Below are positions 1-64,000 of a stretch of 64,000 bases of DNA, piece after piece. Source of the stretch: Acidobacteriota bacterium (lineage in GTDB: Bacteria > Acidobacteriota > Terriglobia > Terriglobales > Acidobacteriaceae); NCBI GenBank assembly GCA_021810625.1, contig JAJZIJ010000003.1:1-64000 (forward strand). Direction: 5' to 3'. Positions within the stretch are counted from its first letter, which is position 1, and every line of letters starts with the position of its first letter. The notes beneath the pieces are model-generated. The model searched no databases. It saw nothing but the letters and a program-made list of their open reading frames with translations, and had not been told where the DNA came from. The position numbers and the translations under genes are program-made.

Positions 1-2
1 CG

Positions 3-239
3 CTGGTCACGCTCGTAATGGCTGTTCTTGCCGTGCCCTTTGCGCTCTCCACGGGACGGCGCGGATCGTTGACCGGCGTTGCCATCGCCATTGGAGTTGC
101 CATTGCCTACTGGACGGCAGCAGGACTTTTTGAAGCGATGGGAAATGTAAATACGCTGCCAGCGGCGCTGGCCGCCTGGTCTCCCGATCTGATGTTTGCG
201 TTGGCCGGAGGCTATCTCCTGCTGAGAACGCCGACATAG
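3..239 (+). CDS. LptF/LptG-family permease, C-terminal fragment
   Basis: This is the last 78 codons of a gene whose start lies left of the window; the frame is open from base 3. The visible part has two hydrophobic segments, around AVPFALSTGRRG and a Gly/Ile-rich helix starting GVAIAIGVAIAYWTA, followed by a short loop with LPAALAAWSPDLMF and a last helix. That pattern matches the C-terminal transmembrane region of YjgP/YjgQ (LptF/LptG) proteins, the inner-membrane permeases that extract lipopolysaccharide for transport to the outer membrane with LptB. Only the tail is visible, so LptF and LptG cannot be told apart. Confidence 0.7.
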   Translation: MVTLVMAVLAVPFALSTGRRGSLTGVAIAIGVAIAYWTAAGLFEAMGNVNTLPAALAAWSPDLMFALAGGYLLLRTPT

Positions 240-371
240 GGGATATCTGCGCACGTAGGTGTATTGAAGGGGCGCGGCTTTAGCCGCGCCATACATGCAG
301 CAAAATCAACGTGGGCTTCAGCCCCTGAGGGAATATGGTCTCGCAATAAGGACTTGTGCAGCGTTTTTCTG
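240..371. repeat. MITE-like intergenic repeat, copy 1
   Basis: The spacer before the ABC transporter carries a perfect 20-bp palindrome at 271-290 (GGCGCGGCTTTAGCCGCGCC), then a CAGCAAAATCAACG block, a GGGCTTCAGCCCCTGAGG block, and an ACTTGTGCAGCGTTTTTC end. The same blocks in the same order occur at 10452-10582, and related sequence occurs at 19651-19735 and 21218-21344. It contains no credible coding sequence. Confidence 0.8.
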
Positions 372-418
372 GCTTGCCAGAGTCCTACAATAGACAGATG
401 GGAATGGCCTGATTCATT

Positions 419-2176
419 ATGCTCCAGAAGTTACGACCTCTATTTCCGTACATGCGGCGCTACCATCGTGGCTATCTTGCAGGCGCCATCTGCGTGATCT
501 GTAGCAATGCGCTCTGGATTCTCCTGCCGCAGATTCTTCGCAATGCCGTCAATGACCTGACGCATCACCTGACCCGCGAAAGAATTTTGATCGACGCGCT
601 GTTGCTGATCGCGCTGGCAGCTTCCAAGGGAATTTTTCTTTTTCTCACGCGATGGATTTTGATCAGCATCTCACGAGACATCGAATACGATCTACGCAAC
701 GATCTGCTTCTGTCGCTGGAAAGCCAGTCCCTCTCCTATTTCCAGGAGCATCGCACCGGCGACATTATGGCCCGCACCACGAATGACCTGAATGCTGTGC
801 GCATGTTGCTTGGCCCGGCTATTATGTACAGCGCCAATACCGTGCTGTTTACCATCGGCGCGCTGTTCTTTATGCTGCGCATCAGTCCCTGGATGACGCT
901 GCTGGCCTTCGCGCCTCTGCCCGTTGCGAGCCTGCTGGTGCAGTATTTTGGCCGCCGCATTCACGAACGCTTCGAGCGCATCCAGGCCATGTTTTCCGAT
1001 ATCTCCGCGCAGGTGCAGGAAAACGTCTCCGGCGTGCGGCTGATCCGTGCCTTCGCGCAGGAAGATGCGGAGATTCGCTCCTTCGAGAACGCCAATCGGG
1101 AATACATTCGCCGCAGCCTGCTGCTGGTGCGATTGATGGGAATGTTGTGGCCGACGCTGGAATTTCTGCTGGGCCTGTCTATGGTGGTGGTGCTGTGGGT
1201 GGGCGGGCATGAAGTGCTTTCAGGGCGCATCTCGGTGGGAGCATTTGTTGCCTTCAACACCTACATGCTCATGCTCACCTGGCCGGTGATTGCGCTGGGA
1301 TGGGTGGTCAACATTGTGCAGCGCGGAACAGCTTCCATGACCAGAATCCACGAAATTCTTATCGCGGGGCCAACCATCACCGATGCTGCGCTTCCTGCGG
1401 AATCCTTGGTCGCTTCCAAGATCAACGGCGAGATTGAGTTTCGCAATTTGAGCTTTTCCTATGGCGACGGCCAGCCTGCGGCTCTGCAAAACATCAGCCT
1501 CAAAATCCCCGCAGGCAGCAGTCTGGCCATCGTTGGGCCGACCGGTTCTGGAAAAACTACGCTGGTTCGTTTGATTCCGCGTCTCTTCGATGTGGAGCGC
1601 GGCATGTTGCTGCTCGATGGCCGCCCAGCGCAGGACTATCGCCTGGAGACGCTACGGCAGGCCATAGGATTTGTTCCGCAGGAAACATTTCTCTTCAGCG
1701 AGACGATCCATGAGAACATTGCCTTCGGCGCGCCGGACGCGACCAAAGAGCAGGTTTTGGCTGCGGCCAACATTGCTTCCATTCGCGATGAGATTCTGGA
1801 GTTTCCACGCGGATTTGAAACTATGGTTGGGGAACGCGGCATTACTCTCTCCGGTGGACAAAAACAGCGCACCGCGATTGCGCGCGCGCTGGTGCGCGAG
1901 CCTTCCATCCTGATCCTTGATGACGCGCTGGCCAGCGTGGACACCTATACCGAAGAGCGCATTTTGCAGTCGTTGGCGGCAGTGCTGCGTGGACGAACTA
2001 CCATCCTCATCTCTCACAGAATTTCCACGGTGCGCCATGCCGACCAAATTGCCGTTCTGGTGGATGGACAGATTGCCGAGCTTGGCAGCCACGAGGAACT
2101 GGTCGCGCGCAATGGTCACTATGCGCGCCTGTTTGAAAAACAAATGCTGGAAGAAGAACTGGCCGTTGCCGGGTAG
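419..2176 (+). CDS. ABC transporter, fused permease and ATPase (MdlA/YheI type)
   Basis: A 585-residue half-transporter that would work as a dimer in the inner membrane. Residues 1 to about 310 form a six-helix exporter-type transmembrane domain, and about 335-575 form the nucleotide-binding domain. The Walker A motif GPTGSGKTT is at 373-381, the signature LSGGQ at 477-481, Walker B ILILDDA around 498-503, and the H-loop ISHR near 535. The residue after the Walker B Asp is Asp rather than the usual catalytic Glu, as is common in the MdlA/YheI branch of heterodimeric exporters; no partner gene lies beside it. The substrate cannot be predicted. It follows repeat copy 1 and ends 6 bp before the stop of the convergent fliS. 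Confidence 0.9.
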   Translation: MLQKLRPLFPYMRRYHRGYLAGAICVICSNALWILLPQILRNAVNDLTHHLTRERILIDALLLIALAASKGIFLFLTRWILISISRDIEYDLRNDLLLSLESQSLSYFQEHRTGDIMARTTNDLNAVRMLLGPAIMYSANTVLFTIGALFFMLRISPWMTLLAFAPLPVASLLVQYFGRRIHERFERIQAMFSDISAQVQENVSGVRLIRAFAQEDAEIRSFENANREYIRRSLLLVRLMGMLWPTLEFLLGLSMVVVLWVGGHEVLSGRISVGAFVAFNTYMLMLTWPVIALGWVVNIVQRGTASMTRIHEILIAGPTITDAALPAESLVASKINGEIEFRNLSFSYGDGQPAALQNISLKIPAGSSLAIVGPTGSGKTTLVRLIPRLFDVERGMLLLDGRPAQDYRLETLRQAIGFVPQETFLFSETIHENIAFGAPDATKEQVLAAANIASIRDEILEFPRGFETMVGERGITLSGGQKQRTAIARALVREPSILILDDALASVDTYTEERILQSLAAVLRGRTTILISHRISTVRHADQIAVLVDGQIAELGSHEELVARNGHYARLFEKQMLEEELAVAG

Positions 2177-2182
2177 AACCCC

Positions 2183-2686
2183 CTACGCTGACCAGCGGTG
2201 CGCAACGGGCTCTTCAGCCACAGTGGAGATCGACACGGGCGCAGACCGGACGGATACGTGCCTCTCTTCTCGTGTCTGCCGATCCCGCGGCAACATGCCC
2301 TGCGCAGCTTCGCTGGACGAAATCTCCTGCCATGCGTCGCGCACATTGCGAATGTTGTGAATGGTCTCTTGAAGTAGTTCGACCGATCCATCCCGCGAGG
2401 CGATCACGCACTGCGAATACATGGCTGCATAAAACTCACTCAGCGTCACCGCAGACTGTCCCCCGGCATCCGCCCGGAGACGCCCCTGCAAATATGTCAG
2501 GATGTCCAGCGTGTACTTGACGTTTTCACGTCGCCCCGCAGTATCCCCGGATTCGATGCAGGCAATGGCTTGATGGAGAAATCGCATCATGCCATCGTAG
2601 AGCACCACGACTAGCTCAATGCTGTTTTTGACTGCGAGTGTCTGCTGCTGATAATCCATTGCCTGCCTCTGCGGAATTCGGATCAT
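2183..2686 (-). CDS. fliS: Flagellar export chaperone FliS
   Basis: A 167-residue cytoplasmic protein of the FliS family, which binds the C-terminus of unpolymerised flagellin and delivers it to the export gate. The FliS fold is recognisable from YQQQTLAVKNSIELVVVLYD near residue 13 through the helical GRRENVKYTLDILTYLQGRL stretch to ETIHNIRNVRDAWQEI. The last 40 or so residues are a polar tail beyond the usual FliS length of roughly 130. Its ATG overlaps the fliD stop by 4 bp (ATGA), so it is translationally coupled to fliD and shares its sigma-28-type promoter. Confidence 0.9.
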   Translation of the reverse strand: MIRIPQRQAMDYQQQTLAVKNSIELVVVLYDGMMRFLHQAIACIESGDTAGRRENVKYTLDILTYLQGRLRADAGGQSAVTLSEFYAAMYSQCVIASRDGSVELLQETIHNIRNVRDAWQEISSSEAAQGMLPRDRQTREERHVSVRSAPVSISTVAEEPVAHRWSA

Positions 2687-4371
2687 CCGAAGTTCGGGTT
2701 GATGTTATATCCAGAGAAGGAACTATAGAGTTCATTCATGTAACCCAGTTGCTGTGGAATCTGTGTCAGAGTGAAATTGGCCTGGTTCAGTTCCGCTGTC
2801 AACGTCTGCGTTTTCTGGGCAATCAATGTGTTCTCATTGGTGATATTGGTGTTCAATGAGGCTTCTATCGTCTGGTTTTGCTGCTGCGCCAGATAGACAG
2901 AGCCATTGGGAGCTTGTGTGCCCAGATTGTTCAATATGGTGGTAAAGTTTCCGCCAAAGGACGTGTAGGTCGAGCTAGGTTGCAAAAAATTGACCACGTC
3001 TTGATAGTTACTATTCAACGTGGCGTCCAATGCGGATACATTGAGCGTGAGCGTTCCATTGTTATTGACCGAGACACCCAGTTGCGTAATCGACGAAATA
3101 CTTCCACTTCCACTCGCCTGTAAGGTCGGCGCGCTGGCTGCCAACGTGGCAGGGGTTGAGGAGGATGCCGTTACTGTCATGGCGGTATCCGTCGAATTCA
3201 ACGTGGCGGAGTAGCCCGTGCCGGATGCGTTCAAATCTGCGGCAATCTGCGTCAAGGTCGAAGGAGTCGTAATCGCAGCGCTCGATCCTGTGCCACTGGC
3301 TCCCGTACCAAAGGCTCCCGCTGCCGCCGTGTAAGTGTCCGTTGCGGAAGGTGCCGTGAAGGTATAGCCCGTGCTCTGACTCCCCGTGGCCGTCAGGCCA
3401 GAGGGGACGATGTACGTCATCGCCGCTTGCAATTGGGACTGCAAAAGAGCAACCGTCGGGTTGCCGAAAAGTGGTTCTGGTGTACCCGTACTGGTATTGC
3501 CTTCCTGGGTATTTATATCCGTCAGCGCTGTATTGTAGGCAGTAACAAAGCTCTGTACTGCCGTTTCCACCGCCGTATTGTTATTGGCAATTTCTACCTG
3601 CACCGGGCTGCTTGCCGCAGCCGAAAGCAACTGAAAGCTGACACCAGGAATCGCATTCGTCACCGTATTCGAGGTGCTGGTTTCGCTGATGCCATCCACG
3701 ACAAAGGAAGCATTCGACCCAGCTTGTGCCTGGGTGAAGGAAATAGTATTCGAGGTGTTCGTTGTATCCTTCAGCGTGGTGCCGACGGTAAAGTTCCCCG
3801 TCGTGCCGCTGGTATTGCTGACCAGAGACAATCTTGATCCACCGGAATCGGTAATGATGTTGGCCGTCACGCCCGCATTCGCATTGTTTACGTCGGAGGC
3901 AATTTGCGCGATGGTTTCTCCACCAGAGGCTGTGTTGATGGTTACCGGAGTGCCACCATTGACCGTCAGGGTCAGGCTGCCACTGACCAGATCGTTGGGA
4001 TTGGAAAAGTCTTCAGAATAATACGAGGCCGTTTGCGCCAGACTATTCACCGTCACTGTGTGGCTGCCAGCCAGGGCCGTGTTGCTGGCCGAAAGCAGTT
4101 GTAACACATTAGTGTTGGAACTGGATCCCTGCTTGGATTCGAGAACACCTTGAAAATTTGTAAGTGTCTGCAAACTCGTGGTCAGATTTGACAAGTCCGT
4201 GCCTAGTGTCGTGTACACGGTGTCCTGGGACTGCAATTGGGCTAGCTGGGTCTTCCAGGGCGTCTCGATATTCTGCATGATGGAGGTAATCTGGCTCACC
4301 GTCTGCGAGACGTTGATGCCTTGTCCACCTGTAGGCGATCCGAAGTTTAAGCCTACTGTGCCCATCGCCAT
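2683..4371 (-). CDS. fliD: Flagellar filament capping protein FliD
   Basis: A 562-residue protein that caps the filament and helps flagellin subunits fold at the tip. The N-terminal FliD domain starts MAMGTVGLNFGSPTGG and runs through VSQTVSQITSIMQNIETPWK. A flagellin hook IN-type segment is at TVNGGTPVTINTASGGETIA, and the C-terminal FliD domain ends with coiled-coil sequence and YMNELYSSFSGYNINPNFG. The frame is open 18 codons further upstream, but I chose the ATG at 4371 because GGAAAGGGG lies just before it. Residues about 330-424 closely resemble part of the flagellin encoded upstream. It is followed by fliS with a 4-bp overlap. Confidence 0.9.
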   Translation of the reverse strand: MAMGTVGLNFGSPTGGQGINVSQTVSQITSIMQNIETPWKTQLAQLQSQDTVYTTLGTDLSNLTTSLQTLTNFQGVLESKQGSSSNTNVLQLLSASNTALAGSHTVTVNSLAQTASYYSEDFSNPNDLVSGSLTLTVNGGTPVTINTASGGETIAQIASDVNNANAGVTANIITDSGGSRLSLVSNTSGTTGNFTVGTTLKDTTNTSNTISFTQAQAGSNASFVVDGISETSTSNTVTNAIPGVSFQLLSAAASSPVQVEIANNNTAVETAVQSFVTAYNTALTDINTQEGNTSTGTPEPLFGNPTVALLQSQLQAAMTYIVPSGLTATGSQSTGYTFTAPSATDTYTAAAGAFGTGASGTGSSAAITTPSTLTQIAADLNASGTGYSATLNSTDTAMTVTASSSTPATLAASAPTLQASGSGSISSITQLGVSVNNNGTLTLNVSALDATLNSNYQDVVNFLQPSSTYTSFGGNFTTILNNLGTQAPNGSVYLAQQQNQTIEASLNTNITNENTLIAQKTQTLTAELNQANFTLTQIPQQLGYMNELYSSFSGYNINPNFG

Positions 4372-4434
4372 GCCCCTTTCCAGCGCAATCAGGGCATCTT
4401 TTCTGCTCCTGGTCGCACCCGCCATCTGGGTTCT

Positions 4435-4461
4435 ACATCGGCAGGGGGAGGGAAACCTTCA
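4435..4461 (-). promoter_or_regulatory. Sigma-28-type promoter of fliDS
   Basis: Read on the minus strand the sequence is TGAAGGTT, 11 bases, GCCGATGT. The flagellar sigma-28 (FliA) consensus is TAAAGTTT-N11-GCCGATAA, so the spacing is exact, the GCCGAT core is complete and six of eight -35 bases match. It lies about 60 bp upstream of the chosen fliD start. Confidence 0.7.
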
Positions 4462-4502
4462 GAGGCGTGTTGTCTATGAACGGAAAAATTGATTGTTCCA
4501 TG

Positions 4503-4541
4503 AAAATGCGGAAGGCGCGATGGCCGCGCCTTCCGCATTTT
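4503..4541 (-). terminator. Rho-independent terminator of the flagellin gene
   Basis: A 16-bp perfect stem (AAAATGCGGAAGGCGC paired with GCGCCTTCCGCATTTT) with a short loop, ending in four T on the minus strand, lies 17 bp beyond the flagellin stop. It separates the abundant flagellin transcript from fliDS. Confidence 0.85.
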
Positions 4542-4557
4542 GTACATTGGCGATGGA

Positions 4558-6051
4558 TTATTGCAGCAGCTTGAGCACCTCCTGCTGCACGGTGTTGGCC
4601 TGGGCCAGAGCGCTGATGCCGGTCTGGCTCAGAATCTGGTACTTGGACAACTCGGAAGTGGCCTTGCCATAGTCGGTGGCCATGATGTTGTTCTGGGCCG
4701 AAACCACGTTGGTATATTCCGTGCTGGCAACATTGGCCTCCGCATTCAGCGTGTTGATTTGCGAACCGAAATACCCGCGTTGGGCGGCCACATCGGTGAT
4801 GGCGCTGTTGATCGCCGTCAGAGCCGCTTGCGCATCGGTTGCATTGCTGAGATCGGTTGTACTCAGATTTGTTCCGGTGCCCACAGTGTAGGAAATGCCG
4901 TTGGTGGCTGCGCCTCCGCTGGCGGTGAAGGCTAAGGTGGTCTGGTTATTGCCCGTGGATGCCGTCGTCATGGTCTGCAAGGCGCTTCCCGTGTCGTTGA
5001 TGATCAGGCTGGAATATCCCCCAGCCGTCTGCACCGAAGCAGAAATTCCAGAGACATTGGCGCTGTTGATGGCAGTGGCAGCCTGGGCAATTGTATCCCC
5101 CGCAACACTAACCTGTGAGCCTGCCGTGGCTGCGGTCAGCGTGGCCGCAGTGGGAGTAACAGGGGTTGTTCCCGTGGCCGTAATTGTGAGCTGTGTCCCG
5201 GCGCTATTGACCGTTGCCGTGTACCCGGCAGTCGATGAACCGGTGAACGCTGATTGAGCATTCAGATTCGCGGCAATTTCCGTTAGCGTCGAAGGCGAAG
5301 TGACGGCTGCATTGCTCGTTGAGCTAAAGGCGTTCGCCCCCAGCGTAAAGGTATTGGAAGCGGAAGACGCCGTAAATACCTCAGTTTTTGCAGTAGAGTT
5401 CACGGTACCCGCGATATTCCCGTAGGTCGGCGCAAGCTGGAAGGTCAGCGTTGAGCCTGCGGCCAGCGTGGATGTCGATGTAACCGCCCCGCTGGTATAT
5501 GTATTGGCCGTGGATGCCGCCGTGATAACTCCACCAACATCGCCAACGCTGGAGGAACTCAGCGATTTGATGCTCAGCGTATCAATGCTGGATCCAATCG
5601 CGGAAGCGTCTCCCGTGAAGATGGATGTCGTCGATCCAAATACCCCCACACCGTTAAAGCTGGAGGTCGAACCGATGTTGTTGATCTCGGCCAGGATCGA
5701 CTGATACTCCTGATTGGCTGCCGCATCCTGCGTGGTATTGAGCGTACCGTTGGAGGCCTCTGTGGCCAGCGTAACGGCACGGTTAAGCAGGTTGGTGACC
5801 TGCGAAAGCGCGCCATCTGCCACTTGCAGCAGACCCACGCCACTGCTGGCATTGGTCGCTGACTGGGTGAGGGCTGTGGCGTTGGCACCGAGACCGTCGG
5901 CCAGGGACAGGCCAGCGGCGTCCGATGCGCCGGAGTTGATGCGCGAACCAGACGAAAGTTCCGTCAGCACGTTCTGCAAGCTGGCGTTTGTCTGATTCAG
6001 GTTATTTTCTGCGTAGATCGCAGAGATGTTATTTAAGACGCCTAAGGACAT
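4558..6051 (-). CDS. fliC: Flagellin
   Basis: A 497-residue filament subunit. The conserved N-terminal D0/D1 region starts MSLGVLNNISAIYAENNLNQ and contains LSSGSRINSGASDAAGLSLA. The C-terminal D1/D0 region runs from AQRGYFGSQINTLNAEANVA to ISALAQANTVQQEVLKLLQ. Between them is a Thr/Ser/Ala-rich variable domain of about 270 residues. The frame is open another 108 codons upstream, but that part does not resemble flagellin; the ATG at 6051 has an AGGAG 6 bases before it and gives the canonical N-terminus. Transcription probably starts from the sigma-28-type promoter at 6183-6209 and stops at the hairpin at 4503-4541. Residues about 226-312 share a module with FliD. Confidence 0.92.
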   Translation of the reverse strand: MSLGVLNNISAIYAENNLNQTNASLQNVLTELSSGSRINSGASDAAGLSLADGLGANATALTQSATNASSGVGLLQVADGALSQVTNLLNRAVTLATEASNGTLNTTQDAAANQEYQSILAEINNIGSTSSFNGVGVFGSTTSIFTGDASAIGSSIDTLSIKSLSSSSVGDVGGVITAASTANTYTSGAVTSTSTLAAGSTLTFQLAPTYGNIAGTVNSTAKTEVFTASSASNTFTLGANAFSSTSNAAVTSPSTLTEIAANLNAQSAFTGSSTAGYTATVNSAGTQLTITATGTTPVTPTAATLTAATAGSQVSVAGDTIAQAATAINSANVSGISASVQTAGGYSSLIINDTGSALQTMTTASTGNNQTTLAFTASGGAATNGISYTVGTGTNLSTTDLSNATDAQAALTAINSAITDVAAQRGYFGSQINTLNAEANVASTEYTNVVSAQNNIMATDYGKATSELSKYQILSQTGISALAQANTVQQEVLKLLQ

Positions 6052-6182
6052 AATCCGCTCCTGGAATCGATAGAGATAGTGGTTGGCGAGCTTCCTGTCC
6101 TCGGGCGTCCCCAGCTTGTCTGTGTAGTACAGGGAAGCTGGAAAACGATCCGCGCGGTAAGGAATTCCGCACTCACAGACCT

Positions 6183-6209
6183 TCATCGGCTGGGGTCTCC
6201 AGCACTTTA
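6183..6209 (-). promoter_or_regulatory. Sigma-28-type promoter of flagellin
   Basis: On the minus strand the sequence reads TAAAGTGC, 11 bases, GCCGATGA. This is close to the FliA consensus TAAAGTTT-N11-GCCGATAA, with exact spacing. It would give a flagellin leader of roughly 125 nt, long enough to hold post-transcriptional control elements. Confidence 0.8.
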
Positions 6210-6290
6210 CGGGCCAATATAAAAATCTGCGGTCGCAATCTTCTTTTTCTATCGCATTCCTGCCTGCGGAACACTCCCTATATAGAGCGA

Positions 6291-6318
6291 TGAACTTTCT
6301 TTCGTCTTTTGCCGATAC
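6291..6318 (+). promoter_or_regulatory. Sigma-28-type promoter of flbD-motAB
   Basis: The plus strand reads TGAACTTT, 12 bases, GCCGATAC, close to the sigma-28 consensus but with one extra spacer base. It lies about 45 bp before the flbD ATG and diverges from the flagellin promoter. A Shine-Dalgarno AAGGA is at 6349-6353. Confidence 0.6.
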
Positions 6319-6361
6319 AGGGGGATGAAGGCAGACGATCTCCGATCCAAGGATCACGAAA

Positions 6362-6706
6362 ATGATTTCACTCACCCGCTTGAATGGAGAAACGATGGTG
6401 CTGAACAGCGATCTGATTCGCTATGCCGAGGCCAATCCGGATACCGTTCTTACGCTGGTGACCGGAGAGAAAATCGTCGTGGCCGAATCCTGCGATGACC
6501 TGGTGGCGCGTGTGGTGGAGTATCGATCCAAACTTTTGCGCATGGCCTTCCCAGACCAACAAATCGTGGAAGAAAGCGCTTCCACGCGGGGAACGGCAAT
6601 CGGGGCCAAAGTCGCTGGTTCCGCAGTCGAATCTGCCAACGCGAAGCAGGAGAGCGATGCTGATGCCGACAAGAGCTGGCGGCGACGGCAGCGAGGAAAC
6701 GATTGA
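6362..6706 (+). CDS. flbD: FlbD-family flagellar protein
   Basis: A 114-residue protein. Residues 1-60 (MISLTRLNGETMVLNSDLIR, then TLVTGEKIVVAESCDDLV) match the small FlbD/SwrD family usually found in flagellar operons, where SwrD has been linked to motor power in Bacillus. The remaining 50 or so residues are a charged, low-complexity tail rich in Ala, Glu and Lys, ending in Arg-rich sequence, that most relatives lack. It starts 36 bp or so after a sigma-28-type promoter and lies before motA, as expected for a stator-linked gene. A short hairpin with a T run follows it at 6709-6733. Confidence 0.8.
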   Translation: MISLTRLNGETMVLNSDLIRYAEANPDTVLTLVTGEKIVVAESCDDLVARVVEYRSKLLRMAFPDQQIVEESASTRGTAIGAKVAGSAVESANAKQESDADADKSWRRRQRGND

Positions 6707-6708
6707 TT

Positions 6709-6733
6709 CGGGATATTGTTTCCCGTTTTTTTT
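6709..6733 (+). terminator. Possible terminator or attenuator between flbD and motA
   Basis: CGGGA pairs with TCCCG across a 7-base loop and is followed by eight T. The stem is only 5 bp, so termination is probably partial, which would reduce motAB expression relative to flbD. Confidence 0.5.
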
Positions 6734-6771
6734 ATGCGGATCAGGCCGGAGTCGAACATAGACCAGAGTCA

Positions 6772-6805
6772 ATCCCGAACCGGAGTAGATCCCGAACCGG
6801 AGTAG
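6772..6805 (+). repeat. Tandem duplication carrying the motA ribosome-binding site
   Basis: The 17-base unit ATCCCGAACCGGAGTAG occurs twice back to back at 6772-6788 and 6789-6805. Each copy contains GGAG; the second copy's GGAG is well placed for the motA ATG at 6810. Confidence 0.85.
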
Positions 6806-6809
6806 AGCG

Positions 6810-7583
6810 ATGGATAAGAGCAGTTTTGGTGGCATTGTCCTGGCTATCGGGGGCATCCTAACCGGCATGATGATGGAAGGCGGCAACATCCGCCAAATCC
6901 TACAGCCGACAGCGGCCATCATCGTGTTGGGGGGAACCATTGGCGCGATCTTGCTGCAATTCCCGCTGCGAACGGTCATAAAAGCCGTGAAGCAATTGGC
7001 GCTTGTCTTCTTTAGTAAGGAGCAGGATGGCTCCGCTCAAATTACGCAACTGGTCGAGTTTGCCAATAAAGCCCGGCGCACCGGCATCGTCTCTCTGGAT
7101 GCGGATTTAGGCGAGGTGCATGAACCGTTTTTGAAGCAGGCGTTGATGCTCGCCGTCGATGGCACCGATCCTGCGGAGTTGCGCAAGATCATGCAACTGG
7201 AGCTGGACAATCAAGGGGAAAACGACGAACGCATTCCCCAGGTCTTTGAATCCGCTGGCGGATACGCTCCAACGGTTGGCATCATTGGCGCCGTGCTTGG
7301 CCTCATCCAAGTGATGCAGCATTTGGATGACATCAATGAAGTCGGGCGCGGCATTGCCGTGGCCTTCGTCGCCACCATCTATGGAGTAGGTCTGGCCAAT
7401 CTTATCTGTCTGCCCTCCGCCGGAAAACTAAAGATTCGCCATCGCGAAGAGCAGATACAAAAAGAAATGATGCTCGAAGGGGTCATCTCCATTATGGAGG
7501 GGATGAACCCGCGCATGGTGGAGTTGAAGCTAAAAACATTCCTGTCGGAACAACACCCTGAGACCGAGGCAGCCAAGACATGA
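6810..7583 (+). CDS. motA: Flagellar motor stator protein MotA
   Basis: A 257-residue inner-membrane protein that with MotB forms the ion-conducting stator. Helices are visible at IVLAIGGILTGMMMEGG, AAIIVLGGTIGAILLQFP, YAPTVGIIGAVLGLIQVM and GIAVAFVATIYGVGLANLI. The large cytoplasmic loop between helices 2 and 3 contains the family region ARRTGIVSLDADLGEV and the HEPFLKQALMLAVDG stretch. The ATG has GGAG 8 bases before it. It overlaps motB by 4 bp (ATGA), so stator stoichiometry is probably set by translational coupling. Whether protons or sodium are used cannot be read from the sequence. Confidence 0.93.
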   Translation: MDKSSFGGIVLAIGGILTGMMMEGGNIRQILQPTAAIIVLGGTIGAILLQFPLRTVIKAVKQLALVFFSKEQDGSAQITQLVEFANKARRTGIVSLDADLGEVHEPFLKQALMLAVDGTDPAELRKIMQLELDNQGENDERIPQVFESAGGYAPTVGIIGAVLGLIQVMQHLDDINEVGRGIAVAFVATIYGVGLANLICLPSAGKLKIRHREEQIQKEMMLEGVISIMEGMNPRMVELKLKTFLSEQHPETEAAKT

Positions 7584-8653
7584 GCCACAAAAAAAAACAG
7601 GAACATGTCAACCATGAGCGCTGGCTAATCTCCTATGCAGACTTCATTACACTTCTGTTCGCATTTTTTGTCGTGCTGTTTTCCGCCTCGCAATCGGACA
7701 AGAAAAAAGTGCAGAAAGTTGAGTATTCCATCCATTCCGCTTTTCAGACGATGGGTATCTTCCCCATGACCTCCAGTTCTCCAAACTTACAGAGCGTCGG
7801 CGGTGCGCCCAACACGGCCACCGTTATGATGGGGGACGACCTGGATGCCTCTCCAAAAACAATGGCTGATCTGAACAAAATGAAGGCGCAGTTGGACGCG
7901 CTTCTGGCCGCAGAAATCGCCCATCGCACCGTGACCGTGCAGGTTGGACGCGACGGACTCATTATCTCCCTGCGCGCGGCTGGCTTCTTTGAAAGCGCCT
8001 CGGCAACACCGATTCCAGCTTCCATGCACACGCTGCTCGCCATCGGCAGCGCCCTGGCCATCACGCCCTACGACGTTCGCATCGAAGGACACACCGACAA
8101 TATCCCGATCCATAACAGCCAGTATCAATCCAACTGGGAGCTTTCCACCGCGCGCGCCACAGAGCTGGCGCAAATCTTTATTGAGATCAGCCATGTGGTT
8201 CCTTCCCGCCTGTCGGCTGCTGGGTATGCGGAATATCATCCCCTCGCCAGCAATGCAACCGCAGAAGGGCGCAATCGTAATCGGCGCGTGGATATTATTG
8301 TGCTCCCGCATATCAACCACCACGAGGAACTCTGGATGGAAAAGAGCGCTGGAAATACTCCCATAGCAGAACAAAAACGCTCCGCCTCCGCCACCAGCCA
8401 TGCGCTGAAACCTGCATCCGCAACAGAACCGCTCTCATCGCCCGCGCTGTTTACGGCAAAAATCGCTGCGCTGGCAATACAGCCAACACCGATATTCCCG
8501 CCGACATCCTCAGGCAGCCCCACACATGGACGCGCTCCGAGACAGCCGTTCCTGCACTCCATCCACGCAACGCAGACGCGATTTCTCAAGCCCAGCCCGG
8601 AAATACCGTTGTCCTCCATCAGAATCGCGCGCCAACCTGCGACCAGGCCGTAG
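7580..8653 (+). CDS. motB: Flagellar motor stator protein MotB with long C-terminal extension
   Basis: A 357-residue stator subunit. After a basic cytoplasmic start, the single helix SYADFITLLFAFFVVLFSAS contains the ion-binding Asp at residue 21. A plug/linker region follows, then an OmpA-like peptidoglycan-binding domain at about 130-245, with the family motif VRIEGHTDNIPIH, the region NWELSTARATELA and NRRVDIIVLP. About 100 residues then follow that are rich in Pro, Ala and Ser and match no domain I recognise; typical MotB proteins end soon after the OmpA domain. It overlaps motA by 4 bp. Confidence 0.92.
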   Translation: MSHKKKQEHVNHERWLISYADFITLLFAFFVVLFSASQSDKKKVQKVEYSIHSAFQTMGIFPMTSSSPNLQSVGGAPNTATVMMGDDLDASPKTMADLNKMKAQLDALLAAEIAHRTVTVQVGRDGLIISLRAAGFFESASATPIPASMHTLLAIGSALAITPYDVRIEGHTDNIPIHNSQYQSNWELSTARATELAQIFIEISHVVPSRLSAAGYAEYHPLASNATAEGRNRNRRVDIIVLPHINHHEELWMEKSAGNTPIAEQKRSASATSHALKPASATEPLSSPALFTAKIAALAIQPTPIFPPTSSGSPTHGRAPRQPFLHSIHATQTRFLKPSPEIPLSSIRIARQPATRP

Positions 8654-8677
8654 AATAGGACGCAGTGAGTCTCTCCC

Positions 8678-9082
8678 ATGACCGACATTGAATCCGCATC
8701 TCCTGAAGGGAATGCCACACTCCGGCAATCAGCGGAAGACCATTACTACCATGCTGTCGATTGCATTGCCGAGGGCGACTTGGCGGCGGCAATCTCCGCG
8801 TTTCGCGCGTCGCTGGCCTGCGATGCGGAGTTTGAGGATGCGTGGCATGGACTGATTCGCGTGCTGCAAGATGCCGGACACCTCGACGAAGCGGTGATGG
8901 AGGCAAACCGTCTGGCAGAAAAAACGCCAGAGGATGTGTTGGTTCATACGCGGCTTTCCATTCTGTACCAAATGCAGGGGCGGGTTCCAGAGGCAGAGGC
9001 AGAGGCGGCGAAAGCGCGGGTTCTGGGATGGAAGCACGAACTCAAAAACAAAGCGCCGGAAGCAGGCACACCGCAGCCATAG
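8678..9082 (+). CDS. TPR-repeat protein
   Basis: A 134-residue cytoplasmic protein without a signal peptide. It contains about three tetratricopeptide units: HYYHAVDCIAEGDLAAAISA, the DAWHGLIRVLQDAGHLDEAV stretch, and VHTRLSILYQMQGRVPEAE. TPR units mediate protein-protein contacts, so the specific function is unknown. It sits 24 bp after motB and overlaps the start of the endonuclease III-like gene, so the three may be co-transcribed; a link to motility is not shown. Confidence 0.75.
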   Translation: MTDIESASPEGNATLRQSAEDHYYHAVDCIAEGDLAAAISAFRASLACDAEFEDAWHGLIRVLQDAGHLDEAVMEANRLAEKTPEDVLVHTRLSILYQMQGRVPEAEAEAAKARVLGWKHELKNKAPEAGTPQP

Positions 9083-9831
9083 ACGACCCATCGGCATCGC
9101 AAAATGTTGCCGAAGGCTTGCCTGCCGCGCAGGTCTGGGATTCCATCTATGCCGCGCTTTACGCGGCCTATGGCCCTCAACATTGGTGGCCGGCGGAGAC
9201 TCGTTTTGAGATGATCGTGGGCGCGTACCTGACACAGGCCACCTCATGGCGCAGCGTGGAGCGCTCCCTCAACAATTTGCGCGCGGCTGGCTTGCTCAGC
9301 ATTGCTGGCATCCGCCGAACGCCTGAAGAAGAACTGCGGGCCTGGATTCGCCCCTCTGGATTTGCGCAGCGCAAAGCGGCCTCTCTGCATGCCTTTGTTC
9401 GCTTTCTTGATCGGCAGTACAGGGGGTCGCTCAATCAACTGCGCCAGCAACATCCAACGATTGCGCGAGAACAACTTCTCTCGCTGCCGGGCGTTGGCCC
9501 GGAGACTGCGGATGCCATTCTGCTGTACGCGCTCGACCACCCCGCCATTGTCGTCGATGAGTATCTGCGACGTGTCAGCAGGCGGCATGGATTGAGTTCT
9601 GGATTGTCCTCCGGAAAACTTTTCGACGAAAAACTGCGTGATATGGCGGCCCGGATGTTACGGCAGAGGCGGCTGCACAGCACCGAGCGTGAAGATGCCG
9701 GAGAGTTTCACGCTCTGATCGTCGAGGTAGGCAAGCGGCACTGCCGCGCAACGGCTCAATGCGCAGGGTGCCCGCTGGAGAAATTTCTGCCGTCTACAAG
9801 GAGTGGCGCGGAAGTATACGATAAATTCTGA
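9028..9831 (+). CDS. Endonuclease III-related HhH-GPD protein (COG2231-like)
   Basis: A 267-residue base-excision-repair-type protein. It has the HhH-GPD fold: ETRFEMIVGAYLTQATSWRS near the start, the helix-hairpin-helix LPGVGPETADAILLYALD, and the conserved Asp in AIVVDEYLRRVSRRHG. The Lys that makes classical endonuclease III a lyase is absent (GPETAD in place of GRKTA). The C-terminal cluster region shows only three Cys (CRATAQCAGC) where endonuclease III has four. This suggests a monofunctional glycosylase, as in MagIII-type relatives, possibly without an intact [4Fe-4S] cluster. The frame is open upstream to 8842, but that part overlaps the TPR gene; the ATG at 9028 is chosen because the conserved domain starts soon after. 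Confidence 0.75.
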   Translation: MEARTQKQSAGSRHTAAIDDPSASQNVAEGLPAAQVWDSIYAALYAAYGPQHWWPAETRFEMIVGAYLTQATSWRSVERSLNNLRAAGLLSIAGIRRTPEEELRAWIRPSGFAQRKAASLHAFVRFLDRQYRGSLNQLRQQHPTIAREQLLSLPGVGPETADAILLYALDHPAIVVDEYLRRVSRRHGLSSGLSSGKLFDEKLRDMAARMLRQRRLHSTEREDAGEFHALIVEVGKRHCRATAQCAGCPLEKFLPSTRSGAEVYDKF

Positions 9832-9841
9832 CGACCTTTCT

Positions 9842-10462
9842 ATGCCCACGCAACTCCTTGTCGCCACCACCAATGCTGGCAAGCTACGCGATTTTCGCGT
9901 GGCCGCCGCCGCATACGCAGGAGCGTTTTGCATCGACTTCCTCCCGGATATCGACACCATTCCCGCTGCGCCGGAGGAGGGCGCGACCTTTGCGGCAAAT
10001 GCCTGCGGCAAGGCAATTTACTACAGCTATATCGCTCCGGGCTGCATCATTCTGGCGGATGATTCCGGCTTGGAGGTTGATGCGCTTCAAGGCGCTCCCG
10101 GTATCCGTTCGGCGCGTTATGCCGCCGACGCTGGATTTCGTCCAGACCTGCCTGCGGATGCCGCCAACAATTTGCTTCTTCTGGAAACGATGCGGGATGC
10201 GCCCGCTGATTTCCGCGCAGCGCGCTATCGCTGCGTGTTGGCCGCAGCGATGGATGGAAGCATTCTCGCCAGCGCAGAGGGCAAAGTCGAAGGAGAAATT
10301 TTGCGCGAGCCGCGTGGCGTGGGTGGGTTTGGATACGATCCTCTTTTTTATCTGCCCACATTCCATCAAACAATGGCGGAGCTTGACTTGGAAACAAAGC
10401 ATACCATCAGCCATCGCGGACACGCGCTCCGCGCGCTGCTGGCGCTGCTTGGGAACCTCTGA
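9842..10462 (+). CDS. rdgB: XTP/dITP diphosphatase (RdgB/HAM1)
   Basis: A 206-residue house-cleaning pyrophosphatase that hydrolyses dITP, XTP and ITP and keeps deaminated purines out of DNA. Family motifs are the N-terminal TTNAGKLRDF, the metal-binding ILADDSGLEVDAL, GVGGFGYDPLFYLP, and the C-terminal HTISHRGHAL. An in-frame GTG at 9803 overlaps the previous gene; I chose the ATG at 9842 because it gives the usual N-terminus directly before the nucleotide-binding TTN. The last codons (GGAACCTCTGA) coincide with the left end of repeat copy 2. Confidence 0.92.
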   Translation: MPTQLLVATTNAGKLRDFRVAAAAYAGAFCIDFLPDIDTIPAAPEEGATFAANACGKAIYYSYIAPGCIILADDSGLEVDALQGAPGIRSARYAADAGFRPDLPADAANNLLLLETMRDAPADFRAARYRCVLAAAMDGSILASAEGKVEGEILREPRGVGGFGYDPLFYLPTFHQTMAELDLETKHTISHRGHALRALLALLGNL

Positions 10463-10582
10463 AGCGATCTGCGTCGTGAAGGGGCGCGGCTTTAGCCGCG
10501 CCGGACATGCAGCAAAATCAACGCGGGCTTCAGCCCCTGAGGGCAGCTTGCCGCATAAGAACCTGTTCAGCGTTTCCCTTAG
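10452..10582. repeat. MITE-like intergenic repeat, copy 2
   Basis: The left end GGAACCTCTGAA overlaps the rdgB stop; the right end is ACCTGTTCAGCGTTTCC, an approximate inverted copy of it. Inside are the perfect palindrome GGCGCGGCTTTAGCCGCGCC (10483-10502) and GGGCTTCAGCCCCTGAGG, both shared with copy 1. Confidence 0.85.
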
Positions 10583-10626
10583 CACGCACGAATAATCCAA
10601 CATTTTCGCGCATGCCACTGGTTTCC

Positions 10627-10655
10627 TTGACGCGCTGGAATCTGCCTCCGATAAT
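10627..10655 (+). promoter_or_regulatory. Sigma-70-type promoter of sdhCAB
   Basis: TTGACG, a 17-base spacer and GATAAT lie about 90 bp before the sdhC ATG. It is the only good housekeeping promoter match in the spacer. Confidence 0.65.
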
Positions 10656-10747
10656 GAAGGGTTCCTGAATTTCGCATTGCAAGCGCGTCATTACGCCAGA
10701 GCAGGTTCAGCAGCGGTTCGTTCAGCACAGGCAAGGAGCTACACATT

Positions 10748-11515
10748 ATGGCCACGGCCACCAACCCATCCTCCGGCAGCGCTCATCGTGGCGTGCAGCC
10801 TCTTCGCGCCGGACAGGGACATTCGTTTTTACTTCGGAAATTGCACTCGCTCTCCGGCGTGATCCCCATCGGCGCTTTTCTGCTGGAGCATTTCCTCTCC
10901 AACACGGAGGCGTTGAAAGGCCCAGCCGCCTACGCCGCGCAGGTAAAATTTCTCAACAGCCTGCCTTGGGTTCCGGTGCTGGAGTGGGGATTCATCTTTC
11001 TGCCCATCCTCTATCACGCCTGCTACGGCCTCTATATATGGTCGAGCGGAAAGTCGAATATCACCTACTACCCCTGGGCGGGCAACTGGATGTACATGGC
11101 GCAGCGCTGGACGGGGCTGATCGCCTTCGGATACATCGCGCAGCACGTCTACCATCTGCGGTTCAGCGGCGTCCGTCTGGCGGATCATCCTGGCGCTTCC
11201 TTCGCCAAGGTGCATCACGAGCTGGCCAATCCCTGGATGCTTGCCCTCTATCTCGTCGCCATTATTGCGACCAGTTGGCATTTTTCCTACGGACTCTGGC
11301 TCTTCGCCGCCAAGTGGGGCATCACGACCGGCGACAAGGCGCGGCGGCGTTTTGGCTATGTTTGCACGGCGTTGGCGGTTGCGCTCATCACCCTGGGAAT
11401 CGCCAGCGCGCTTGCCTTCCTGAATCCAAAATATAAGTACGGATGGACAGAATCTCCATCCGCGCAAACAACGCAGAGCCAACTCCAAATGCCGATCGTG
11501 GCCGCGTCAAAATAA
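10748..11515 (+). CDS. sdhC: Succinate dehydrogenase cytochrome b558 subunit
   Basis: A 255-residue membrane anchor of succinate:quinone oxidoreductase, of the single-subunit diheme type seen in Bacillus and Bacteroidetes. About five hydrophobic helices are visible, with candidate heme-ligand His residues in LRKLHSLSG, LLEHFLSN, LYHACYGLY, YIAQHVYHLRF and SWHFSYGLWLF. It passes electrons from the SdhB iron-sulfur clusters to the membrane quinone, probably menaquinone given the type. AAGGAG precedes the ATG by 9 bases. It is the first gene of sdhC-sdhA-sdhB, downstream of the promoter at 10627-10655. Confidence 0.92.
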   Translation: MATATNPSSGSAHRGVQPLRAGQGHSFLLRKLHSLSGVIPIGAFLLEHFLSNTEALKGPAAYAAQVKFLNSLPWVPVLEWGFIFLPILYHACYGLYIWSSGKSNITYYPWAGNWMYMAQRWTGLIAFGYIAQHVYHLRFSGVRLADHPGASFAKVHHELANPWMLALYLVAIIATSWHFSYGLWLFAAKWGITTGDKARRRFGYVCTALAVALITLGIASALAFLNPKYKYGWTESPSAQTTQSQLQMPIVAASK

Positions 11516-11556
11516 TGAGCGCGTACAAAAAGTTTTGAAAGAGGACAGAAGAAGTT

Positions 11557-13338
11557 ATGGCGAGTACCCCAAAGATCATTGTGATAGGTGGCGGGCTGGC
11601 GGGATTGTCCGCAGTTATGAAAATTGCCGAGGCCGGGGGCAAGGTCGATCTGTTCTCGATTGTCCCGGTCAAGCGTTCGCACTCCGTGTGCGCGCAGGGC
11701 GGCATCAACGCAGCCAAAAATCTGAAAGGCGAGGGCGACACCACCTGGCAGCACTTTGACGACACGGTCTATGGCGGCGACTTCCTGGGCAATCAGACGC
11801 CGATCAAGGGCATGTGCGAGGCCGCGCCCGCCATCATCGACCTGCTGGATCGCATGGGCGTTCCCTTTAACCGCACGCCGGAAGGGCTGCTTGACTTTCG
11901 CCGCTTTGGCGGCACGCTCTACCACCGCACGGCTTTCGCGGGCGCAACTACCGGACAGCAGTTGCTCTACGCGCTGGATGAGCAGGTGCGCCGCTACGAA
12001 TCCGAAGGCAAGGTTCAGAAATACGAAGGCTGGGAGTTCCTCTCCGCCGTGCTCGACTCCAAAGGGGTCTGTCGCGGCATCTGCGCCATGAACCTGCGCA
12101 CGATGGAGGTTCGCACCTTTGCCGCCGATGCCATCATCCTGGCCACGGGCGGCAATGGAGCCATCTTTGGCAAAAGCACCAACTCCGTTGTCTGCACCGG
12201 ATCGGCGCAGGCTGCGGTCTATCAGCAGGGCGTTTGCTATGCGAATGGCGAGTTCATTCAGGTGCATCCCACCTGCATCCCCGGCGAAGACAAGCTGCGC
12301 CTGATGTCAGAATCTGCGCGCGGCGAAGGGGGCCGCGTCTGGGTGCCAAAGGCCGCTGGCGACAAGCGCGCAGCCAACAGCATTCCGGCATCGGAGCGCT
12401 GGTACTTCCTCGAAGAGTGGTACCCAAAGTACGGCAATCTGGTTCCCCGCGACGTGGCCACGCGGGCGATTCATAAAGTCGTCTACGAACATGGTCTGGG
12501 CATCGACGGCCAGCCAATGGTCTACCTCGACCTGACGCACATCGACCGCGCCACGCTGGATCGCAAGCTGGAGGGCATTCTCGAAATTTACGAGAAATTT
12601 GTTGGCGACGATCCGCGTGAAGTTCCAATGAAAATCTTTCCCGGCATGCACTACACGATGGGCGGCCTGTGGGTCGATGCCGATCAGATGACCAACATCC
12701 CCGGCATTTTTGCCGCAGGCGAGGCCGAATATCAATACCACGGGGCCAATCGGCTGGGAGCCAACTCTCTGCTCTCTTGCATCTACGGTGGCTTTGTTGC
12801 TGGCCCCAAGGCGATGCAGTACGGAAAAAACCTGCAAGCAGCGGAGGGCGATGGCGGTCACACCGCCGAGTTGAAGCGGCAGGAGGAGATCAACCAGCGA
12901 CTGCTGTCCTCCAATGGCGCGGAGAATCCTTTCAAAATTTGGCGGGAACTGGGCGATGTAATGACCAAAAACGCCACCGTCATCCGCTACAACAAGAACC
13001 TGCAAGCAGCGGATGGACAAATCCAGCGACTCCTGGAACGCTACCGCAACATCAACCTCAGCGACAAGAGCATGTGGGCCAACACCAGCTTTGCCTTCAC
13101 GCGGCAACTGCTGAACATGCTGCATCTGGCGCGGGTTATCGTGCAGGGAGCGGAGCGCCGCGACGAATCCCGAGGAGCGCACTACAAACCCGACTTTCCC
13201 GACCGCAACGACGAGAAATTTTTGAAGACGACGAAGGCATTCTTCGCCACCGATACAAACGGCCCGCGCTTTGAATATGAAGCCGTGGACACCCAGTTCA
13301 TTCCGCCGCGTCCACGCAGATACGACGCGGTCAAATAA
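11557..13338 (+). CDS. sdhA: Succinate dehydrogenase/fumarate reductase flavoprotein subunit
   Basis: A 593-residue catalytic subunit that oxidises succinate to fumarate on covalently bound FAD. The dinucleotide-binding motif GGGLAGLSAVMKIAEAGG lies at the N-terminus. The flavin-linking His is in KRSHSVCAQGGINA, the substrate region includes FIQVHPTCIPGEDKLRLMSE, and the second FAD contact is in GLWVDADQMTNIPGIFAAGE followed by HGANRLGANSLLS. Length and motif order are typical of the type-B enzyme that pairs with a cytochrome b558 anchor. It lies 41 bp after sdhC and 21 bp before sdhB in one operon. Confidence 0.95.
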   Translation: MASTPKIIVIGGGLAGLSAVMKIAEAGGKVDLFSIVPVKRSHSVCAQGGINAAKNLKGEGDTTWQHFDDTVYGGDFLGNQTPIKGMCEAAPAIIDLLDRMGVPFNRTPEGLLDFRRFGGTLYHRTAFAGATTGQQLLYALDEQVRRYESEGKVQKYEGWEFLSAVLDSKGVCRGICAMNLRTMEVRTFAADAIILATGGNGAIFGKSTNSVVCTGSAQAAVYQQGVCYANGEFIQVHPTCIPGEDKLRLMSESARGEGGRVWVPKAAGDKRAANSIPASERWYFLEEWYPKYGNLVPRDVATRAIHKVVYEHGLGIDGQPMVYLDLTHIDRATLDRKLEGILEIYEKFVGDDPREVPMKIFPGMHYTMGGLWVDADQMTNIPGIFAAGEAEYQYHGANRLGANSLLSCIYGGFVAGPKAMQYGKNLQAAEGDGGHTAELKRQEEINQRLLSSNGAENPFKIWRELGDVMTKNATVIRYNKNLQAADGQIQRLLERYRNINLSDKSMWANTSFAFTRQLLNMLHLARVIVQGAERRDESRGAHYKPDFPDRNDEKFLKTTKAFFATDTNGPRFEYEAVDTQFIPPRPRRYDAVK

Positions 13339-13359
13339 AGCATCTCTCAGGAAAAAATC

Positions 13360-14109
13360 ATGGCAGAGCGCACAATCAAGGTTGAAATCAAGCGGCAGCA
13401 TGATCCCGATGGCACAGCGGTCGTGGAGAGATTCGAGATCCCCTACCGACCCAATATGAACGTCATCTCCGTGCTGATGGAGATTGCCGCCCGTCCCGTC
13501 ACCGTGGATGGCAAAGAGACCACGCCTGTCACCTACGAATCCAACTGCCTGGAGGAGATTTGCGGCTCCTGCTCCATGCGTATCAATGGCAGGGCGCGCA
13601 TGGCCTGCTCCGCGCTTGTGGATAATCTGGAGCAACCGCTGCGCCTGGAACCACTGTCGAAGTTTCCCGTGGTGCGCGATCTGCAAGTGGATCGCAGCGT
13701 TTTATTTGAGAATCTCAAGCGCGTTCAGGCGTGGGTGCCCATTGATGGCAGCTACGATCTTGGTGCCGGCCCACGCATCACGCCGCAGGCGCAGGAGGAG
13801 AGTTATCCGCTCTCGAACTGCATCTCTTGCTGTTGCTGCATGGAGGTCTGCCCACAATTCAACGTGGCAACAGGCTTTGTTGGCGCGGCCACCATCGCGC
13901 AGGTCAAACTATTCAACGATCATCCGACAGGCAAGGTTCTTAAAGAAGAACGGCTGCACGCGCTGATGGGCGATGGCGGCATCCAGGATTGCTCCTACGC
14001 GCAGAACTGCGTGAAGGCCTGCCCCAAAGAACTGCCGCTCGCCCAAGCCATCTCCGATGTGGGCCGACAGGTGATGGTGCAGGCAGTCAAGGACATCTTC
14101 ACGACCTGA
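13360..14109 (+). CDS. sdhB: Succinate dehydrogenase iron-sulfur subunit
   Basis: A 249-residue electron-transfer subunit. The N-terminal plant-type ferredoxin domain has the [2Fe-2S] cysteines in CLEEICGSCSM and MACSALV. The C-terminal domain has the Cys groups of the [4Fe-4S] and [3Fe-4S] clusters in CISCCCCMEVCPQF and CSYAQNCVKACPKELPL. The run ISCCCCMEVCP has more cysteines than the usual CxxCxxC motif and is typical of the type-B group. It carries electrons from SdhA FAD to SdhC heme, and it ends the operon. Confidence 0.94.
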   Translation: MAERTIKVEIKRQHDPDGTAVVERFEIPYRPNMNVISVLMEIAARPVTVDGKETTPVTYESNCLEEICGSCSMRINGRARMACSALVDNLEQPLRLEPLSKFPVVRDLQVDRSVLFENLKRVQAWVPIDGSYDLGAGPRITPQAQEESYPLSNCISCCCCMEVCPQFNVATGFVGAATIAQVKLFNDHPTGKVLKEERLHALMGDGGIQDCSYAQNCVKACPKELPLAQAISDVGRQVMVQAVKDIFTT

Positions 14110-14168
14110 GAGCAACGCCCCCGGACATTCCGACATCCCGCGCTATCATTTCTGTGGTTAGTACTTCC

Positions 14169-14375
14169 TCAGTGCCCGTCGCTCTTGCTGATGACACCTT
14201 TTCCTTCCTCATTTTTCCGAATCCGGTCAGAGGAGCGGCGCGCAACCTTGTTGGCTAGATTTTCCATGCGATGTTCGGGAGCATCTTCCCTACGCTCCCT
14301 ATGCTGTTCCGGCTCCAATGCTTTGTGGGACGGACGAGCATGACCAAGTTCGGCGGTATCAATGTTATTCGTCAT
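14169..14375 (-). CDS. Small hydrophilic protein, 68 residues
   Basis: A small frame on the minus strand in the spacer after sdhB. The ATG at 14375 is preceded by GGGGGTG at good distance. The product begins MTNNIDTAELGHARPSHKAL and is strongly charged, with a basic-acidic stretch around ENLANKVARRSSDRIRKNEE. Start context, composition and codon use look genuine, but I recognise no family and give no function. It is convergent with sdhB and divergent from the respiratory operon. Confidence 0.5.
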   Translation of the reverse strand: MTNNIDTAELGHARPSHKALEPEQHRERREDAPEHRMENLANKVARRSSDRIRKNEEGKGVISKSDGH

Positions 14376-14451
14376 AAAACACCCCCGGTGGCATTCTACG
14401 CCTCTGGTGTCCTGCACGACAATACATGCAGCATGGTGCTACTCTTGTATC

Positions 14452-14465
14452 GTGACAGCTATCAC
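14452..14465 (+). promoter_or_regulatory. CRP/FNR-like palindrome upstream of the respiratory operon
   Basis: GTGACAGCTATCAC has the half-sites GTGA-N6-TCAC of the CRP/FNR superfamily consensus TGTGA-N6-TCACA. A second overlapping inverted repeat, CTATCAC and GTGATAG, spans 14459-14480. It lies about 200 bp before the start codon at 14665, so oxygen- or redox-responsive control of the operon is possible. Confidence 0.4.
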
Positions 14466-14664
14466 CCACACAAGTGATAGTTGCTATAGAGCCGACGCGC
14501 CTTGTTGGTCATACTTGGGACATTATGGGCGCGGGAAGATTTCATGAATATCCGTGGATATATCACGGCCAGGCAACCTTACACCAACGGTTCCGCATCT
14601 ACGGGGAGTGTCCTTGGAAGATCAAGCCTCATGCCCATTGCACGTCAACAGCAAAGGACGAAAA

Positions 14665-15984
14665 ATGAAGCAAATACTGAGGGTGGCAATTGCTCTGTGT
14701 TTTATCTTTGGATTCGGGCATGCTTACGCTGTTCCGAGTTTCGCGCGGCAGACAGGACTTTCCTGTAATGTCTGTCACAGCAACCCTCCAGAGTTAACGG
14801 CGTTTGGGCGTGATTTCAAGCTGCGGGGCTATGTTCTGACGGATATGACTGCCAAGGACAAGGTGGGCAATAGCAAGGACTTGCTCTTGTCGAAGTACAT
14901 TCCACTCTCGGCCATGATCCTGATCTCAAATACGTCTTACGAAGCCAACCAGCCGGCAAGCCAAAATAACTCAGCGGAATTTCCCCAGCAATTGAGCATA
15001 TTTCTCGCAGGGGCGTTCGCATCGCGCTTTGGTGGATTGGCGCAGTTTACCTATACCCATCAGGACGATCACTTTGGCATGGACAATACAGATTTACGCT
15101 ATGCGAATCAAGGAAAACTCGCGGGAAAAGAATGGACATATGGAATCACGCTCAACAATAGCCCCACAGTGGAAGATGTATGGAATAGTACGCCTTCCTG
15201 GGGATTTCCCTGGATATCGACGGATTCTGGAGTGAGTCCGATTGCAGCACCCATCATCAATGGTGCGTTGGCTCAGGATGTTGCCGGAGTCGGTGGGTAC
15301 AGCATGTGGAATGAGCATCTCTATACCGATGTGACGCTCTATCGTTCGGAACATGCGGGCGGCACAGTTCCGATCACAGGAACCGGATTCGACTACAACA
15401 TCAGCGGGGTTGCTCCGTATTGGCGCGCTGGATGGCAGCAAAACTTTGGGAACAACTATCTTGAGGTGGGAACTTACGGGATTTACGTGAACGCCTATCC
15501 CAATGCAATTTCTGGGCCGGAAAATAGTTATCTGGATCCGTCCTTTGATTTTCAGTACGAGCGTCCATTCGGCACCAATTTGTTGGATGCGCATGGGAGA
15601 TACACGCATGAAGCATCCAATCTTGATGCGTCTTTTGCGGCAGGAGCAGCAACGGAGAAATCAAATTACCTGAACGCATGGGAACTGGATAGCACCTATC
15701 ACTGGAGAAACAAGTACAGCGCGACGGGTTCATTCTTCTCGACGACGGGCAACACGGATCCGCTTCTGTATGCTCCCGCAGCCGTGACCGGAAGCAATAA
15801 TGGAAACCCGGACACCTATGGATACATCGCACAAGGCGGCTATTGGCCAGTACAAAATATTGATATAAGCCTGGCCTATACTGGGTATCTTAAATTTAAT
15901 GGCGCAAGTACAAACTACGATGGTGCCGATCGCAATGCATCCGACAACAATACCGTCTACATGGCCTTGTGGCTGATTTTCTAG
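14665..15984 (+). CDS. Secreted monoheme c-type protein with probable outer-membrane barrel
   Basis: A 439-residue exported protein. A signal peptide covers about residues 1-22 (MKQILRVAIALCFIFGFGHA), and a single heme-binding CNVCH lies at 34-38, followed by PPELTAFGRDFKLRGY. The rest alternates aromatic and polar residues in short strands, as in outer-membrane beta-barrels, and ends in YMALWLIF with a terminal Phe, a common barrel signature. The frame is open to 14554, but the ATG at 14665 starts the signal peptide. It lies 8 bp before the Rieske gene, so it is likely an electron-transfer partner of that complex at the outer membrane or periplasm. The exact role is not established. Confidence 0.7.
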   Translation: MKQILRVAIALCFIFGFGHAYAVPSFARQTGLSCNVCHSNPPELTAFGRDFKLRGYVLTDMTAKDKVGNSKDLLLSKYIPLSAMILISNTSYEANQPASQNNSAEFPQQLSIFLAGAFASRFGGLAQFTYTHQDDHFGMDNTDLRYANQGKLAGKEWTYGITLNNSPTVEDVWNSTPSWGFPWISTDSGVSPIAAPIINGALAQDVAGVGGYSMWNEHLYTDVTLYRSEHAGGTVPITGTGFDYNISGVAPYWRAGWQQNFGNNYLEVGTYGIYVNAYPNAISGPENSYLDPSFDFQYERPFGTNLLDAHGRYTHEASNLDASFAAGAATEKSNYLNAWELDSTYHWRNKYSATGSFFSTTGNTDPLLYAPAAVTGSNNGNPDTYGYIAQGGYWPVQNIDISLAYTGYLKFNGASTNYDGADRNASDNNTVYMALWLIF

Positions 15985-15992
15985 GAGACAAA

Positions 15993-16550
15993 ATGGAAGC
16001 GCAGGAAAAGATTCAGGGAAACGCAAACAATAAAGATGTAATTATTATTAACAGGCGGTCTTTCTTTGGGGTTCTGCTTGGCATCGGTTCTGCTGGCATG
16101 GGCGCGCTGCTGGCAATTCCAGTGCTTCGCTATGTCTTATATCCCCTCTACGCAAAGTCGGGAAAGAACACGTGGACTGCCGTGGGCGACATGGCGGAGT
16201 TTTCCGATTTGTCGAAGCCCATATTAAAACCTCTTGCCCTCAAGCAAGTGGATGGGTGGAGTGAAGTAGATTCCTCTCAGAATGTCTATGTGACCAAGAA
16301 TCCACAAGGCAACCTGGAAGTACTCTCCTCGATCTGCCCCCACTTGGGCTGCATCGTGGACTGGCACAAGGGGCAGAATGAGTTTTTCTGCCCCTGCCAC
16401 GGAAGCGTTTTTAATCCTGATGGAAATCATGTCTCTGGCCCGTCACCACGCGGCCTGGACACGCTTCCGCATAAAATAGTGAACGGAAAACTCATGGTGA
16501 AGTTCGAGTACTTTCGCGAGAATGTTCCCAACCAGGAAGTAGTAGGCTAG
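15993..16550 (+). CDS. Rieske iron-sulfur subunit of a cytochrome bc-type complex
   Basis: A 185-residue quinol-oxidising subunit. One N-terminal membrane helix (RRSFFGVLLGIGSAGMGALL) is followed by a periplasmic Rieske domain. The two [2Fe-2S] motifs are CPHLGCIVDW and CPCHGSVFNPDG, giving two Cys and two His ligands plus the disulfide-type Cys pair. The basic RRSFFGVLL segment resembles a twin-arginine signal anchor. The ATG at 15993 has AGGAGA in front. It lies between the heme barrel gene and the cytochrome b-c fusion, and would hand electrons from quinol at the Qo site to the attached c hemes. Confidence 0.93.
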   Translation: MEAQEKIQGNANNKDVIIINRRSFFGVLLGIGSAGMGALLAIPVLRYVLYPLYAKSGKNTWTAVGDMAEFSDLSKPILKPLALKQVDGWSEVDSSQNVYVTKNPQGNLEVLSSICPHLGCIVDWHKGQNEFFCPCHGSVFNPDGNHVSGPSPRGLDTLPHKIVNGKLMVKFEYFRENVPNQEVVG

Positions 16551-16559
16551 GGGGCCACA

Positions 16560-19148
16560 GTGGATGAACCAGTAAAGGCAGACATGTCGCAGGAAAATAT
16601 CCGATCTAAGAACGTATTCCAGTGGTTCAACCGACGTACTGGCATACGCAGTCTGATGAATGCATCGCTGGATGAACCTATTCCGGGCGGCGCGCGCTTG
16701 GCCTATATATTTGGCTCCGGGCTGCTCTTTATCTTTATCTCTCAGGTCATCACCGGGCTGTGTCTGGCGCTCTACTACGTTCCATCGGCGGAATCCGCCC
16801 ATACCAGCGTCGCCTACATTACCAAGCAGGTGGCAGCCGGGCAATTTCTCCGCAGTCTGCATTACTACGGTTCCAGCGCGATGATCATCGTGCTGGTTCT
16901 GCACTTTCTACAGACCTTCCTCTATGGCTCCTTCAAGGGGCGGCGGGAGTTACTTTGGATATCAGGCGCGTTCCTGTCCTGTCTGGTTCTCGGTATGGGC
17001 TTCACAGGCTATCTTCTCCCGTGGGATCAGAGTTCCTATTTTGCCACGGAAGTAGGAACGAACATCGTTGGAGAAGTTCCATTCATTGGACAATGGCTCA
17101 CAGATATGCTGCGCGGTGGCGACACGCTGGGAACGCTCACGTTGTCGCGCTTTTATTTTGCCCATGTGTTTCTGATTCCAGCAATGATCTTCTTGTTCAT
17201 TGGCATCCACATTGCTCTGTTTCGGAAAGCTGGGCCAGCCGGGCCAATCCATGAAGATCCTATCCATCCGAAACTGCCACCGGAGAGTTTCTATCCTCGG
17301 CAGGTGATCATGGACATGGCATTTGCGCTGCTCCTGATGATCGGTCTCGGATTTCTGGCATACTTCCGTCCTGTACAACTTGGCCCCCTCGCCGATCCTA
17401 CGAACACAAAGTTTATTCCGAGGCCTGAGTGGTATTACCTGCCGATGTTCGAGTGGCTGAAGTTCTGGCCCGGTCGGCTGGAGGTCTTTGCCGTCGTCGC
17501 GATTCCCGGCACTCTGGCTTTGCTGTTTTTCCTGCTGCCATTTTTAGATCGCAAACTGGAACGCAGGCCGTGGCGGAGGCCAATTCCACTCCTTGCCGTC
17601 ACCATCGTTTTAGTCGGAATGATTTTTCTTGGCTTCAAGAGTCACTTGGACGATTTGCGCGACCCTACTGTCGCGGTTCAACTTGCATTCCAGGATAAAC
17701 AGGCGGAGGAATATACGAAGGCCCCATTCCATCCCCGCATGGAATCTGCGAATGGGGAGCCTCTGCCGTCTGGGCCTGTCAATCCTCTGGTTGCCAAGGG
17801 GAAGGGAATTTTTGATTCCAAGGGATGTTCTGGATGTCACGGAGACAAAGGTACGGGTACGGCTGTTGCTCCCAGCCTTGTCGGAATTACAACCAAGTAT
17901 CCCTTGCCCCAGCTTACTGACTTACTGCATCATCCCAATCCGCAGATGCTGGCTGGGCACATGCCTTCGTTCGATCTGTCCGACCCAGACATGGCGGCAC
18001 TGTTTAGCTATCTGGGCAGCTTAGGTACAAGTGGCGGAAGCGCGCCTGCACCGACACCCAGCGCGCCGACACCCAGTGGGGCAGCGCCTCCGCCTGCCAC
18101 GCCGCCTGCCGCTGCCGCGCCTGCGCCAGACAAATCTGCACCAGCCAAACCGGGAGCATCCTCTGCTGCGGCCCAGGCGGGCGGAAAGATATTTCAAGCG
18201 CATGGGTGTTTCGCCTGTCATGGGCCGGCAGGCGCGGGAACAGCAATCGCTCCGCCCCTGGCAGGATTAGTTGCAGGGCTATCAGATCAGCAGCTATCAA
18301 AACTGCTGCATCATCCCAACGCGAAGATGAGCGCTGGAGGGATGCCTGCTTTCACTGGATCGCCGAAGCAGGAGAGTTCTCTTATCGCCTACATTCGCAG
18401 TCTCGCTCCAGCGAAACAGGCTGCGACCAAGAAAAAATCTAACTCACCCGCCGCGCCTGGGAAGCAGGCGGCAACCGCTTCGAGCGCCACTCCGCCCGCC
18501 GCACCACCTGCTGCCGCCGCGCCTGCATCGGCCAAACCTGCGCCAGCCAAACCGGGAGCATCCTCTGCTGCGGCCCAGGCGGGCGAAAAGATATTTCAAG
18601 CGCATGGGTGTTCCGCCTGTCATGGGTCGGCAGGCGTGGGAACAGCAATCGCTCCGCCCCTAGCAGGCTTGGTTGCAGGCCTGTCGGATCAGCAGCTATC
18701 GAAACTGCTGCATCATCCCAACGCGAAGATGAGCGCTGGAGGGATGCCTGCTTTTACTGGATCGCCGAAGCAGGAGAGTTCTCTTATCGCCTACATTCGC
18801 AGTCTGGGAACGGCACCAGCAGGAGGTGCTACGCCAGCAGCCAAGGCAGGTGCTCGACCAGCAAGCACGAAGCCGCCCAGCGCAGAAGTGCTGCGAGGTA
18901 AGAAGATTTTCCAGCGCGCCTCTTGCGAATCCTGCCACGGGGTTGGAGGTTTGCATGGCACGGTGGCCGCTCCGGGATTGGCAGGAACCGCTTCCATGCT
19001 TCCGGCCTCAACGCTGGAGAACCTGTTGCGGCATCATAGCGCACAAATGCAAAATGGAGGCATGCCGCTGACCAATATGAATGCGCCGGATATGAAAGCG
19101 ATCGTGGCCTACATTCGCTCCTTGCCTGCCCACGCAACCGGACAATAA
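16560..19148 (+). CDS. Cytochrome b fused to four c-type cytochrome domains
   Basis: An 862-residue fusion. Residues 1 to about 390 are a full cytochrome b. The heme-b His pairs are in SLHYYGSSAMIIVLVLH (13 residues between) and AHVFLIPAMIFLFIGIH (14 between, as in cytochrome b6), and the Qo motif PEWY is in RPEWYYLPMF. Four c-type heme domains follow with CSGCH at 423, CFACH at 550, CSACH at 684 and CESCH at 789, joined by Pro/Ala linkers. Each has a downstream Met-containing GHMPSF or GGMPAF motif that could provide the second axial ligand. Domains 2 and 3 are a recent duplication. The GTG start has GGGGG before it and lies 9 bp after the Rieske stop. The fused arm should replace a separate cytochrome c1 and carry electrons to an oxidase or outward. 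Confidence 0.93.
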   Translation: MDEPVKADMSQENIRSKNVFQWFNRRTGIRSLMNASLDEPIPGGARLAYIFGSGLLFIFISQVITGLCLALYYVPSAESAHTSVAYITKQVAAGQFLRSLHYYGSSAMIIVLVLHFLQTFLYGSFKGRRELLWISGAFLSCLVLGMGFTGYLLPWDQSSYFATEVGTNIVGEVPFIGQWLTDMLRGGDTLGTLTLSRFYFAHVFLIPAMIFLFIGIHIALFRKAGPAGPIHEDPIHPKLPPESFYPRQVIMDMAFALLLMIGLGFLAYFRPVQLGPLADPTNTKFIPRPEWYYLPMFEWLKFWPGRLEVFAVVAIPGTLALLFFLLPFLDRKLERRPWRRPIPLLAVTIVLVGMIFLGFKSHLDDLRDPTVAVQLAFQDKQAEEYTKAPFHPRMESANGEPLPSGPVNPLVAKGKGIFDSKGCSGCHGDKGTGTAVAPSLVGITTKYPLPQLTDLLHHPNPQMLAGHMPSFDLSDPDMAALFSYLGSLGTSGGSAPAPTPSAPTPSGAAPPPATPPAAAAPAPDKSAPAKPGASSAAAQAGGKIFQAHGCFACHGPAGAGTAIAPPLAGLVAGLSDQQLSKLLHHPNAKMSAGGMPAFTGSPKQESSLIAYIRSLAPAKQAATKKKSNSPAAPGKQAATASSATPPAAPPAAAAPASAKPAPAKPGASSAAAQAGEKIFQAHGCSACHGSAGVGTAIAPPLAGLVAGLSDQQLSKLLHHPNAKMSAGGMPAFTGSPKQESSLIAYIRSLGTAPAGGATPAAKAGARPASTKPPSAEVLRGKKIFQRASCESCHGVGGLHGTVAAPGLAGTASMLPASTLENLLRHHSAQMQNGGMPLTNMNAPDMKAIVAYIRSLPAHATGQ
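18141..18805 (+). repeat. Direct duplication of a heme-domain segment inside the cytochrome fusion
   Basis: Bases 18141-18403 and 18543-18805 align without gaps at an offset of 402 bp, exactly 134 codons, with only about a dozen differences. The copies encode heme domains 2 and 3 and part of their Ala/Pro linkers. Confidence 0.9.
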
Positions 19149-19237
19149 TGGCGGATGGGAATCGACCCCCAAGTGGATTTGCGCTTCTTCTGAGCGAAGC
19201 GCGCGCCATAGCAGGTCGTAGCCTCTACACTGGGAGT

Positions 19238-19642
19238 ATGTGTGGATGGTTCTCTCTGAAACGAAATCCGGCTGTGTTGGCCTGCCTGATGTTGACTTTT
19301 TTTATTACACTCGCGGGCTGCCGCTCCCGCTCCCCTTACGTGCAGACCACACTGCTCAACGAAGGCGCAACGACGGTGCAAAATATCGAAGTGGATTATC
19401 CCAGCGCCAGTTTTGGCGTCTCCAGCCTGGAACCGGGCCGCAGCTTCATGTATCGCTTCCAGATTCAGGGATCGGGGCACCTGCAATTGCTCTATGTGGA
19501 CAGCGCTCATCACGCCCATAGCGAGACTGGCCCCTACGTTGCCGAAGGACAGGAAGGCACACTGCGAATCGCCATCGGCAGCGCAGGGAAAAATATGTGG
19601 ACAATGCAGTTGACGCCGCAGGTAACGACACCGAAAAAATAA
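19238..19642 (+). CDS. Small putative lipoprotein
   Basis: A 134-residue protein starting MCGWFSLKRNPAVLACLMLT, with a lipobox LAGC whose Cys is residue 28, so it should be lipid-anchored. The mature part (YVQTTLLNEGATTVQNIEVD, then SSLEPGRSFMYRFQIQGSG) looks like a compact beta-sandwich. I recognise no named family. The frame is open to 19148, directly after the cytochrome gene, but the ATG at 19238 gives the lipoprotein signal. It follows the respiratory operon by 89 bp and is convergent with the next gene. Confidence 0.65.
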   Translation: MCGWFSLKRNPAVLACLMLTFFITLAGCRSRSPYVQTTLLNEGATTVQNIEVDYPSASFGVSSLEPGRSFMYRFQIQGSGHLQLLYVDSAHHAHSETGPYVAEGQEGTLRIAIGSAGKNMWTMQLTPQVTTPKK

Positions 19643-19650
19643 CGAAAGAT

Positions 19651-19735
19651 TTAAGAGGTCTCTGCACACGTCGGCGTTTTGAATGGGCGAGGCTCAGCCC
19701 CTGCGAGGCTCAGCCCCTGGGAGAAAGAAGCTGAG
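19651..19735. repeat. Remnant of the MITE-like intergenic repeat, copy 4
   Basis: The left end TTAAGAGGTCTCTG matches the terminal sequence of the copy at 21218-21344. It is followed by a perfect tandem of the 16-base unit GCGAGGCTCAGCCCCT (19687-19718). No right terminal repeat is seen. It sits between two convergent genes. Confidence 0.6.
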
Positions 19736-20692
19736 CTATGGTATTTGGCCGTTGGTGTTTCCCGGATTGACGATGATGCCCCCCGTGGTCTGTGTGCTGA
19801 CGCTTGTCAGGCGGCAATCGCGGATGGTCTGCTGAAATTGGAAGTAGGGATGCAGGAAAAGCACGGCGCGGGCATCGCCCTTGCCTTCCACCAGATCGTT
19901 GATCCAGACCCCATCCGGCTGACGCGCCTGATGCACATGCAGCCAAAATCCTTTATGGATATTGGCCACCAACCCGCCGCCGATCTTAACGTCGTGGTCT
20001 AAGCGGGCGTTCAGATCGACCAATTGGCCGGTCGCCTCATCCACCTGGATGGTTCCGGTCATGTTGTGCAGGAATGTCTCCTGCGCGTTTTTCGGGTGAA
20101 AGCTGGGGTCGCCGCTCAGGTCATAACAGAGCGTGCTGCGTCCGTCGATCTTCTGTCGATGCCCATTGGTGTAGCGCAAGGCGCGCAGCAGAATGTCGAG
20201 TTGCTTTTCGTTCTCGTCCTGCTCCTTGGCCACCTGCTTCTGGTCGGAGTCCCTTACAATCTCCTTTTGAACGCGCCCAGACTCTTTCTTTTGTTGTCCG
20301 GCATTCAGCGGCTTGCCATTCTTCGCGGTCAGTTCATCGACTTCGATGCCATTCACAAAAAACATGTCATAGGTCTTCGTCTCGCCTTTTTTTACGTTGC
20401 CATGTTTGTCGGTTTCCTCGTCAACCAGCGTCATGCGGCAGATATACCGCTCCTGCTCCGCCTGCATTGTTTTCAGATTGTCCAGGACTCGCTGTTTCAG
20501 AGCGGCGGCATTCGGCATCGGAGCAGAGGTGTTTGCGGCATGAGCTGGCGGCGCGGTCGATCCTGGCTTGGCGGCGCGATGTGGGCTGGCTGCGGAATGG
20601 GAGATGCCCTGCGCCAGAGAGCGGGCAGGGGCGCAGCAGGAGGCCAGCAAGATGGCAGCGATAGCGATATTGCGTTGCAGAGAGCGCAGCAT
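19736..20692 (-). CDS. Secreted protein of unknown function
   Basis: A 318-residue protein with a cleavable signal peptide (MLRSLQRNIAIAAILLASCC, mature region from about LAQGIS). A Pro/Ala-rich spacer is followed by a folded part beginning ALKQRVLDNLKTMQAEQERY. It contains short beta-rich stretches such as RQKIDGRSTLCYDLSGD and GTIQVDEATGQLVDLNARLD, reminiscent of outer-membrane lipoprotein-sorting or DUF-type proteins common in Acidobacteriota. No catalytic motif is evident and no function can be assigned. It is monocistronic and divergent from the RidA gene. Confidence 0.7.
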   Translation of the reverse strand: MLRSLQRNIAIAAILLASCCAPARSLAQGISHSAASPHRAAKPGSTAPPAHAANTSAPMPNAAALKQRVLDNLKTMQAEQERYICRMTLVDEETDKHGNVKKGETKTYDMFFVNGIEVDELTAKNGKPLNAGQQKKESGRVQKEIVRDSDQKQVAKEQDENEKQLDILLRALRYTNGHRQKIDGRSTLCYDLSGDPSFHPKNAQETFLHNMTGTIQVDEATGQLVDLNARLDHDVKIGGGLVANIHKGFWLHVHQARQPDGVWINDLVEGKGDARAVLFLHPYFQFQQTIRDCRLTSVSTQTTGGIIVNPGNTNGQIP

Positions 20693-20788
20693 GGGTGTCC
20701 TGTTCCGTTATAGCCCGTTTCGGTATGGCTCGTTTTATGCGGGCAAACGCGATACCTTTCCCTGCATAATATCCAAGAGGAACCCTAC

Positions 20789-21193
20789 ATGGATTTAGAC
20801 GGAAACAAAATGAAAATTGCTGTGCAGACAGCCGACGCTCCAGCCGCGCTGGGGCCGTACACGCAGGCCATCCGAACCGGAGATTTTGTGTTTACCTCCG
20901 GCCAGATTCCGCTCGATCCGGCAACCGGCCAGGTCGTCTCTGGCGGTATTCGTGAGCAGACAACCCGCGTGTTGGATAGCCTGAAGGCCATTCTTCTGGC
21001 GGCAAACAGCGATCTGACGCGGGTGGTCAAGACCACAGTTTTCCTAAAGGATATGCAGGATTTCTCCGAGATGAATACGGTCTATGCGGAGTATTTTGTC
21101 GCGGCAGGCGCGGTGCCTCCGGCTCGCTCGACCGTGGAGGTGGCGCGGCTGCCCAAAGATGTGTTGGTGGAGATAGAGGCGATTGCCCGATAG
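20789..21193 (+). CDS. ridA: RidA-family enamine/imine deaminase
   Basis: A 134-residue cytosolic protein of the RidA/YjgF family, which hydrolyses reactive 2-aminoacrylate-type enamines released by PLP enzymes. Characteristic parts are [33 protein letters not shown], and the C-terminal [20 protein letters not shown] with the substrate-binding Arg. AGAGG stands 8 bases before the ATG at 20789, so the start with the extra MDLDGNK is preferred over the internal ATG. It stands alone. Confidence 0.9.
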
Positions 21194-21217
21194 CAGGGAG
21201 CCTGATCTCCGCTTGCG

Positions 21218-21344
21218 TTAAGGAAGCTCTGATCAAGTTCCACGGCTGTCCCTCAGGGGCTAAAGCCCGCTCTCATTGCAGGTACTTACGGCGGGACTAA
21301 AGTCCCGCCCTTTCAAAATGCTGACTTGTTCAGAGGTTCCTTAA
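21218..21344. repeat. MITE-like intergenic repeat, copy 3, with terminal inverted repeats
   Basis: This 127-bp element is bounded by 21-bp inverted repeats, TTAAGGAAGCTCTGATCAAGT (21218-21238) and ACTTGTTCAGAGGTTCCTTAA (21324-21344), with two mismatches. Inside are CCCTCAGGGGCTAAAGCCC, the inverse of the block in copies 1 and 2, and the perfect palindrome GGCGGGACTAAAGTCCCGCC. No open frame is inside. Confidence 0.85.
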
Positions 21345-21431
21345 CACAGGAAGCTGCCTTTGAAGTCGGAAGCCTCCCGCTTTTGATTCTGGGTTTCGAT
21401 TTTCACCGCTTGATTCTTGTACGATCAATCC

Positions 21432-21677
21432 ATGTCACGCAATCCCAGCGATCCCCGGTGGCGCGTCGCTCTCTGGAGAGCGGTGGTGGAGATGGCGTTT
21501 ATCGTCTTTCTCTTTTATTCCAATCTCCTGATGGGGGAGTTCACATCCACTCGACATGCCAAAAGCATAGCCTTTGCCCTGCGGGATATCGTTACGCCGA
21601 CAAATTTCGGTATTGCCATCTTTTGCGCGCTGATCGGCTATATCGGGCTTGAGTATTTGAGAAAGAAATTGATGTAA
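21432..21677 (+). CDS. Small membrane protein, 81 residues
   Basis: A small protein starting MSRNPSDPRWRVALWRAVVE. Two hydrophobic segments, EMAFIVFLFYSNLLMG and TPTNFGIAIFCALIGYIGLE, flank a short polar loop, and it ends in the basic YLRKKLM. I see no family match. It lies upstream of rpmI, in the place where infC stands in many genomes, but it is not IF3. Confidence 0.6.
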   Translation: MSRNPSDPRWRVALWRAVVEMAFIVFLFYSNLLMGEFTSTRHAKSIAFALRDIVTPTNFGIAIFCALIGYIGLEYLRKKLM

Positions 21678-21709
21678 ATAGGCGGATGCCGTCTCTGGGG
21701 GCGTGCCAC

Positions 21710-21739
21710 TTGGCGATTTGGGCCGGATTCCCGTATACT
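21710..21739 (+). promoter_or_regulatory. Sigma-70-type promoter of rpmI-rplT
   Basis: TTGGCG, an 18-base spacer and TATACT lie about 40 bp before the rpmI ATG. The -10 box matches the TATAAT consensus at five of six positions. Confidence 0.6.
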
Positions 21740-21779
21740 CGGAGATGCTGTAAACACTGTTTTTGCAAGCAGGATACGA

Positions 21780-21977
21780 ATGCCGAAGTTAAAGACACAT
21801 AGTGGTGCCGCCAAGCGGTTCAAGAAGACCGGAACCGGCAAGATCAAGCGCGGACAAGCCACCATGCGACATCTTCTGACCGCCAAGACCACCAAGGTAA
21901 AGCGCCATCTGGCCAGCTCCGCCTTGGTCTCCAAAGCGGATCACGCGAAGATTTCCCGCATGATTCCGTATGCCTGA
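21780..21977 (+). CDS. rpmI: 50S ribosomal protein L35
   Basis: A 65-residue basic protein, complete and of standard length. The start [20 protein letters not shown] and the later [11 protein letters not shown] are diagnostic of L35. AGGA precedes the ATG. It is followed by rplT, the usual partner; the usual upstream gene infC is not present in this window. Confidence 0.95.
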
Positions 21978-22152
21978 TCGGGCTTAACAAGCTGGGCCGC
22001 AAGCGTTCGTGGCCCCCGGAACGCCCGGTATGGGGTTCCGCAGACGATCCAGAGCCAGCAAGCGTGTGAAGAGGTAAACCAGCGACTCCCGCAAGGGAAT
22101 TTGCCTCCTGCCTCCAGCCGCATCACGAAGCAACGCAAAAAGGAGAACCACC

Positions 22153-22539
22153 ATGCCCCGCGTAAAACGTGGCAATAAACGCAAAAATTATCGCAAGAAG
22201 ATCCTGAAGCGAGCCAGTGGCTACTTCTTAACCAAATCCAAGCTCTACCAGGCCGCAGAAGAGGCCGTCGAGCGTGGATTGAAGTTTGCCTATCGCGGGC
22301 GCAAAGAGAAGAAGCGCCAGTATCGCTCCCTCTGGATTGTGCGCATCGGCGCAGCCACCAAGCTGAGCGGCTTGAGCTATTCGCAGTTCATACACGGCCT
22401 GAAGCTGGCTGGCATTGACCTGGATCGCAAGATTCTGGCCGACATCGCTGTGCGCGACGAGGCTGGCTTTGCCACTCTGGTGGGCCAGGCCAAGACGGCG
22501 CTTGATGCGGCCAAGAGCCAGAAGACTGTCGCCGCCTAA
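22153..22539 (+). CDS. rplT: 50S ribosomal protein L20
   Basis: A 128-residue ribosomal protein needed for early 50S assembly, starting [20 protein letters not shown] and containing the family block [26 protein letters not shown] is 9 bases before the ATG. The 175-base gap after rpmI is unusually long for this pair and includes palindromic sequence around GCGTTCGTGGCCCCCGGAACGCC, which may form a leader for L20 autoregulation, as known in other bacteria. A strong terminator follows. Confidence 0.95.
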
Positions 22540-22561
22540 CGCGACATGCAAGCTGAGAATA

Positions 22562-22597
22562 AAACGGCGCGGCTTTTGGCTGCGCCGTTTCTTTTTT
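22562..22597 (+). terminator. Rho-independent terminator after rplT
   Basis: AAACGGCGC pairs with GCGCCGTTT (22582-22590), with further pairs inside around a small loop, followed by CTTTTTT. It ends the rpmI-rplT transcript. Confidence 0.88.
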
Positions 22598-22684
22598 CTG
22601 GTGTAGACTTGGCGGTTGGTTTTTACAAAATGTTTAGTCGCTAAATAATTTTTACAGCGCGGATTGCGATGGCATCGTCCTGGC

Positions 22685-23566
22685 ATGAGAATCAATAGAG
22701 AATTTATTCATGAGGTTGGAGCCGCGCGCTGGATCTGGCGCACCTTCCTACGCCAAACATCAAAACGCATACTGCGCCGGGACAATCACATCACATTGCC
22801 CACGGGTTTGCGCATGACCTTGCCCCGCACCAGTAAATTTGCAAGTGAAGTTTTTATCACCCGTTGTGATGTTGACTGGGGGAGTGAAGCGCTTTTTGCT
22901 CGACATTTGGATGCAAAGGGGATCGTGTTGGATGTCGGGGCGAACATAGGCTACTACTCTCTTTATGTGCTTCCTCTTGTATCTGCGGTTCACGCATTCG
23001 AGCCAGACCCAACCGCCTACGCCACACTCCAACAAAATCTTGTAGCCCACGCTTCCTGCGCATTTGCTTACCCAGTCGCTGTGGGCAACTGGCATGGCAC
23101 AGCCCAATTTGTTGTCGAACATAACTCGGAAATATCCCACCTTGTCGAAAATTCCATCAACAGCGCTCCCGCCATGCAAGACGTAAATATTACGACGATT
23201 GACCGCTTCGTGGCCGACCTTCTGTCTACAGATATCAAATCAACGATCACGGGAATAAAAATCGATGTTGAGGGGGCAGATTTTCAAGTGCTTCAAGGCG
23301 CGTTCGACACATTGCGACGGCACCATCCTCTCGTGTTGACAGAAACGTCTGCGGAAGATCGTCTATTTGATTTTCTCCAGCCGATGGATTATCGAGTATT
23401 CGCATTTACAAAAAAAGAAAATTGCCGCAGCTTTCAATTTCAAGAAGTTTTTGCCGACTCAAATCTACGAACCAAAATGTTATTTTTGGTTCCCCCCAGG
23501 CTCCATTCTCTGTTTGCAGGACACGATGGGCAGTGCATGAAGGGACTCGGAAGCATGCTCAGGTAA
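22685..23566 (+). CDS. FkbM-family methyltransferase
   Basis: A 293-residue SAM-dependent methyltransferase of the FkbM type, often found modifying sugars or secondary metabolites. The SAM-binding motif VLDVGANIGYYSLYVLP is followed by HAFEPDPTAYATLQQNLVAH and the later IKIDVEGADFQVLQGAFDTL. The frame is open from a TTG at 22664; the ATG at 22685 is taken, but neither has a clear Shine-Dalgarno. The gene looks more A+T-rich than its neighbours and sits between rplT and pheS, which belong together in many genomes, so horizontal insertion is plausible. The substrate is unknown. Confidence 0.82.
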   Translation: MRINREFIHEVGAARWIWRTFLRQTSKRILRRDNHITLPTGLRMTLPRTSKFASEVFITRCDVDWGSEALFARHLDAKGIVLDVGANIGYYSLYVLPLVSAVHAFEPDPTAYATLQQNLVAHASCAFAYPVAVGNWHGTAQFVVEHNSEISHLVENSINSAPAMQDVNITTIDRFVADLLSTDIKSTITGIKIDVEGADFQVLQGAFDTLRRHHPLVLTETSAEDRLFDFLQPMDYRVFAFTKKENCRSFQFQEVFADSNLRTKMLFLVPPRLHSLFAGHDGQCMKGLGSMLR

Positions 23567-23637
23567 ATCACACAGAAATGTTGTGCATTCTCGCATCGAC
23601 TCCCCCGCCGTGGTGATTTATCCTCAAAGGGAACAAG

Positions 23638-24741
23638 ATGACGCACGAATCCATCCCACAACTCGCCGCGTATGACGAGGCCACTCTCGACGCTGCCTTC
23701 CGCGAACTGCTGCTATCTGCACAGCGAGAGTCGGGCGGCATTGCCACGGCAGAGGGCAAAGAGCAATTTCGCTTGTATTGGCTGGGGCGCAAGCAGGGTC
23801 GGCTCAAGAGCATTGGCGAGGCATGGCTGAAGACCGCTCCTGCGGAAGCGAAAAAAGCCATTGGCCAGCGCTTCAATCAACTGAAAGAGCAGATTGAGCA
23901 GACGCTTGAAGAAAATGCAGCTATGGGCAGTGGCGTTGCGCGTGCTGCCGACGCGCTCGATATCACGCTGCCCGGTATTCGTCCCGGCATGGGCGCGGAG
24001 CATCCGCTCATCAAAACATTGCACGAGGTCGTCAGCATCTTTGAGCGCATGGGCTACTCCGTCGGCGTTGGCCCGGAGGTGGAGACGGATTACTACAATT
24101 TCGAGAGTCTGAATTTTCCGCCGAACCATCCGGCACGCGATACGCAGGATACGCTCGTCGTCGCGGGGCAGGAAAAGAAGCCGCTGCGCGAGCGCCTGCT
24201 GCTGCGCACGCACACCTCGCCCGTGCAGATTCGCGCGATGGAGCAGCAACCGCCGCCGCTGCGTCTCGTCATCCCCGGCAAGGTGCATCGCAACGACGCT
24301 GCGGACGCGACCCACTCGCCCATCTTTCATCAGGTGGAGGGATTGTGCGTGGATACCAACATCACCTTCAGCGATCTGAAGGGCACGCTCGACCACGCGA
24401 TGAAAGAACTTTTCGGATCAAGCGTCAAGACGCGCTTCTTTCCGTCCTTCTTTCCATTCACGGAGCCGAGCGCCGACGTGCAGATCAGTTGCATCTTTTG
24501 CGCGGGCAAGGGCTGCCGCAAATGCAAGCACTCTGGCTGGATTGAGTTGCTGGGCTGCGGCATGGTCGATCCGGCAGTCTTTGGATTTGTGCGCGAAAAA
24601 CAGCCCGCCTACGATCCAAAGAAAATCTCCGGCTTCGCCTTTGGCATGGGCATCGACCGCATCGCGATGATGAAGTATGGCATCAGCGACATCAGCCTGC
24701 TTTACTCCGGCGATATGCGCTTTCTGGAGCAGTTCGCGTGA
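23638..24741 (+). CDS. pheS: Phenylalanine-tRNA ligase alpha subunit
   Basis: A 367-residue catalytic subunit of the alpha2-beta2 class II synthetase. The N-terminal coiled-coil arm (about 1-110) binds tRNA. The catalytic core holds motif 2-type sequence in LRLVIPGKVHRNDAADATHS and FHQVEGLCVDTNITFSDLKG, and motif 3 in SGFAFGMGIDRIAMMKYGI. Four Cys in CIFCAGKGCRKCKHSGW are an insertion near motif 3 that could bind metal. It overlaps pheT by 4 bp (GTGA), and the two should be made in equal amounts. Confidence 0.95.
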   Translation: MTHESIPQLAAYDEATLDAAFRELLLSAQRESGGIATAEGKEQFRLYWLGRKQGRLKSIGEAWLKTAPAEAKKAIGQRFNQLKEQIEQTLEENAAMGSGVARAADALDITLPGIRPGMGAEHPLIKTLHEVVSIFERMGYSVGVGPEVETDYYNFESLNFPPNHPARDTQDTLVVAGQEKKPLRERLLLRTHTSPVQIRAMEQQPPPLRLVIPGKVHRNDAADATHSPIFHQVEGLCVDTNITFSDLKGTLDHAMKELFGSSVKTRFFPSFFPFTEPSADVQISCIFCAGKGCRKCKHSGWIELLGCGMVDPAVFGFVREKQPAYDPKKISGFAFGMGIDRIAMMKYGISDISLLYSGDMRFLEQFA

Positions 24742-26846
24742 AAATACTCTCTCAATGGCTCCGGGCCTATTTGCCTGCGCTCAACGTCTCCGACCGTCAG
24801 TTGGCCGATGACCTGACGCTGCGCGGCATCGCCGTCGAAGGTGTTTTTGATCTTGGCGCAGGCAACGGCTCCCTCTTCGACATGGACATTACCACCAATC
24901 GCGTCGATGCCATGAACCACTACGGTATTGCGCGAGAGGCTGCGGCGATCTATAACATCGCGCTCGCGCCGCTGGACACTGTGTTGCCGACGGCCCGGCA
25001 AGCAGGCGCGCCGCGCATTGCAATCCGCGTGGAAGCTCCCGAACTCTGCGGACGGTTCACTGCGCGGGTGTTGCGCAATGTTGGCATCGCGCCATCGACC
25101 GCAGAGGTCGCCCGTTATTTTGCGCTGCTCGAACAGAAGCAGATCAGCAACGCCGTAGACGCGACAAATTTTGTCATGCTGGCGATGGGCCATCCCACGC
25201 ACGCCTTTGATCTTGACAAGGTTCAGGGGGCCATTTTCATTCGCCGCGCCCGCAACGGTGAGCGTCTGAAACTGCTCGATGGCACGGAGTGCGTATTGGT
25301 CGCCGACGATCTGGTTGTTGCCGACGAGCGCAAAGCGCTGGCTCTGGCCGGAGTGATGGGCGGTTGGGAGACGATGATTACTCCCGAAACAAAAAACATT
25401 CTTGTCGAGGCAGCATGGTTTGATCCGGCCAGTGTGCGTCGCTCGTCGCGGCGGCATGGGCTGCATACCGATGCCTCGCATCGCTTCGAGCGCGGAGCGG
25501 ATTTTGCCGCGCCACCCATCGCCTCGGCAATGGTCTGCCGTTTGATTCTGGCTGCTGGCGGCGAAATGGAAGGAGAGATGCTCGACGTGATCGTGCCGGA
25601 GCAGGCGGCGCGCACGTTGGGTCGGTCTGCGGTACAGCTTGATCTGCACGATGTCACGCGCATTCTTGGACGCACAGAAAAATCTCATCCCCTCGACGCG
25701 ACCACCATTGAGCGCTATCTGAGCGCGCTGGGTTGCCGCGTGAAAAAATCTTCCGGCACGGGCGCATTCTCCGTCGATCTCCCCAGTTGGCGGCTTGATC
25801 TGGAACGCGACATCGACTTGATTGAAGAGATTGCGCGGCTGCATGGCTACAATCGCTTTGCCAACACGCTGCCCGCATTTTCTGGCAGCGTTGTCGAACT
25901 GCCGCACGCCAGCAAAGAGCGCACGGTACGCGGCAAGCTGCTGGCCGCCGGATATACCGAGACCGTCTTCAGCACATTTTGTTCAGCCACTGACGCGGCG
26001 ACTTTCGCGCCGCCGCAACATGTCTCCGTCCCACTGGGCAATCCGCTTAGCGAGGAGGCTGGCCATCTGCGTCCATCGCTGCTGCCGGGAATGCTGGCCA
26101 TGCTGGCGTACAACTTGAATCATGGCATGGAAAACGTTCGCCTCTTTGAGATGGGAACGGTATTTTCAGGAACGACAGACCGCGTGGATGAATGTCCTTC
26201 GCTGGCCATTGGCGCGACGGGAAAGGTTGCCGCCAGCGCCCACACCGCTGCGCGGGAACACAGTTTTTATGACATGAAGGGCATTGTCGAAGAGTTGCTG
26301 GCGGGATTCACAACCGCTCCGCTCGCCTTCATGCCCATAGAAAACGCTGCCGCGTGGCTGCATCCGGGCCGCGCTGCTCGCATTGTTGTAGGCGGCGAAA
26401 CGCTTGGCTACTTCGGTCAACTTGCCGAGGCGGAGGCCACGCAGCGCAAGCTCAAGCAGGCGGTCTTCGTCGGTGAATTAAATTTGGAGCGCCTCTTTCT
26501 CCATCCGTTGCGCCAGCCAGTAATCCAGGCACTCTCGCGCTTTCCTGCGGTGACGCGCGATTTCTCCTTCATTTTCCCCGATGCGGTTCAGTGGGAGCAG
26601 ATTACGGCGACGCTGACTGCGCTGGGCATCGCGGAGATGTGTCGGCAGGAGCCGCTGGAAATCTTTCGTGACGCCAAAGGAAAGACCGTTCCGCAGGGCA
26701 GCTATTCGCTGTTGGTGCGGACAGTTTTCCAATCGCAGGAGCGCACGCTGCGCGACGAAGAGATTCAAGGCTGGGCCGAGCAGGTGATGGCCGCGCTCAC
26801 TCAACTTGGTGGAGTTTTGCGCGCCGGAGCGACCTCGCCGGGATAG
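24738..26846 (+). CDS. pheT: Phenylalanine-tRNA ligase beta subunit, short form
   Basis: A 702-residue beta subunit, shorter than the roughly 790-800 residues typical of bacteria. The N-terminal part (MKILSQWLRAYLPALNVSDR to GIAVEGVFDLG) jumps directly to ITTNRVDAMNHYGIAREAAA, so the EMAP-type tRNA-binding OB domain (about 100 residues in E. coli) is missing. The B3/B4 editing domain, B5 domain, catalytic-like domain and the C-terminal FDX-ACB anticodon domain (RFPAVTRDFSFIFPDAV onward) are present. The GTG start overlaps pheS by 4 bp. The gene looks intact, so the short form is probably real. Confidence 0.93.
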   Translation: MKILSQWLRAYLPALNVSDRQLADDLTLRGIAVEGVFDLGAGNGSLFDMDITTNRVDAMNHYGIAREAAAIYNIALAPLDTVLPTARQAGAPRIAIRVEAPELCGRFTARVLRNVGIAPSTAEVARYFALLEQKQISNAVDATNFVMLAMGHPTHAFDLDKVQGAIFIRRARNGERLKLLDGTECVLVADDLVVADERKALALAGVMGGWETMITPETKNILVEAAWFDPASVRRSSRRHGLHTDASHRFERGADFAAPPIASAMVCRLILAAGGEMEGEMLDVIVPEQAARTLGRSAVQLDLHDVTRILGRTEKSHPLDATTIERYLSALGCRVKKSSGTGAFSVDLPSWRLDLERDIDLIEEIARLHGYNRFANTLPAFSGSVVELPHASKERTVRGKLLAAGYTETVFSTFCSATDAATFAPPQHVSVPLGNPLSEEAGHLRPSLLPGMLAMLAYNLNHGMENVRLFEMGTVFSGTTDRVDECPSLAIGATGKVAASAHTAAREHSFYDMKGIVEELLAGFTTAPLAFMPIENAAAWLHPGRAARIVVGGETLGYFGQLAEAEATQRKLKQAVFVGELNLERLFLHPLRQPVIQALSRFPAVTRDFSFIFPDAVQWEQITATLTALGIAEMCRQEPLEIFRDAKGKTVPQGSYSLLVRTVFQSQERTLRDEEIQGWAEQVMAALTQLGGVLRAGATSPG

Positions 26847-26998
26847 CCCATCTTGTTCTTATCGCTCAGGGCAGGCTCCGCGAAGAATCCAGAGAATCCA
26901 TGCGCGGAAGAGATTTCCTCAACCCGCATGGACAAATACTTTCTGTTTATTTTTTATACCCGCGCTATACTTGCGCCAAGAGTGTTCCACGAACTTCT

Positions 26999-27283
26999 AT
27001 GACAACAATGGCTGTAAAAGAACAAGAATTGGCCCTTACGACGGACACGTTTTCCGCTCTGGAACAGCGTGTGGTGCGTACCATTGATCTGCTGCGTGCG
27101 GAGCGCGAACAACGCGCCACGGTGGAGAAGCAATTGGCGCAGGCCAAAGAAGAACTGGAACTGCATGGGATGGAAGTGGCCGACCTGCGCCGCGAGCTGG
27201 CCGAGTTGAACAAAGAGCGGGACGCGGTGCGCCAGCGCGTAGAGCGACTGCTCGAAAACCTCGATGCCATTGCTGCTTCATGA
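26999..27283 (+). CDS. Small coiled-coil protein (ZapB-like)
   Basis: A 94-residue protein that is almost entirely a predicted coiled coil (ALEQRVVRTIDLLRAEREQR, then ELHGMEVADLRRELAELNKE), ending in LLENLDAIAAS. It resembles ZapB in size and shape, and it lies 25 bp before zapA, which supports a role in the division ring; direct homology to ZapB cannot be claimed. Another in-frame ATG is at 27008. Confidence 0.7.
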   Translation: MTTMAVKEQELALTTDTFSALEQRVVRTIDLLRAEREQRATVEKQLAQAKEELELHGMEVADLRRELAELNKERDAVRQRVERLLENLDAIAAS

Positions 27284-27308
27284 ATTTTCGGATCAGGAGG
27301 AGCTTCGC

Positions 27309-27674
27309 ATGGATCAAGACCTGAAGGCCCCCTTGGGCGAGAACATCGTTGCCGAAAGCATCGTGGTCGATATCTACGATCAGTCGTATCATCTGCGCGG
27401 CCCCGATCCAAAGTATCTGCAACAGTTGGCGGCACTGGTGGATGCAAAAATGCGCGCTGTCGCGCAGCAGGGCGCCACGGTGGATTCCCTGCGCGTCGCC
27501 GTGCTGGCCGCGTTGAACATCGCCGATGAGTTGGTCATTCTGCAACAAAAAAATGATGCGCACGGTAGCCAGATGGGCCAAATGGGCCAGATGCAGCAGG
27601 CCATCAAAACCCGCGCCGAAACGCTGGCCGAAATGCTGGATGCCGTGCTGGACGGCACGCGCAAGGCCGGATAA
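27309..27674 (+). CDS. zapA: Cell division protein ZapA
   Basis: A 121-residue protein of the ZapA family, which bundles FtsZ filaments. The N-terminal globular part is VVDIYDQSYHLRGPDPKYLQ, and VDAKMRAVAQQGATVDSLRV leads into a C-terminal coiled coil. A repeated SQMGQMGQMQQ segment sits in the coil. The Shine-Dalgarno AGGAGGAG is strong. The probable 6S RNA directly downstream is the arrangement known from other bacteria. Confidence 0.88.
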   Translation: MDQDLKAPLGENIVAESIVVDIYDQSYHLRGPDPKYLQQLAALVDAKMRAVAQQGATVDSLRVAVLAALNIADELVILQQKNDAHGSQMGQMGQMQQAIKTRAETLAEMLDAVLDGTRKAG

Positions 27675-27755
27675 TTTCAGGGATTCCCGAAATGTGCAGC
27701 CTGCGCTCGATTCCACTTGCCAATTGCGCTTCGCATCCGTAGCATCCAAGGTAGA

Positions 27756-27947
27756 AACCGGCCTGCAAAGCAGGTGTGGGAGTTCACGCTGGTTGAACCA
27801 ACATTCATTGAACAGGGGACTCGACTCGATATATAGGCTTGGTGTGCTGTCCGCCAGTTCGGAACGCCTAAAGAGCCTCGGCGGGTTCCCGCCGTCTTAG
27901 GACGGGTTCACCGGCGCACTCCTGCACGGCCCAGCGGGTCGGTTTTA
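27756..27947 (+). ncRNA. ssrS: Probable 6S RNA
   Basis: The roughly 190-base stretch after zapA folds as a long imperfect hairpin. The ends pair (AACCGGCC at 27756-27763 with GGTCGGTT at 27937-27944), then GGAGT with ACTCC and GCTGGTTGAACC with GGGTTCACCGGC. A large unpaired middle follows, capped by an arm with CCTAAAGA paired to TCTTAGG and CGGCGGG to CCCGCCG. This closing stem-bubble-arm layout, the size, and the position directly downstream of zapA match 6S RNA, the RNA-polymerase regulator. A TTTTATTT tract ends it. No conserved primary sequence was checked. Confidence 0.65.
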
Positions 27948-28004
27948 TTTCCTGATCCAGATTTTATTTTCTGGATTGATGATTGATTTTCATTTACCTC
28001 CGCC

Positions 28005-28820
28005 GTGTATCCACGCCTCTTTCAGTTCGGCCCCTTTACTCTGCCCACCTATGGCGCGTGCCTGGCGATTGGGATGGTCGCGGCGCTGTTCCTGGTATTG
28101 CGCACGGCGCGGCGGCTGCGAATTGAGCCGGAATCCATGTGGAATCTAAGTATGCTGGTGGTCTTCAGCGCGCTGCTCGGCTCCAAACTGTTGCTGATCG
28201 TTGCGAACTGGCGGGATTTTCTTCATTACCCGCTGCTGATGCTCAGCCTGTCCATTCCTCTGTCGCGCAGCGCGCTGCTGGGCGGATTTTTTCTGGCGCT
28301 GCTGGCGGGATTGTTCTATCTCCGCGCAAAAAAAATGCCGCTGCTCCGCTCGCTGGACGCTGCGGCTCCGGCGCTGGCTCTGGCGGATGTCTTTGCGAAT
28401 CTCGGCGCTTTTGCCGCTGGCTCCGACTACGGCGCGCCGACGGCGTTGCCGTGGGGCGTGGTCTATCGCAATCCTTGGGCCGCCTATTGGTCGGGCACGC
28501 CTTTGGGCATTCGCCTGCATCCCACGCAGCTCTATGCGTGTCTGGTGGAGATTCTCCTGTGCGTGTTTCTATTGTGGCTGCTGCCCCGACAGCGGCAGGA
28601 TGGCGAAGGAATCGGCGCATGGTTGTTTCTCTACGGACTGGCCCGCTTTGGAATTGAATTTTTTCGCGGCGATGTTGATTTCACCATCTTCCACAAAACG
28701 CTTTCTATGCAGCAGGGCATCACCATCGTCATGGTGATTGCGGGGGCATTGCTGTGGCTGGAACGCGGCGCATCGCATCGACAAGAAGCACCGCATCAAC
28801 AGGAATCCGATGTCCTCTAA
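28005..28820 (+). CDS. lgt: Prolipoprotein diacylglyceryl transferase
   Basis: A 271-residue inner-membrane enzyme that transfers diacylglycerol from phosphatidylglycerol to the lipobox Cys of prolipoproteins. It has about seven hydrophobic helices. Family landmarks are the N-terminal FTLPTYGACLAIGMVAALFL, the GSDYGAPTALPWGVVYRNP block, and LGIRLHPTQLYACLVEILL. It begins with a GTG and has no clear Shine-Dalgarno. Its last 11 bases overlap the start of the pseudouridine synthase gene. It acts on the several lipoproteins encoded in this window. Confidence 0.9.
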   Translation: MYPRLFQFGPFTLPTYGACLAIGMVAALFLVLRTARRLRIEPESMWNLSMLVVFSALLGSKLLLIVANWRDFLHYPLLMLSLSIPLSRSALLGGFFLALLAGLFYLRAKKMPLLRSLDAAAPALALADVFANLGAFAAGSDYGAPTALPWGVVYRNPWAAYWSGTPLGIRLHPTQLYACLVEILLCVFLLWLLPRQRQDGEGIGAWLFLYGLARFGIEFFRGDVDFTIFHKTLSMQQGITIVMVIAGALLWLERGASHRQEAPHQQESDVL

Positions 28821-29898
28821 ATCTCCCGATCTCGAAATTGCCCGCGAAATTCCCGTGGATGCTGACGCGGTTGGACAACGGCTGGATCAGTTTCTTGTCC
28901 AACATTTGCCGGATGTCAGTCGTTCGCGGGTGCAACAGTGGATTGAGCGGGGGCTGGTTCAGGTAAATGGCGCAAGCGTAAAGGCATCCTGGAAGATGCG
29001 TGCCGATGAGCGGGTTCGCGTGCTGGGCGATCCCGCGCCGGAGCCAATTCGCGCCGAGGCCGAAGATATTCCGCTCGACATTATTTACGAGGACGAGCAT
29101 CTGGTGGTGATTCACAAGCCTGCTGGAATGATGGTTCATGCTGGCTCCGGCGCAACGGAGGAGGCGCGTAGTCGCGGTACGCTGGTCAACGCGCTGCTTC
29201 ATTATTTTGGAGACGCTGGCGCATTGTCCTCTGTCTCCGGGCCGATTCGCCCCGGCATTGTGCATCGTCTGGACAAGCAGACCAGCGGCCTGATTCTGGT
29301 GGCAAAAAATGACCGCGCGCATCGCAGGCTGGCGGAGATGTTCTCTGGCCGCCGCATCGAAAAAACATATATCGCGCTGGTACATGGGCACGTTGCGCGC
29401 GACACCGGAACTCTCGACGCCGCCATCAGCCGCGACCGTGTTCATCGCACCCGCATGACCACACGGCGCAGCGGAGGCCGTAGCGCCATCTCGCATTATC
29501 GCGTGCAGGAGCGCATCACCGGCGCGTTTGGGAAATTCACGCTGTTGGAGGTGCGGATTGAGACGGGACGCACGCATCAGATTCGAGTGCATCTCTCTTC
29601 CATCGGGCACCCGGTGGTGGGCGACACACTCTACGGAGCGCCGGAGAATGTTTCGCCCGTTGCGATCCTTGTGCCCAAGTCGGGGAAGGCGGCCACGCCA
29701 CGCGCTCGTCGTCAACCCGCGCATTCGACGGAAAGTTTTGCGCTGAACCGAAATTTTCTCCATGCAGCCCAATTGCGTTTTCTCCATCCAGAGACCGGAA
29801 AGCAGATGGAGTTTCGGGTTCCACTTCCAGCGGATCTGGCGGCGACGCTCCAGCACATTCGAGCTTCAATTCCATTGGGGATCACTGATACCATTTAG
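28810..29898 (+). CDS. rluD: RluD-family pseudouridine synthase
   Basis: A 362-residue RNA-modifying enzyme. An S4-type RNA-binding domain (about 20-85, RLDQFLVQHLPDVSRSRVQQ) precedes the catalytic domain with the active Asp in HRLDKQTSGLILVAKN and the later GRTHQIRVHLSSIGHPV. An insertion of about 30 residues, containing PKSGKAATPRARR, interrupts the catalytic domain after GDTLYGAP. RluD is the best-known member acting on 23S rRNA helix 69, but RluC/A-like specificity cannot be excluded. AGGA precedes the ATG. Confidence 0.88.
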   Translation: MSSKSPDLEIAREIPVDADAVGQRLDQFLVQHLPDVSRSRVQQWIERGLVQVNGASVKASWKMRADERVRVLGDPAPEPIRAEAEDIPLDIIYEDEHLVVIHKPAGMMVHAGSGATEEARSRGTLVNALLHYFGDAGALSSVSGPIRPGIVHRLDKQTSGLILVAKNDRAHRRLAEMFSGRRIEKTYIALVHGHVARDTGTLDAAISRDRVHRTRMTTRRSGGRSAISHYRVQERITGAFGKFTLLEVRIETGRTHQIRVHLSSIGHPVVGDTLYGAPENVSPVAILVPKSGKAATPRARRQPAHSTESFALNRNFLHAAQLRFLHPETGKQMEFRVPLPADLAATLQHIRASIPLGITDTI

Positions 29899-29921
29899 GG
29901 AACTGGTGGGATTCTAGGCAA

Positions 29922-31049
29922 ATGATGGGACAGAATTTTATACTTCGGCGCAGAGCGCAGCGGGTTTCGCAGTGCCTTTTTTTCATGGCATGGTTGTTCT
30001 TCTTTGTCGTTCGGATTCCGGCGCAAAACGCCGCCGCGCCTGCGGCCATCCCCGCCAAGCATGTGGGAAAAAATACTGCCGTGCCACTCGATACGCTACC
30101 ACAGTCCAAGCTGGGGCAACCACCATCGCCGCCGCCATCGCAGGGCGGTTCGCCCGCTTCAAGCGCAGGGGCAGGGGCAGTGGCGGGCAGCGGCGTGGTC
30201 GCCCAGCAGAATGGGGAATATAGCATCCGCGCCACGGTCAATGAGGTCGATCTGCTCTTTACCGTGGTCGATAAGCATGGTCACTTTGTTCGCAATTTGC
30301 AGGAGAGCGATTTTGCGCTGCTGGACAACCACCTGCGCCCGGACGCGGTCTACAGCTTTACCCAGCAGACCGATCTGCCACTGCGCGTGGGCCTGTTGAT
30401 TGATGCCAGCAACTCCATTCGCTCGCGTTTTCACTTTGAGCAGAATGCCGCCGTGGAATTTCTTCTCGATATTTTGCGCCCGCAGGTGGATCAGGCTTTT
30501 GTCATGGGCTTCGATGTTGTGCCGGAGCTGACGCAGGACTTCACCAACAACGACGATCTGTTGGAGACGGGCATCCGCAAGCTGGAACCGGGCGGCGGCA
30601 CCGCGCTCTATGATGCCGTCTACACGGCTTGTCGCGACAAGATGTTGCCGCTGCACGGCCCCACAAGCGTGCGCAAGGCCATTATTCTGGTCTCGGATGG
30701 AGATGACAATCAGAGCCATGCCGATCTCGACGATGCCGTTAAGATGTGCCAGCGCGCCGATACCATTCTGTATGCCATCAGCACCAACGACAGTCCCAGC
30801 CGGGATCGCGGCGATGATGTGTTGAAGGCAATGGCCGAGGCCACCGGCGGACGCGCCATTTATCCTCCGCGCATGGAAGATGTTGCCTCCGCTTTTCTCT
30901 CCATTCAGGAGGAGCTGCGCAGTCAGTATTCCCTGGTTTATAAACCAGCGGACTTCAAAGCTGATGGCGCGTTTCGCCCCATCTATCTGGTCGCGATGGA
31001 TCGTCGTTACAAGGTGCGCGTGCGCAAGGGCTACTTCGCTCCAAAGTAA
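29922..31049 (+). CDS. Secreted VWFA-domain protein of acidobacterial type
   Basis: A 375-residue exported protein. The signal peptide lies in about 1-35 (LFFMAWLFFFVVRIPAQNAA). A Pro/Ser-rich spacer and an N-terminal module (VNEVDLLFTVVDKHGHFVRN, DFALLDNH) follow, then a von Willebrand A domain. Its metal-site motif is degenerate as LLIDASNSIRSRF (DxSNS), later LVSDGDDNQS. This layout matches the acidobacterial VWFA-related family (TIGR03436-type). The role is unknown, possibly surface adhesion. A second relative is at 46787-47833. Confidence 0.85.
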   Translation: MMGQNFILRRRAQRVSQCLFFMAWLFFFVVRIPAQNAAAPAAIPAKHVGKNTAVPLDTLPQSKLGQPPSPPPSQGGSPASSAGAGAVAGSGVVAQQNGEYSIRATVNEVDLLFTVVDKHGHFVRNLQESDFALLDNHLRPDAVYSFTQQTDLPLRVGLLIDASNSIRSRFHFEQNAAVEFLLDILRPQVDQAFVMGFDVVPELTQDFTNNDDLLETGIRKLEPGGGTALYDAVYTACRDKMLPLHGPTSVRKAIILVSDGDDNQSHADLDDAVKMCQRADTILYAISTNDSPSRDRGDDVLKAMAEATGGRAIYPPRMEDVASAFLSIQEELRSQYSLVYKPADFKADGAFRPIYLVAMDRRYKVRVRKGYFAPK

Positions 31050-31097
31050 TCGCAGCGTGCCCGGGTCTCAATTTTTAGACCTGGAAATATCAGCGTT

Positions 31098-34283
<3,186 letters not shown>

Positions 34284-34326
34284 AGCATCGCGTCCACGGT
34301 TGAGGCGTTGATGCCGCCATGCTCGC

Positions 34327-34355
34327 TTGACCATCTTCGCTTTCGCCCAGAGAAT
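34327..34355 (+). promoter_or_regulatory. Possible sigma-70 promoter of the DUF6580 gene
   Basis: TTGACC, a 17-base spacer and GAGAAT lie about 55 bp before the ATG at 34411. The -35 is good and the -10 moderate. Confidence 0.4.
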
Positions 34356-34410
34356 GAAGATGCGAGCTACGCAAGGCTGGATTTCTTGTGCGGGGCTACG
34401 GAGGAGATGT

Positions 34411-34950
34411 ATGTCAGGATATTTGTTTTTGCTGGGGGCTGTTTTCAGCCGCATTCTTCCGCATCCGTGGTGGAACTTCACCGCCGTTGGTGCCTCGCTG
34501 CTTTATTTCGGAGCGCGCCGCAGTCCCCGGCAGTTCTTCCTGCCTGTGATCGCGCTGGCCGCCACCGATTACTACCTCACCGTATTTGTCTATAGCTATC
34601 CCTTCCACTTACAGGAGTATCTGGTCACATGGGCCTGGTATCTGGGCGCGTGCTTCCTGGGTTGGGCGATGCTGCGCGGACAGGTGACGGCAGACCGCGT
34701 GGTGGGAGCCGCGCTCACCTCTTCCACCTCATTTTTCGTGCTTAGCAGTTTTGCCGTCTGGATGGGCCTTGGCTTGTATCCGCACACGCTGGGCGGTCTG
34801 ACGGCCTGCTACATCGCGGGCTTGCCCTTCTATCGCAACGACCTGCTCTCGACGACATTGCTGACCAGCGCAGTCTTTGGCATTCCGGTGCTGGCGCGGC
34901 GCACGGCGGAGGCATGGCAGCATCGACACTCCGGCGCAATGGCTGGGTAA
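34411..34950 (+). CDS. DUF6580-type integral membrane protein
   Basis: A 179-residue membrane protein with about five helices, beginning MSGYLFLLGAVFSRILPHPW and containing WNFTAVGASLLYFGARRSPR and PVIALAATDYYLTVFV. The pattern is that of the DUF6580 group, which resembles substrate-binding components of ECF-type transporters. No partner ATPase is nearby and the substrate is unknown. GGAGGAGATGT stands before the ATG. It is convergent with the DedA-like gene. Confidence 0.72.
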   Translation: MSGYLFLLGAVFSRILPHPWWNFTAVGASLLYFGARRSPRQFFLPVIALAATDYYLTVFVYSYPFHLQEYLVTWAWYLGACFLGWAMLRGQVTADRVVGAALTSSTSFFVLSSFAVWMGLGLYPHTLGGLTACYIAGLPFYRNDLLSTTLLTSAVFGIPVLARRTAEAWQHRHSGAMAG

Positions 34951-34971
34951 GCACGGCTTTTCTTGCTGCCG

Positions 34972-35604
34972 CTACGATGCCGCTGCGTTGTTTTTCCGCA
35001 GCCGCAGTCGCAGCAGGGCCAGCACCAGCACCGCCAGCAGAACGGCCACAATCCACAGAATTGTATGCGTATGCTGTTCCGTCTGGCGCAGCGCTACAGC
35101 TACAATCTGCGGGCCGTAGCGTACCGTTAAAGTTCCCAGCACAAGATAATGCAGCGTGCGTCCGCAGAAGACCGCAGCCATATACGGCAGGATGCCCATC
35201 TCAAAGACCCCAGCGCCAAAGGCGAAGAGTTTGAAAGGCGTGGGCGGTGGCATTGCGGCGGGAATCAGCACGGCCCAGAAACTTTGCCGCGCAAAGCGGT
35301 CGTGCAGTTGATCGAATTTTGCGCGGTCAACGCGGCGCAGCAGCACCAGCTCCCCCCCGGCGCGGCCAATAAAAAATGGAACCAGCGCGCCAATCGCCGA
35401 CCCCAGCCCCACCATCAGCGCGTAGAGCCAGAAGTGTTTGCGGTCGGCCCAGATGTAGCCCGCGACGATAATGTCCATCGGAATGGCGATGGAGGAGGAA
35501 TCGAGCGCCGCCAGCGCAGCGACACCCCAGATGCCCAGCGGCTTTAACACGCCGAGCAGCACGATCTTCGCATGGGTTAGAAAGAGCAGGAACTTCGATT
35601 TCAT
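34972..35604 (-). CDS. DedA/VTT-domain membrane protein (YqaA-like)
   Basis: A 210-residue inner-membrane protein of the DedA/SNARE-associated (VTT) superfamily; some members are now thought to flip phospholipids or undecaprenyl phosphate. Family features are [40 protein letters not shown], and the re-entrant Pro-rich [20 protein letters not shown] with GVFEMG. Four or five helices and a basic C-terminus are seen. Its ATG overlaps the MogA stop by 4 bp, so the two are co-translated. Confidence 0.83.
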
Positions 35605-36107
35605 TCGGCTTCATTCATTCCGGGCATGGGAATCTCCGCGTGATCCGTGTTGCCGCCCAGTAATTCCAGCGCGTGCGGAAGCAGCGGAAGAACCGCCTCC
35701 AGCGAGTGTACGGCTCCGCGTGGACTTCCCGGAAGGTTCAGAATCAGCGCGCTGCCACGGGTGCCGCAGAGTCCGCGACTCAGCGCGGCCAACGGCGTAT
35801 CTTTCTGGCCGATGGCGCGCATCCGCTCAGCAACGCCATCGAGGATGCGGTCGCAGACCATGCGCGTGGCCTCTGGGGTTACGTCGCGAGGGCCAATGCC
35901 TGTGCCGCCGGTGGTGACGACCAGGCGGGCCTGTTCCGTAGCGCGGCAAAGCGCAGCGGAAATCTGCGCCGCTTCGTCGGGGACAATCAAAATTTGCGCG
36001 ACTGTAAACCCCGCCTGCTGAAGTTGGCGGCCAACGGCGGGGCCGGAGATGTCTTCGCGCTGCCTGGCAAAGCAGGAATCGCTCACGGTCACAACGAGGG
36101 CATGCAC
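35601..36107 (-). CDS. mogA: Molybdopterin adenylyltransferase/MoaB-type protein
   Basis: A 168-residue protein of the MogA/MoaB fold, which adenylates molybdopterin in molybdenum cofactor synthesis. It starts [20 protein letters not shown] and has the diagnostic [18 protein letters not shown] and later [19 protein letters not shown]. The length fits MogA. MoaB and MogA are not separable from sequence alone. No other moa or moe gene is in the window. It overlaps the DedA-like gene. Confidence 0.85.
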
Positions 36108-36244
36108 ACTGCTGATTCTACCGTTTCCATTTTTGGGTATGCTGGTTTCCCGGCAGGATGAGACAATACAAGAGATAAACGGGATGAAATGCTGGCCTGC
36201 CGGATACGGTGGGTCGTGGCTGTTCGTTTACCTATTTTTCGTGT

Positions 36245-37378
36245 ATGGCTGCGACACAAACACCACCGAGTTCCCCCGAACGTCCGCCGGAGCCACGGCT
36301 GAACGGAGCCGCCTCTCGTTACACCTCCTACGAGCAGCATGAACTCATCAGCCTGATTGACGATCTGGAGGATGATCGCTCCCGCGCTCGCGTGCGCGAA
36401 GGCATCTGGCTCTCGATCCTGCTGCACATCTTCCTCTTCTGGTTCATTTCCTACGGGCCGCATGTTCTTTTTCATCGCCCGTATGTGGTCAACCCCGCAG
36501 ATGTACTTGCAAAACGGGATAAGCAGATTACATATCTGAACCTGCCTCCAGACCACCTGAAGCCGCAGAAGCCAAAATCGACCAACATCATTTCCGACAA
36601 GGATCGGGTCGCGCAAACCGCGCATCCGACGCTGGACAAGAAGACGCTGGCGGAGTTGCAGGCCATGCAGCGCGCAGGAAATCCTGCGCCGCCACCTGCG
36701 CCCGCTCCACAGCCGACGCAGGCCGCGCCCCGACCCCAGCAGCCCCAGCAGCAGACTCCCGCGCAGCAACAGGCGCAACAGCAACAGCAGCAGGCGCTGC
36801 CCTCGGCCCCCAAGCCACAGTCCAGTGAGCAGGCGCGGATGAATGCGCCCTCCGCGCCCAGGCCCAATGTGCAACGGAACCAGAATGCCCTGCAAAAGGC
36901 CAGCCCACCCATGTCCGTGGGAGAGATGATCCGCCAGGCAGAGAAGGACGCTGCCCGCAGTCAGAGTAATGGTCAGTCCGGCAACAACGGCGCTGGCGCT
37001 CCTGTGGCGCACCCCGGCCTGGGTTCCGGGGTCGAAATTCTGAGCGACACGCTGGGCGTGGATTTTGGCCCCTATTTGCGCCAGGTGATTCAGGCCACGC
37101 AATCAAGCTGGGATATTTTAATTCCAGAGGCTGCGCGCGCGCCCCTGCTTAAGAAAGGCAAAGTCGCCATTCAGTTCATCATCATGCCCGATGGCAGCGT
37201 GAAGCAGATGCAATTGATTGGGCCTTCCGGCGACGTATCTTTGGATCGCGCTGCCTGGGGCGGCATCACGGGCGCTGCGCCGTTTCCGCCACTGCCCAAA
37301 GCGTTCAAAGGCCCGTATCTTGCGCTGCGTTTTTATTTTCTTTACAACGAGCAGCCCAACGGTGGCGGGTCGCAATGA
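36245..37378 (+). CDS. tonB: TonB-type energy transducer
   Basis: A 377-residue protein with an N-terminal cytoplasmic stretch, one membrane helix (about 60-80, LSILLHIFLFWFISYGPHVL), a long periplasmic Pro/Gln-rich linker (about 150-215), and a C-terminal TonB-like domain (SWDILIPEAARAPLLKKGKV, then VKQMQLIGPSGDVSLDRAAW). It would carry energy from ExbBD to outer-membrane receptors such as the one at 59313-61622. The cytoplasmic start is longer than in E. coli TonB. The ATG at 36245 is preferred over earlier in-frame starts. ExbB and ExbD are not nearby. Confidence 0.82.
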   Translation: MAATQTPPSSPERPPEPRLNGAASRYTSYEQHELISLIDDLEDDRSRARVREGIWLSILLHIFLFWFISYGPHVLFHRPYVVNPADVLAKRDKQITYLNLPPDHLKPQKPKSTNIISDKDRVAQTAHPTLDKKTLAELQAMQRAGNPAPPPAPAPQPTQAAPRPQQPQQQTPAQQQAQQQQQQALPSAPKPQSSEQARMNAPSAPRPNVQRNQNALQKASPPMSVGEMIRQAEKDAARSQSNGQSGNNGAGAPVAHPGLGSGVEILSDTLGVDFGPYLRQVIQATQSSWDILIPEAARAPLLKKGKVAIQFIIMPDGSVKQMQLIGPSGDVSLDRAAWGGITGAAPFPPLPKAFKGPYLALRFYFLYNEQPNGGGSQ

Positions 37379-37515
37379 GAACGCAAGGCGAGCGGGAATT
37401 GCGCCGTCGGCAGGCCATTGGACTACTTTGGCTGGCGTTGCTGGTTCTCCTGTTTAGCGCGTGGCGAGTCGGCGCACATGCCATCTTGCTTCCCCGCTGG
37501 TGGAGGCTGTGGTAG
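37375..37515 (+). CDS. 46-residue single-helix membrane peptide
   Basis: A short frame that overlaps the tonB stop in an ATGA. The peptide is a basic N-terminus (MRTQGERELRRRQ), one hydrophobic helix (AIGLLWLALLVLLFSAWR) and a short basic tail. Positive-inside charge and ATGA coupling suggest it is genuine. Its 3' end overlaps the candidate miaA start region in another frame. No family is recognised. Confidence 0.5.
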   Translation: MRTQGERELRRRQAIGLLWLALLVLLFSAWRVGAHAILLPRWWRLW

Positions 37516-38501
37516 CTGGGGAAAATCCGCAGGCTGGTTCCGGGCAAGCGAATCCACCTTTGGAATCGCTTCCACTGCTCGTCGTTCTTCTGGGCGCGAC
37601 TGCCAGCGGAAAAACGGCGCTCTCCCTGCGCCTTGCCGAGGCCTTGCGCGGAGAAATTGTCAGTTGTGATTCCGTCGCGGTCTATCGTGATCTGGAGATT
37701 GGCGCAGCCAAGCCCACGCCGGAGGAACGCGCCCGCGTTCCGCATCACATGCTGGACATTGTTTCTCCAGAGACCCCATACACGGCGGGCGATTACAGTC
37801 GCGACGCGCGCGATGCGTTGCGGCAGATTGCAGCGCGGCAACGTTTGCCAATCGTGGTCGGCGGCACGGGACTTTATCTTCGCGCACTGCTGGAGGGACT
37901 GTTCGCAGCGCCGCCGCGTTCGGAGACTCTGCGAAATCGTCTGCGTCAACGCGCCGCAGCGCGTGGCAGCGACTATCTGCATCGCCTGCTGGCGCGTCTC
38001 GATCCACGCTCCGCCGCAGGCATTCATCCCAACGACACGCCCAAGCTGACACGAGCGCTGGAGGTCTGCGTAACGGCGCGACAGCCCATCTCCCAGGCGT
38101 GGAGCGCGGGCCGGGAGCCGCTGCTCGGATTTCGCATCCTGCGCCTTGGCCTCGATCCATCTCGCGAGGAGTTGTATGCGCGCATCAACCATCGCGCTGC
38201 GGCCATGTTTGCGCGTGGCCTGGTGGAAGAGACCCAGACGTTGCTGCATCGCTACGGCCCGGAGTGCTGGCCGCTGGCTTCACTGGGATACAAGCAGGCC
38301 GCAGCCCTGCTGCGCGGGGAGATATCCCGCGATGCGGCCATCGCCGCCACACAGCAAGGCCATCGCAACTACGCCAAGCGTCAGGCAACGTGGTTTCGCC
38401 GCGAGCCGGAGGTGCATTGGCTGCGCGGCTTTGGCGAGGATGCAGCCATAGAATCCGCAGCGCTCGCTTTGATTGCAAATTCGATGCGCGGGATACTGTA
38501 G
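37500..38501 (+). CDS. miaA: tRNA dimethylallyltransferase
   Basis: A protein of about 333 residues that prenylates A37 of UNN-reading tRNAs. The P-loop is VVLLGATASGKTALSLRLAE, followed by the substrate motif EIVSCDSVAVYRDLEIGAAK, VVGGTGLYLRALLEG, and the C-terminal SLGYKQAAALLRGEI with AKRQATWFRREPEVHWL. The start is uncertain: GTG codons at 37461, 37500 and 37509 are all in frame and none has a well-spaced Shine-Dalgarno; 37500 is a compromise. It overlaps the small membrane peptide gene. Confidence 0.88.
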   Translation: MEAVVAGENPQAGSGQANPPLESLPLLVVLLGATASGKTALSLRLAEALRGEIVSCDSVAVYRDLEIGAAKPTPEERARVPHHMLDIVSPETPYTAGDYSRDARDALRQIAARQRLPIVVGGTGLYLRALLEGLFAAPPRSETLRNRLRQRAAARGSDYLHRLLARLDPRSAAGIHPNDTPKLTRALEVCVTARQPISQAWSAGREPLLGFRILRLGLDPSREELYARINHRAAAMFARGLVEETQTLLHRYGPECWPLASLGYKQAAALLRGEISRDAAIAATQQGHRNYAKRQATWFRREPEVHWLRGFGEDAAIESAALALIANSMRGIL

Positions 38502-38539
38502 TTTTTTCGCGGTGTCGGCTGCGTGGATGCCGCTGCTGC

Positions 38540-39787
38540 TTATTCCGTCCAGCGACGGAAGACCAGAGAGCCGTTGGTGCCGCCGAAGCCGAAAGAGTTC
38601 GACAGCGCCATCTCCACCTTGGCAGGGAGTGGCTTCTTGGCAATATATTCCAAGCGGCAGGCCGGATCCAGATGATCCAGATTGGCCGTGGGTGGCAGCA
38701 TCTGATTTTGCAGCGCCATTACGGTGATGCCCGCCTCCAGACCGCCCGCGCCGCCCAGCAGATGCCCGGTCATGGATTTTGTTGAACTGATCTTGAGACG
38801 ATGACTGCTGGCATGTTCGCCAAAAACCGTTTCCATCGCTTTGGATTCCATTGCGTCGCCCAGCGGCGTGGAGGTGGCGTGCGCGTTAACGTAGTCGATC
38901 TGCTCCGGCAAAATTGCCGCGCTGCGAATGGCGTTGCTCATGGCGCGGGCGCAGCCTTCGCCCTCCGGGGCCATGCCTGTGATGTGGTAGGCATCGGAAC
39001 TCATGCCATAGCCGATGATCTCGGCCAGAATCTTTGCGCCGCGCGCCTTGGCGTGCCCCAGTTCTTCCAGGATCAGAATGCCCGCGCCCTCGCCGACGAC
39101 AAAACCGTCGCGGTCTTTGTCAAAGGGACGGCAGGCATGTGTGGGGTCGTCATTGCGCGTGGAAAGCGCGCGCATGGCGGCGAATCCGCCAATGCCCATC
39201 GGAGTGATGGAAGCCTCCGCGCCACCGGCAATCATCACGTCGGCATCATCGCGCTCAATGGTGCGATAGGCGTTGCCAATGGAGTGCGCGCTGGTGGTGC
39301 AGGCCGTTGCCGTGGCTTCATTCGGCCCCTTGGCCCCGTAGCGAATGCTGACCTGTCCGGCGGCCAGATTGACAATGGCTCCAGGAATAAAAAATGGAGA
39401 AATTTTGCGCGGGCCACCCGCCAGCATGGCGCTGTGTTCCCGCTCAATCACGTCAAAGCCGCCAATGCCGGAGCCAATATGAACGCCCACGCGCTCACAG
39501 TTCTCTGGCGTGACCTTCAGGCCGCAAGACTCCATTGCCTCGTGCGCGGCGGCCAGGGCAAAGTGGATGAATCGCCCCATTTTGCGCGCTTCTTTTTTGT
39601 CGATGAAATTATGGGGATCGAAGTTTTTCACTTCTGCGGCAAAGGTGACCGAGAAGCCGGTCGTGTCAAAGGCTGTGATGGGGGCCATACCGCTTTGGCC
39701 CGCCAACAAATTGCGCCAAACCTCCGGCGCCGTATTGCCCACGCCACAGATGAGGCCCAGTCCGGTAACGACGACGCGCCGCTTCAA
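38540..39787 (-). CDS. fabF: Beta-ketoacyl-ACP synthase II
   Basis: A 415-residue condensing enzyme of type II fatty acid synthesis. The Cys-His-His triad is in ATACTTSAHSIGNAYR, VNAHATSTPLGDAMESKAM and KSMTGHLLGGAGGLEAG. The N-terminus MKRRVVVTGLGLICGVGNTA and the C-terminus SFGFGGTNGSLVFRR are typical. It extends acyl-ACP by two carbons with malonyl-ACP. It starts 2 bp after the acpP stop; both share the acpP promoter. Confidence 0.95.
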   Translation of the reverse strand: MKRRVVVTGLGLICGVGNTAPEVWRNLLAGQSGMAPITAFDTTGFSVTFAAEVKNFDPHNFIDKKEARKMGRFIHFALAAAHEAMESCGLKVTPENCERVGVHIGSGIGGFDVIEREHSAMLAGGPRKISPFFIPGAIVNLAAGQVSIRYGAKGPNEATATACTTSAHSIGNAYRTIERDDADVMIAGGAEASITPMGIGGFAAMRALSTRNDDPTHACRPFDKDRDGFVVGEGAGILILEELGHAKARGAKILAEIIGYGMSSDAYHITGMAPEGEGCARAMSNAIRSAAILPEQIDYVNAHATSTPLGDAMESKAMETVFGEHASSHRLKISSTKSMTGHLLGGAGGLEAGITVMALQNQMLPPTANLDHLDPACRLEYIAKKPLPAKVEMALSNSFGFGGTNGSLVFRRWTE

Positions 39788-39789
39788 GT

Positions 39790-40032
39790 TTACTTGCCAC
39801 CCTTCGTGTGCGCGTTGATGTAGGCGATTGCATCCTGCACGGTCTTGATCTTCTCGGCATCTTCGTCGGGAATCTCGATGTCGAAAGCCTCTTCAAACTG
39901 CATCACCAGCTCAACCACGTCGAGCGAGTCCGCGCCCAGGTCTTCCTGAAACGACGCGCCGGGGGTGACTTCGGCCTCATCCACTTGCAGTTGCTCCACG
40001 ATAATCTGCTTTACTTTTTCGTCCGTTGCCAT
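39790..40032 (-). CDS. acpP: Acyl carrier protein
   Basis: An 80-residue acidic carrier protein. The 4'-phosphopantetheine Ser is in the DSL motif of [16 protein letters not shown], and [20 protein letters not shown] follows. The C-terminus AHTKGGK is basic. AGGAGAG stands before the ATG at 40032; the longer open frame upstream is not coding. It is the first gene of acpP-fabF. Confidence 0.96.
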
Positions 40033-40150
40033 TTCTCTCTCCTGAATTTCTTTTGGGTCTTTTGGAATTATGAAAGCCGAAGGGATGGAAGCCAAAACCA
40101 ATTTCAGCCGGTGAATCTTCCAATCGCCATTCCCGCTGCGCGGAACCTCA

Positions 40151-40179
40151 AGTGTACCGACGCCTTTGGGTAGTGTAAA
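40151..40179 (-). promoter_or_regulatory. Sigma-70-type promoter of acpP-fabF
   Basis: On the minus strand TTTACA, a 17-base spacer and TACACT lie about 120 bp before the acpP ATG. The spacing is ideal. The leader would be about 110 bases. Confidence 0.6.
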
Positions 40180-40258
40180 GCAAGTGGGCGGAAGATGCGC
40201 AATGGCGGATTCGCTGGCGTGACAAATTGGGTATGACCAGAACGGATATCCGTCTCTT

Positions 40259-41731
40259 TTATCTATCAATATCTTGATCTTGTGATCCGCGCTCAGCCGC
40301 GATGTTCTCGATTATCTGTTCCTCGTTATCCAATTCGTCAAACCCTAGAAGATTTGATGCCGCTTGTGGCTGCATCTCTAGTGTTTCAACATCCCTAAGC
40401 TTTCGGTTGATTGTTCCGGTTTTTTTATTTATTTCGCTCAATGTTTTCTGAACAGTGCCGACCTGATTTTCAACCTTCTGCATGAGGCCGCCAAATTTCC
40501 CAAATTCGGACTTCGTGGCAGCAAGAATATTCCAGACCTCAATACCCTTTTGCTGAATGACAAGTGTTTTGAATCCCATCTGCAGGCTCGTCAATAGGGC
40601 CATGAAAGTTGTTGGGCCCGCCACACAGACCCGGTATTTTGTTTGCAATTCGTCAATTAGGCCCGGCCTCCGGATAACTTCCGCGAAAAGTCCCTCAGTT
40701 GGAAGGTACATCACAGCAAAATTTGTAGTTACAGGCGGATAAATATATTTCTCGAAGATTTTTTCAGCTTCTGATCTGATGGTTGCTTCGAGAGATTTTG
40801 CGGCGGCTTGCACTCCCGCCACGTCTCCCTTAACACTTGCATCTTCGAGACGCTCCCAGTCTTCCTTTGGAAATTTCGCATCAATAGGCAGGAGCAATTC
40901 TCCATTTTCTCCGTTTGGAAGCTTGATTGCGTATTCAACGGTCTCCCGGGTATCTGGTTTGATTTTTACATTGGAAGCAAATTGTGAGGGAGAAAACATT
41001 TGCTCAAGCTGCAATCCAAGCTGCACCTCAGCAAAGCCTCCCCGTATTTTTACGTTCGTCAGAGCTCGCTTGAGGTCACCCACCCCTGTAGCAAGGTCTT
41101 TCATTTCGCCGAGTCCAGTTTGTACTCTTCCGAGTTGATCGGTAACAAGACCAAAGCTTTCGGTTAATCTGGTTTGCAATGTGTTGTGTAATTTTTCGTC
41201 CACAGTCTGCCGCATCTCATCGAGCTTTGAAGCGTTAGTGGTGTTCATCTGATCAAGTTTCTGCTCAACAATTTGTCGCAATAAATCCAGTTTTTTTTCA
41301 TTGCTCTCAGAAAGCTGGAAGAATTTTCCATTTAACGACTCTTGCAATGTCCATTGTTGCGCAGTTGAATTATGCATGAGCGTGTCAAGTTTTGTAGAAA
41401 TATCTTTACGGAAGTCGTTAAGTCCTGTGGTGATGCTTGATCCAAGATTGCTAACACTGCTGGTGATTTCTTCTCGGAGTACGCGGAATTCATTTGTCGT
41501 CTGCTCGCGAAGCCTTCGCATGCCTTCGTTAATTTCAGTGCGAAAGCTGCCGGTTGATTCGAGAGAAGATTTCCCCAACAGTTCAAATCTGCTATCTATG
41601 CCGGATAGCTGTCCTTGAATACTTTTGATGTGTTCCGACTCGCGATTAGTTCTGGGCTTTGCAAGAAAAAATACAAGCAATATGACGGACACGATATTTA
41701 GAACTAGTATGACGATCAAGGTTGTCTGCAT
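40259..41731 (-). CDS. rmuC: RmuC-family DNA recombination protein
   Basis: A 490-residue protein of the RmuC family. It has an N-terminal membrane helix ([20 protein letters not shown]), a long coiled coil (about 30-230), and the C-terminal RmuC nuclease-like core ([40 protein letters not shown]). RmuC limits recombination at inverted repeats in E. coli. AAGGA precedes the ATG. The gene looks clearly more A+T-rich than its surroundings, and is a candidate for transfer. Confidence 0.88.
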
Positions 41732-41949
41732 TTGAATCCTTGGAATAAACCCGCTTTGGACGATGCTAATGTGCGCTGCGGCAGATAGCAAGTACATAGA
41801 TCAGCCGTGTTCTTCGGCGGCGGAAGACGACCCTGCATCGAAGATATAGGGTCTGGTGTTGGGGCACCAAATGGTACGCGTGGTGGGAATATCCACCGTC
41901 CTGTGGCAATCATCCAGCGCCGCGTGGCCGCGCTCATCGCGGCACAGAC

Positions 41950-42645
41950 TCATCGCGGCACAGGAAGGTTGCGGTAAAATCGCGCGCCCAGCACGCCGCC
42001 GGCGATGGAGAGAATCAAAATGATGAACGCAATGAAGGCCATCCCCAGCAGCACCATTCCGGCCCGACCTTCGGGAGAAAGTATGAATACGACGGCGGCA
42101 TTCATTTGCGCTTGCGCCTCCGCGCCTACGGAGGCACGGCTCATGGCTTGCTGAAAGGTGCGGGTCAGCGTGGCATCCAGCAGTTTCCCCTGGTGCAGGC
42201 CATAGCGCTGCACCAGAAGCAACAGAGTGTTTCCGACAACAGCAATCGCGGCTGTCATGGTTCCTGTGACCACGCCGATGCGCGCGCCCAGGCTCGGCTG
42301 GAGCACGGTGTAGGGAACGCGCCGATGGTAGAGAACAATCACCAACACCGCTCCGCCCAGCACCCATAACAGACTGCCCATAGCCAAAATCGACGAAAGC
42401 AGCCCGACAACCAGCGAAACCAGCGCGGCAATTTGAATCGCGGATTTCCACTGAATGCCCGCTCTATCGCGGATGCCCTCTCCGTCGCTTCCCATTGAAA
42501 CGTGGCCGCGTTCATCCTCCGTGCCTGACTCCTGCAGCGCAGCGGGTGTTTGTGGGATAAAGCGTAGCTGCGGCGCTCCGCACTGGAAACAAAAATTCGA
42601 TTCGCTCTCCAACGGGGTTTCACAGCGATGACAGAGCATCTTCAT
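41950..42645 (-). CDS. Zinc-ribbon membrane protein
   Basis: A 231-residue protein. An N-terminal zinc ribbon has two Cys pairs (CHRCETPL, CFQCGAP), followed by a polar linker and about four hydrophobic helices (VSLVVGLLSSILAMGSLLWV onward, the last being GMAFIAFIILILSIAGGVLG). Zinc ribbon plus helices is a common layout for small bacterial membrane proteins; the role is unknown. A 16-bp direct repeat (41933-41948 and 41949-41964) covers its stop codon. Confidence 0.7.
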   Translation of the reverse strand: MKMLCHRCETPLESESNFCFQCGAPQLRFIPQTPAALQESGTEDERGHVSMGSDGEGIRDRAGIQWKSAIQIAALVSLVVGLLSSILAMGSLLWVLGGAVLVIVLYHRRVPYTVLQPSLGARIGVVTGTMTAAIAVVGNTLLLLVQRYGLHQGKLLDATLTRTFQQAMSRASVGAEAQAQMNAAVVFILSPEGRAGMVLLGMAFIAFIILILSIAGGVLGARFYRNLPVPR

Positions 42646-42740
42646 ACCTTGAAGCTACCTCAGCGCGTATAGCGCGAGCAACCCAGCCGAGCAACCCATT
42701 CAGGAAAGAAGCCTTCTGGAGCTTCTTCTCTTGGAGCTTC

Positions 42741-43361
42741 TCATGGGTGTGGCACTTGTACATGCATCAGCACAAACGTTGTTGCGGTTTTAGGGAGGGA
42801 CGGGTCAAAGACGACCAGATGTTGATTGTCGGGCGAACCGGCACGCAGTTCCAGGCTGGCAGTATTCGACACCTCCGCCAGGTTTTTGAGCGCGTTCCTG
42901 TTGGCGTGGGAGTTCGCATCAAGACTGATGTTGTAGTTGTAGTCGTTATTGCAGGTAAGTCCATCTTTTGTCTTGATCGGCTCCCCGATGGCCTTATTGT
43001 TCTGACAAGTGACGACATCTCCATAACGCGCCAGCGCCTGTTTGTAGAACGCGGCAATCGTGTTGCGCGAATTGCTGCTCTGGTAATTCAAAACCTGCAC
43101 CCGCAGGCGCCATCCCGCAAAGCTCATATCCACATCGGCGGAGTTGTCGTTGTTATGGGGAAGATGCGTCAGGATTGCTCCCGGATAGGCGGGCAGCCCA
43201 AGATTTGCGGGACTCAGGTTGTTGGTATGGACTTCCAATCCACCCACCGGCGTGTGAATATGCATCGTTTCCTCTCCGCTGCCCTGCTCGCTCCGGGTAA
43301 CGCAAGCCGTGGTACTGAGCAGGAGTGTGGAGAGCGCGGCAAACGTAAACAATTTGAACAC
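42741..43361 (-). CDS. Putative lipoprotein of unknown function
   Basis: A 206-residue exported protein with a lipobox ending STTAC (Cys 20). The mature domain includes PANLGLPAYPGAILTHLPHN, the SSNSRNTIAAFYKQALARYG stretch and NALKNLAEVSNTASLELRAG. A helical unit with conserved FYKQALARYG-type sequence occurs in unannotated proteins of Acidobacteriota. No reaction can be predicted. It is divergent from no close gene and stands alone. Confidence 0.65.
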   Translation of the reverse strand: MFKLFTFAALSTLLLSTTACVTRSEQGSGEETMHIHTPVGGLEVHTNNLSPANLGLPAYPGAILTHLPHNNDNSADVDMSFAGWRLRVQVLNYQSSNSRNTIAAFYKQALARYGDVVTCQNNKAIGEPIKTKDGLTCNNDYNYNISLDANSHANRNALKNLAEVSNTASLELRAGSPDNQHLVVFDPSLPKTATTFVLMHVQVPHP

Positions 43362-43440
43362 GGGTTGATGGCTCCCTCGCTATGTCCATACGCAGACGCA
43401 AAACCACAAGCTCGTCCCGCTGATGGAAATCAGGAGCGCG

Positions 43441-43923
43441 CTATTGTGCCTGCGCCGTGGAAATCTTGCGTGGTGGGTGAGCGCGACCCTGGCCTTTGCG
43501 CGTGGATGCGGCACTGGCGACCAATGCGGGCACGGCAGCAGCAGCACGCTGTTTTTTGTTTTCATGGCTCGCCAGCAGCGCCTCAATTTGACGCAGCATT
43601 TCGCGGGTGTTCATCGGTTTCACCAGCACCTGATCTGCGCCTTCGTCGCGCCAGCCGTCATCTGCTTCGGGAAAGGCCGTGAGCAGGGCGACTGCGGGTT
43701 GGCAGGCCGCCTTTTTGGCTGCGCGCAACACTTCCAGCCCGGATTCATCCGCTTCCATGCGCATATCGGAGATGACCATGTGGAAGGTTGAGGTACGCAG
43801 CTTGGCCTTGGCCTCGCGGACAGAGGCCGCCGTCTCCACTGCAAAGCCGTTGATCTCCAGAACGGCCTTCAGGGCAAGCAAAATGGCCACTTCATCATCG
43901 ACTAATAAAATGCGGCGTTTCAT
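43441..43923 (-). CDS. Single-domain response regulator
   Basis: A 160-residue CheY-like receiver. The acidic pocket is at DDEVAILLALKAVLEINGF, the phosphoacceptor Asp is in HMVISDMRMEADESG, and the conserved Lys is in DQVLVKPMNTREML. A basic, Ala-rich tail (about 125-160) has no output domain. AAGGAGG precedes the ATG. No histidine kinase is adjacent, so the partner is unknown. Confidence 0.85.
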   Translation of the reverse strand: MKRRILLVDDEVAILLALKAVLEINGFAVETAASVREAKAKLRTSTFHMVISDMRMEADESGLEVLRAAKKAACQPAVALLTAFPEADDGWRDEGADQVLVKPMNTREMLRQIEALLASHENKKQRAAAAVPALVASAASTRKGQGRAHPPRKISTAQAQ

Positions 43924-44292
43924 AGCGGAGGTGCCTCCTTGTGATCCAGAATCATCTTTTGCAGCCGGAATCCGCGTCTAAGACGCACACCCCACGGAAA
44001 CGCAGATTTTTCGCTACGCTTCCACGGCCACAGCGACGACATGGCAGGATACCACGTAGCAGACTTCCGTTGCCGAATCAGCCAATGCCGAGTCAGCCAA
44101 TTCGATGCGGAGCCATCGAAATGGTTGTAGCGCAATTTTATGGCCAAGGCAGGCGACAGCAAACGCCAAAAGCCTGTACGATGGTGGCCGCCCTCATGCT
44201 AGTCTGAGTTTGAGTCAAGCTCCTCCGATTGGTAGATCGGGCCTGGATTGGGGCAACCTATTGAAACTTCACATCTAGGGGGCAAAACGATC
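43924..44292. other. Spacer between the response regulator and the MerR-like gene
   Basis: A 369-bp divergent spacer. I see the Shine-Dalgarno sites of both genes and some dispersed short repeats of CCGAATCAGCCAATGCCGAG type (around 44074-44103), but no coding frame or strong promoter. Confidence 0.5.
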
Positions 44293-44703
44293 ATGTCAAC
44301 AAAACGAAAATCGAAGGGCGCATACATGATCTCGTCAGTGGCGGAGATGTATGAGATTCACCCGCAGACGTTGCGCATGTATGAGCGCGAGGGCCTGTTG
44401 AAGCCATCGCGCTCCGATGGCAACACGCGGCTCTATACCGATGAAGACCTCGAACGGCTGGAATTTATTCTGAATCTGGCGCGCGATCTGGGCGTGAACA
44501 TTGCCGGGATTGGCATCATCCTGCAAATGCGCGAACGCATGGAGGAGATGAACCGCCAGATGCAGAGCTTTGTCGATTATGTGCGCACCGAGATGCTGGC
44601 GCGTGTGCAGCAGGCGGCACCGTCTCCGGTGCCGGGCCTGGTGCCGTTGCGTCGTCCGGCGATGGTTCCGGTCGCGCAGCGGGAGTCGGGAAAGAAGCGT
44701 TAG
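44293..44703 (+). CDS. MerR-family regulator, HspR-like
   Basis: A 136-residue DNA-binding regulator. The winged-helix part is AYMISSVAEMYEIHPQTLRM followed by YEREGLLKPSRSDGNTRLYT, as in HspR repressors, with the coiled-coil-like VNIAGIGIILQMRERMEEMN after it. In known systems HspR controls dnaK and clpB. No heat-shock gene is adjacent here, and a clear HAIR-type operator was not found upstream. The ATG at 44293 has GGGGG somewhat far upstream. Confidence 0.83.
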   Translation: MSTKRKSKGAYMISSVAEMYEIHPQTLRMYEREGLLKPSRSDGNTRLYTDEDLERLEFILNLARDLGVNIAGIGIILQMRERMEEMNRQMQSFVDYVRTEMLARVQQAAPSPVPGLVPLRRPAMVPVAQRESGKKR

Positions 44704-44743
44704 GCGCTCGCTTGCAGTATTCTGATTCTTTCACTCGCATCCC

Positions 44744-45925
44744 ATGTTGAAACTGCTCATTGATAGTGGTCTTGCTGTCGGACTCTTCGGCCTGCTTACA
44801 TCGGGTGTGTATGGAGCAATGGTGCTGGTTGCGGCTTGGAGATTTCGTCGCCGAGGCCGATGCGCGCCACCCTCCAGCTTCACGCCGCCGGTGAGCTTGC
44901 TGAAGCCGCTGCATGGGGCCGAGCCGGGACTTGCCTCCCATCTGGCCACGTTTTTTACGCAGGAATATCCCACGTATGAGATTCTTTTTTGCGCTCGCCA
45001 TGCCGACGATGCTGGTCTGGCCACGGCGCGGCGCGTGGCGGCGCGATATCCGCATATCCCCGTACAGTTTTTGACCACCGGAGAGCCGACCATGCCCAAC
45101 GCGAAAATTCTTTCGCTGGAGCGCATGTTCCAAGCCGCGCAGCACGATATTTTTATCATCAGCGACAGCGATGTGCGCGTGACATCGGAGTATATTCGCG
45201 CCGTCGCGGCACCCTTTGCCGATGCCAACGTGGGCGCAGTGACCTGTCTTTATCGTGGCGTAGCTGCCGAGGGCGGCCTGTGGTCGCGATTAGAGGCCAC
45301 AGGCATGTCGATTGAGATGACCGCTGGCGTGCTGGTGGCGGAGATGCTGGAGGGAATGAAGTTTACGCTGGGGCCGACGATGGCCACACGCCGCTCCTGC
45401 GTGGAGAAGATGGGCGGATTTTTGCCGATGGGCGACTACTGTGCCGACGATTTTTTGCTGGGCAACTGGGTCGCGGAGCAGGGCAGTCAGGTGGTTCTGT
45501 CGCGCCACATTATTGACCATATCGTGCTGCACGCGGATTTTTGGCCCTCCATGCGGCATCAGGCGCGCTGGATGAAGAGCACGCGCTTTTCGCGTCCCAA
45601 GGGACACTTTGGCACGGTACTCACGTTCTGCCTGCCTTTTGGAGTGCTAGCCGCGTTGTCGGCGTGGGCCTTGCATCGCCCAGAGATGGCAGCGGCGCTT
45701 CTGGCCTGGAGTCTTGGCTCGCGGATGGCGATGGCTGCCGCTGTCAGCCAATGGGTGCTGCGTGAGCCAAGTCCGTGGCAGAGCATCTGGTTGTACCCGC
45801 TGCGCGACGGGATGGGATTTTTCTTCTGGCTGGCCAGCTATGGCAGTCGGTCGATTCTGTGGCGTGGCGAAGTCTATGTTTTAGAACCCGGTGGCCGGAT
45901 GCGCCGTTCCTTGCCGACCGCATAG
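44744..45925 (+). CDS. Glycosyltransferase, ceramide glucosyltransferase/HpnI type
   Basis: A 393-residue GT2/GT21-type membrane glycosyltransferase. An N-terminal helix (GLAVGLFGLLTSGVYGAMVL) precedes the catalytic domain, with VSLLKPLHGAEPGL, the metal-binding DxD in IISDSDVRV, the acidic GDYCADDFLLGNWVAEQG and the QxxRW-type RHQARWMKSTR. C-terminal helices follow. HpnI adds N-acetylglucosamine to bacteriohopanetetrol; ceramide glucosyltransferases share the fold. The neighbours do not decide between these. Confidence 0.8.
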   Translation: MLKLLIDSGLAVGLFGLLTSGVYGAMVLVAAWRFRRRGRCAPPSSFTPPVSLLKPLHGAEPGLASHLATFFTQEYPTYEILFCARHADDAGLATARRVAARYPHIPVQFLTTGEPTMPNAKILSLERMFQAAQHDIFIISDSDVRVTSEYIRAVAAPFADANVGAVTCLYRGVAAEGGLWSRLEATGMSIEMTAGVLVAEMLEGMKFTLGPTMATRRSCVEKMGGFLPMGDYCADDFLLGNWVAEQGSQVVLSRHIIDHIVLHADFWPSMRHQARWMKSTRFSRPKGHFGTVLTFCLPFGVLAALSAWALHRPEMAAALLAWSLGSRMAMAAAVSQWVLREPSPWQSIWLYPLRDGMGFFFWLASYGSRSILWRGEVYVLEPGGRMRRSLPTA

Positions 45926-46011
45926 GCTCCATTTGCAGGGGAAAATACACATGGAGTTTTCATCCCCAAACGGGTTTATGGCATCCAACAAAACCATACG
46001 GGAGGAATTTT

Positions 46012-46623
46012 ATGGGTACAGCAACGGCAATACCCCCAACGAGGAACTCTGCCAAGGGAATGGATAAAACGGTCAGACCTATACATAAAAATGGAAAAGA
46101 AGTGCAGCAATATGGAACTGTAATTCCACATATATCGCTTGGTCTCGGCGTGGATGTCCGCGAGGAAGTGGCCGACAAGCTGAACCAGTTGCTGGCCGAT
46201 ACCATCACCCTGCGCGATCTTTATAAGAAGAGTCATTGGCAGGTCTCCGGCCCCACGTTTTATCAGCTTCATCTGCTCTTCGATAAACACTACGGGGAGC
46301 AGGCGGAGATGGTGGACACGATTGCGGAGCGCATCCAGACCCTGGGCGGCGTTAGTATTGCGATGGCCGCCGATGTAGCCGAGATGACGCGCATTTCGCG
46401 TCCACCGAGGGGACGCGAGGAGGTTCCTGTACAGATTTCGCGGCTGCTGGAGGCGCACGAACTGATTATCAAGGATGCGCGAACCGTGGCGCGTCGCGCG
46501 GCGGAATTGGGCGATGATGGCACCAATGACATGCTGGTCAGCGAGGTGGTGCGCGACAATGAGCTGCAGGTCTGGTTCATTAGCGAGCACCTGGTGGAGA
46601 TGCCGCTGGTCTTCGCGAAGTAG
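46012..46623 (+). CDS. dps: Dps-family ferritin-like protein
   Basis: A 203-residue protein of the Dps/ferritin-like group that oxidises iron with H2O2 and protects DNA. The ferroxidase-site helices are in LYKKSHWQVSGPTFYQLHLL and FDKHYGEQAEMVDTIAERIQ. The C-terminal helices (AHELIIKDARTVARRAAELG) and FISEHLVEMPLVFAK follow. A lysine-bearing N-terminal tail of about 45 residues could bind DNA. GGAGG precedes the ATG at 46012. Longer than E. coli Dps (167 residues). Confidence 0.87.
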   Translation: MGTATAIPPTRNSAKGMDKTVRPIHKNGKEVQQYGTVIPHISLGLGVDVREEVADKLNQLLADTITLRDLYKKSHWQVSGPTFYQLHLLFDKHYGEQAEMVDTIAERIQTLGGVSIAMAADVAEMTRISRPPRGREEVPVQISRLLEAHELIIKDARTVARRAAELGDDGTNDMLVSEVVRDNELQVWFISEHLVEMPLVFAK

Positions 46624-46786
46624 GCTCGCGCAAAGGGAATGTTCGCGCAGTCAGGCTGGAGGCTGCATCAATAATGTCGGCGCATGGGAGTGGTGCATGA
46701 GGGGTCGCGTCGGGCGCGGCCCCTTTGCCGTGTCCGTAGTTTCGTCTGATTCCTCTTCGGGTGCGCCGTGAGTGTACAAAAGAAAT

Positions 46787-47833
46787 ATGCAGAGGTTGGA
46801 GTTGATCTTTCGGTATTGCGCTGTCCTTTGTTTGCCGATATGTCTCTATGCTGGGTGGAGTGGGGCGCAGACGCTTAGCCAGACATCCAGCCAGACGCTT
46901 ACGCTCCACGCCCGCACCAATCTTGTGCCTGTGCCTACGCTGGTGGAATCAAAATCCGGCGAGCCGGTCTTTGGTCTGACGGCAAAGGATTTTATTGTGA
47001 AAGACAATGGCGTGGAGCAGAAAAACGTGCATCTGGACACCGACACCGACAACGCGCCACTGTCGCTGGTGGTTCTGGTGCAGACGGGCCGGGCTGCGGT
47101 GGAGGAGTTCTACAAGATGCAGGGACTGCCCACCATGCTGCACGCCCTGACCGGGAGCGCGCAACATCGTATCGCCATCGTCGCCTTTGACAGCCAGCCG
47201 AACCTGTTGCAGGATTTCACCTCAAATTCGCACACGCTGGATCGGGCATTCCAGTCCATCCGGCCCGGCGATGATGGAGCGGCGATACTCGACGCAGTCT
47301 GGTACGCCGCCGACATGTTGCAGGACGAGCCAAAACAGAACCAGCGCGCCATTCTGCTGATCAGCGAGACCCGCGATCATGGCAGCCGCACTCCGGCGAA
47401 GGCGGTGATCCAAAAGATTGGCTCCAGCAGCACCATTGTCTACACGCTGACCTTTGCCCCGGCGCGGACGGAGTTTTTGAACGATCTGAAACATGGCGGC
47501 GGCGGGAGTCTGCTGGAGCCATTCAAAATGGCGGCTCAAGCGATGCGCAAGAACGCGGCGGCGGAGATTCCACGGATGACGGGCGGGGAGTACCTGCGGT
47601 TTAATGATGCCAAGGGGCTGGATGGCAAGATCGGCATGTTGGCGAATCAGGTGCATAACCGATACATGCTCAGCTTTCAGCCCGATCATCCCGCTCCCGG
47701 CCTACATCTACTGAGTGTGAGCCTGCGGCGGCAGGATATTGGCGCGACCGTGCTGGCGCGGACAAACTACTGGGCGGAGAAGCCGGAGGGCGCATCGGCA
47801 GATGCTCCTCCCACAGTGGGAGCGCGGCCATGA
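46787..47833 (+). CDS. Second secreted VWFA-type protein
   Basis: A 348-residue exported protein related in layout to the one at 29922-31049. A signal peptide ends near YAGWSGAQTL. The N-terminal module includes VPTLVESKSGEPVFGLTAKD, DFIVKDNGVEQ. The VWFA-like core is degenerate: LSLVVLVQTGRAAVEEF lacks the DxSxS metal site, and LLISETRDHGS stands at the second motif. It ends in RYMLSFQPDHPAPGLHLL. Function unknown. Confidence 0.82.
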   Translation: MQRLELIFRYCAVLCLPICLYAGWSGAQTLSQTSSQTLTLHARTNLVPVPTLVESKSGEPVFGLTAKDFIVKDNGVEQKNVHLDTDTDNAPLSLVVLVQTGRAAVEEFYKMQGLPTMLHALTGSAQHRIAIVAFDSQPNLLQDFTSNSHTLDRAFQSIRPGDDGAAILDAVWYAADMLQDEPKQNQRAILLISETRDHGSRTPAKAVIQKIGSSSTIVYTLTFAPARTEFLNDLKHGGGGSLLEPFKMAAQAMRKNAAAEIPRMTGGEYLRFNDAKGLDGKIGMLANQVHNRYMLSFQPDHPAPGLHLLSVSLRRQDIGATVLARTNYWAEKPEGASADAPPTVGARP

Positions 47834-47888
47834 ACTCCGCGACCTTGCCCCTTGCGTGTGTGTCAGGAAGGCAGGAGCCAGTGTGACG

Positions 47889-48842
47889 ATGATCCTTCAT
47901 TTCCTCCTCCATTACGGCTACTGGGTGCTGTTTTTCTGGGTTTTGCTGGAGCAGTTGGGCATGCCTTTGCCCAGCACGCCTGTGCTGCTGACGGCGGGCA
48001 CGTTGAGCGCGACGCACGTTTTGGGTTTGGCGGGGATTCTGGTGACCGTGCTGGCGGGCAGCCTGCTGGCCGATTCCGTCTGGTTTTCTCTGGGCAGGAA
48101 ATATGGCGACACGGTCACGCGATGGATATGCAAGTTTTCCCTGGAGGCCGCCTCCTGTCTTCGCAGGACGGAGGACATGATTGCGGCGCGTGGGCCGGGC
48201 GCTCTGGTGATTGCAAAATTCATTCCCGGCCTGAACCTGATGGCGGCTCCGCTGGCGGGCCAAAGCCAGATGGAATATCGTTTTTTTCTGCTCTATGATG
48301 CGGCGGGAACGCTGCTTTGGGGGTCTTCCTTTGTTCTGCTGGGTCGATTCTTTGGCGATGCTCTCCGCCGGAATCAAGATGCCCTGCACTGGATGAGCCA
48401 CTTTGCCCTGGCTGCCTTTGCTCTTGTAGTGGTGGCTCTGCTGGGGGGGAAGATTTTGCGGCAACAGGCGTTTCTGCGCAAGGTTCGCGCCATGCGCGTG
48501 AATCCAGACGATTTGAAGGCCATGCTGGATCGTGGCGAAGAGGTCTTCATCGTGGATCTGCGGTATCCGCTGGATTATCTTCCCGATCCGCGGGTGCTTC
48601 CCGGCGCCATCCGGCTGCTGCCCAGTGAGGTGGTGCAGCGGAGCGCCGATCTGCCACGGGATCGCGATATCATCCTCTACTGCACCTGTCCCAGTGAGGA
48701 GACCAGCGCCAAGGTGGCCCTGACCATGCGGCGGCTGGGAATTGAGCGAATTCGTCCGCTGCGCGGCGGCTTTGATGAGTGGAAGCAGCTTGGCTATCCG
48801 CTGATGGACCTGGAGAAGGAAGCAGCGCGGTCTGTTTCATAG
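47889..48842 (+). CDS. DedA membrane protein fused to a rhodanese domain
   Basis: A 317-residue fusion. Residues 1 to about 205 are a DedA/VTT protein with WVLLEQLGMPLPSTPVLLTA, GSLLADSVWFSLGRKYGD, and the Pro/Gly-rich ALVIAKFIPGLNLMAAPLAG. Residues about 215-310 are a rhodanese domain (LKAMLDRGEEVFIVDLRYPL) with the active Cys in DIILYCTCPSEETSAKVAL, and LRGGFDEWKQLGYPL at the end. The rhodanese part would face the cytoplasm. The start at 47889 is chosen because the helix starts at once; it is 55 bp after the VWFA stop. Confidence 0.86.
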   Translation: MILHFLLHYGYWVLFFWVLLEQLGMPLPSTPVLLTAGTLSATHVLGLAGILVTVLAGSLLADSVWFSLGRKYGDTVTRWICKFSLEAASCLRRTEDMIAARGPGALVIAKFIPGLNLMAAPLAGQSQMEYRFFLLYDAAGTLLWGSSFVLLGRFFGDALRRNQDALHWMSHFALAAFALVVVALLGGKILRQQAFLRKVRAMRVNPDDLKAMLDRGEEVFIVDLRYPLDYLPDPRVLPGAIRLLPSEVVQRSADLPRDRDIILYCTCPSEETSAKVALTMRRLGIERIRPLRGGFDEWKQLGYPLMDLEKEAARSVS

Positions 48843-48930
48843 CAGGCCGTGCCCCTTGGCAAATTCATCAGATATTTACACAGATCGGGTACCCTGAAGA
48901 GGCAGGAACGAGAACGCGGGGACAGGTTCT

Positions 48931-49965
48931 GTGAGCGGCAAATTGGCTGAACGAGATGTCGTGAACGACAGAGAGTCTCCCGATTCTCCAGGTCTGGCTG
49001 CGCCGCGCCTCTCCGTCGTGCGGCAATATCTGAACGCGCAGAGCGATTCCGCTGGTTCGGATGGATTTTTCAAGACGCTGATGCTGGCCAGTGCATTGAC
49101 GATCTTTGCCATCGTCCTTTTCATCTTTTTGGAACTGGCATGGCAGTCTCGCATGGCCATTGCCCACTTTGGAATCTCCTTTTTGTATCGCTCGGCCTGG
49201 AACCCGGTCAGCGGGGACTTTGGGGCGCGTCCCTTTATCTACGGAACGCTGGTGTCTTCGTTGCTTGCGCTGCTGATCGCCGTTCCGCTCTCCGTAAGCA
49301 CGGCGGTTTTCATTACTGAAATGTGTCCCATCCCTCTGCGTCGCTCGCTTTCCTTTCTTACGGAATTATTGGCAGCCATTCCCAGCGTGGTCTACGGTCT
49401 GTGGGCCTTGGTGGTGCTGGTGCCGCTGCTGCGGACAGGGATCAATCCTTTTCTGATGCGGACGCTGGGCTGGACGGGATTTTTTGAGGGGCCGGATTAC
49501 GGGGTCAGCATGTTGGCGGCGGGAATTATTCTGGCGATTATGATTTTGCCCATCATCTCCTCCATCACGCGGGAGGTGATGAGTACCGTGCCGCAGAGTC
49601 AGCGCGAAGCGGCTCTGGCTCTGGGCGCGACGCGCTGGGAGATGATTCGCATCAGCGTACTCCCCAATGCGCGTCTGGGTATTGCAGGAGGCGTTATTCT
49701 GGGCCTGGGCCGCGCGCTTGGAGAGACAATGGCGGTCACGATGGTGATTGGCAACCGGCCAGAGATTGCGCGCTCCCTGCTGGCTCCCGGCTATACGATG
49801 GCCAGCGTGTTGGCCAATGAATTTACCGAGGCTACGACGAATCTGTATTTGAGCGCGTTGATTGAGATTGGCCTGGTGCTTTTTCTGGTTACGATTGTGG
49901 TGAATGCGCTGGCGCGGCTGTTGATCTGGTCGGTCACGCGCGGCGCTTCGTCGCGAATGGCATAA
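48931..49965 (+). CDS. pstC: Phosphate ABC transporter permease PstC
   Basis: A 344-residue inner-membrane permease. A polar N-terminus of about 45 residues precedes six helices. The family block is LTELLAAIPSVVYGLWALVV, with the inner-membrane signature EAALALGATRWEMIRISVLP and LGLGRALGETMAVTMVIGN. A GTG start is used. It is the first gene of pstCAB-phoU and has no pstS upstream. The start is uncertain because no clear Shine-Dalgarno is seen. Confidence 0.92.
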   Translation: MSGKLAERDVVNDRESPDSPGLAAPRLSVVRQYLNAQSDSAGSDGFFKTLMLASALTIFAIVLFIFLELAWQSRMAIAHFGISFLYRSAWNPVSGDFGARPFIYGTLVSSLLALLIAVPLSVSTAVFITEMCPIPLRRSLSFLTELLAAIPSVVYGLWALVVLVPLLRTGINPFLMRTLGWTGFFEGPDYGVSMLAAGIILAIMILPIISSITREVMSTVPQSQREAALALGATRWEMIRISVLPNARLGIAGGVILGLGRALGETMAVTMVIGNRPEIARSLLAPGYTMASVLANEFTEATTNLYLSALIEIGLVLFLVTIVVNALARLLIWSVTRGASSRMA

Positions 49966-49969
49966 AGGA

Positions 49970-50839
49970 ATGCAGCAGAGAATACAACAAAGCGGGCAGG
50001 CCTGGCGTAGATGGAAGAACCATCTGGCGACGGGAACGGCTGTTTTGGGCACGCTGGTGGTGGTGGCGCCGCTGTTGGCCATTTTTGCTTATCTCATTTA
50101 CAAGGGCGCAAGTTCGCTGAACTGGGCCTTCTTTACCAAGGTTCCCAAGCCGGTTGGCGAGATCGGCGGCGGCATGGAGAATGCCATCGTCGGCTCCGGT
50201 GTGCTGCTGACTGTGGCCAGTCTGATCGGCATCCCCATCGGCATTGCCGCCGGGGTCTATCTGGCGGAGTTTGGACGAAAACGCCTGCTCTCGAATCTGG
50301 TGCGCTTTACCGCCGATGTGCTCAATGGCGTGCCGTCGATTGTGATGGGCATTGCCGTCTATTCGTTGATCGTGGTGCCGCAGCAGCACTTCTCGGCCTT
50401 TTCCGGCGGCGTGGCTCTGGGCATTATGATGATTCCCACGGTCACGCGAACCACGGAAGAGATGCTCCTGCTGGTGCCCCATGCTGTCCGCGAGGCCGCG
50501 CTGGGATTGGGTGTTCCCAATTGGCGTTCCACGGTTTCCATTACGCTGCGCACCGCCTCCGCTGGCATTATTACTGGCTGCATGTTGGCCTTTGCCCGCG
50601 TGGCCGGGGAAACGGCTCCGCTGTTATTTACGGCCTTTGGAAATGACGACAAGAGTTTGGCGCTCAACCAGCCCATCGCGGCGCTGCCGCTGCAAATTTT
50701 TGTCTACGCCGTCTCTCCCTACAACGACTGGCATCGGCTGGCCTGGGCCGGTTCGTTAGTATTGATCTTTCTGATTGTTATTTCGGTTTCACTGGTTCGG
50801 TATGTAACTTCGCGCGGTGTGCTCAAGGGGGCAAGCTAG
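49970..50839 (+). CDS. pstA: Phosphate ABC transporter permease PstA
   Basis: A 289-residue permease partner of PstC with six helices. The motifs [38 protein letters not shown] and [19 protein letters not shown] are typical. It begins 4 bp after the pstC stop, with AAAGGA very close to the ATG. The pair forms the channel through which PstB pumps phosphate. Confidence 0.93.
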
Positions 50840-51597
50840 TGGGTGTTGGCATTGAAGTAAAAGACCTGAATGCCTGGTATGGCAGCACGCACACGCTGCG
50901 GGATATTCATCTCAACATTCCAGCCAATCACGCAACGGCGCTCATCGGCCCCTCCGGGTGCGGCAAGTCCACCTTTGTCCGCTGCCTGAATCGTATGCAT
51001 GAGACCAACCCGATTGCGCGCGTCACCGGAACCGTAAAAATCGGCGATCTGGATATTTATAACGATGTTTCTCCGGTCGTGATCCGCAGGCGTATTGGCA
51101 TGGTGTTTCAGCGGCCCAATCCCTTTCCCACCATGTCGATCTATGACAACGTGGCCAGTGGCCTGCGACTCAACGGCTTTCGCAATCGACAGGCGCTCGA
51201 TGAAATTGTTGAGCGCTCCCTGCGGCGCGCTGCGCTGTGGGATGAAGTCAAAGATGATCTGCGGCGCAAGTCGGGAGCCAGCATCTCCGGTGGACAACAG
51301 CAGCGCCTTTGTATCGCGCGCGCGCTGGCCGTTGATCCAGAGGTGCTGCTGATGGACGAGCCTGCCTCGGCGCTTGATCCCATCTCCACGGCGAAGATTG
51401 AGGATCTCATTTTTCATCTGAAGTCGGAGTACACCATCGTCATCGTGACGCACAACATGCAGCAGGCGGCGCGCGTTGCGGAGAAGACTGGATTTTTCCT
51501 GAACGGCCAGCTGGTGGAGTTTGACGCGACCACAAAAATTTTTACCAATCCCAGTGACAAACGGACGGAAGATTATATTACCGGGAGGTTCGGATGA
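50839..51597 (+). CDS. pstB: Phosphate ABC transporter ATPase PstB
   Basis: A 252-residue ATPase. The Walker A is [10 protein letters not shown], the signature is SGGQQQR within [20 protein letters not shown], and Walker B is [13 protein letters not shown]. The N-terminus [20 protein letters not shown] and the phosphate-type block [10 protein letters not shown] are characteristic of PstB. The GTG start shares one base with the pstA stop. It powers uptake through PstCA and signals through PhoU. Confidence 0.95.
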
Positions 51598-52262
51598 CGC
51601 GGATACGGTTCCATCAAAACCTCGACGATTTGAAGGAAAAGCTGCTGGTGATGGCGGGCATGGCGGAGCAGGCTATCCAGCGCTCCATTGAAGCCTATCG
51701 TGTCCGTGACCTTTCTATCTGCGATTTGGTGCAGCGCTCCGAGCCTGCCATCAATCGCCAGGAGCGCGAGATTGATCAGATGGCCCTCGATTTGTTGGCG
51801 ATGGAGCAGCCAATGGCTATCGATCTGCGTTTTATTCTCGCCGTTATCAAAATCAATGCCGATATCGAACGTGTGGGAGATCAGGCTGTCAACATTGCCG
51901 GGCGCGTGCGTGATTTGCAAGCCATGCCTCCGGTCGATATCCCTGTGGATATTCCCAAGCTGGCTTCGATGGCGGCCTCGATGGTGCGGCGCGCATTGCA
52001 ATCCTTTATTGATGCGGACGCAAATCTTGCCGAGTCGGTGATTGCGATGGACGACCAGGTGGATCAGATGAATAACGCGATCTATCGGACGTTGAGCAAG
52101 TTGATCCATGACGAGCCGAGCCAGACCCCGCAGGCGCTGAATGTTCTGCTGATTGCGCGCAACCTGGAGCGCGTGGGTGACCACGCCACCAACATTGCAG
52201 AAGATGTCATCTTCTGGGTGCGCGGCGCCGATGTTCGGCATCATTTGCGAACCGGCAGTTAA
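51594..52262 (+). CDS. phoU: Phosphate signalling protein PhoU
   Basis: A 222-residue protein of two repeated three-helix bundles, each carrying an acidic metal-binding motif ([16 protein letters not shown] and [17 protein letters not shown] with [15 protein letters not shown] and [17 protein letters not shown]). PhoU links Pst transport to the PhoR/PhoB system. It overlaps pstB by 4 bp. Its stop overlaps the convergent addA stop by three bases (TTAA). Confidence 0.95.
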
Positions 52263-55200
52263 GTCGCGCCTTCGATCCACCAGATAAATTTTTGAAGAAG
52301 CGGATAGTACAAACCAAGGTGAATCTCCTTGGGCTGTGGATAGGCCGCGCGCGCCACCTCGGCATACACCTGCATTTGTCGGGTGTAGAGATTTTTTTGC
52401 TCGGCGAGAAATGGCTCCATATCTTGTTCGCCATGCGTGGCAGTTTTGAAATCCACAATCCAAAGTTGCTGGTTCCCGGCAGCCAGAGGTTCTGGCCCAG
52501 CGAGAAACATGCGGTCGAGTCGCACATTGCGAATGGTTTTTTGCCGCAGCGCTGTTAGGGGAATCTCAAAGTCCGGCAGCAAGGGATCGACATTGGGATG
52601 CGCCGCGAGCAGCCATTGCGCCACCGGATCACGCGATATCTCCAGCAGAACGCGTGCAATGCGGTCGGCGGCAACCTGTGCCGCTTTTGGCGCGTACCCT
52701 CCCTGCATCATGCGCAACAGCGCCGGTTGGCGTAGATGTTGTACTGCGTCGTGAATCTGCTCTTCGTCTCTTTTGGCGCGAAGAATTCGAGCCAGAGGCT
52801 GCATCAGCGCATGGACGACAGTGCCGAAGAGTCGCGCCTTCCAGGAACCCTCCGGACGCAGAATCGCAGAGGCTGCATCTTCGGTCGCTGCCTCCACCTG
52901 TTCCCAATCGGAGGGTTGCCCTACATCCGGTGGAAGAGGAGTGGGCGTCCATCCAGAAGGCAGACGACGAAAATTGGAGAGTGAAAGGATAGAAGCCGCT
53001 TCCGATTGCGCCTCTGCCGCCAGACTCGCTGCAATACCGGAGTGAGGTTGCAGGCGTGGCGCGGGCATCGTCAGAATATTGTCGGCGGCATTTGTTTGCT
53101 CCGGTTGTTGCGCAAATATCTCCGCCGCAAGCGGCCATGCAATGTGCAGCAAAGATCGTGCATCGGGGCGGGATATTTCTTCTTTCTCGGTTATGACAGC
53201 GGTGGCAAAGAGGTGTAGTTCCTGTCGCGCGCGCGTGCAGGCCACGTAGAACAATCGCCTCCTCTCTGCTTCCTTTCTCCGCGCAATCCTCTGGCGAATC
53301 CACTGGCCAAAGGGTTCCTTCGTCTCCGACACATGTTGGATGGGAGCCAGAAAGAATTGAGATTTCAACGCGCCTTCCGGCGTTGGCCGGATATCTTCTT
53401 CCCACACCAAAAGCCTGGGATCATCGTTGCGGGGCTTATTATGCAGGCCCGGAAGCAAAACAATATCCCACTCCAGCCCCTTCGCTTTGTGCATCGTCAA
53501 TACTTCCACGGAGCCTTCCTCCGGCGCAGGCGTTGGCGCGTAGAGCTTCTGCATCCGTTCTTCGATGCGTGTAGCGGTAAGGCGAACGCCCTCCATTTCC
53601 AGATCACTCAGCATCGCGAAAAATTGTTCGATGGCTGGCATCTCGCTGGCGAGGACGCAAGCCTGTCCTCCCAGCGTGTGCCAGATGCGTTCGACAAGCG
53701 AAGATAAACGCTCCTGCGACAGCAACGAACAGGCTTGTTCCAGCGTTCTCCAAACACGCTTGGCGCGTTGCTGGCCATCGTCTGACAGCAGGGAGAGTCG
53801 TTCGCGCAGCAGTTCTGGAAGGGTGCAGGATCGCCACCGCGCATCCTCGGTTCCGCAGACCTCGGTTCCACAGAGCGTGTGCAGGTCGGCCAGCGTCAAT
53901 CCGCACCAAGGCGCGCGCAGCACGGCCAGCCACGCGGTTCGATCCGCAGCGTGCAGCAGGCAGCGCGTAATGGCCAGCAGATCGAGCAGAGACTGCCGAT
54001 CTGTCAGTGTGTCCATTTCAATGGCGCAGTAGGGAATTTTACGCCGCTGCATTTCTTTCAGGATGGGCCATGCGTGGCGCTTGTTGCTGACAAGAATGGC
54101 AATGCTGCGCGCGCAGTCGTTTGCCTGATCCTCGGAGCGATACCCCTCGATCACATCGCAGAGTGTCTGCGCTTCAACAAGAGAAGGGTGTATCGCATCG
54201 GATGCCGATTTTCGAGCGGATTCGGATTTCTCTTTTTGCTTTGCATATATCAGTGGATGCCAATGGACGCGATCCCAGGATTCGTCGAGGGACTCTTCCA
54301 GATTTGCGGCCAGAGAAGGATGAAAGTGGATGCCGTCGGTATCGTTGGTTTCCAGAAAGACCTGTGAAAAATACTGATTGGTTGTTTCCACAAGACGTTG
54401 CTGCGAGCGGAAATTACTGGTCAGGAAGATCGTCTCGAACCGCACATCGCCCAGTCCAGAATCGCGCGCATGAGCAAACAGCGCCACCTCCGCCTGGCGA
54501 AAGCGATAGATGGACTGCTTCGGATCGCCGACAAGAAAGACCGTCTGGCTAAAACCATCCCAGCTTTGCGTCAGATGGCGCAGCAGATGGAATTGCGTCA
54601 CGGAGGTATCCTGCATCTCGTCCACAAGAAGATGCTGGATTTTTGTTCCCAGCGCCAGCGCAATACTGTTGGTGTCGTCTGCGAGAGCCTGCTGCGCCGC
54701 CAACAGCAACTCCGTAAAATCCGTCTTCCCCTCCTGCGCGAATACGAGTTTCAATTGAATAAGAGCGTGACGCAGCAGCAGAAAACTGGCGCGCAGCACC
54801 TTGCGCTGCTGTTCTGTGTACTGTACCGGCGGCAGCGTTTGCAGATCGCGCAACGCCTGCTGCAACGCGGTGTTTCCAGTGAGGGATGTGAGCAGCGCTT
54901 GCATCTCCGGCTTACGCGGATCGCCCGGCGGGAAGCCAAGTGTGACATCGACTCTCTTGCGAAATCCACCCTCGCGGGTCAGTAGAAAATCCGCAACGAC
55001 GGCCCAATGCACTGCATCCTCTGCGTGGTACGAGGGAAGCTCCGTCCATGCAAGGCAGGCGGCAAAGGGATTCTTTTTTCCTGCTTTTTCCAAATATCCG
55101 GCTGCGTGTTGTATGAACGAAAATATCTGCGCCGTGGCCGCAGGGTTCATGACCTGTGCAAGCGCGTCGCAGGCAGAGGCGCGAATTTCTAAAAACGGCA

Positions 55201-55906
55201 GCTCGAATCGCTCGCGCAGAGCATTGTCGAATTCCGCATCGGAAAGATTTTTTGCGATGGGGAAAATATGGCCCCACTGGTCGCGTGTTGCCAGCAAATT
55301 GGCCAATAATTGCACGGCGTGTTCCAGACGATTATCCAGATGCAGCAGTAGGGCGCGAATCGCGGCATTCAATTTTTCGTCATCGCCACCCAGTTGCTTC
55401 AATACATTTTGCGCGGCGATGGAATACAACTCCGAGGCATCTGTGATTGGCTGCGTTCGCTCTTCCATTTGCGCCAACATGGGCAATCGCGAGGTGATTT
55501 CCTTGCACAGGGAATCGATGGTGCGTACCTGCATCCGATGTGGCTGGCGCGTTAAATTCCAGTTTCTTCTCCGTCCGTTTTCCAGCGCTGCTGCCGCCAG
55601 CGCCCGCGTTTGCTGCTTGTGGGGTGAAGGTTCGCTGCTCGCGTCCGTCTTTTCCGCAGCGCGCAATTCTTGCAGGATGCGGTCGCGCATCTCGGCGGCG
55701 GCCTTGCGCGTAAAGGTGATGGCAAGAATTTCTTCCGGCTCCTCCACCTGCGCCAACAGCTTCAGATAACGCTGAATCAGTAATTCCGTTTTGCCGGAAC
55801 CAGCCGATGCCTCGACAAGAAACGAGCGCTGGGTATCCAGCGCCATCATGCGCTGGGGAGTGTCATCGGGTTGCGCGTCCGGCGCGATTTTTGACGTGAT
55901 CTTCAT
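52259..55906 (-). CDS. addA: AddA-like helicase-nuclease (UvrD-type)
   Basis: A 1215-residue ATP-dependent double-strand-break repair subunit. Superfamily 1 helicase motifs are present: Walker A VEASAGSGKTELLIQRYL, Ia ILAITFTRKAAAEMRDRIL, Walker B LLVDEMQDTSVTQFHLLRHL, LVGDPKQSIYRFRQAEVALF, and VLTMHKAKGLEWDIVLLPG. A C-terminal RecB-type nuclease has the DFK motif in QLWIVDFKTATHGEQD. With the next gene it should resect DNA ends for RecA loading. The ATG at 55906 starts MKITSKIAP just before the ATPase core. Confidence 0.9.
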   Translation of the reverse strand: MKITSKIAPDAQPDDTPQRMMALDTQRSFLVEASAGSGKTELLIQRYLKLLAQVEEPEEILAITFTRKAAAEMRDRILQELRAAEKTDASSEPSPHKQQTRALAAAALENGRRRNWNLTRQPHRMQVRTIDSLCKEITSRLPMLAQMEERTQPITDASELYSIAAQNVLKQLGGDDEKLNAAIRALLLHLDNRLEHAVQLLANLLATRDQWGHIFPIAKNLSDAEFDNALRERFELPFLEIRASACDALAQVMNPAATAQIFSFIQHAAGYLEKAGKKNPFAACLAWTELPSYHAEDAVHWAVVADFLLTREGGFRKRVDVTLGFPPGDPRKPEMQALLTSLTGNTALQQALRDLQTLPPVQYTEQQRKVLRASFLLLRHALIQLKLVFAQEGKTDFTELLLAAQQALADDTNSIALALGTKIQHLLVDEMQDTSVTQFHLLRHLTQSWDGFSQTVFLVGDPKQSIYRFRQAEVALFAHARDSGLGDVRFETIFLTSNFRSQQRLVETTNQYFSQVFLETNDTDGIHFHPSLAANLEESLDESWDRVHWHPLIYAKQKEKSESARKSASDAIHPSLVEAQTLCDVIEGYRSEDQANDCARSIAILVSNKRHAWPILKEMQRRKIPYCAIEMDTLTDRQSLLDLLAITRCLLHAADRTAWLAVLRAPWCGLTLADLHTLCGTEVCGTEDARWRSCTLPELLRERLSLLSDDGQQRAKRVWRTLEQACSLLSQERLSSLVERIWHTLGGQACVLASEMPAIEQFFAMLSDLEMEGVRLTATRIEERMQKLYAPTPAPEEGSVEVLTMHKAKGLEWDIVLLPGLHNKPRNDDPRLLVWEEDIRPTPEGALKSQFFLAPIQHVSETKEPFGQWIRQRIARRKEAERRRLFYVACTRARQELHLFATAVITEKEEISRPDARSLLHIAWPLAAEIFAQQPEQTNAADNILTMPAPRLQPHSGIAASLAAEAQSEAASILSLSNFRRLPSGWTPTPLPPDVGQPSDWEQVEAATEDAASAILRPEGSWKARLFGTVVHALMQPLARILRAKRDEEQIHDAVQHLRQPALLRMMQGGYAPKAAQVAADRIARVLLEISRDPVAQWLLAAHPNVDPLLPDFEIPLTALRQKTIRNVRLDRMFLAGPEPLAAGNQQLWIVDFKTATHGEQDMEPFLAEQKNLYTRQMQVYAEVARAAYPQPKEIHLGLYYPLLQKFIWWIEGAT

Positions 55907-55916
55907 TTCGCTCAAT

Positions 55917-58769
55917 TCAGGATTCTTCCTCTGCGTCTTCCCCTGTGTCTTCGTCGTTCCCATCCTCTGGAGCAATCTCGGTCTCCTTGACGCGACAGAA
56001 AATTCCCTGCGCGCAGTAGGTGCAGGTTACTCCAGGAATTTTAGGATCGACGGAAGCATCTCCGGCGCGGAAATGATCGGCAAGCTGTGTAAGCGTGTGA
56101 TCCCACTGTTCGACCCTGGACAGAAGTTCTTCTTCTGTCTCCAGGATCGGCGCGCGGGGTTTTCGATTCTTTGGGTCTGCGGTCGAAAATGTTTGCGACA
56201 AAGAATGGATGATTTTGAAGCCAAGCTGTTTGGCCTGGAGACTGACAAAAGCTACTCCGCGCAAAGATACATTGGGCGCGAGGGTGTCGCGCATCAGCAC
56301 CGCATAGGCGGGAAGCTGCGGTTCATCGGGGCGTTCGCCATCGCAGGCAGAGGCATGGATTGCGCCTGTCTTGTAATCCATCAGCGCAAGACCATTGCCT
56401 ACTTTGTCGATTCGGTCGATGCGGCAATCAAACTGCACGCCTCCGATGGAAGCATCCGAAATGCTTTTCTCGCAGGCATCCACGGAAAAATCAGGACGCT
56501 GCTCTTCCACTTGCAGCCACGCAAGCAAGCGCTCGCAAAGCCGTTCTGCCTCCGTGGCGAGCAGTTCTTTTTCCAGTGGGCTATGCGCGGGGAACTTGCT
56601 CAGCGCCTGCCGGATGCGCGAATCGAGAAGGTCGCGGCGTTGTTCTGTCGAAAGCGCGCGCAAGGCTGATTGGGTTTTTACTTGCGTCCAGAAATCGCGC
56701 AGCACCTCATGCGCGACGTTGCCCTGTGCCACGGGGGGGAAGCCGCTGGAAGGCTCCTCGATCGCGGCGGCTCCAAGGCGCAACTCCGCAAATGCCTGAA
56801 ACGGGCACGCTGCTTGTTGTTTCAGAAAACGGATACCCCGCCGCACCTTGATGTTTGCGAGCGGAACCGACAACTCACTGTCCACGACAAGCGTCTCGTT
56901 CGTTGCGCGCGATTCTGCGCCACGCGCGATTTCCGGGAGCCATTGCTGCGCCTTGGCGGGACGACTCTCAGGAAATAAATCCAGAATCACCGGAGAGATG
57001 CGAATATCCATCGTTGGCGCGTGGGCTGCGCCGGTGTCTTCCGCTTGATCCTCCATCGCAAAGCTGAACACGGCCTCTTTGCAGGAGGACAGAACGCGCC
57101 GGGTGACATGACATGCGTGGTCAGCATCCGCCTGCGCGTCGGCATAGGGCAGGGAAGCCTGCCGCTGCAATATCCAGGGAATCCACGGTTGAGCCTGACC
57201 GCGCGGCGGCCATGTGCTGGCGGATGCGTTCAAAAACCAGACCGCATCGAAGTTCATTCCAGCCGACTCCGCAATGCCCATGATTTGTACGGGAGCATCC
57301 TGCGTCTCCAGCGCGAAGAGCGCGCCGGATGCGGCGTTTTCAAGGGTATTCAGCATGGTGGTAAAGGAGACGGCATCTTCGACGGTATCCAAGGTCGAGA
57401 GTTCATCCAGCATCCGATTCCAGCGCTCCAGCAATTGAAACTCCGCGCTGGTTTGTGCCTGGAAGACCGTCCATTCCGCAGCGCGCAAGATGTGGTCGAT
57501 GATCTCGCGCCATTCCGAGTGCGCACGGCGTTTGCTTGCAGAAGCCGAGACAGAGAAGATGGCGGCATCCTTTGCGAGCGCGGCGACGCGGTACATGCTT
57601 TGCTGCAAGGGAGCAATTGCAGGCGCGCTGTTTTCCCGCAGACGACGCAGCAGCCAGGAGAACTCCGGTTCTCCGCCAAGGAGTTGCGGGTCTGCTCGGA
57701 GCGCGGCATCCAGACGCGCGCGCGCATCCTGCGATCCACCTCCCAGATGTGCTGCCACCAGCAAAAACGAGGCATCGTCAAAGGCGATGGGCTGGGTGAG
57801 CCAGCGCAGCAGCAGCAGCGCCGCGCGTACCTGCGGCAACGTGTCAAGAGGAACGCCCAGAGTGAATTCATACGGCAACCGCTGCGCAGGTGCGTGAACG
57901 TTGAGCGTGGACGGGGCCAGTACGCGGCGAAAGATGCGGTCGATTCCGTCGCGCAACTCTGGGATGGAAGGCGCGAACACGCCAATGCGTTCGCGGGGAT
58001 GGCGCTGAAGTCGTTTGCGAATCCAACAGGCCGCGGCGCGCAACTCTTCTTCCATCGTATCGGCTGTAATCAGGATAGGCTCTGCGTCAGCGGCCTGTTC
58101 TGGAGTCAGCCATAGAAAAGTATGCTCGCATCCCTGCTGTTGCAATTTTTGTAGCAGCATTTGCTGTTGCGGTGTGACGCGATCAAAGCCGACAAGAAGG
58201 AGTTCGCGGGGAAGGATCGGGCCTATTTGATCTGCACTGGCGGCCAGCGCATGTGCCAGCGCTGCGGGAGAAAGAATGCCACGCCGCTTGCATTGACGTT
58301 GAAAGGCGCGCAGCCATTGCAGAAAGGCGAGCGCATCTTTACCCTCGGCAGCTTGCTCCAGGCGCGAGGTCGAGATGCAGTATTCCTCAAGCAGATGGTA
58401 GGATTCCAGCGCCAGCGCAGCCAGCGAATCGGAGTGGAGCATTGGGCCAGCCTCTGGATTGTCTTCTGCGCGGAGAACGTTCTGCCACAAGAGACGCTCC
58501 TGCGCCACAGTCAAAAGCGCTTGCTGCGTTGCGCCGGAGACGCAAAGTACATCCCACATTTCGGCCAGCCACGCATCCCATGTAAGGATGCGCGGAGTGC
58601 GCCAGGCCGTTTTTTTATTTTGCTGCTGCCAAAGGTTGTGGTGGCTGTGCAGTGCGCGTGCCGCTCGCGAATTGCTGGTGATGACCAAGGGTGCATGTGT
58701 CGGATCAGCCAGGCGGGAAAAGAGTGCTTGCTCAGGTATCCGCTCGGAGATATGCGTGTTGCAGGGCAT
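55917..58769 (-). CDS. addB: AddB-like PD-(D/E)XK nuclease protein
   Basis: A 950-residue partner. An inactivated helicase-like part (ELLLVGFDRVTPQQQMLLQK, TLWLTPEQAADAEPI-like stretch, GIAESAGMNFDAVWFLNASA) precedes a nuclease with the active-site CRIDRIDKVGNGLALMDYKT. Cys residues that could form an iron-sulfur staple are AACPFQAFAELR and CTYCAQGIFC. It resembles the probable DNA repair protein family (TIGR03623-type). Another in-frame ATG is at 58796. It lies 10 bp before addA; the two are one operon. Confidence 0.82.
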   Translation of the reverse strand: MPCNTHISERIPEQALFSRLADPTHAPLVITSNSRAARALHSHHNLWQQQNKKTAWRTPRILTWDAWLAEMWDVLCVSGATQQALLTVAQERLLWQNVLRAEDNPEAGPMLHSDSLAALALESYHLLEEYCISTSRLEQAAEGKDALAFLQWLRAFQRQCKRRGILSPAALAHALAASADQIGPILPRELLLVGFDRVTPQQQMLLQKLQQQGCEHTFLWLTPEQAADAEPILITADTMEEELRAAACWIRKRLQRHPRERIGVFAPSIPELRDGIDRIFRRVLAPSTLNVHAPAQRLPYEFTLGVPLDTLPQVRAALLLLRWLTQPIAFDDASFLLVAAHLGGGSQDARARLDAALRADPQLLGGEPEFSWLLRRLRENSAPAIAPLQQSMYRVAALAKDAAIFSVSASASKRRAHSEWREIIDHILRAAEWTVFQAQTSAEFQLLERWNRMLDELSTLDTVEDAVSFTTMLNTLENAASGALFALETQDAPVQIMGIAESAGMNFDAVWFLNASASTWPPRGQAQPWIPWILQRQASLPYADAQADADHACHVTRRVLSSCKEAVFSFAMEDQAEDTGAAHAPTMDIRISPVILDLFPESRPAKAQQWLPEIARGAESRATNETLVVDSELSVPLANIKVRRGIRFLKQQAACPFQAFAELRLGAAAIEEPSSGFPPVAQGNVAHEVLRDFWTQVKTQSALRALSTEQRRDLLDSRIRQALSKFPAHSPLEKELLATEAERLCERLLAWLQVEEQRPDFSVDACEKSISDASIGGVQFDCRIDRIDKVGNGLALMDYKTGAIHASACDGERPDEPQLPAYAVLMRDTLAPNVSLRGVAFVSLQAKQLGFKIIHSLSQTFSTADPKNRKPRAPILETEEELLSRVEQWDHTLTQLADHFRAGDASVDPKIPGVTCTYCAQGIFCRVKETEIAPEDGNDEDTGEDAEEES

Positions 58770-58838
58770 GGAAACTTTATACGCGAACCGGCGCATGGAA
58801 ACGAACTCGCGTTCTGGGATGCCTGTTAAACTTGAACG

Positions 58839-59204
58839 ATGAGACGGGTTGCGGCTACGTTCCTGCTGTTGCTGACCGGCATTCTGCCGATGCAGCCGCT
58901 CCTGGCGCAGGCTGAAGCGCAGGCCAACATTCCCATCTGTTGCCGCGCGCATGGCGCGCATCATTGCATGATGATGCAGATGGTTCTTGGCATGGACGCG
59001 CCCAGCTCCTGGACGGCACAACCCTGTCCGTATGCGCGTCTGCATCATGCCGTGACCACAGCATCGGCGTTTTTACATGCTTCGGCTGGCAGCGCGGTCT
59101 ATCGCCCCGTTTCTATTCTGGATTTTTTTGCTGCGCGTCCAGCCCCGGATGCGCGGCATTCCTCGTTGCACGCTCCTCGCGGCCCACCTGCTTTCCTCCT
59201 GTAA
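58839..59204 (+). CDS. Small secreted His/Met/Cys-rich protein
   Basis: A 121-residue exported protein with a signal peptide (MRRVAATFLLLLTGILPMQP to about LLAQ). The mature start CCRAHGAHHCMMMQMVLGMD is strikingly dense in Cys, His and Met, and CPYARLHH follows. Such residues are typical copper ligands. The C-terminal half is Ala/Pro/His-rich. No named family is recognised. It precedes a TonB-dependent receptor and a CusF-SCO protein on the same strand, which supports a role in copper capture or sensing. Confidence 0.65.
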   Translation: MRRVAATFLLLLTGILPMQPLLAQAEAQANIPICCRAHGAHHCMMMQMVLGMDAPSSWTAQPCPYARLHHAVTTASAFLHASAGSAVYRPVSILDFFAARPAPDARHSSLHAPRGPPAFLL

Positions 59205-59312
59205 GCTCCCATCCATTTTTTGTTGCGCACTTTTCAGGTGTGACATGTCGGCTTGTGTGCGGATATGGAATCGGAATCATTGCTTGGCCGCAGATGTGGC
59301 GAGGAGGCAGTT

Positions 59313-61622
59313 TTGTGTACGTCATGTAGGGTTGTATTTTCCATCGTTCTGCTATTGCTGCTGTGCGTAAATCCGGCGCGGGCCACGGTGTTTGGAGAGG
59401 TGCAAGGGATCGTACACGACCCACAGCATCGGCCTATTCAAGATGCCACGGTTACGATTCATGCGGCCTACTCCGCATTTACGCAGACGGCCCATACCAA
59501 TCGGGACGGCTATTTTTCGCTGCTTGCGGTTCCACTCGGCAGTTACAAGATCACCATTCACACTCATGGGTTTGAGGTATTACAGCAAACAATCACCGTG
59601 TTCTCAGACAATTCTCCGATTCTTCATTTTCTCTTGCAGGTGGGCAGCGTGCAGCAGTCGGTGAAAGTAACATCCCAGACGACGGTGGCCAATGTTGATT
59701 CCGTGACACCTACAACCTTGGTCAATCGAATGGATATTGCGCGAACGCCAGGAGCGGATCGAACCGACAGCATGGCGATGATTACGGAGTATGTTCCCGG
59801 AGCGTACATGGTGCATGACATGCTGCATGTGCGTGGTGGGCATCAGGTGAGTTGGGAGATTGATGGCGTGGAGATACCCAACACGAATATCGCGAGCAAC
59901 CTTGGCCCACAGATTGATCCGAAGGATATTGACTACTTAGAAGTTCAGCGTGGTAGTTACAACGCTGATGTGGGCGACCGCACCTACGGCGTGTTTGATG
60001 TTTCGCCGCGCACGGGGTTTGAGCGTGACGATCAAGCCGAGTTGATTACGAGCTTTGGCAACTATGACCAGACCAACGACCAGATCAACTTTGGCAGCCA
60101 CACAGAAAAATTTGCCTACTACGCCAGCGCGAATGGGAATCGAACGAATTACGGGCTGATGCCGCCCATTGCGAAGCCATATCACGACGCGGCGAATGGA
60201 TATGGGGGATTTTCATCCCTTGTATATAACCGCACGCCGAAGGATCAGTTTCGACTCGTGTCGCAATTGCGCGCGGATTATTTTCAGATTCCCTATGATC
60301 CCAACCCGAATGATTACGAGAATCAGCAATACAACTCCAGCGGGCTGCGCGATGGGCAGCATGAAGTGGATGGATTCTCGGCGTTCTCCTGGGTGCATAC
60401 CTTCAATTCCACGACATTTCTACAGGTGTCGCCGTACTACCACTACAACAGCGCAAACTACGAGCCGAGCGCAACGGATTTTCCTGTCGCCACAACGTCG
60501 GATCGCGCCTCGAACTATGCAGGATTGCAGGCATCTCTTACCACGCAGATTGCAAGCCATACCCTGGAGGCAGGGTTCTATTCCTTTGGGCAGCACGACA
60601 GCGATGTCTTCGGAGCGGTCTTTAACAACGGAAGCTATCAAAATTTTCTTCTCCACACTGGAGCTGCGGGAGGATTGACCGAAGAATATATTTCCGACAA
60701 CTACAAAGTGACGCGATGGCTGACGGCGATTGCCGGATTTCGTTCTTCTCAATTTGTAGCCAGCTTTACCGAAATTGAAAACGATCCTCGCTTCGGAATT
60801 GCCGCGCAGGTGCCAAAAATTAACTGGGTCTTCCGAGCTTTTTATGGACGCTATTATCAACCGCCTCCGCTGGTGAGCGTATCTGGCCCACTCATTGGAT
60901 ATGCCAACAGCACCAACACGGCGTTTCTCCCCTTGCATGGGGAGAGGGATGAGGAGCATCAGTTTGGCGTGCAGATTCCTTTGCATGGATGGCTGCTGGA
61001 CGCGGATAACTTCGAGACACGCGCAAACAATTTTCTCGATCACTCGAATGTAGGCGAGTCCAACATTTTCTTTCCGATCACCTTTGACGGAGCATTGATC
61101 CAGGGATGGGAACTGACGATTCATTCGCCAACCTTGTGGCGATTTGGCCAGGCGCATCTGGCCTACTCCAACCAGCTTGCGGAGGAGCGAGGCGCGATTA
61201 CCGGCGGACTCGTTTGCTATCCTTTCACCGCTCCGCAATGCAATGCAGGTTTCAACTACATACCGCTCGATCACGACCAGAGGAACACGCTCAATGTTGG
61301 CTTTGATGCCTCGCTTCCCGCGCAGTTTTACGCTTCGACCAATCTCTACTATGGATCAGGTTTCTACAATGGCGATCCGAATGCGGAGTATCCGGGGGAG
61401 TATCTTCCGCACGACACCAGCCTTAATTTTTCGGCGGGAAAGACATTTCGCAAGAACACTACCATTTCCGTGGATGCGACCAATGTAACCAACCATCGCG
61501 TCCTGCTGGATAACAGCCTGACTTTTGGCGGATTTCACTACAACGCTCCATTTGAAATCTATGGGGAAGTTCGCTATCGCTTCCACTACGATAGGCTGTT
61601 CCATAGGGGAGGTAAGTCGTGA
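59313..61622 (+). CDS. TonB-dependent receptor with carboxypeptidase-regulatory-like domain
   Basis: A 769-residue outer-membrane receptor. A signal peptide (VVFSIVLLLLLCVNPARA) is followed by a carboxypeptidase-regulatory-like beta-sandwich (about 25-105, VQGIVHDPQHRPIQDATVTI), a plug domain (about 120-230, LHVRGGHQVSWEIDGVEIPN) and a barrel ending in VRYRFHYDRL. The TTG at 59313 has AGGAGG 5 bases before it; an ATG at 59265 is the alternative (785 residues). The stop overlaps the SCO gene start, so the two are coupled. The neighbours suggest a copper-complex substrate, which is inference. Confidence 0.88.
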   Translation: MCTSCRVVFSIVLLLLLCVNPARATVFGEVQGIVHDPQHRPIQDATVTIHAAYSAFTQTAHTNRDGYFSLLAVPLGSYKITIHTHGFEVLQQTITVFSDNSPILHFLLQVGSVQQSVKVTSQTTVANVDSVTPTTLVNRMDIARTPGADRTDSMAMITEYVPGAYMVHDMLHVRGGHQVSWEIDGVEIPNTNIASNLGPQIDPKDIDYLEVQRGSYNADVGDRTYGVFDVSPRTGFERDDQAELITSFGNYDQTNDQINFGSHTEKFAYYASANGNRTNYGLMPPIAKPYHDAANGYGGFSSLVYNRTPKDQFRLVSQLRADYFQIPYDPNPNDYENQQYNSSGLRDGQHEVDGFSAFSWVHTFNSTTFLQVSPYYHYNSANYEPSATDFPVATTSDRASNYAGLQASLTTQIASHTLEAGFYSFGQHDSDVFGAVFNNGSYQNFLLHTGAAGGLTEEYISDNYKVTRWLTAIAGFRSSQFVASFTEIENDPRFGIAAQVPKINWVFRAFYGRYYQPPPLVSVSGPLIGYANSTNTAFLPLHGERDEEHQFGVQIPLHGWLLDADNFETRANNFLDHSNVGESNIFFPITFDGALIQGWELTIHSPTLWRFGQAHLAYSNQLAEERGAITGGLVCYPFTAPQCNAGFNYIPLDHDQRNTLNVGFDASLPAQFYASTNLYYGSGFYNGDPNAEYPGEYLPHDTSLNFSAGKTFRKNTTISVDATNVTNHRVLLDNSLTFGGFHYNAPFEIYGEVRYRFHYDRLFHRGGKS

Positions 61623-62560
61623 ACCAAGATGCAAACGCGATGAGGACTATTCTTTTCCCACTCATCCTGGTCGTTGCTGTGCTGTGTTGTGGCTGCGATC
61701 ATACATCTTTGCAGGAAAAATCTTCCCTAGCTGCCAACACTTCGTCTGGCAAAGTTTATGACCTGCGCGGTGTCATTGTTTCCGTCGATGCTGCCAACGG
61801 AAAGGTTCAATTAACGAATGAAAATATCCCCGGTTTCATGGAACCGATGACGATGACGTATTCGTTGGCCAATCCGATGGAGGTCTCCGAGTTACACGTC
61901 GGGGACAAGATTCGCGCGCAGCTTACAGTCAACGATGCCAGCGCGACGCTCAGTCAGATCGACATTTTGCAGCAGTCTCAATTGGACTACAAGCCCACCA
62001 CGCAATATCACACCCCACAAGCTGGCGATCCTGTTCCAGATTTTACTTTGATCAACCAGAGCGGACACCGCATCCATCTCGGTCAATATCGCGGCAAGGT
62101 ACTTCTGGTTACTTTCATCTACACGCGCTGCCCGTTGTCGGATTATTGTCCGCGCATGAGTCGCAACTTTGCCGCCGTGGACAAGATGCTGGCTGCAAAT
62201 CCCAGGCTCTACGCAAAGACGCATCTGCTCAGCATCAGCTTTGATCCCGGCTATGACACGCCTGCCGTGCTGCGTAGTTACGGCGAGGCCTACACAGGCC
62301 GCTTTACCCAGGAAAAATTTCAACACTGGGAATTTGCCGCGCCGAATCCGAAGGAGCTTGCAGCGCTATTGCAGTGGTTTGATGTGGGCCTTACGCCGGG
62401 GCCGGGGAAGACGCTGGCGCATTCGCTTTCCACCGTGGTGATTGGGCCGGATGGCAAGGTGCGCGCCTGGTATCCCACCAACGAATGGACACCGGAGCAG
62501 ATATTCCACGACACGCAACGCGCATCGCTGCCGATGACAGAAAAGGCGCAGCGCAAGTAG
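61619..62560 (+). CDS. CusF-like domain fused to SCO-type copper chaperone
   Basis: A 313-residue exported lipoprotein-like protein (signal up to LCCGC, Cys 26). Residues about 45-115 are a CusF-type copper-binding domain with IPGFMEPMTMTYSL. Residues about 135-300 are a SCO1/SenC thioredoxin-like domain with copper ligands C171 and C177 in TRCPLSDYCPRMS (CX5C rather than the usual CX3C) and H268 in LAHSLSTVVIGPDG. SCO proteins deliver copper to the CuA site of cytochrome oxidase. The GTG start has GGGAGG before it and overlaps the receptor stop. Confidence 0.88.
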   Translation: MNQDANAMRTILFPLILVVAVLCCGCDHTSLQEKSSLAANTSSGKVYDLRGVIVSVDAANGKVQLTNENIPGFMEPMTMTYSLANPMEVSELHVGDKIRAQLTVNDASATLSQIDILQQSQLDYKPTTQYHTPQAGDPVPDFTLINQSGHRIHLGQYRGKVLLVTFIYTRCPLSDYCPRMSRNFAAVDKMLAANPRLYAKTHLLSISFDPGYDTPAVLRSYGEAYTGRFTQEKFQHWEFAAPNPKELAALLQWFDVGLTPGPGKTLAHSLSTVVIGPDGKVRAWYPTNEWTPEQIFHDTQRASLPMTEKAQRK

Positions 62561-62646
62561 CGAACGATTAGGTAGAATATTTTTCTCCCGGACTCAATGG
62601 GACAGGCTATGCTGAAGGACAAGGGAACCATAGGAGAAGAAACATC

Positions 62647-63045
62647 ATGGCTAAAACAACAGTATTTTTTGCAGTCCTTCTGATCGTGCTGGGTGTTGCG
62701 GTCTTCATCGCGACGGGCAGCCATGTGCCAATGGCGCTGATCCCGGCATTCTTCGGTATTGTTCTTGGCGCGTTGGGGATGTTGGCCCGCACGGAAGACG
62801 GCAAGCGCCGGATGCTCTTCATGCACATTGCCGTCACCGTTGGTCTGCTCGGATTTCTCTTTCCGGGCATTCGCGCCGCAGGAGATGTTTGCAAGCTGCT
62901 GCAAAATCAAACCGTGCTGCGCCCCAGGGAAACATGGGAGGAGCTGGCCATGTCCGCGCTCTGCCTGATTTTTGTTTTGCTTTCGGTGCGTTCCTTCATT
63001 GTTGTGCGTCGCGCGCGCAAGGCGGAGGCTGCGGGCGGGCGATAA
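62647..63045 (+). CDS. Small integral membrane protein
   Basis: A 132-residue protein with four hydrophobic helices (TTVFFAVLLIVLGVAVFIAT, HVPMALIPAFFGIVLGALGM, FMHIAVTVGLLGFLFPGI, LAMSALCLIFVLLSVRSFIV) and short charged loops. The C-terminus RRARKAEAAGGR is basic. GGAGAAG is upstream. No family is recognised. It lies 86 bp after the SCO gene and could be in the same transcript. Confidence 0.7.
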   Translation: MAKTTVFFAVLLIVLGVAVFIATGSHVPMALIPAFFGIVLGALGMLARTEDGKRRMLFMHIAVTVGLLGFLFPGIRAAGDVCKLLQNQTVLRPRETWEELAMSALCLIFVLLSVRSFIVVRRARKAEAAGGR

Positions 63046-63051
63046 GAGGCG

Positions 63052-64000
63052 CTACAGTTTTTCTTTGTTCTCGATGCCCAACTGACCCAGCAGGAACGCA
63101 TAATCGAAGGCAATCTCCTTCAGATAATCGTATCGGCCAGAGGCTCCGCCGTGGCCCGCTGCCATGTTCGTATGCAGCAGGAGCAGGTTGGCATCCCGAT
63201 TGAGCGCGCGCAACTTTGCCACATATTTTGCCGGTTCCCAATACATCACCTGACTGTCATGCAGCGAGGTTTTCACCAGCATGGCCGGATATTTCTTCGC
63301 CTGCAAATTATCGTAGGGCGAGTAGGCCAGCATACATGCGAAGGCTGCCGGCTCGTTGGGATTGCCCCACTCCTCATATTCGGCAACGGTGAGCGGCAGG
63401 GATGCGTCGAGCATGGTGTTCATCACATCCACAAAGGGAACATGCGACAGCACCACGCGGAAGAGATCGGGGCGCTGATTGGCGACCGCGCCCATCAACA
63501 GGCCGCCCGCGCTGCCGCCTTCGATGGCGACTTTCCCCACAGCGCCGTACCCCTGCGCCAGTAGATGCTCCGTGGCCGCGATGAAATCTGAAAATGTATT
63601 TTGCTTGTGCATCATGCGTCCGGCATCGTGCCAGGGCTTGCCCATTTCTCCGCCGCCACGGATGTGCGCGTAGGCCAGCACGATCCCGCGATCCAGCAGA
63701 CTGAGGCGGTTGGAGCTAAATCCAATCGGCAGCGAATATCCATAAGAGCCGTAGCCGTACACGTACAGCGGATTCGCGCCGCGTTGAAAACGATCCACGC
63801 GGTAGACCAGCGAGATGGGAACCTGCGCGCCGTCGGCGGAGGTCGCAAAGATTCTCTCTGAGGCGTAGAGCGACCTGTCAAAGCCGCCGGGAATCTCCAT
63901 CTGTTTGAGCAGCGTGCTCGTTGCCGTGGCCACGTCATATTGATAGACCGAACTGGGCGTGATGAGCGACTGATAGTTGTAGCGATAGGTTTTTGCGTCA
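63052..64000 (-). CDS. ptrB: Oligopeptidase B / prolyl oligopeptidase, C-terminal part
   Basis: The C-terminal part of a S9A serine peptidase; the frame runs off the right edge and continues upstream of base 64000. The alpha/beta-hydrolase catalytic domain shows GYGSYGYSLPIGFSS, AHIRGGGEMGKPWHDAG, the nucleophile Ser in KVAIEGGSAGGLLMGAV, and the final His in AAGHGGASGRYDYLKE. Oligopeptidase B cleaves after basic residues in small peptides. The substrate-type call rests on the EMGKPWHDAG and the VDVMNTMLDASLPLTV region. It is convergent with the small membrane protein. Confidence 0.88.
   Translation of the reverse strand, partial: DAKTYRYNYQSLITPSSVYQYDVATATSTLLKQMEIPGGFDRSLYASERIFATSADGAQVPISLVYRVDRFQRGANPLYVYGYGSYGYSLPIGFSSNRLSLLDRGIVLAYAHIRGGGEMGKPWHDAGRMMHKQNTFSDFIAATEHLLAQGYGAVGKVAIEGGSAGGLLMGAVANQRPDLFRVVLSHVPFVDVMNTMLDASLPLTVAEYEEWGNPNEPAAFACMLAYSPYDNLQAKKYPAMLVKTSLHDSQVMYWEPAKYVAKLRALNRDANLLLLHTNMAAGHGGASGRYDYLKEIAFDYAFLLGQLGIENKEKL

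Follow-up and report, generated by a model that had tools for sequence, protein, structure and literature searches.

The window that we have analyzed, a stretch of 64,000 nucleotides from an acidobacterial genome, encodes a cytochrome b that runs on in the same chain into four class-I cytochrome c domains carried on flexible linkers, in a conserved operon with a Rieske protein and a Cyc2-like cytochrome-porin. This multi-heme fusion is a variant of the Rieske/cytochrome b complexes, and is widespread in one clade. The architecture and synteny are firm. Our reasoned hypothesis for the function, to which we give about an even chance, is that the operon specifies a b6-type Rieske/cytochrome b quinol oxidoreductase whose tethered-diffusion c arm exchanges electrons with the porin, flow outward to Fe(III) being the favored direction.

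For Fe(III) reduction by acidophiles it is poorly understood how electrons travel between the quinone pool and extracellular iron, and in the literature searched we found no conduit named for the Fe(III)-reducing acidophilic Acidobacteria. The three-gene block is a concrete candidate, carried by a cultured type strain, and it brings together bc complexes, tethered-diffusion cytochromes and Cyc2-like porins, ideas that have hitherto been apart. The features of the block are as follows.

14665–15984, + strand: Cyc2-like cytochrome-porin of 439 amino acids with a signal sequence and a barrel of about 16 strands (motif, AF2 model and porin matches)
15993–16550, + strand: Rieske [2Fe-2S] protein, CPHLGC...CPCH, likely start ATG 15993 within the open reading frame 15969–16550 (PF00355, E = 5e-11)
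16560–19148, + strand: cytochrome b and four cytochrome c domains in one chain of 862 amino acids (one open reading frame; Pfam matches)
16593–17660, + strand: b6-type cytochrome b part, H101/H115, H202/H217, PEWY 289–292, seven predicted transmembrane helices, no heme ci Cys
17790–18023, + strand: c domain 1, CSGCH, codons from 17826 (place of PF00034 match in the genome search; motif)
18174–18404, + strand: c domain 2, CFACH, codons from 18207 (PF00034; motif; 92% DNA identity to domain 3)
18573–18806, + strand: c domain 3, CSACH, codons from 18609, a recent copy of domain 2 or converted by it (PF00034; motif)
18894–19124, + strand: c domain 4, CESCH, codons from 18924 (PF00034; motif)
18024–18893, + strand: stretch with three Ala/Pro-rich linkers of about 49, 56 and 27 amino acids, between domains 1-2, 2-3 and 3-4 (length, composition, pLDDT)
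19148–19642, + strand: small protein, possibly with a lipoprotein signal, whose gene overlaps the stop codon of the fusion gene; uncertain member of the operon (BLAST matches in the operon in the congener only)

The fusion protein and its heme arm

The first-pass annotation had read a full cytochrome b, with two His pairs and PEWY, continuing in frame into four CXXCH domains. This is borne out by a single uninterrupted open reading frame of 862 codons on the + strand, which starts with GTG (an in-frame ATG lies at 16584). Residues 39–361 of the protein match cytochrome b (PF00033, Cytochrome_B, E = 9e-47; PF00032, Cytochrom_B_C, E = 1e-7), and four C-terminal stretches match Cytochrom_C (PF00034, E = 4e-41), far beyond chance. 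A genome profile search found this to be the sole PF00032 match in the window genome. A stop or frameshift between the two parts, against which the annotation had cautioned, is not seen, and the same fusion is found again in dozens of assemblies made independently, as well as in a cultured strain, Acidipila rosea DSM 103428 (L092), which has the barrel and Rieske genes along with a four-heme fusion. An assembly artefact was rejected because c domains 2 and 3 differ from one another and orthologues recur in these genomes. The 862-residue fusion is real.

The four heme-ligating histidines of the cytochrome b part are invariant. The spacing of the first pair is 14 residues and that of the second is 15, the wider, b6-type value, while the Qo motif PEWY is that of a bc-complex cytochrome b. 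The best PDB sequence matches are to cytochrome b6, and together with the histidine spacing they support the b6-like ancestry that had been suggested. The protein nevertheless departs from b6f proper, in that the heme ci-binding Cys aligns with Ile, and a single chain with class-I c domains takes the place of separate b6 and subunit IV with cytochrome f. Hydropathy indicates seven membrane segments, in groups of four and three; with a cytoplasmic N terminus, the c domains would sit in the periplasm.

The CXXCH motifs lie at residues 423, 550, 684 and 789, each followed some 40 residues further on by a methionine in an M(..)GGMP or GHMP context. Among the homologues this Met is kept in 205 of 206 domains, the lone exception (L113) being on a truncated contig. 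The linkers of the multi-heme homologues are always kept; they vary from 25 to 82 amino acids, and are 30% Ala and 17% Pro. An AF2 model of the whole fusion was poor (pLDDT 53.7, pTM 0.25, from a shallow alignment) and served only for the contrast between domains and linkers, with pLDDT of about 26–35 between the c domains against 60–88 inside them. By sequence and by pLDDT the arm thus has the monoheme domains and long flexible linkers of a PgcA-type tethered-diffusion cytochrome.

Domains 2 and 3 of the window protein are 92% identical in DNA over 323 bp, which we read as a recent local duplication or conversion. Similar signs of duplication or conversion of these domains are present in the window (0.93), L130 (0.91), L135 (0.91), and L121 and L125 (0.79), while the congener (G001) has three c domains. 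The number of domains among the homologues ranges from one to five, and thus appears to be fluid through local recombination. Domain 3 of L081 looks chimeric, with its first half resembling its own domain 2 and its second half domain 3 of L082, as would be expected for gene conversion between heme domains.

Could the extra domains be a neutral repeat expansion, generated by slippage or unequal recombination and with no special role beyond that of the first domain? The variation in number, the recent events at domains 2 and 3 and the three-domain congener are what such a process would leave behind. Against this, proteins of 58–76% identity retain domain 4 and the plan of four domains, the methionine and the linkers are conserved as described above, and multiplication appears to have arisen more than once. 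We therefore regard neutral expansion as very improbable.

The cytochrome-porin and the conserved operon

The Rieske protein has both of its cluster-binding motifs, CPHLGC and CPCHGS, as in the Rieske proteins of bc complexes, and its gene adjoins cytochrome b in nearly all loci. In the window the barrel and Rieske genes lie directly upstream of the fusion gene in the same orientation. The barrel adjoins, together with the Rieske gene, in all 45 loci with at least three hemes and enough flanking sequence. The order is barrel-Rieske-cytochrome b in 44 of these; in L132 the barrel is directly downstream. A barrel is found upstream in 5 of 23 one-heme loci, and none was detected near L122 and L131, which fall inside the multi-heme clade and have fewer hemes. 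No other neighbor of the multi-heme fusion is as constant. Since the barrel pore is always encoded beside the fusion, electrons may cross the envelope directly. In the window (10748–14109) and the congener, the operon is immediately preceded by the succinate dehydrogenase genes sdhC, sdhA and sdhB, which were not observed in this place in the other loci.

A small cytochrome c gene lies near many one-heme loci, and rarely near the multi-heme ones. We do not claim that the tethered arm has replaced a soluble cytochrome c, because a similar small c is still encoded at another place in the window genome (contig C49).

The barrel had been described as a heme-carrying one. Heme and barrel stand, but the protein is not generic, for it fits a published diagnostic of the Cyc2-like fused cytochrome-porins: AXPXFAR[Q/K][T/Y] before a single CXXCH, PXL after it, a length of at least 365 amino acids and 16 strands (PMC8406198). 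The window protein reads AVPSFARQT-GLS-CNVCH-SNP-PEL, with one heme motif in 439 residues. The motif is present in strict form in 50 of 65 barrel homologues, and as a near-match in most of the others. An AF2 model built with 37 homologues is of moderate quality (mean pLDDT 75.8, with low confidence around the heme) and has the requisite number of strands, about 16; its structural matches are outer-membrane porins with TM-scores of about 0.45–0.6, including OprO, the relative named for Cyc2 (PMC8406198). Searched by sequence, the barrel had no match in the PDB, and no model in Pfam or NCBIfam matched it. We predict that it is located in the outer membrane. The characterized Cyc2 proteins are Fe(II) oxidases (PMC8406198); the Cyc2-like porins are a large family of mostly uncharacterized members, and iron is the presumed substrate of the window barrel.

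Of 200 genomes sampled from the taxonomic family, 46 have a member of the barrel family. A degenerate DNA pattern found the AXPXFAR[K/Q]Y-type motif spread through the phylum; Thr at the last motif position falls outside this pattern, and so therefore does the window barrel. The window genome contains a second Cyc2-like cytochrome-porin (G000:C59, L187, 5196–6761; AIPAFARKY...CATCH...PEL), followed after one intervening gene by a hexaheme string of c domains (8192–10213; 674 amino acids, six CXXCH) and then a monoheme protein (10126–10791), possibly a further extracellular electron transfer cluster. A third porin-like protein (G000:C27, L191, 4342–6402) has an N-terminal AIPAYARRY...CYACH; its neighbor is a diheme cytochrome c. 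It is a recurrent feature of this genome that proteins with heme regions of this kind adjoin multi-domain c cytochromes.

Distribution and history of the heme domains

The first-pass annotation proposed a search for C-terminal runs of three or more CXXCH domains. Among the 80 closest loci, in data with one genome per species, we find 36 intact four-heme versions and 5 five-heme ones. It noted that bc complexes normally have a separate cytochrome c1 or f; in these bacteria, however, a cytochrome b joined to a c domain is in itself nothing unusual. The one-heme fusion is the common form in the bacterial class, with relatives 55–65% identical to the window protein; in L185 it lies within a relative's bc1/caa3 superoperon, beside a COX1 gene. 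A diheme fusion (Kuste3096-3097) is known from an anammox bacterium, in a paper that describes such fusions as frequent in gram-positive bacteria (PMC12954380). Joining cytochrome b to one c domain is ordinary in the class, and what is new is the increase to three to five tethered domains. The annotation would have been undercut had its architecture been standard for the phylum, and that is half the case: the one-heme fusion is standard in these genomes, whereas the four- to five-heme form is confined to one Acidobacteriaceae clade and a small group that is apparently separate. We found no description of a cytochrome b-c fusion with four to five domains in the open-access literature searched, which does not prove that there is none.

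In a maximum-likelihood tree of the cytochrome b part, all the multi-heme proteins included form one clade (98/94 support); L130, L133 and L135 are not in this tree. The clade also holds the intact one-heme L131 and the intact two-heme L122, which are best read as secondary losses. The near-identical internal domains of L130 and L135 (0.91) suggest a separate expansion. This natural series of one, two, three, four and five hemes offers a ready test of arm length against electron transfer over the envelope. Many of the loci come from metagenome-assembled genomes (MAGs) with isolate labels that we take to denote acid-mine samples.

Comparison with the congener reveals a mosaic. The sdh genes and domains 3-4 are about 93% identical in DNA, the barrel and its upstream region 81–93%. 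Over most of 16.2–18.1 kb (Rieske, cytochrome b and c domain 1) identity to the congener (L064/L111) is 63–79%, against about 81–95% in the flanks, and in the Rieske-cytochrome b-c domain 1 segment the window is nearer to L081/L082 (78–90%, up to about 18.0 kb). Provided that neither MAG contig is chimeric, the pattern suggests that the core enzyme has been exchanged by recombination while the end of the arm and the barrel stayed. A chimeric contig is the alternative account of the 63–79% segment at 16000–18100.

Other fusions were seen further afield. In other Acidobacteriota lineages (L192, L193, L194, L195 and L196) cytochrome b is fused to a closely spaced region of 8–11 CXXCH motifs, cytochrome c7/c3-like in Pfam; these are of a different kind, and apparently convergent. 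Four MAGs labeled Bacteroidota, Ignavibacteriae or Kapaibacterium (L134, L145, L151, L160) have a one-heme fusion and a Rieske gene. In three of these a distant homologue of the barrel is close by, and so the association of barrel and fusion may be older than the phylum or have been transferred. L148, from a MAG labeled Planctomycetota, is a clearly acidobacterial barrel-Rieske-cytochrome b contig with cytochrome b 80% identical; the label is likely to reflect misbinning.

Possible electron routes and comparison with known systems

In this complex the c-type subunit and cytochrome b form one covalent chain, and the former has multiplied to give the four linked domains. In the mechanism that we propose, quinol would be oxidized at the Qo site and one electron would pass via the Rieske protein to c domain 1, to be handed along the other domains by tethered diffusion in the manner of PgcA. 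The arm would span the periplasm, touch the outer-membrane porin of the same operon and exchange electrons with its heme. Net flow would most plausibly be outward, to soluble Fe(III) at low pH. The iron couple lies at about +770 mV at pH 2 (PMC8406198), and it would therefore be thermodynamically sensible for Fe(III) respiration to use a chain of high potential with Met ligands, supplied by a proton-translocating bc complex. Among acidophilic Acidobacteria, Fe(III) is reduced by Acidicapsa ferrireducens and Acidobacterium capsulatum, for example (PMC8790237).

An electron route to the barrel or to an oxidase had been suggested from the first reading. The link to the barrel is upheld by its conserved adjacency, while a route straight to an oxidase has less in its favor: the window genome (2.45 Mb, 99% complete) has a single heme-copper oxidase, encoded in an ACIII-caa3 superoperon on a different contig (C22). 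This encodes a pentaheme ActA-like protein, an Fe-S ActB-like protein, NrfD/ActC, ActD, a monoheme ActE-like protein, COX2 with a c domain, COX1 and COX3. A second, weak COX1 match in the genome is NnrS and not an oxidase, and no bd oxidase was found there.

The arm might still be a tethered stand-in for soluble cytochrome c that feeds caa3, as diheme QcrC serves aa3 in actinobacteria, with the barrel co-regulated but separate. The one-heme homologues are candidates for an ordinary complex III, many with the small cytochrome c gene nearby, and acidobacterial bc1-caa3 superoperons have been described (PMC8407424). The window genome has a small soluble cytochrome c and a caa3 with its own c domain, so that diffusion to the oxidase is possible. 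However, the oxidase sits with ACIII, the constant neighbor of the fusion is the barrel and no oxidase, and the relatives G009 and G326 retain a second cytochrome b near a COX1 gene. We consider this role improbable, if worth keeping in view.

Because the characterized Cyc2 proteins oxidize Fe(II), electrons may flow in either direction. Run inward, the porin would oxidize Fe(II) and the arm would collect the electrons, with the bc complex reversed to reduce quinone uphill, or with the arm feeding caa3. Reverse bc1 is the accepted uphill branch in Acidithiobacillus (PMC8790237), the oxidase is present, and relative G326 has a RuBisCO-family gene. Yet no RuBisCO was found in the window genome or in most of the relatives searched, and those relatives that the literature names are Fe(III)-reducing heterotrophs (PMC8790237). 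Inward flow is thus unlikely in our judgment.

The outward wire draws on the constant adjacency of the barrel, the Cyc2-like diagnostic, the linkers, the separate ACIII-caa3 chain, the other pairings of porin with multi-heme proteins and the RuBisCO result. Weighing against it are the Fe(II)-oxidizing activity of characterized Cyc2, the small soluble c with caa3, the barrel-less L122 and L131, and the low model confidence around the porin heme. We would go further, though with rather less than even confidence, and suggest a quinol-oxidizing complex hard-wired across the periplasm, in which a covalently tethered c string joins the Q cycle of the inner membrane to a porin of the outer membrane, as a three-gene, energy-conserving conduit tuned to the potential of iron at low pH.

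How does this arrangement compare with known systems? The one-heme fusion complexes of the Terriglobia likewise have cytochrome b and c in one chain and an adjoining Rieske gene. They and Kuste3096-3097 carry one or two c hemes, whereas in the window type there are three to five, on tethered domains, and the neighboring cytochrome-porin is conserved. In the Bacillus-type QcrABC, subunit IV is fused to cytochrome c. Both this complex and the b6f of cyanobacteria and plants resemble the window protein in b6-type histidine spacing, three helices in the C-terminal half and a c domain after them; the window protein differs in joining b6 and subunit IV in one chain, and in having neither the heme ci Cys nor cytochrome f.

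Tethered diffusion has been demonstrated for PgcA of Geobacter sulfurreducens, which extends up to 180 Å (PMC11520253) and, like the window arm, holds monoheme c domains apart on long flexible linkers. Whereas PgcA is free in the extracellular space and its linkers are PT-rich, the window string is fused to a quinol oxidoreductase and its linkers are A/P-rich. We suggest that the arm works in a similar way, and claim no homology. The barrel shares the heme-region motif, single heme, length, approximately 16 strands and OprO-like fold of the Cyc2-like porins (PMC8406198), but its operon partner is a Rieske/cytochrome b complex. Lastly, the bc cluster GSU2930-2937 of Geobacter, the proposed quinol-oxidation site of a metal-reducing bacterium (PMC2825233), also has several c hemes in addition to cytochrome b and Rieske. 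In Geobacter these hemes are carried by distinct multiheme proteins, whereas those of the window are on tethered class-I domains within the cytochrome b chain itself.
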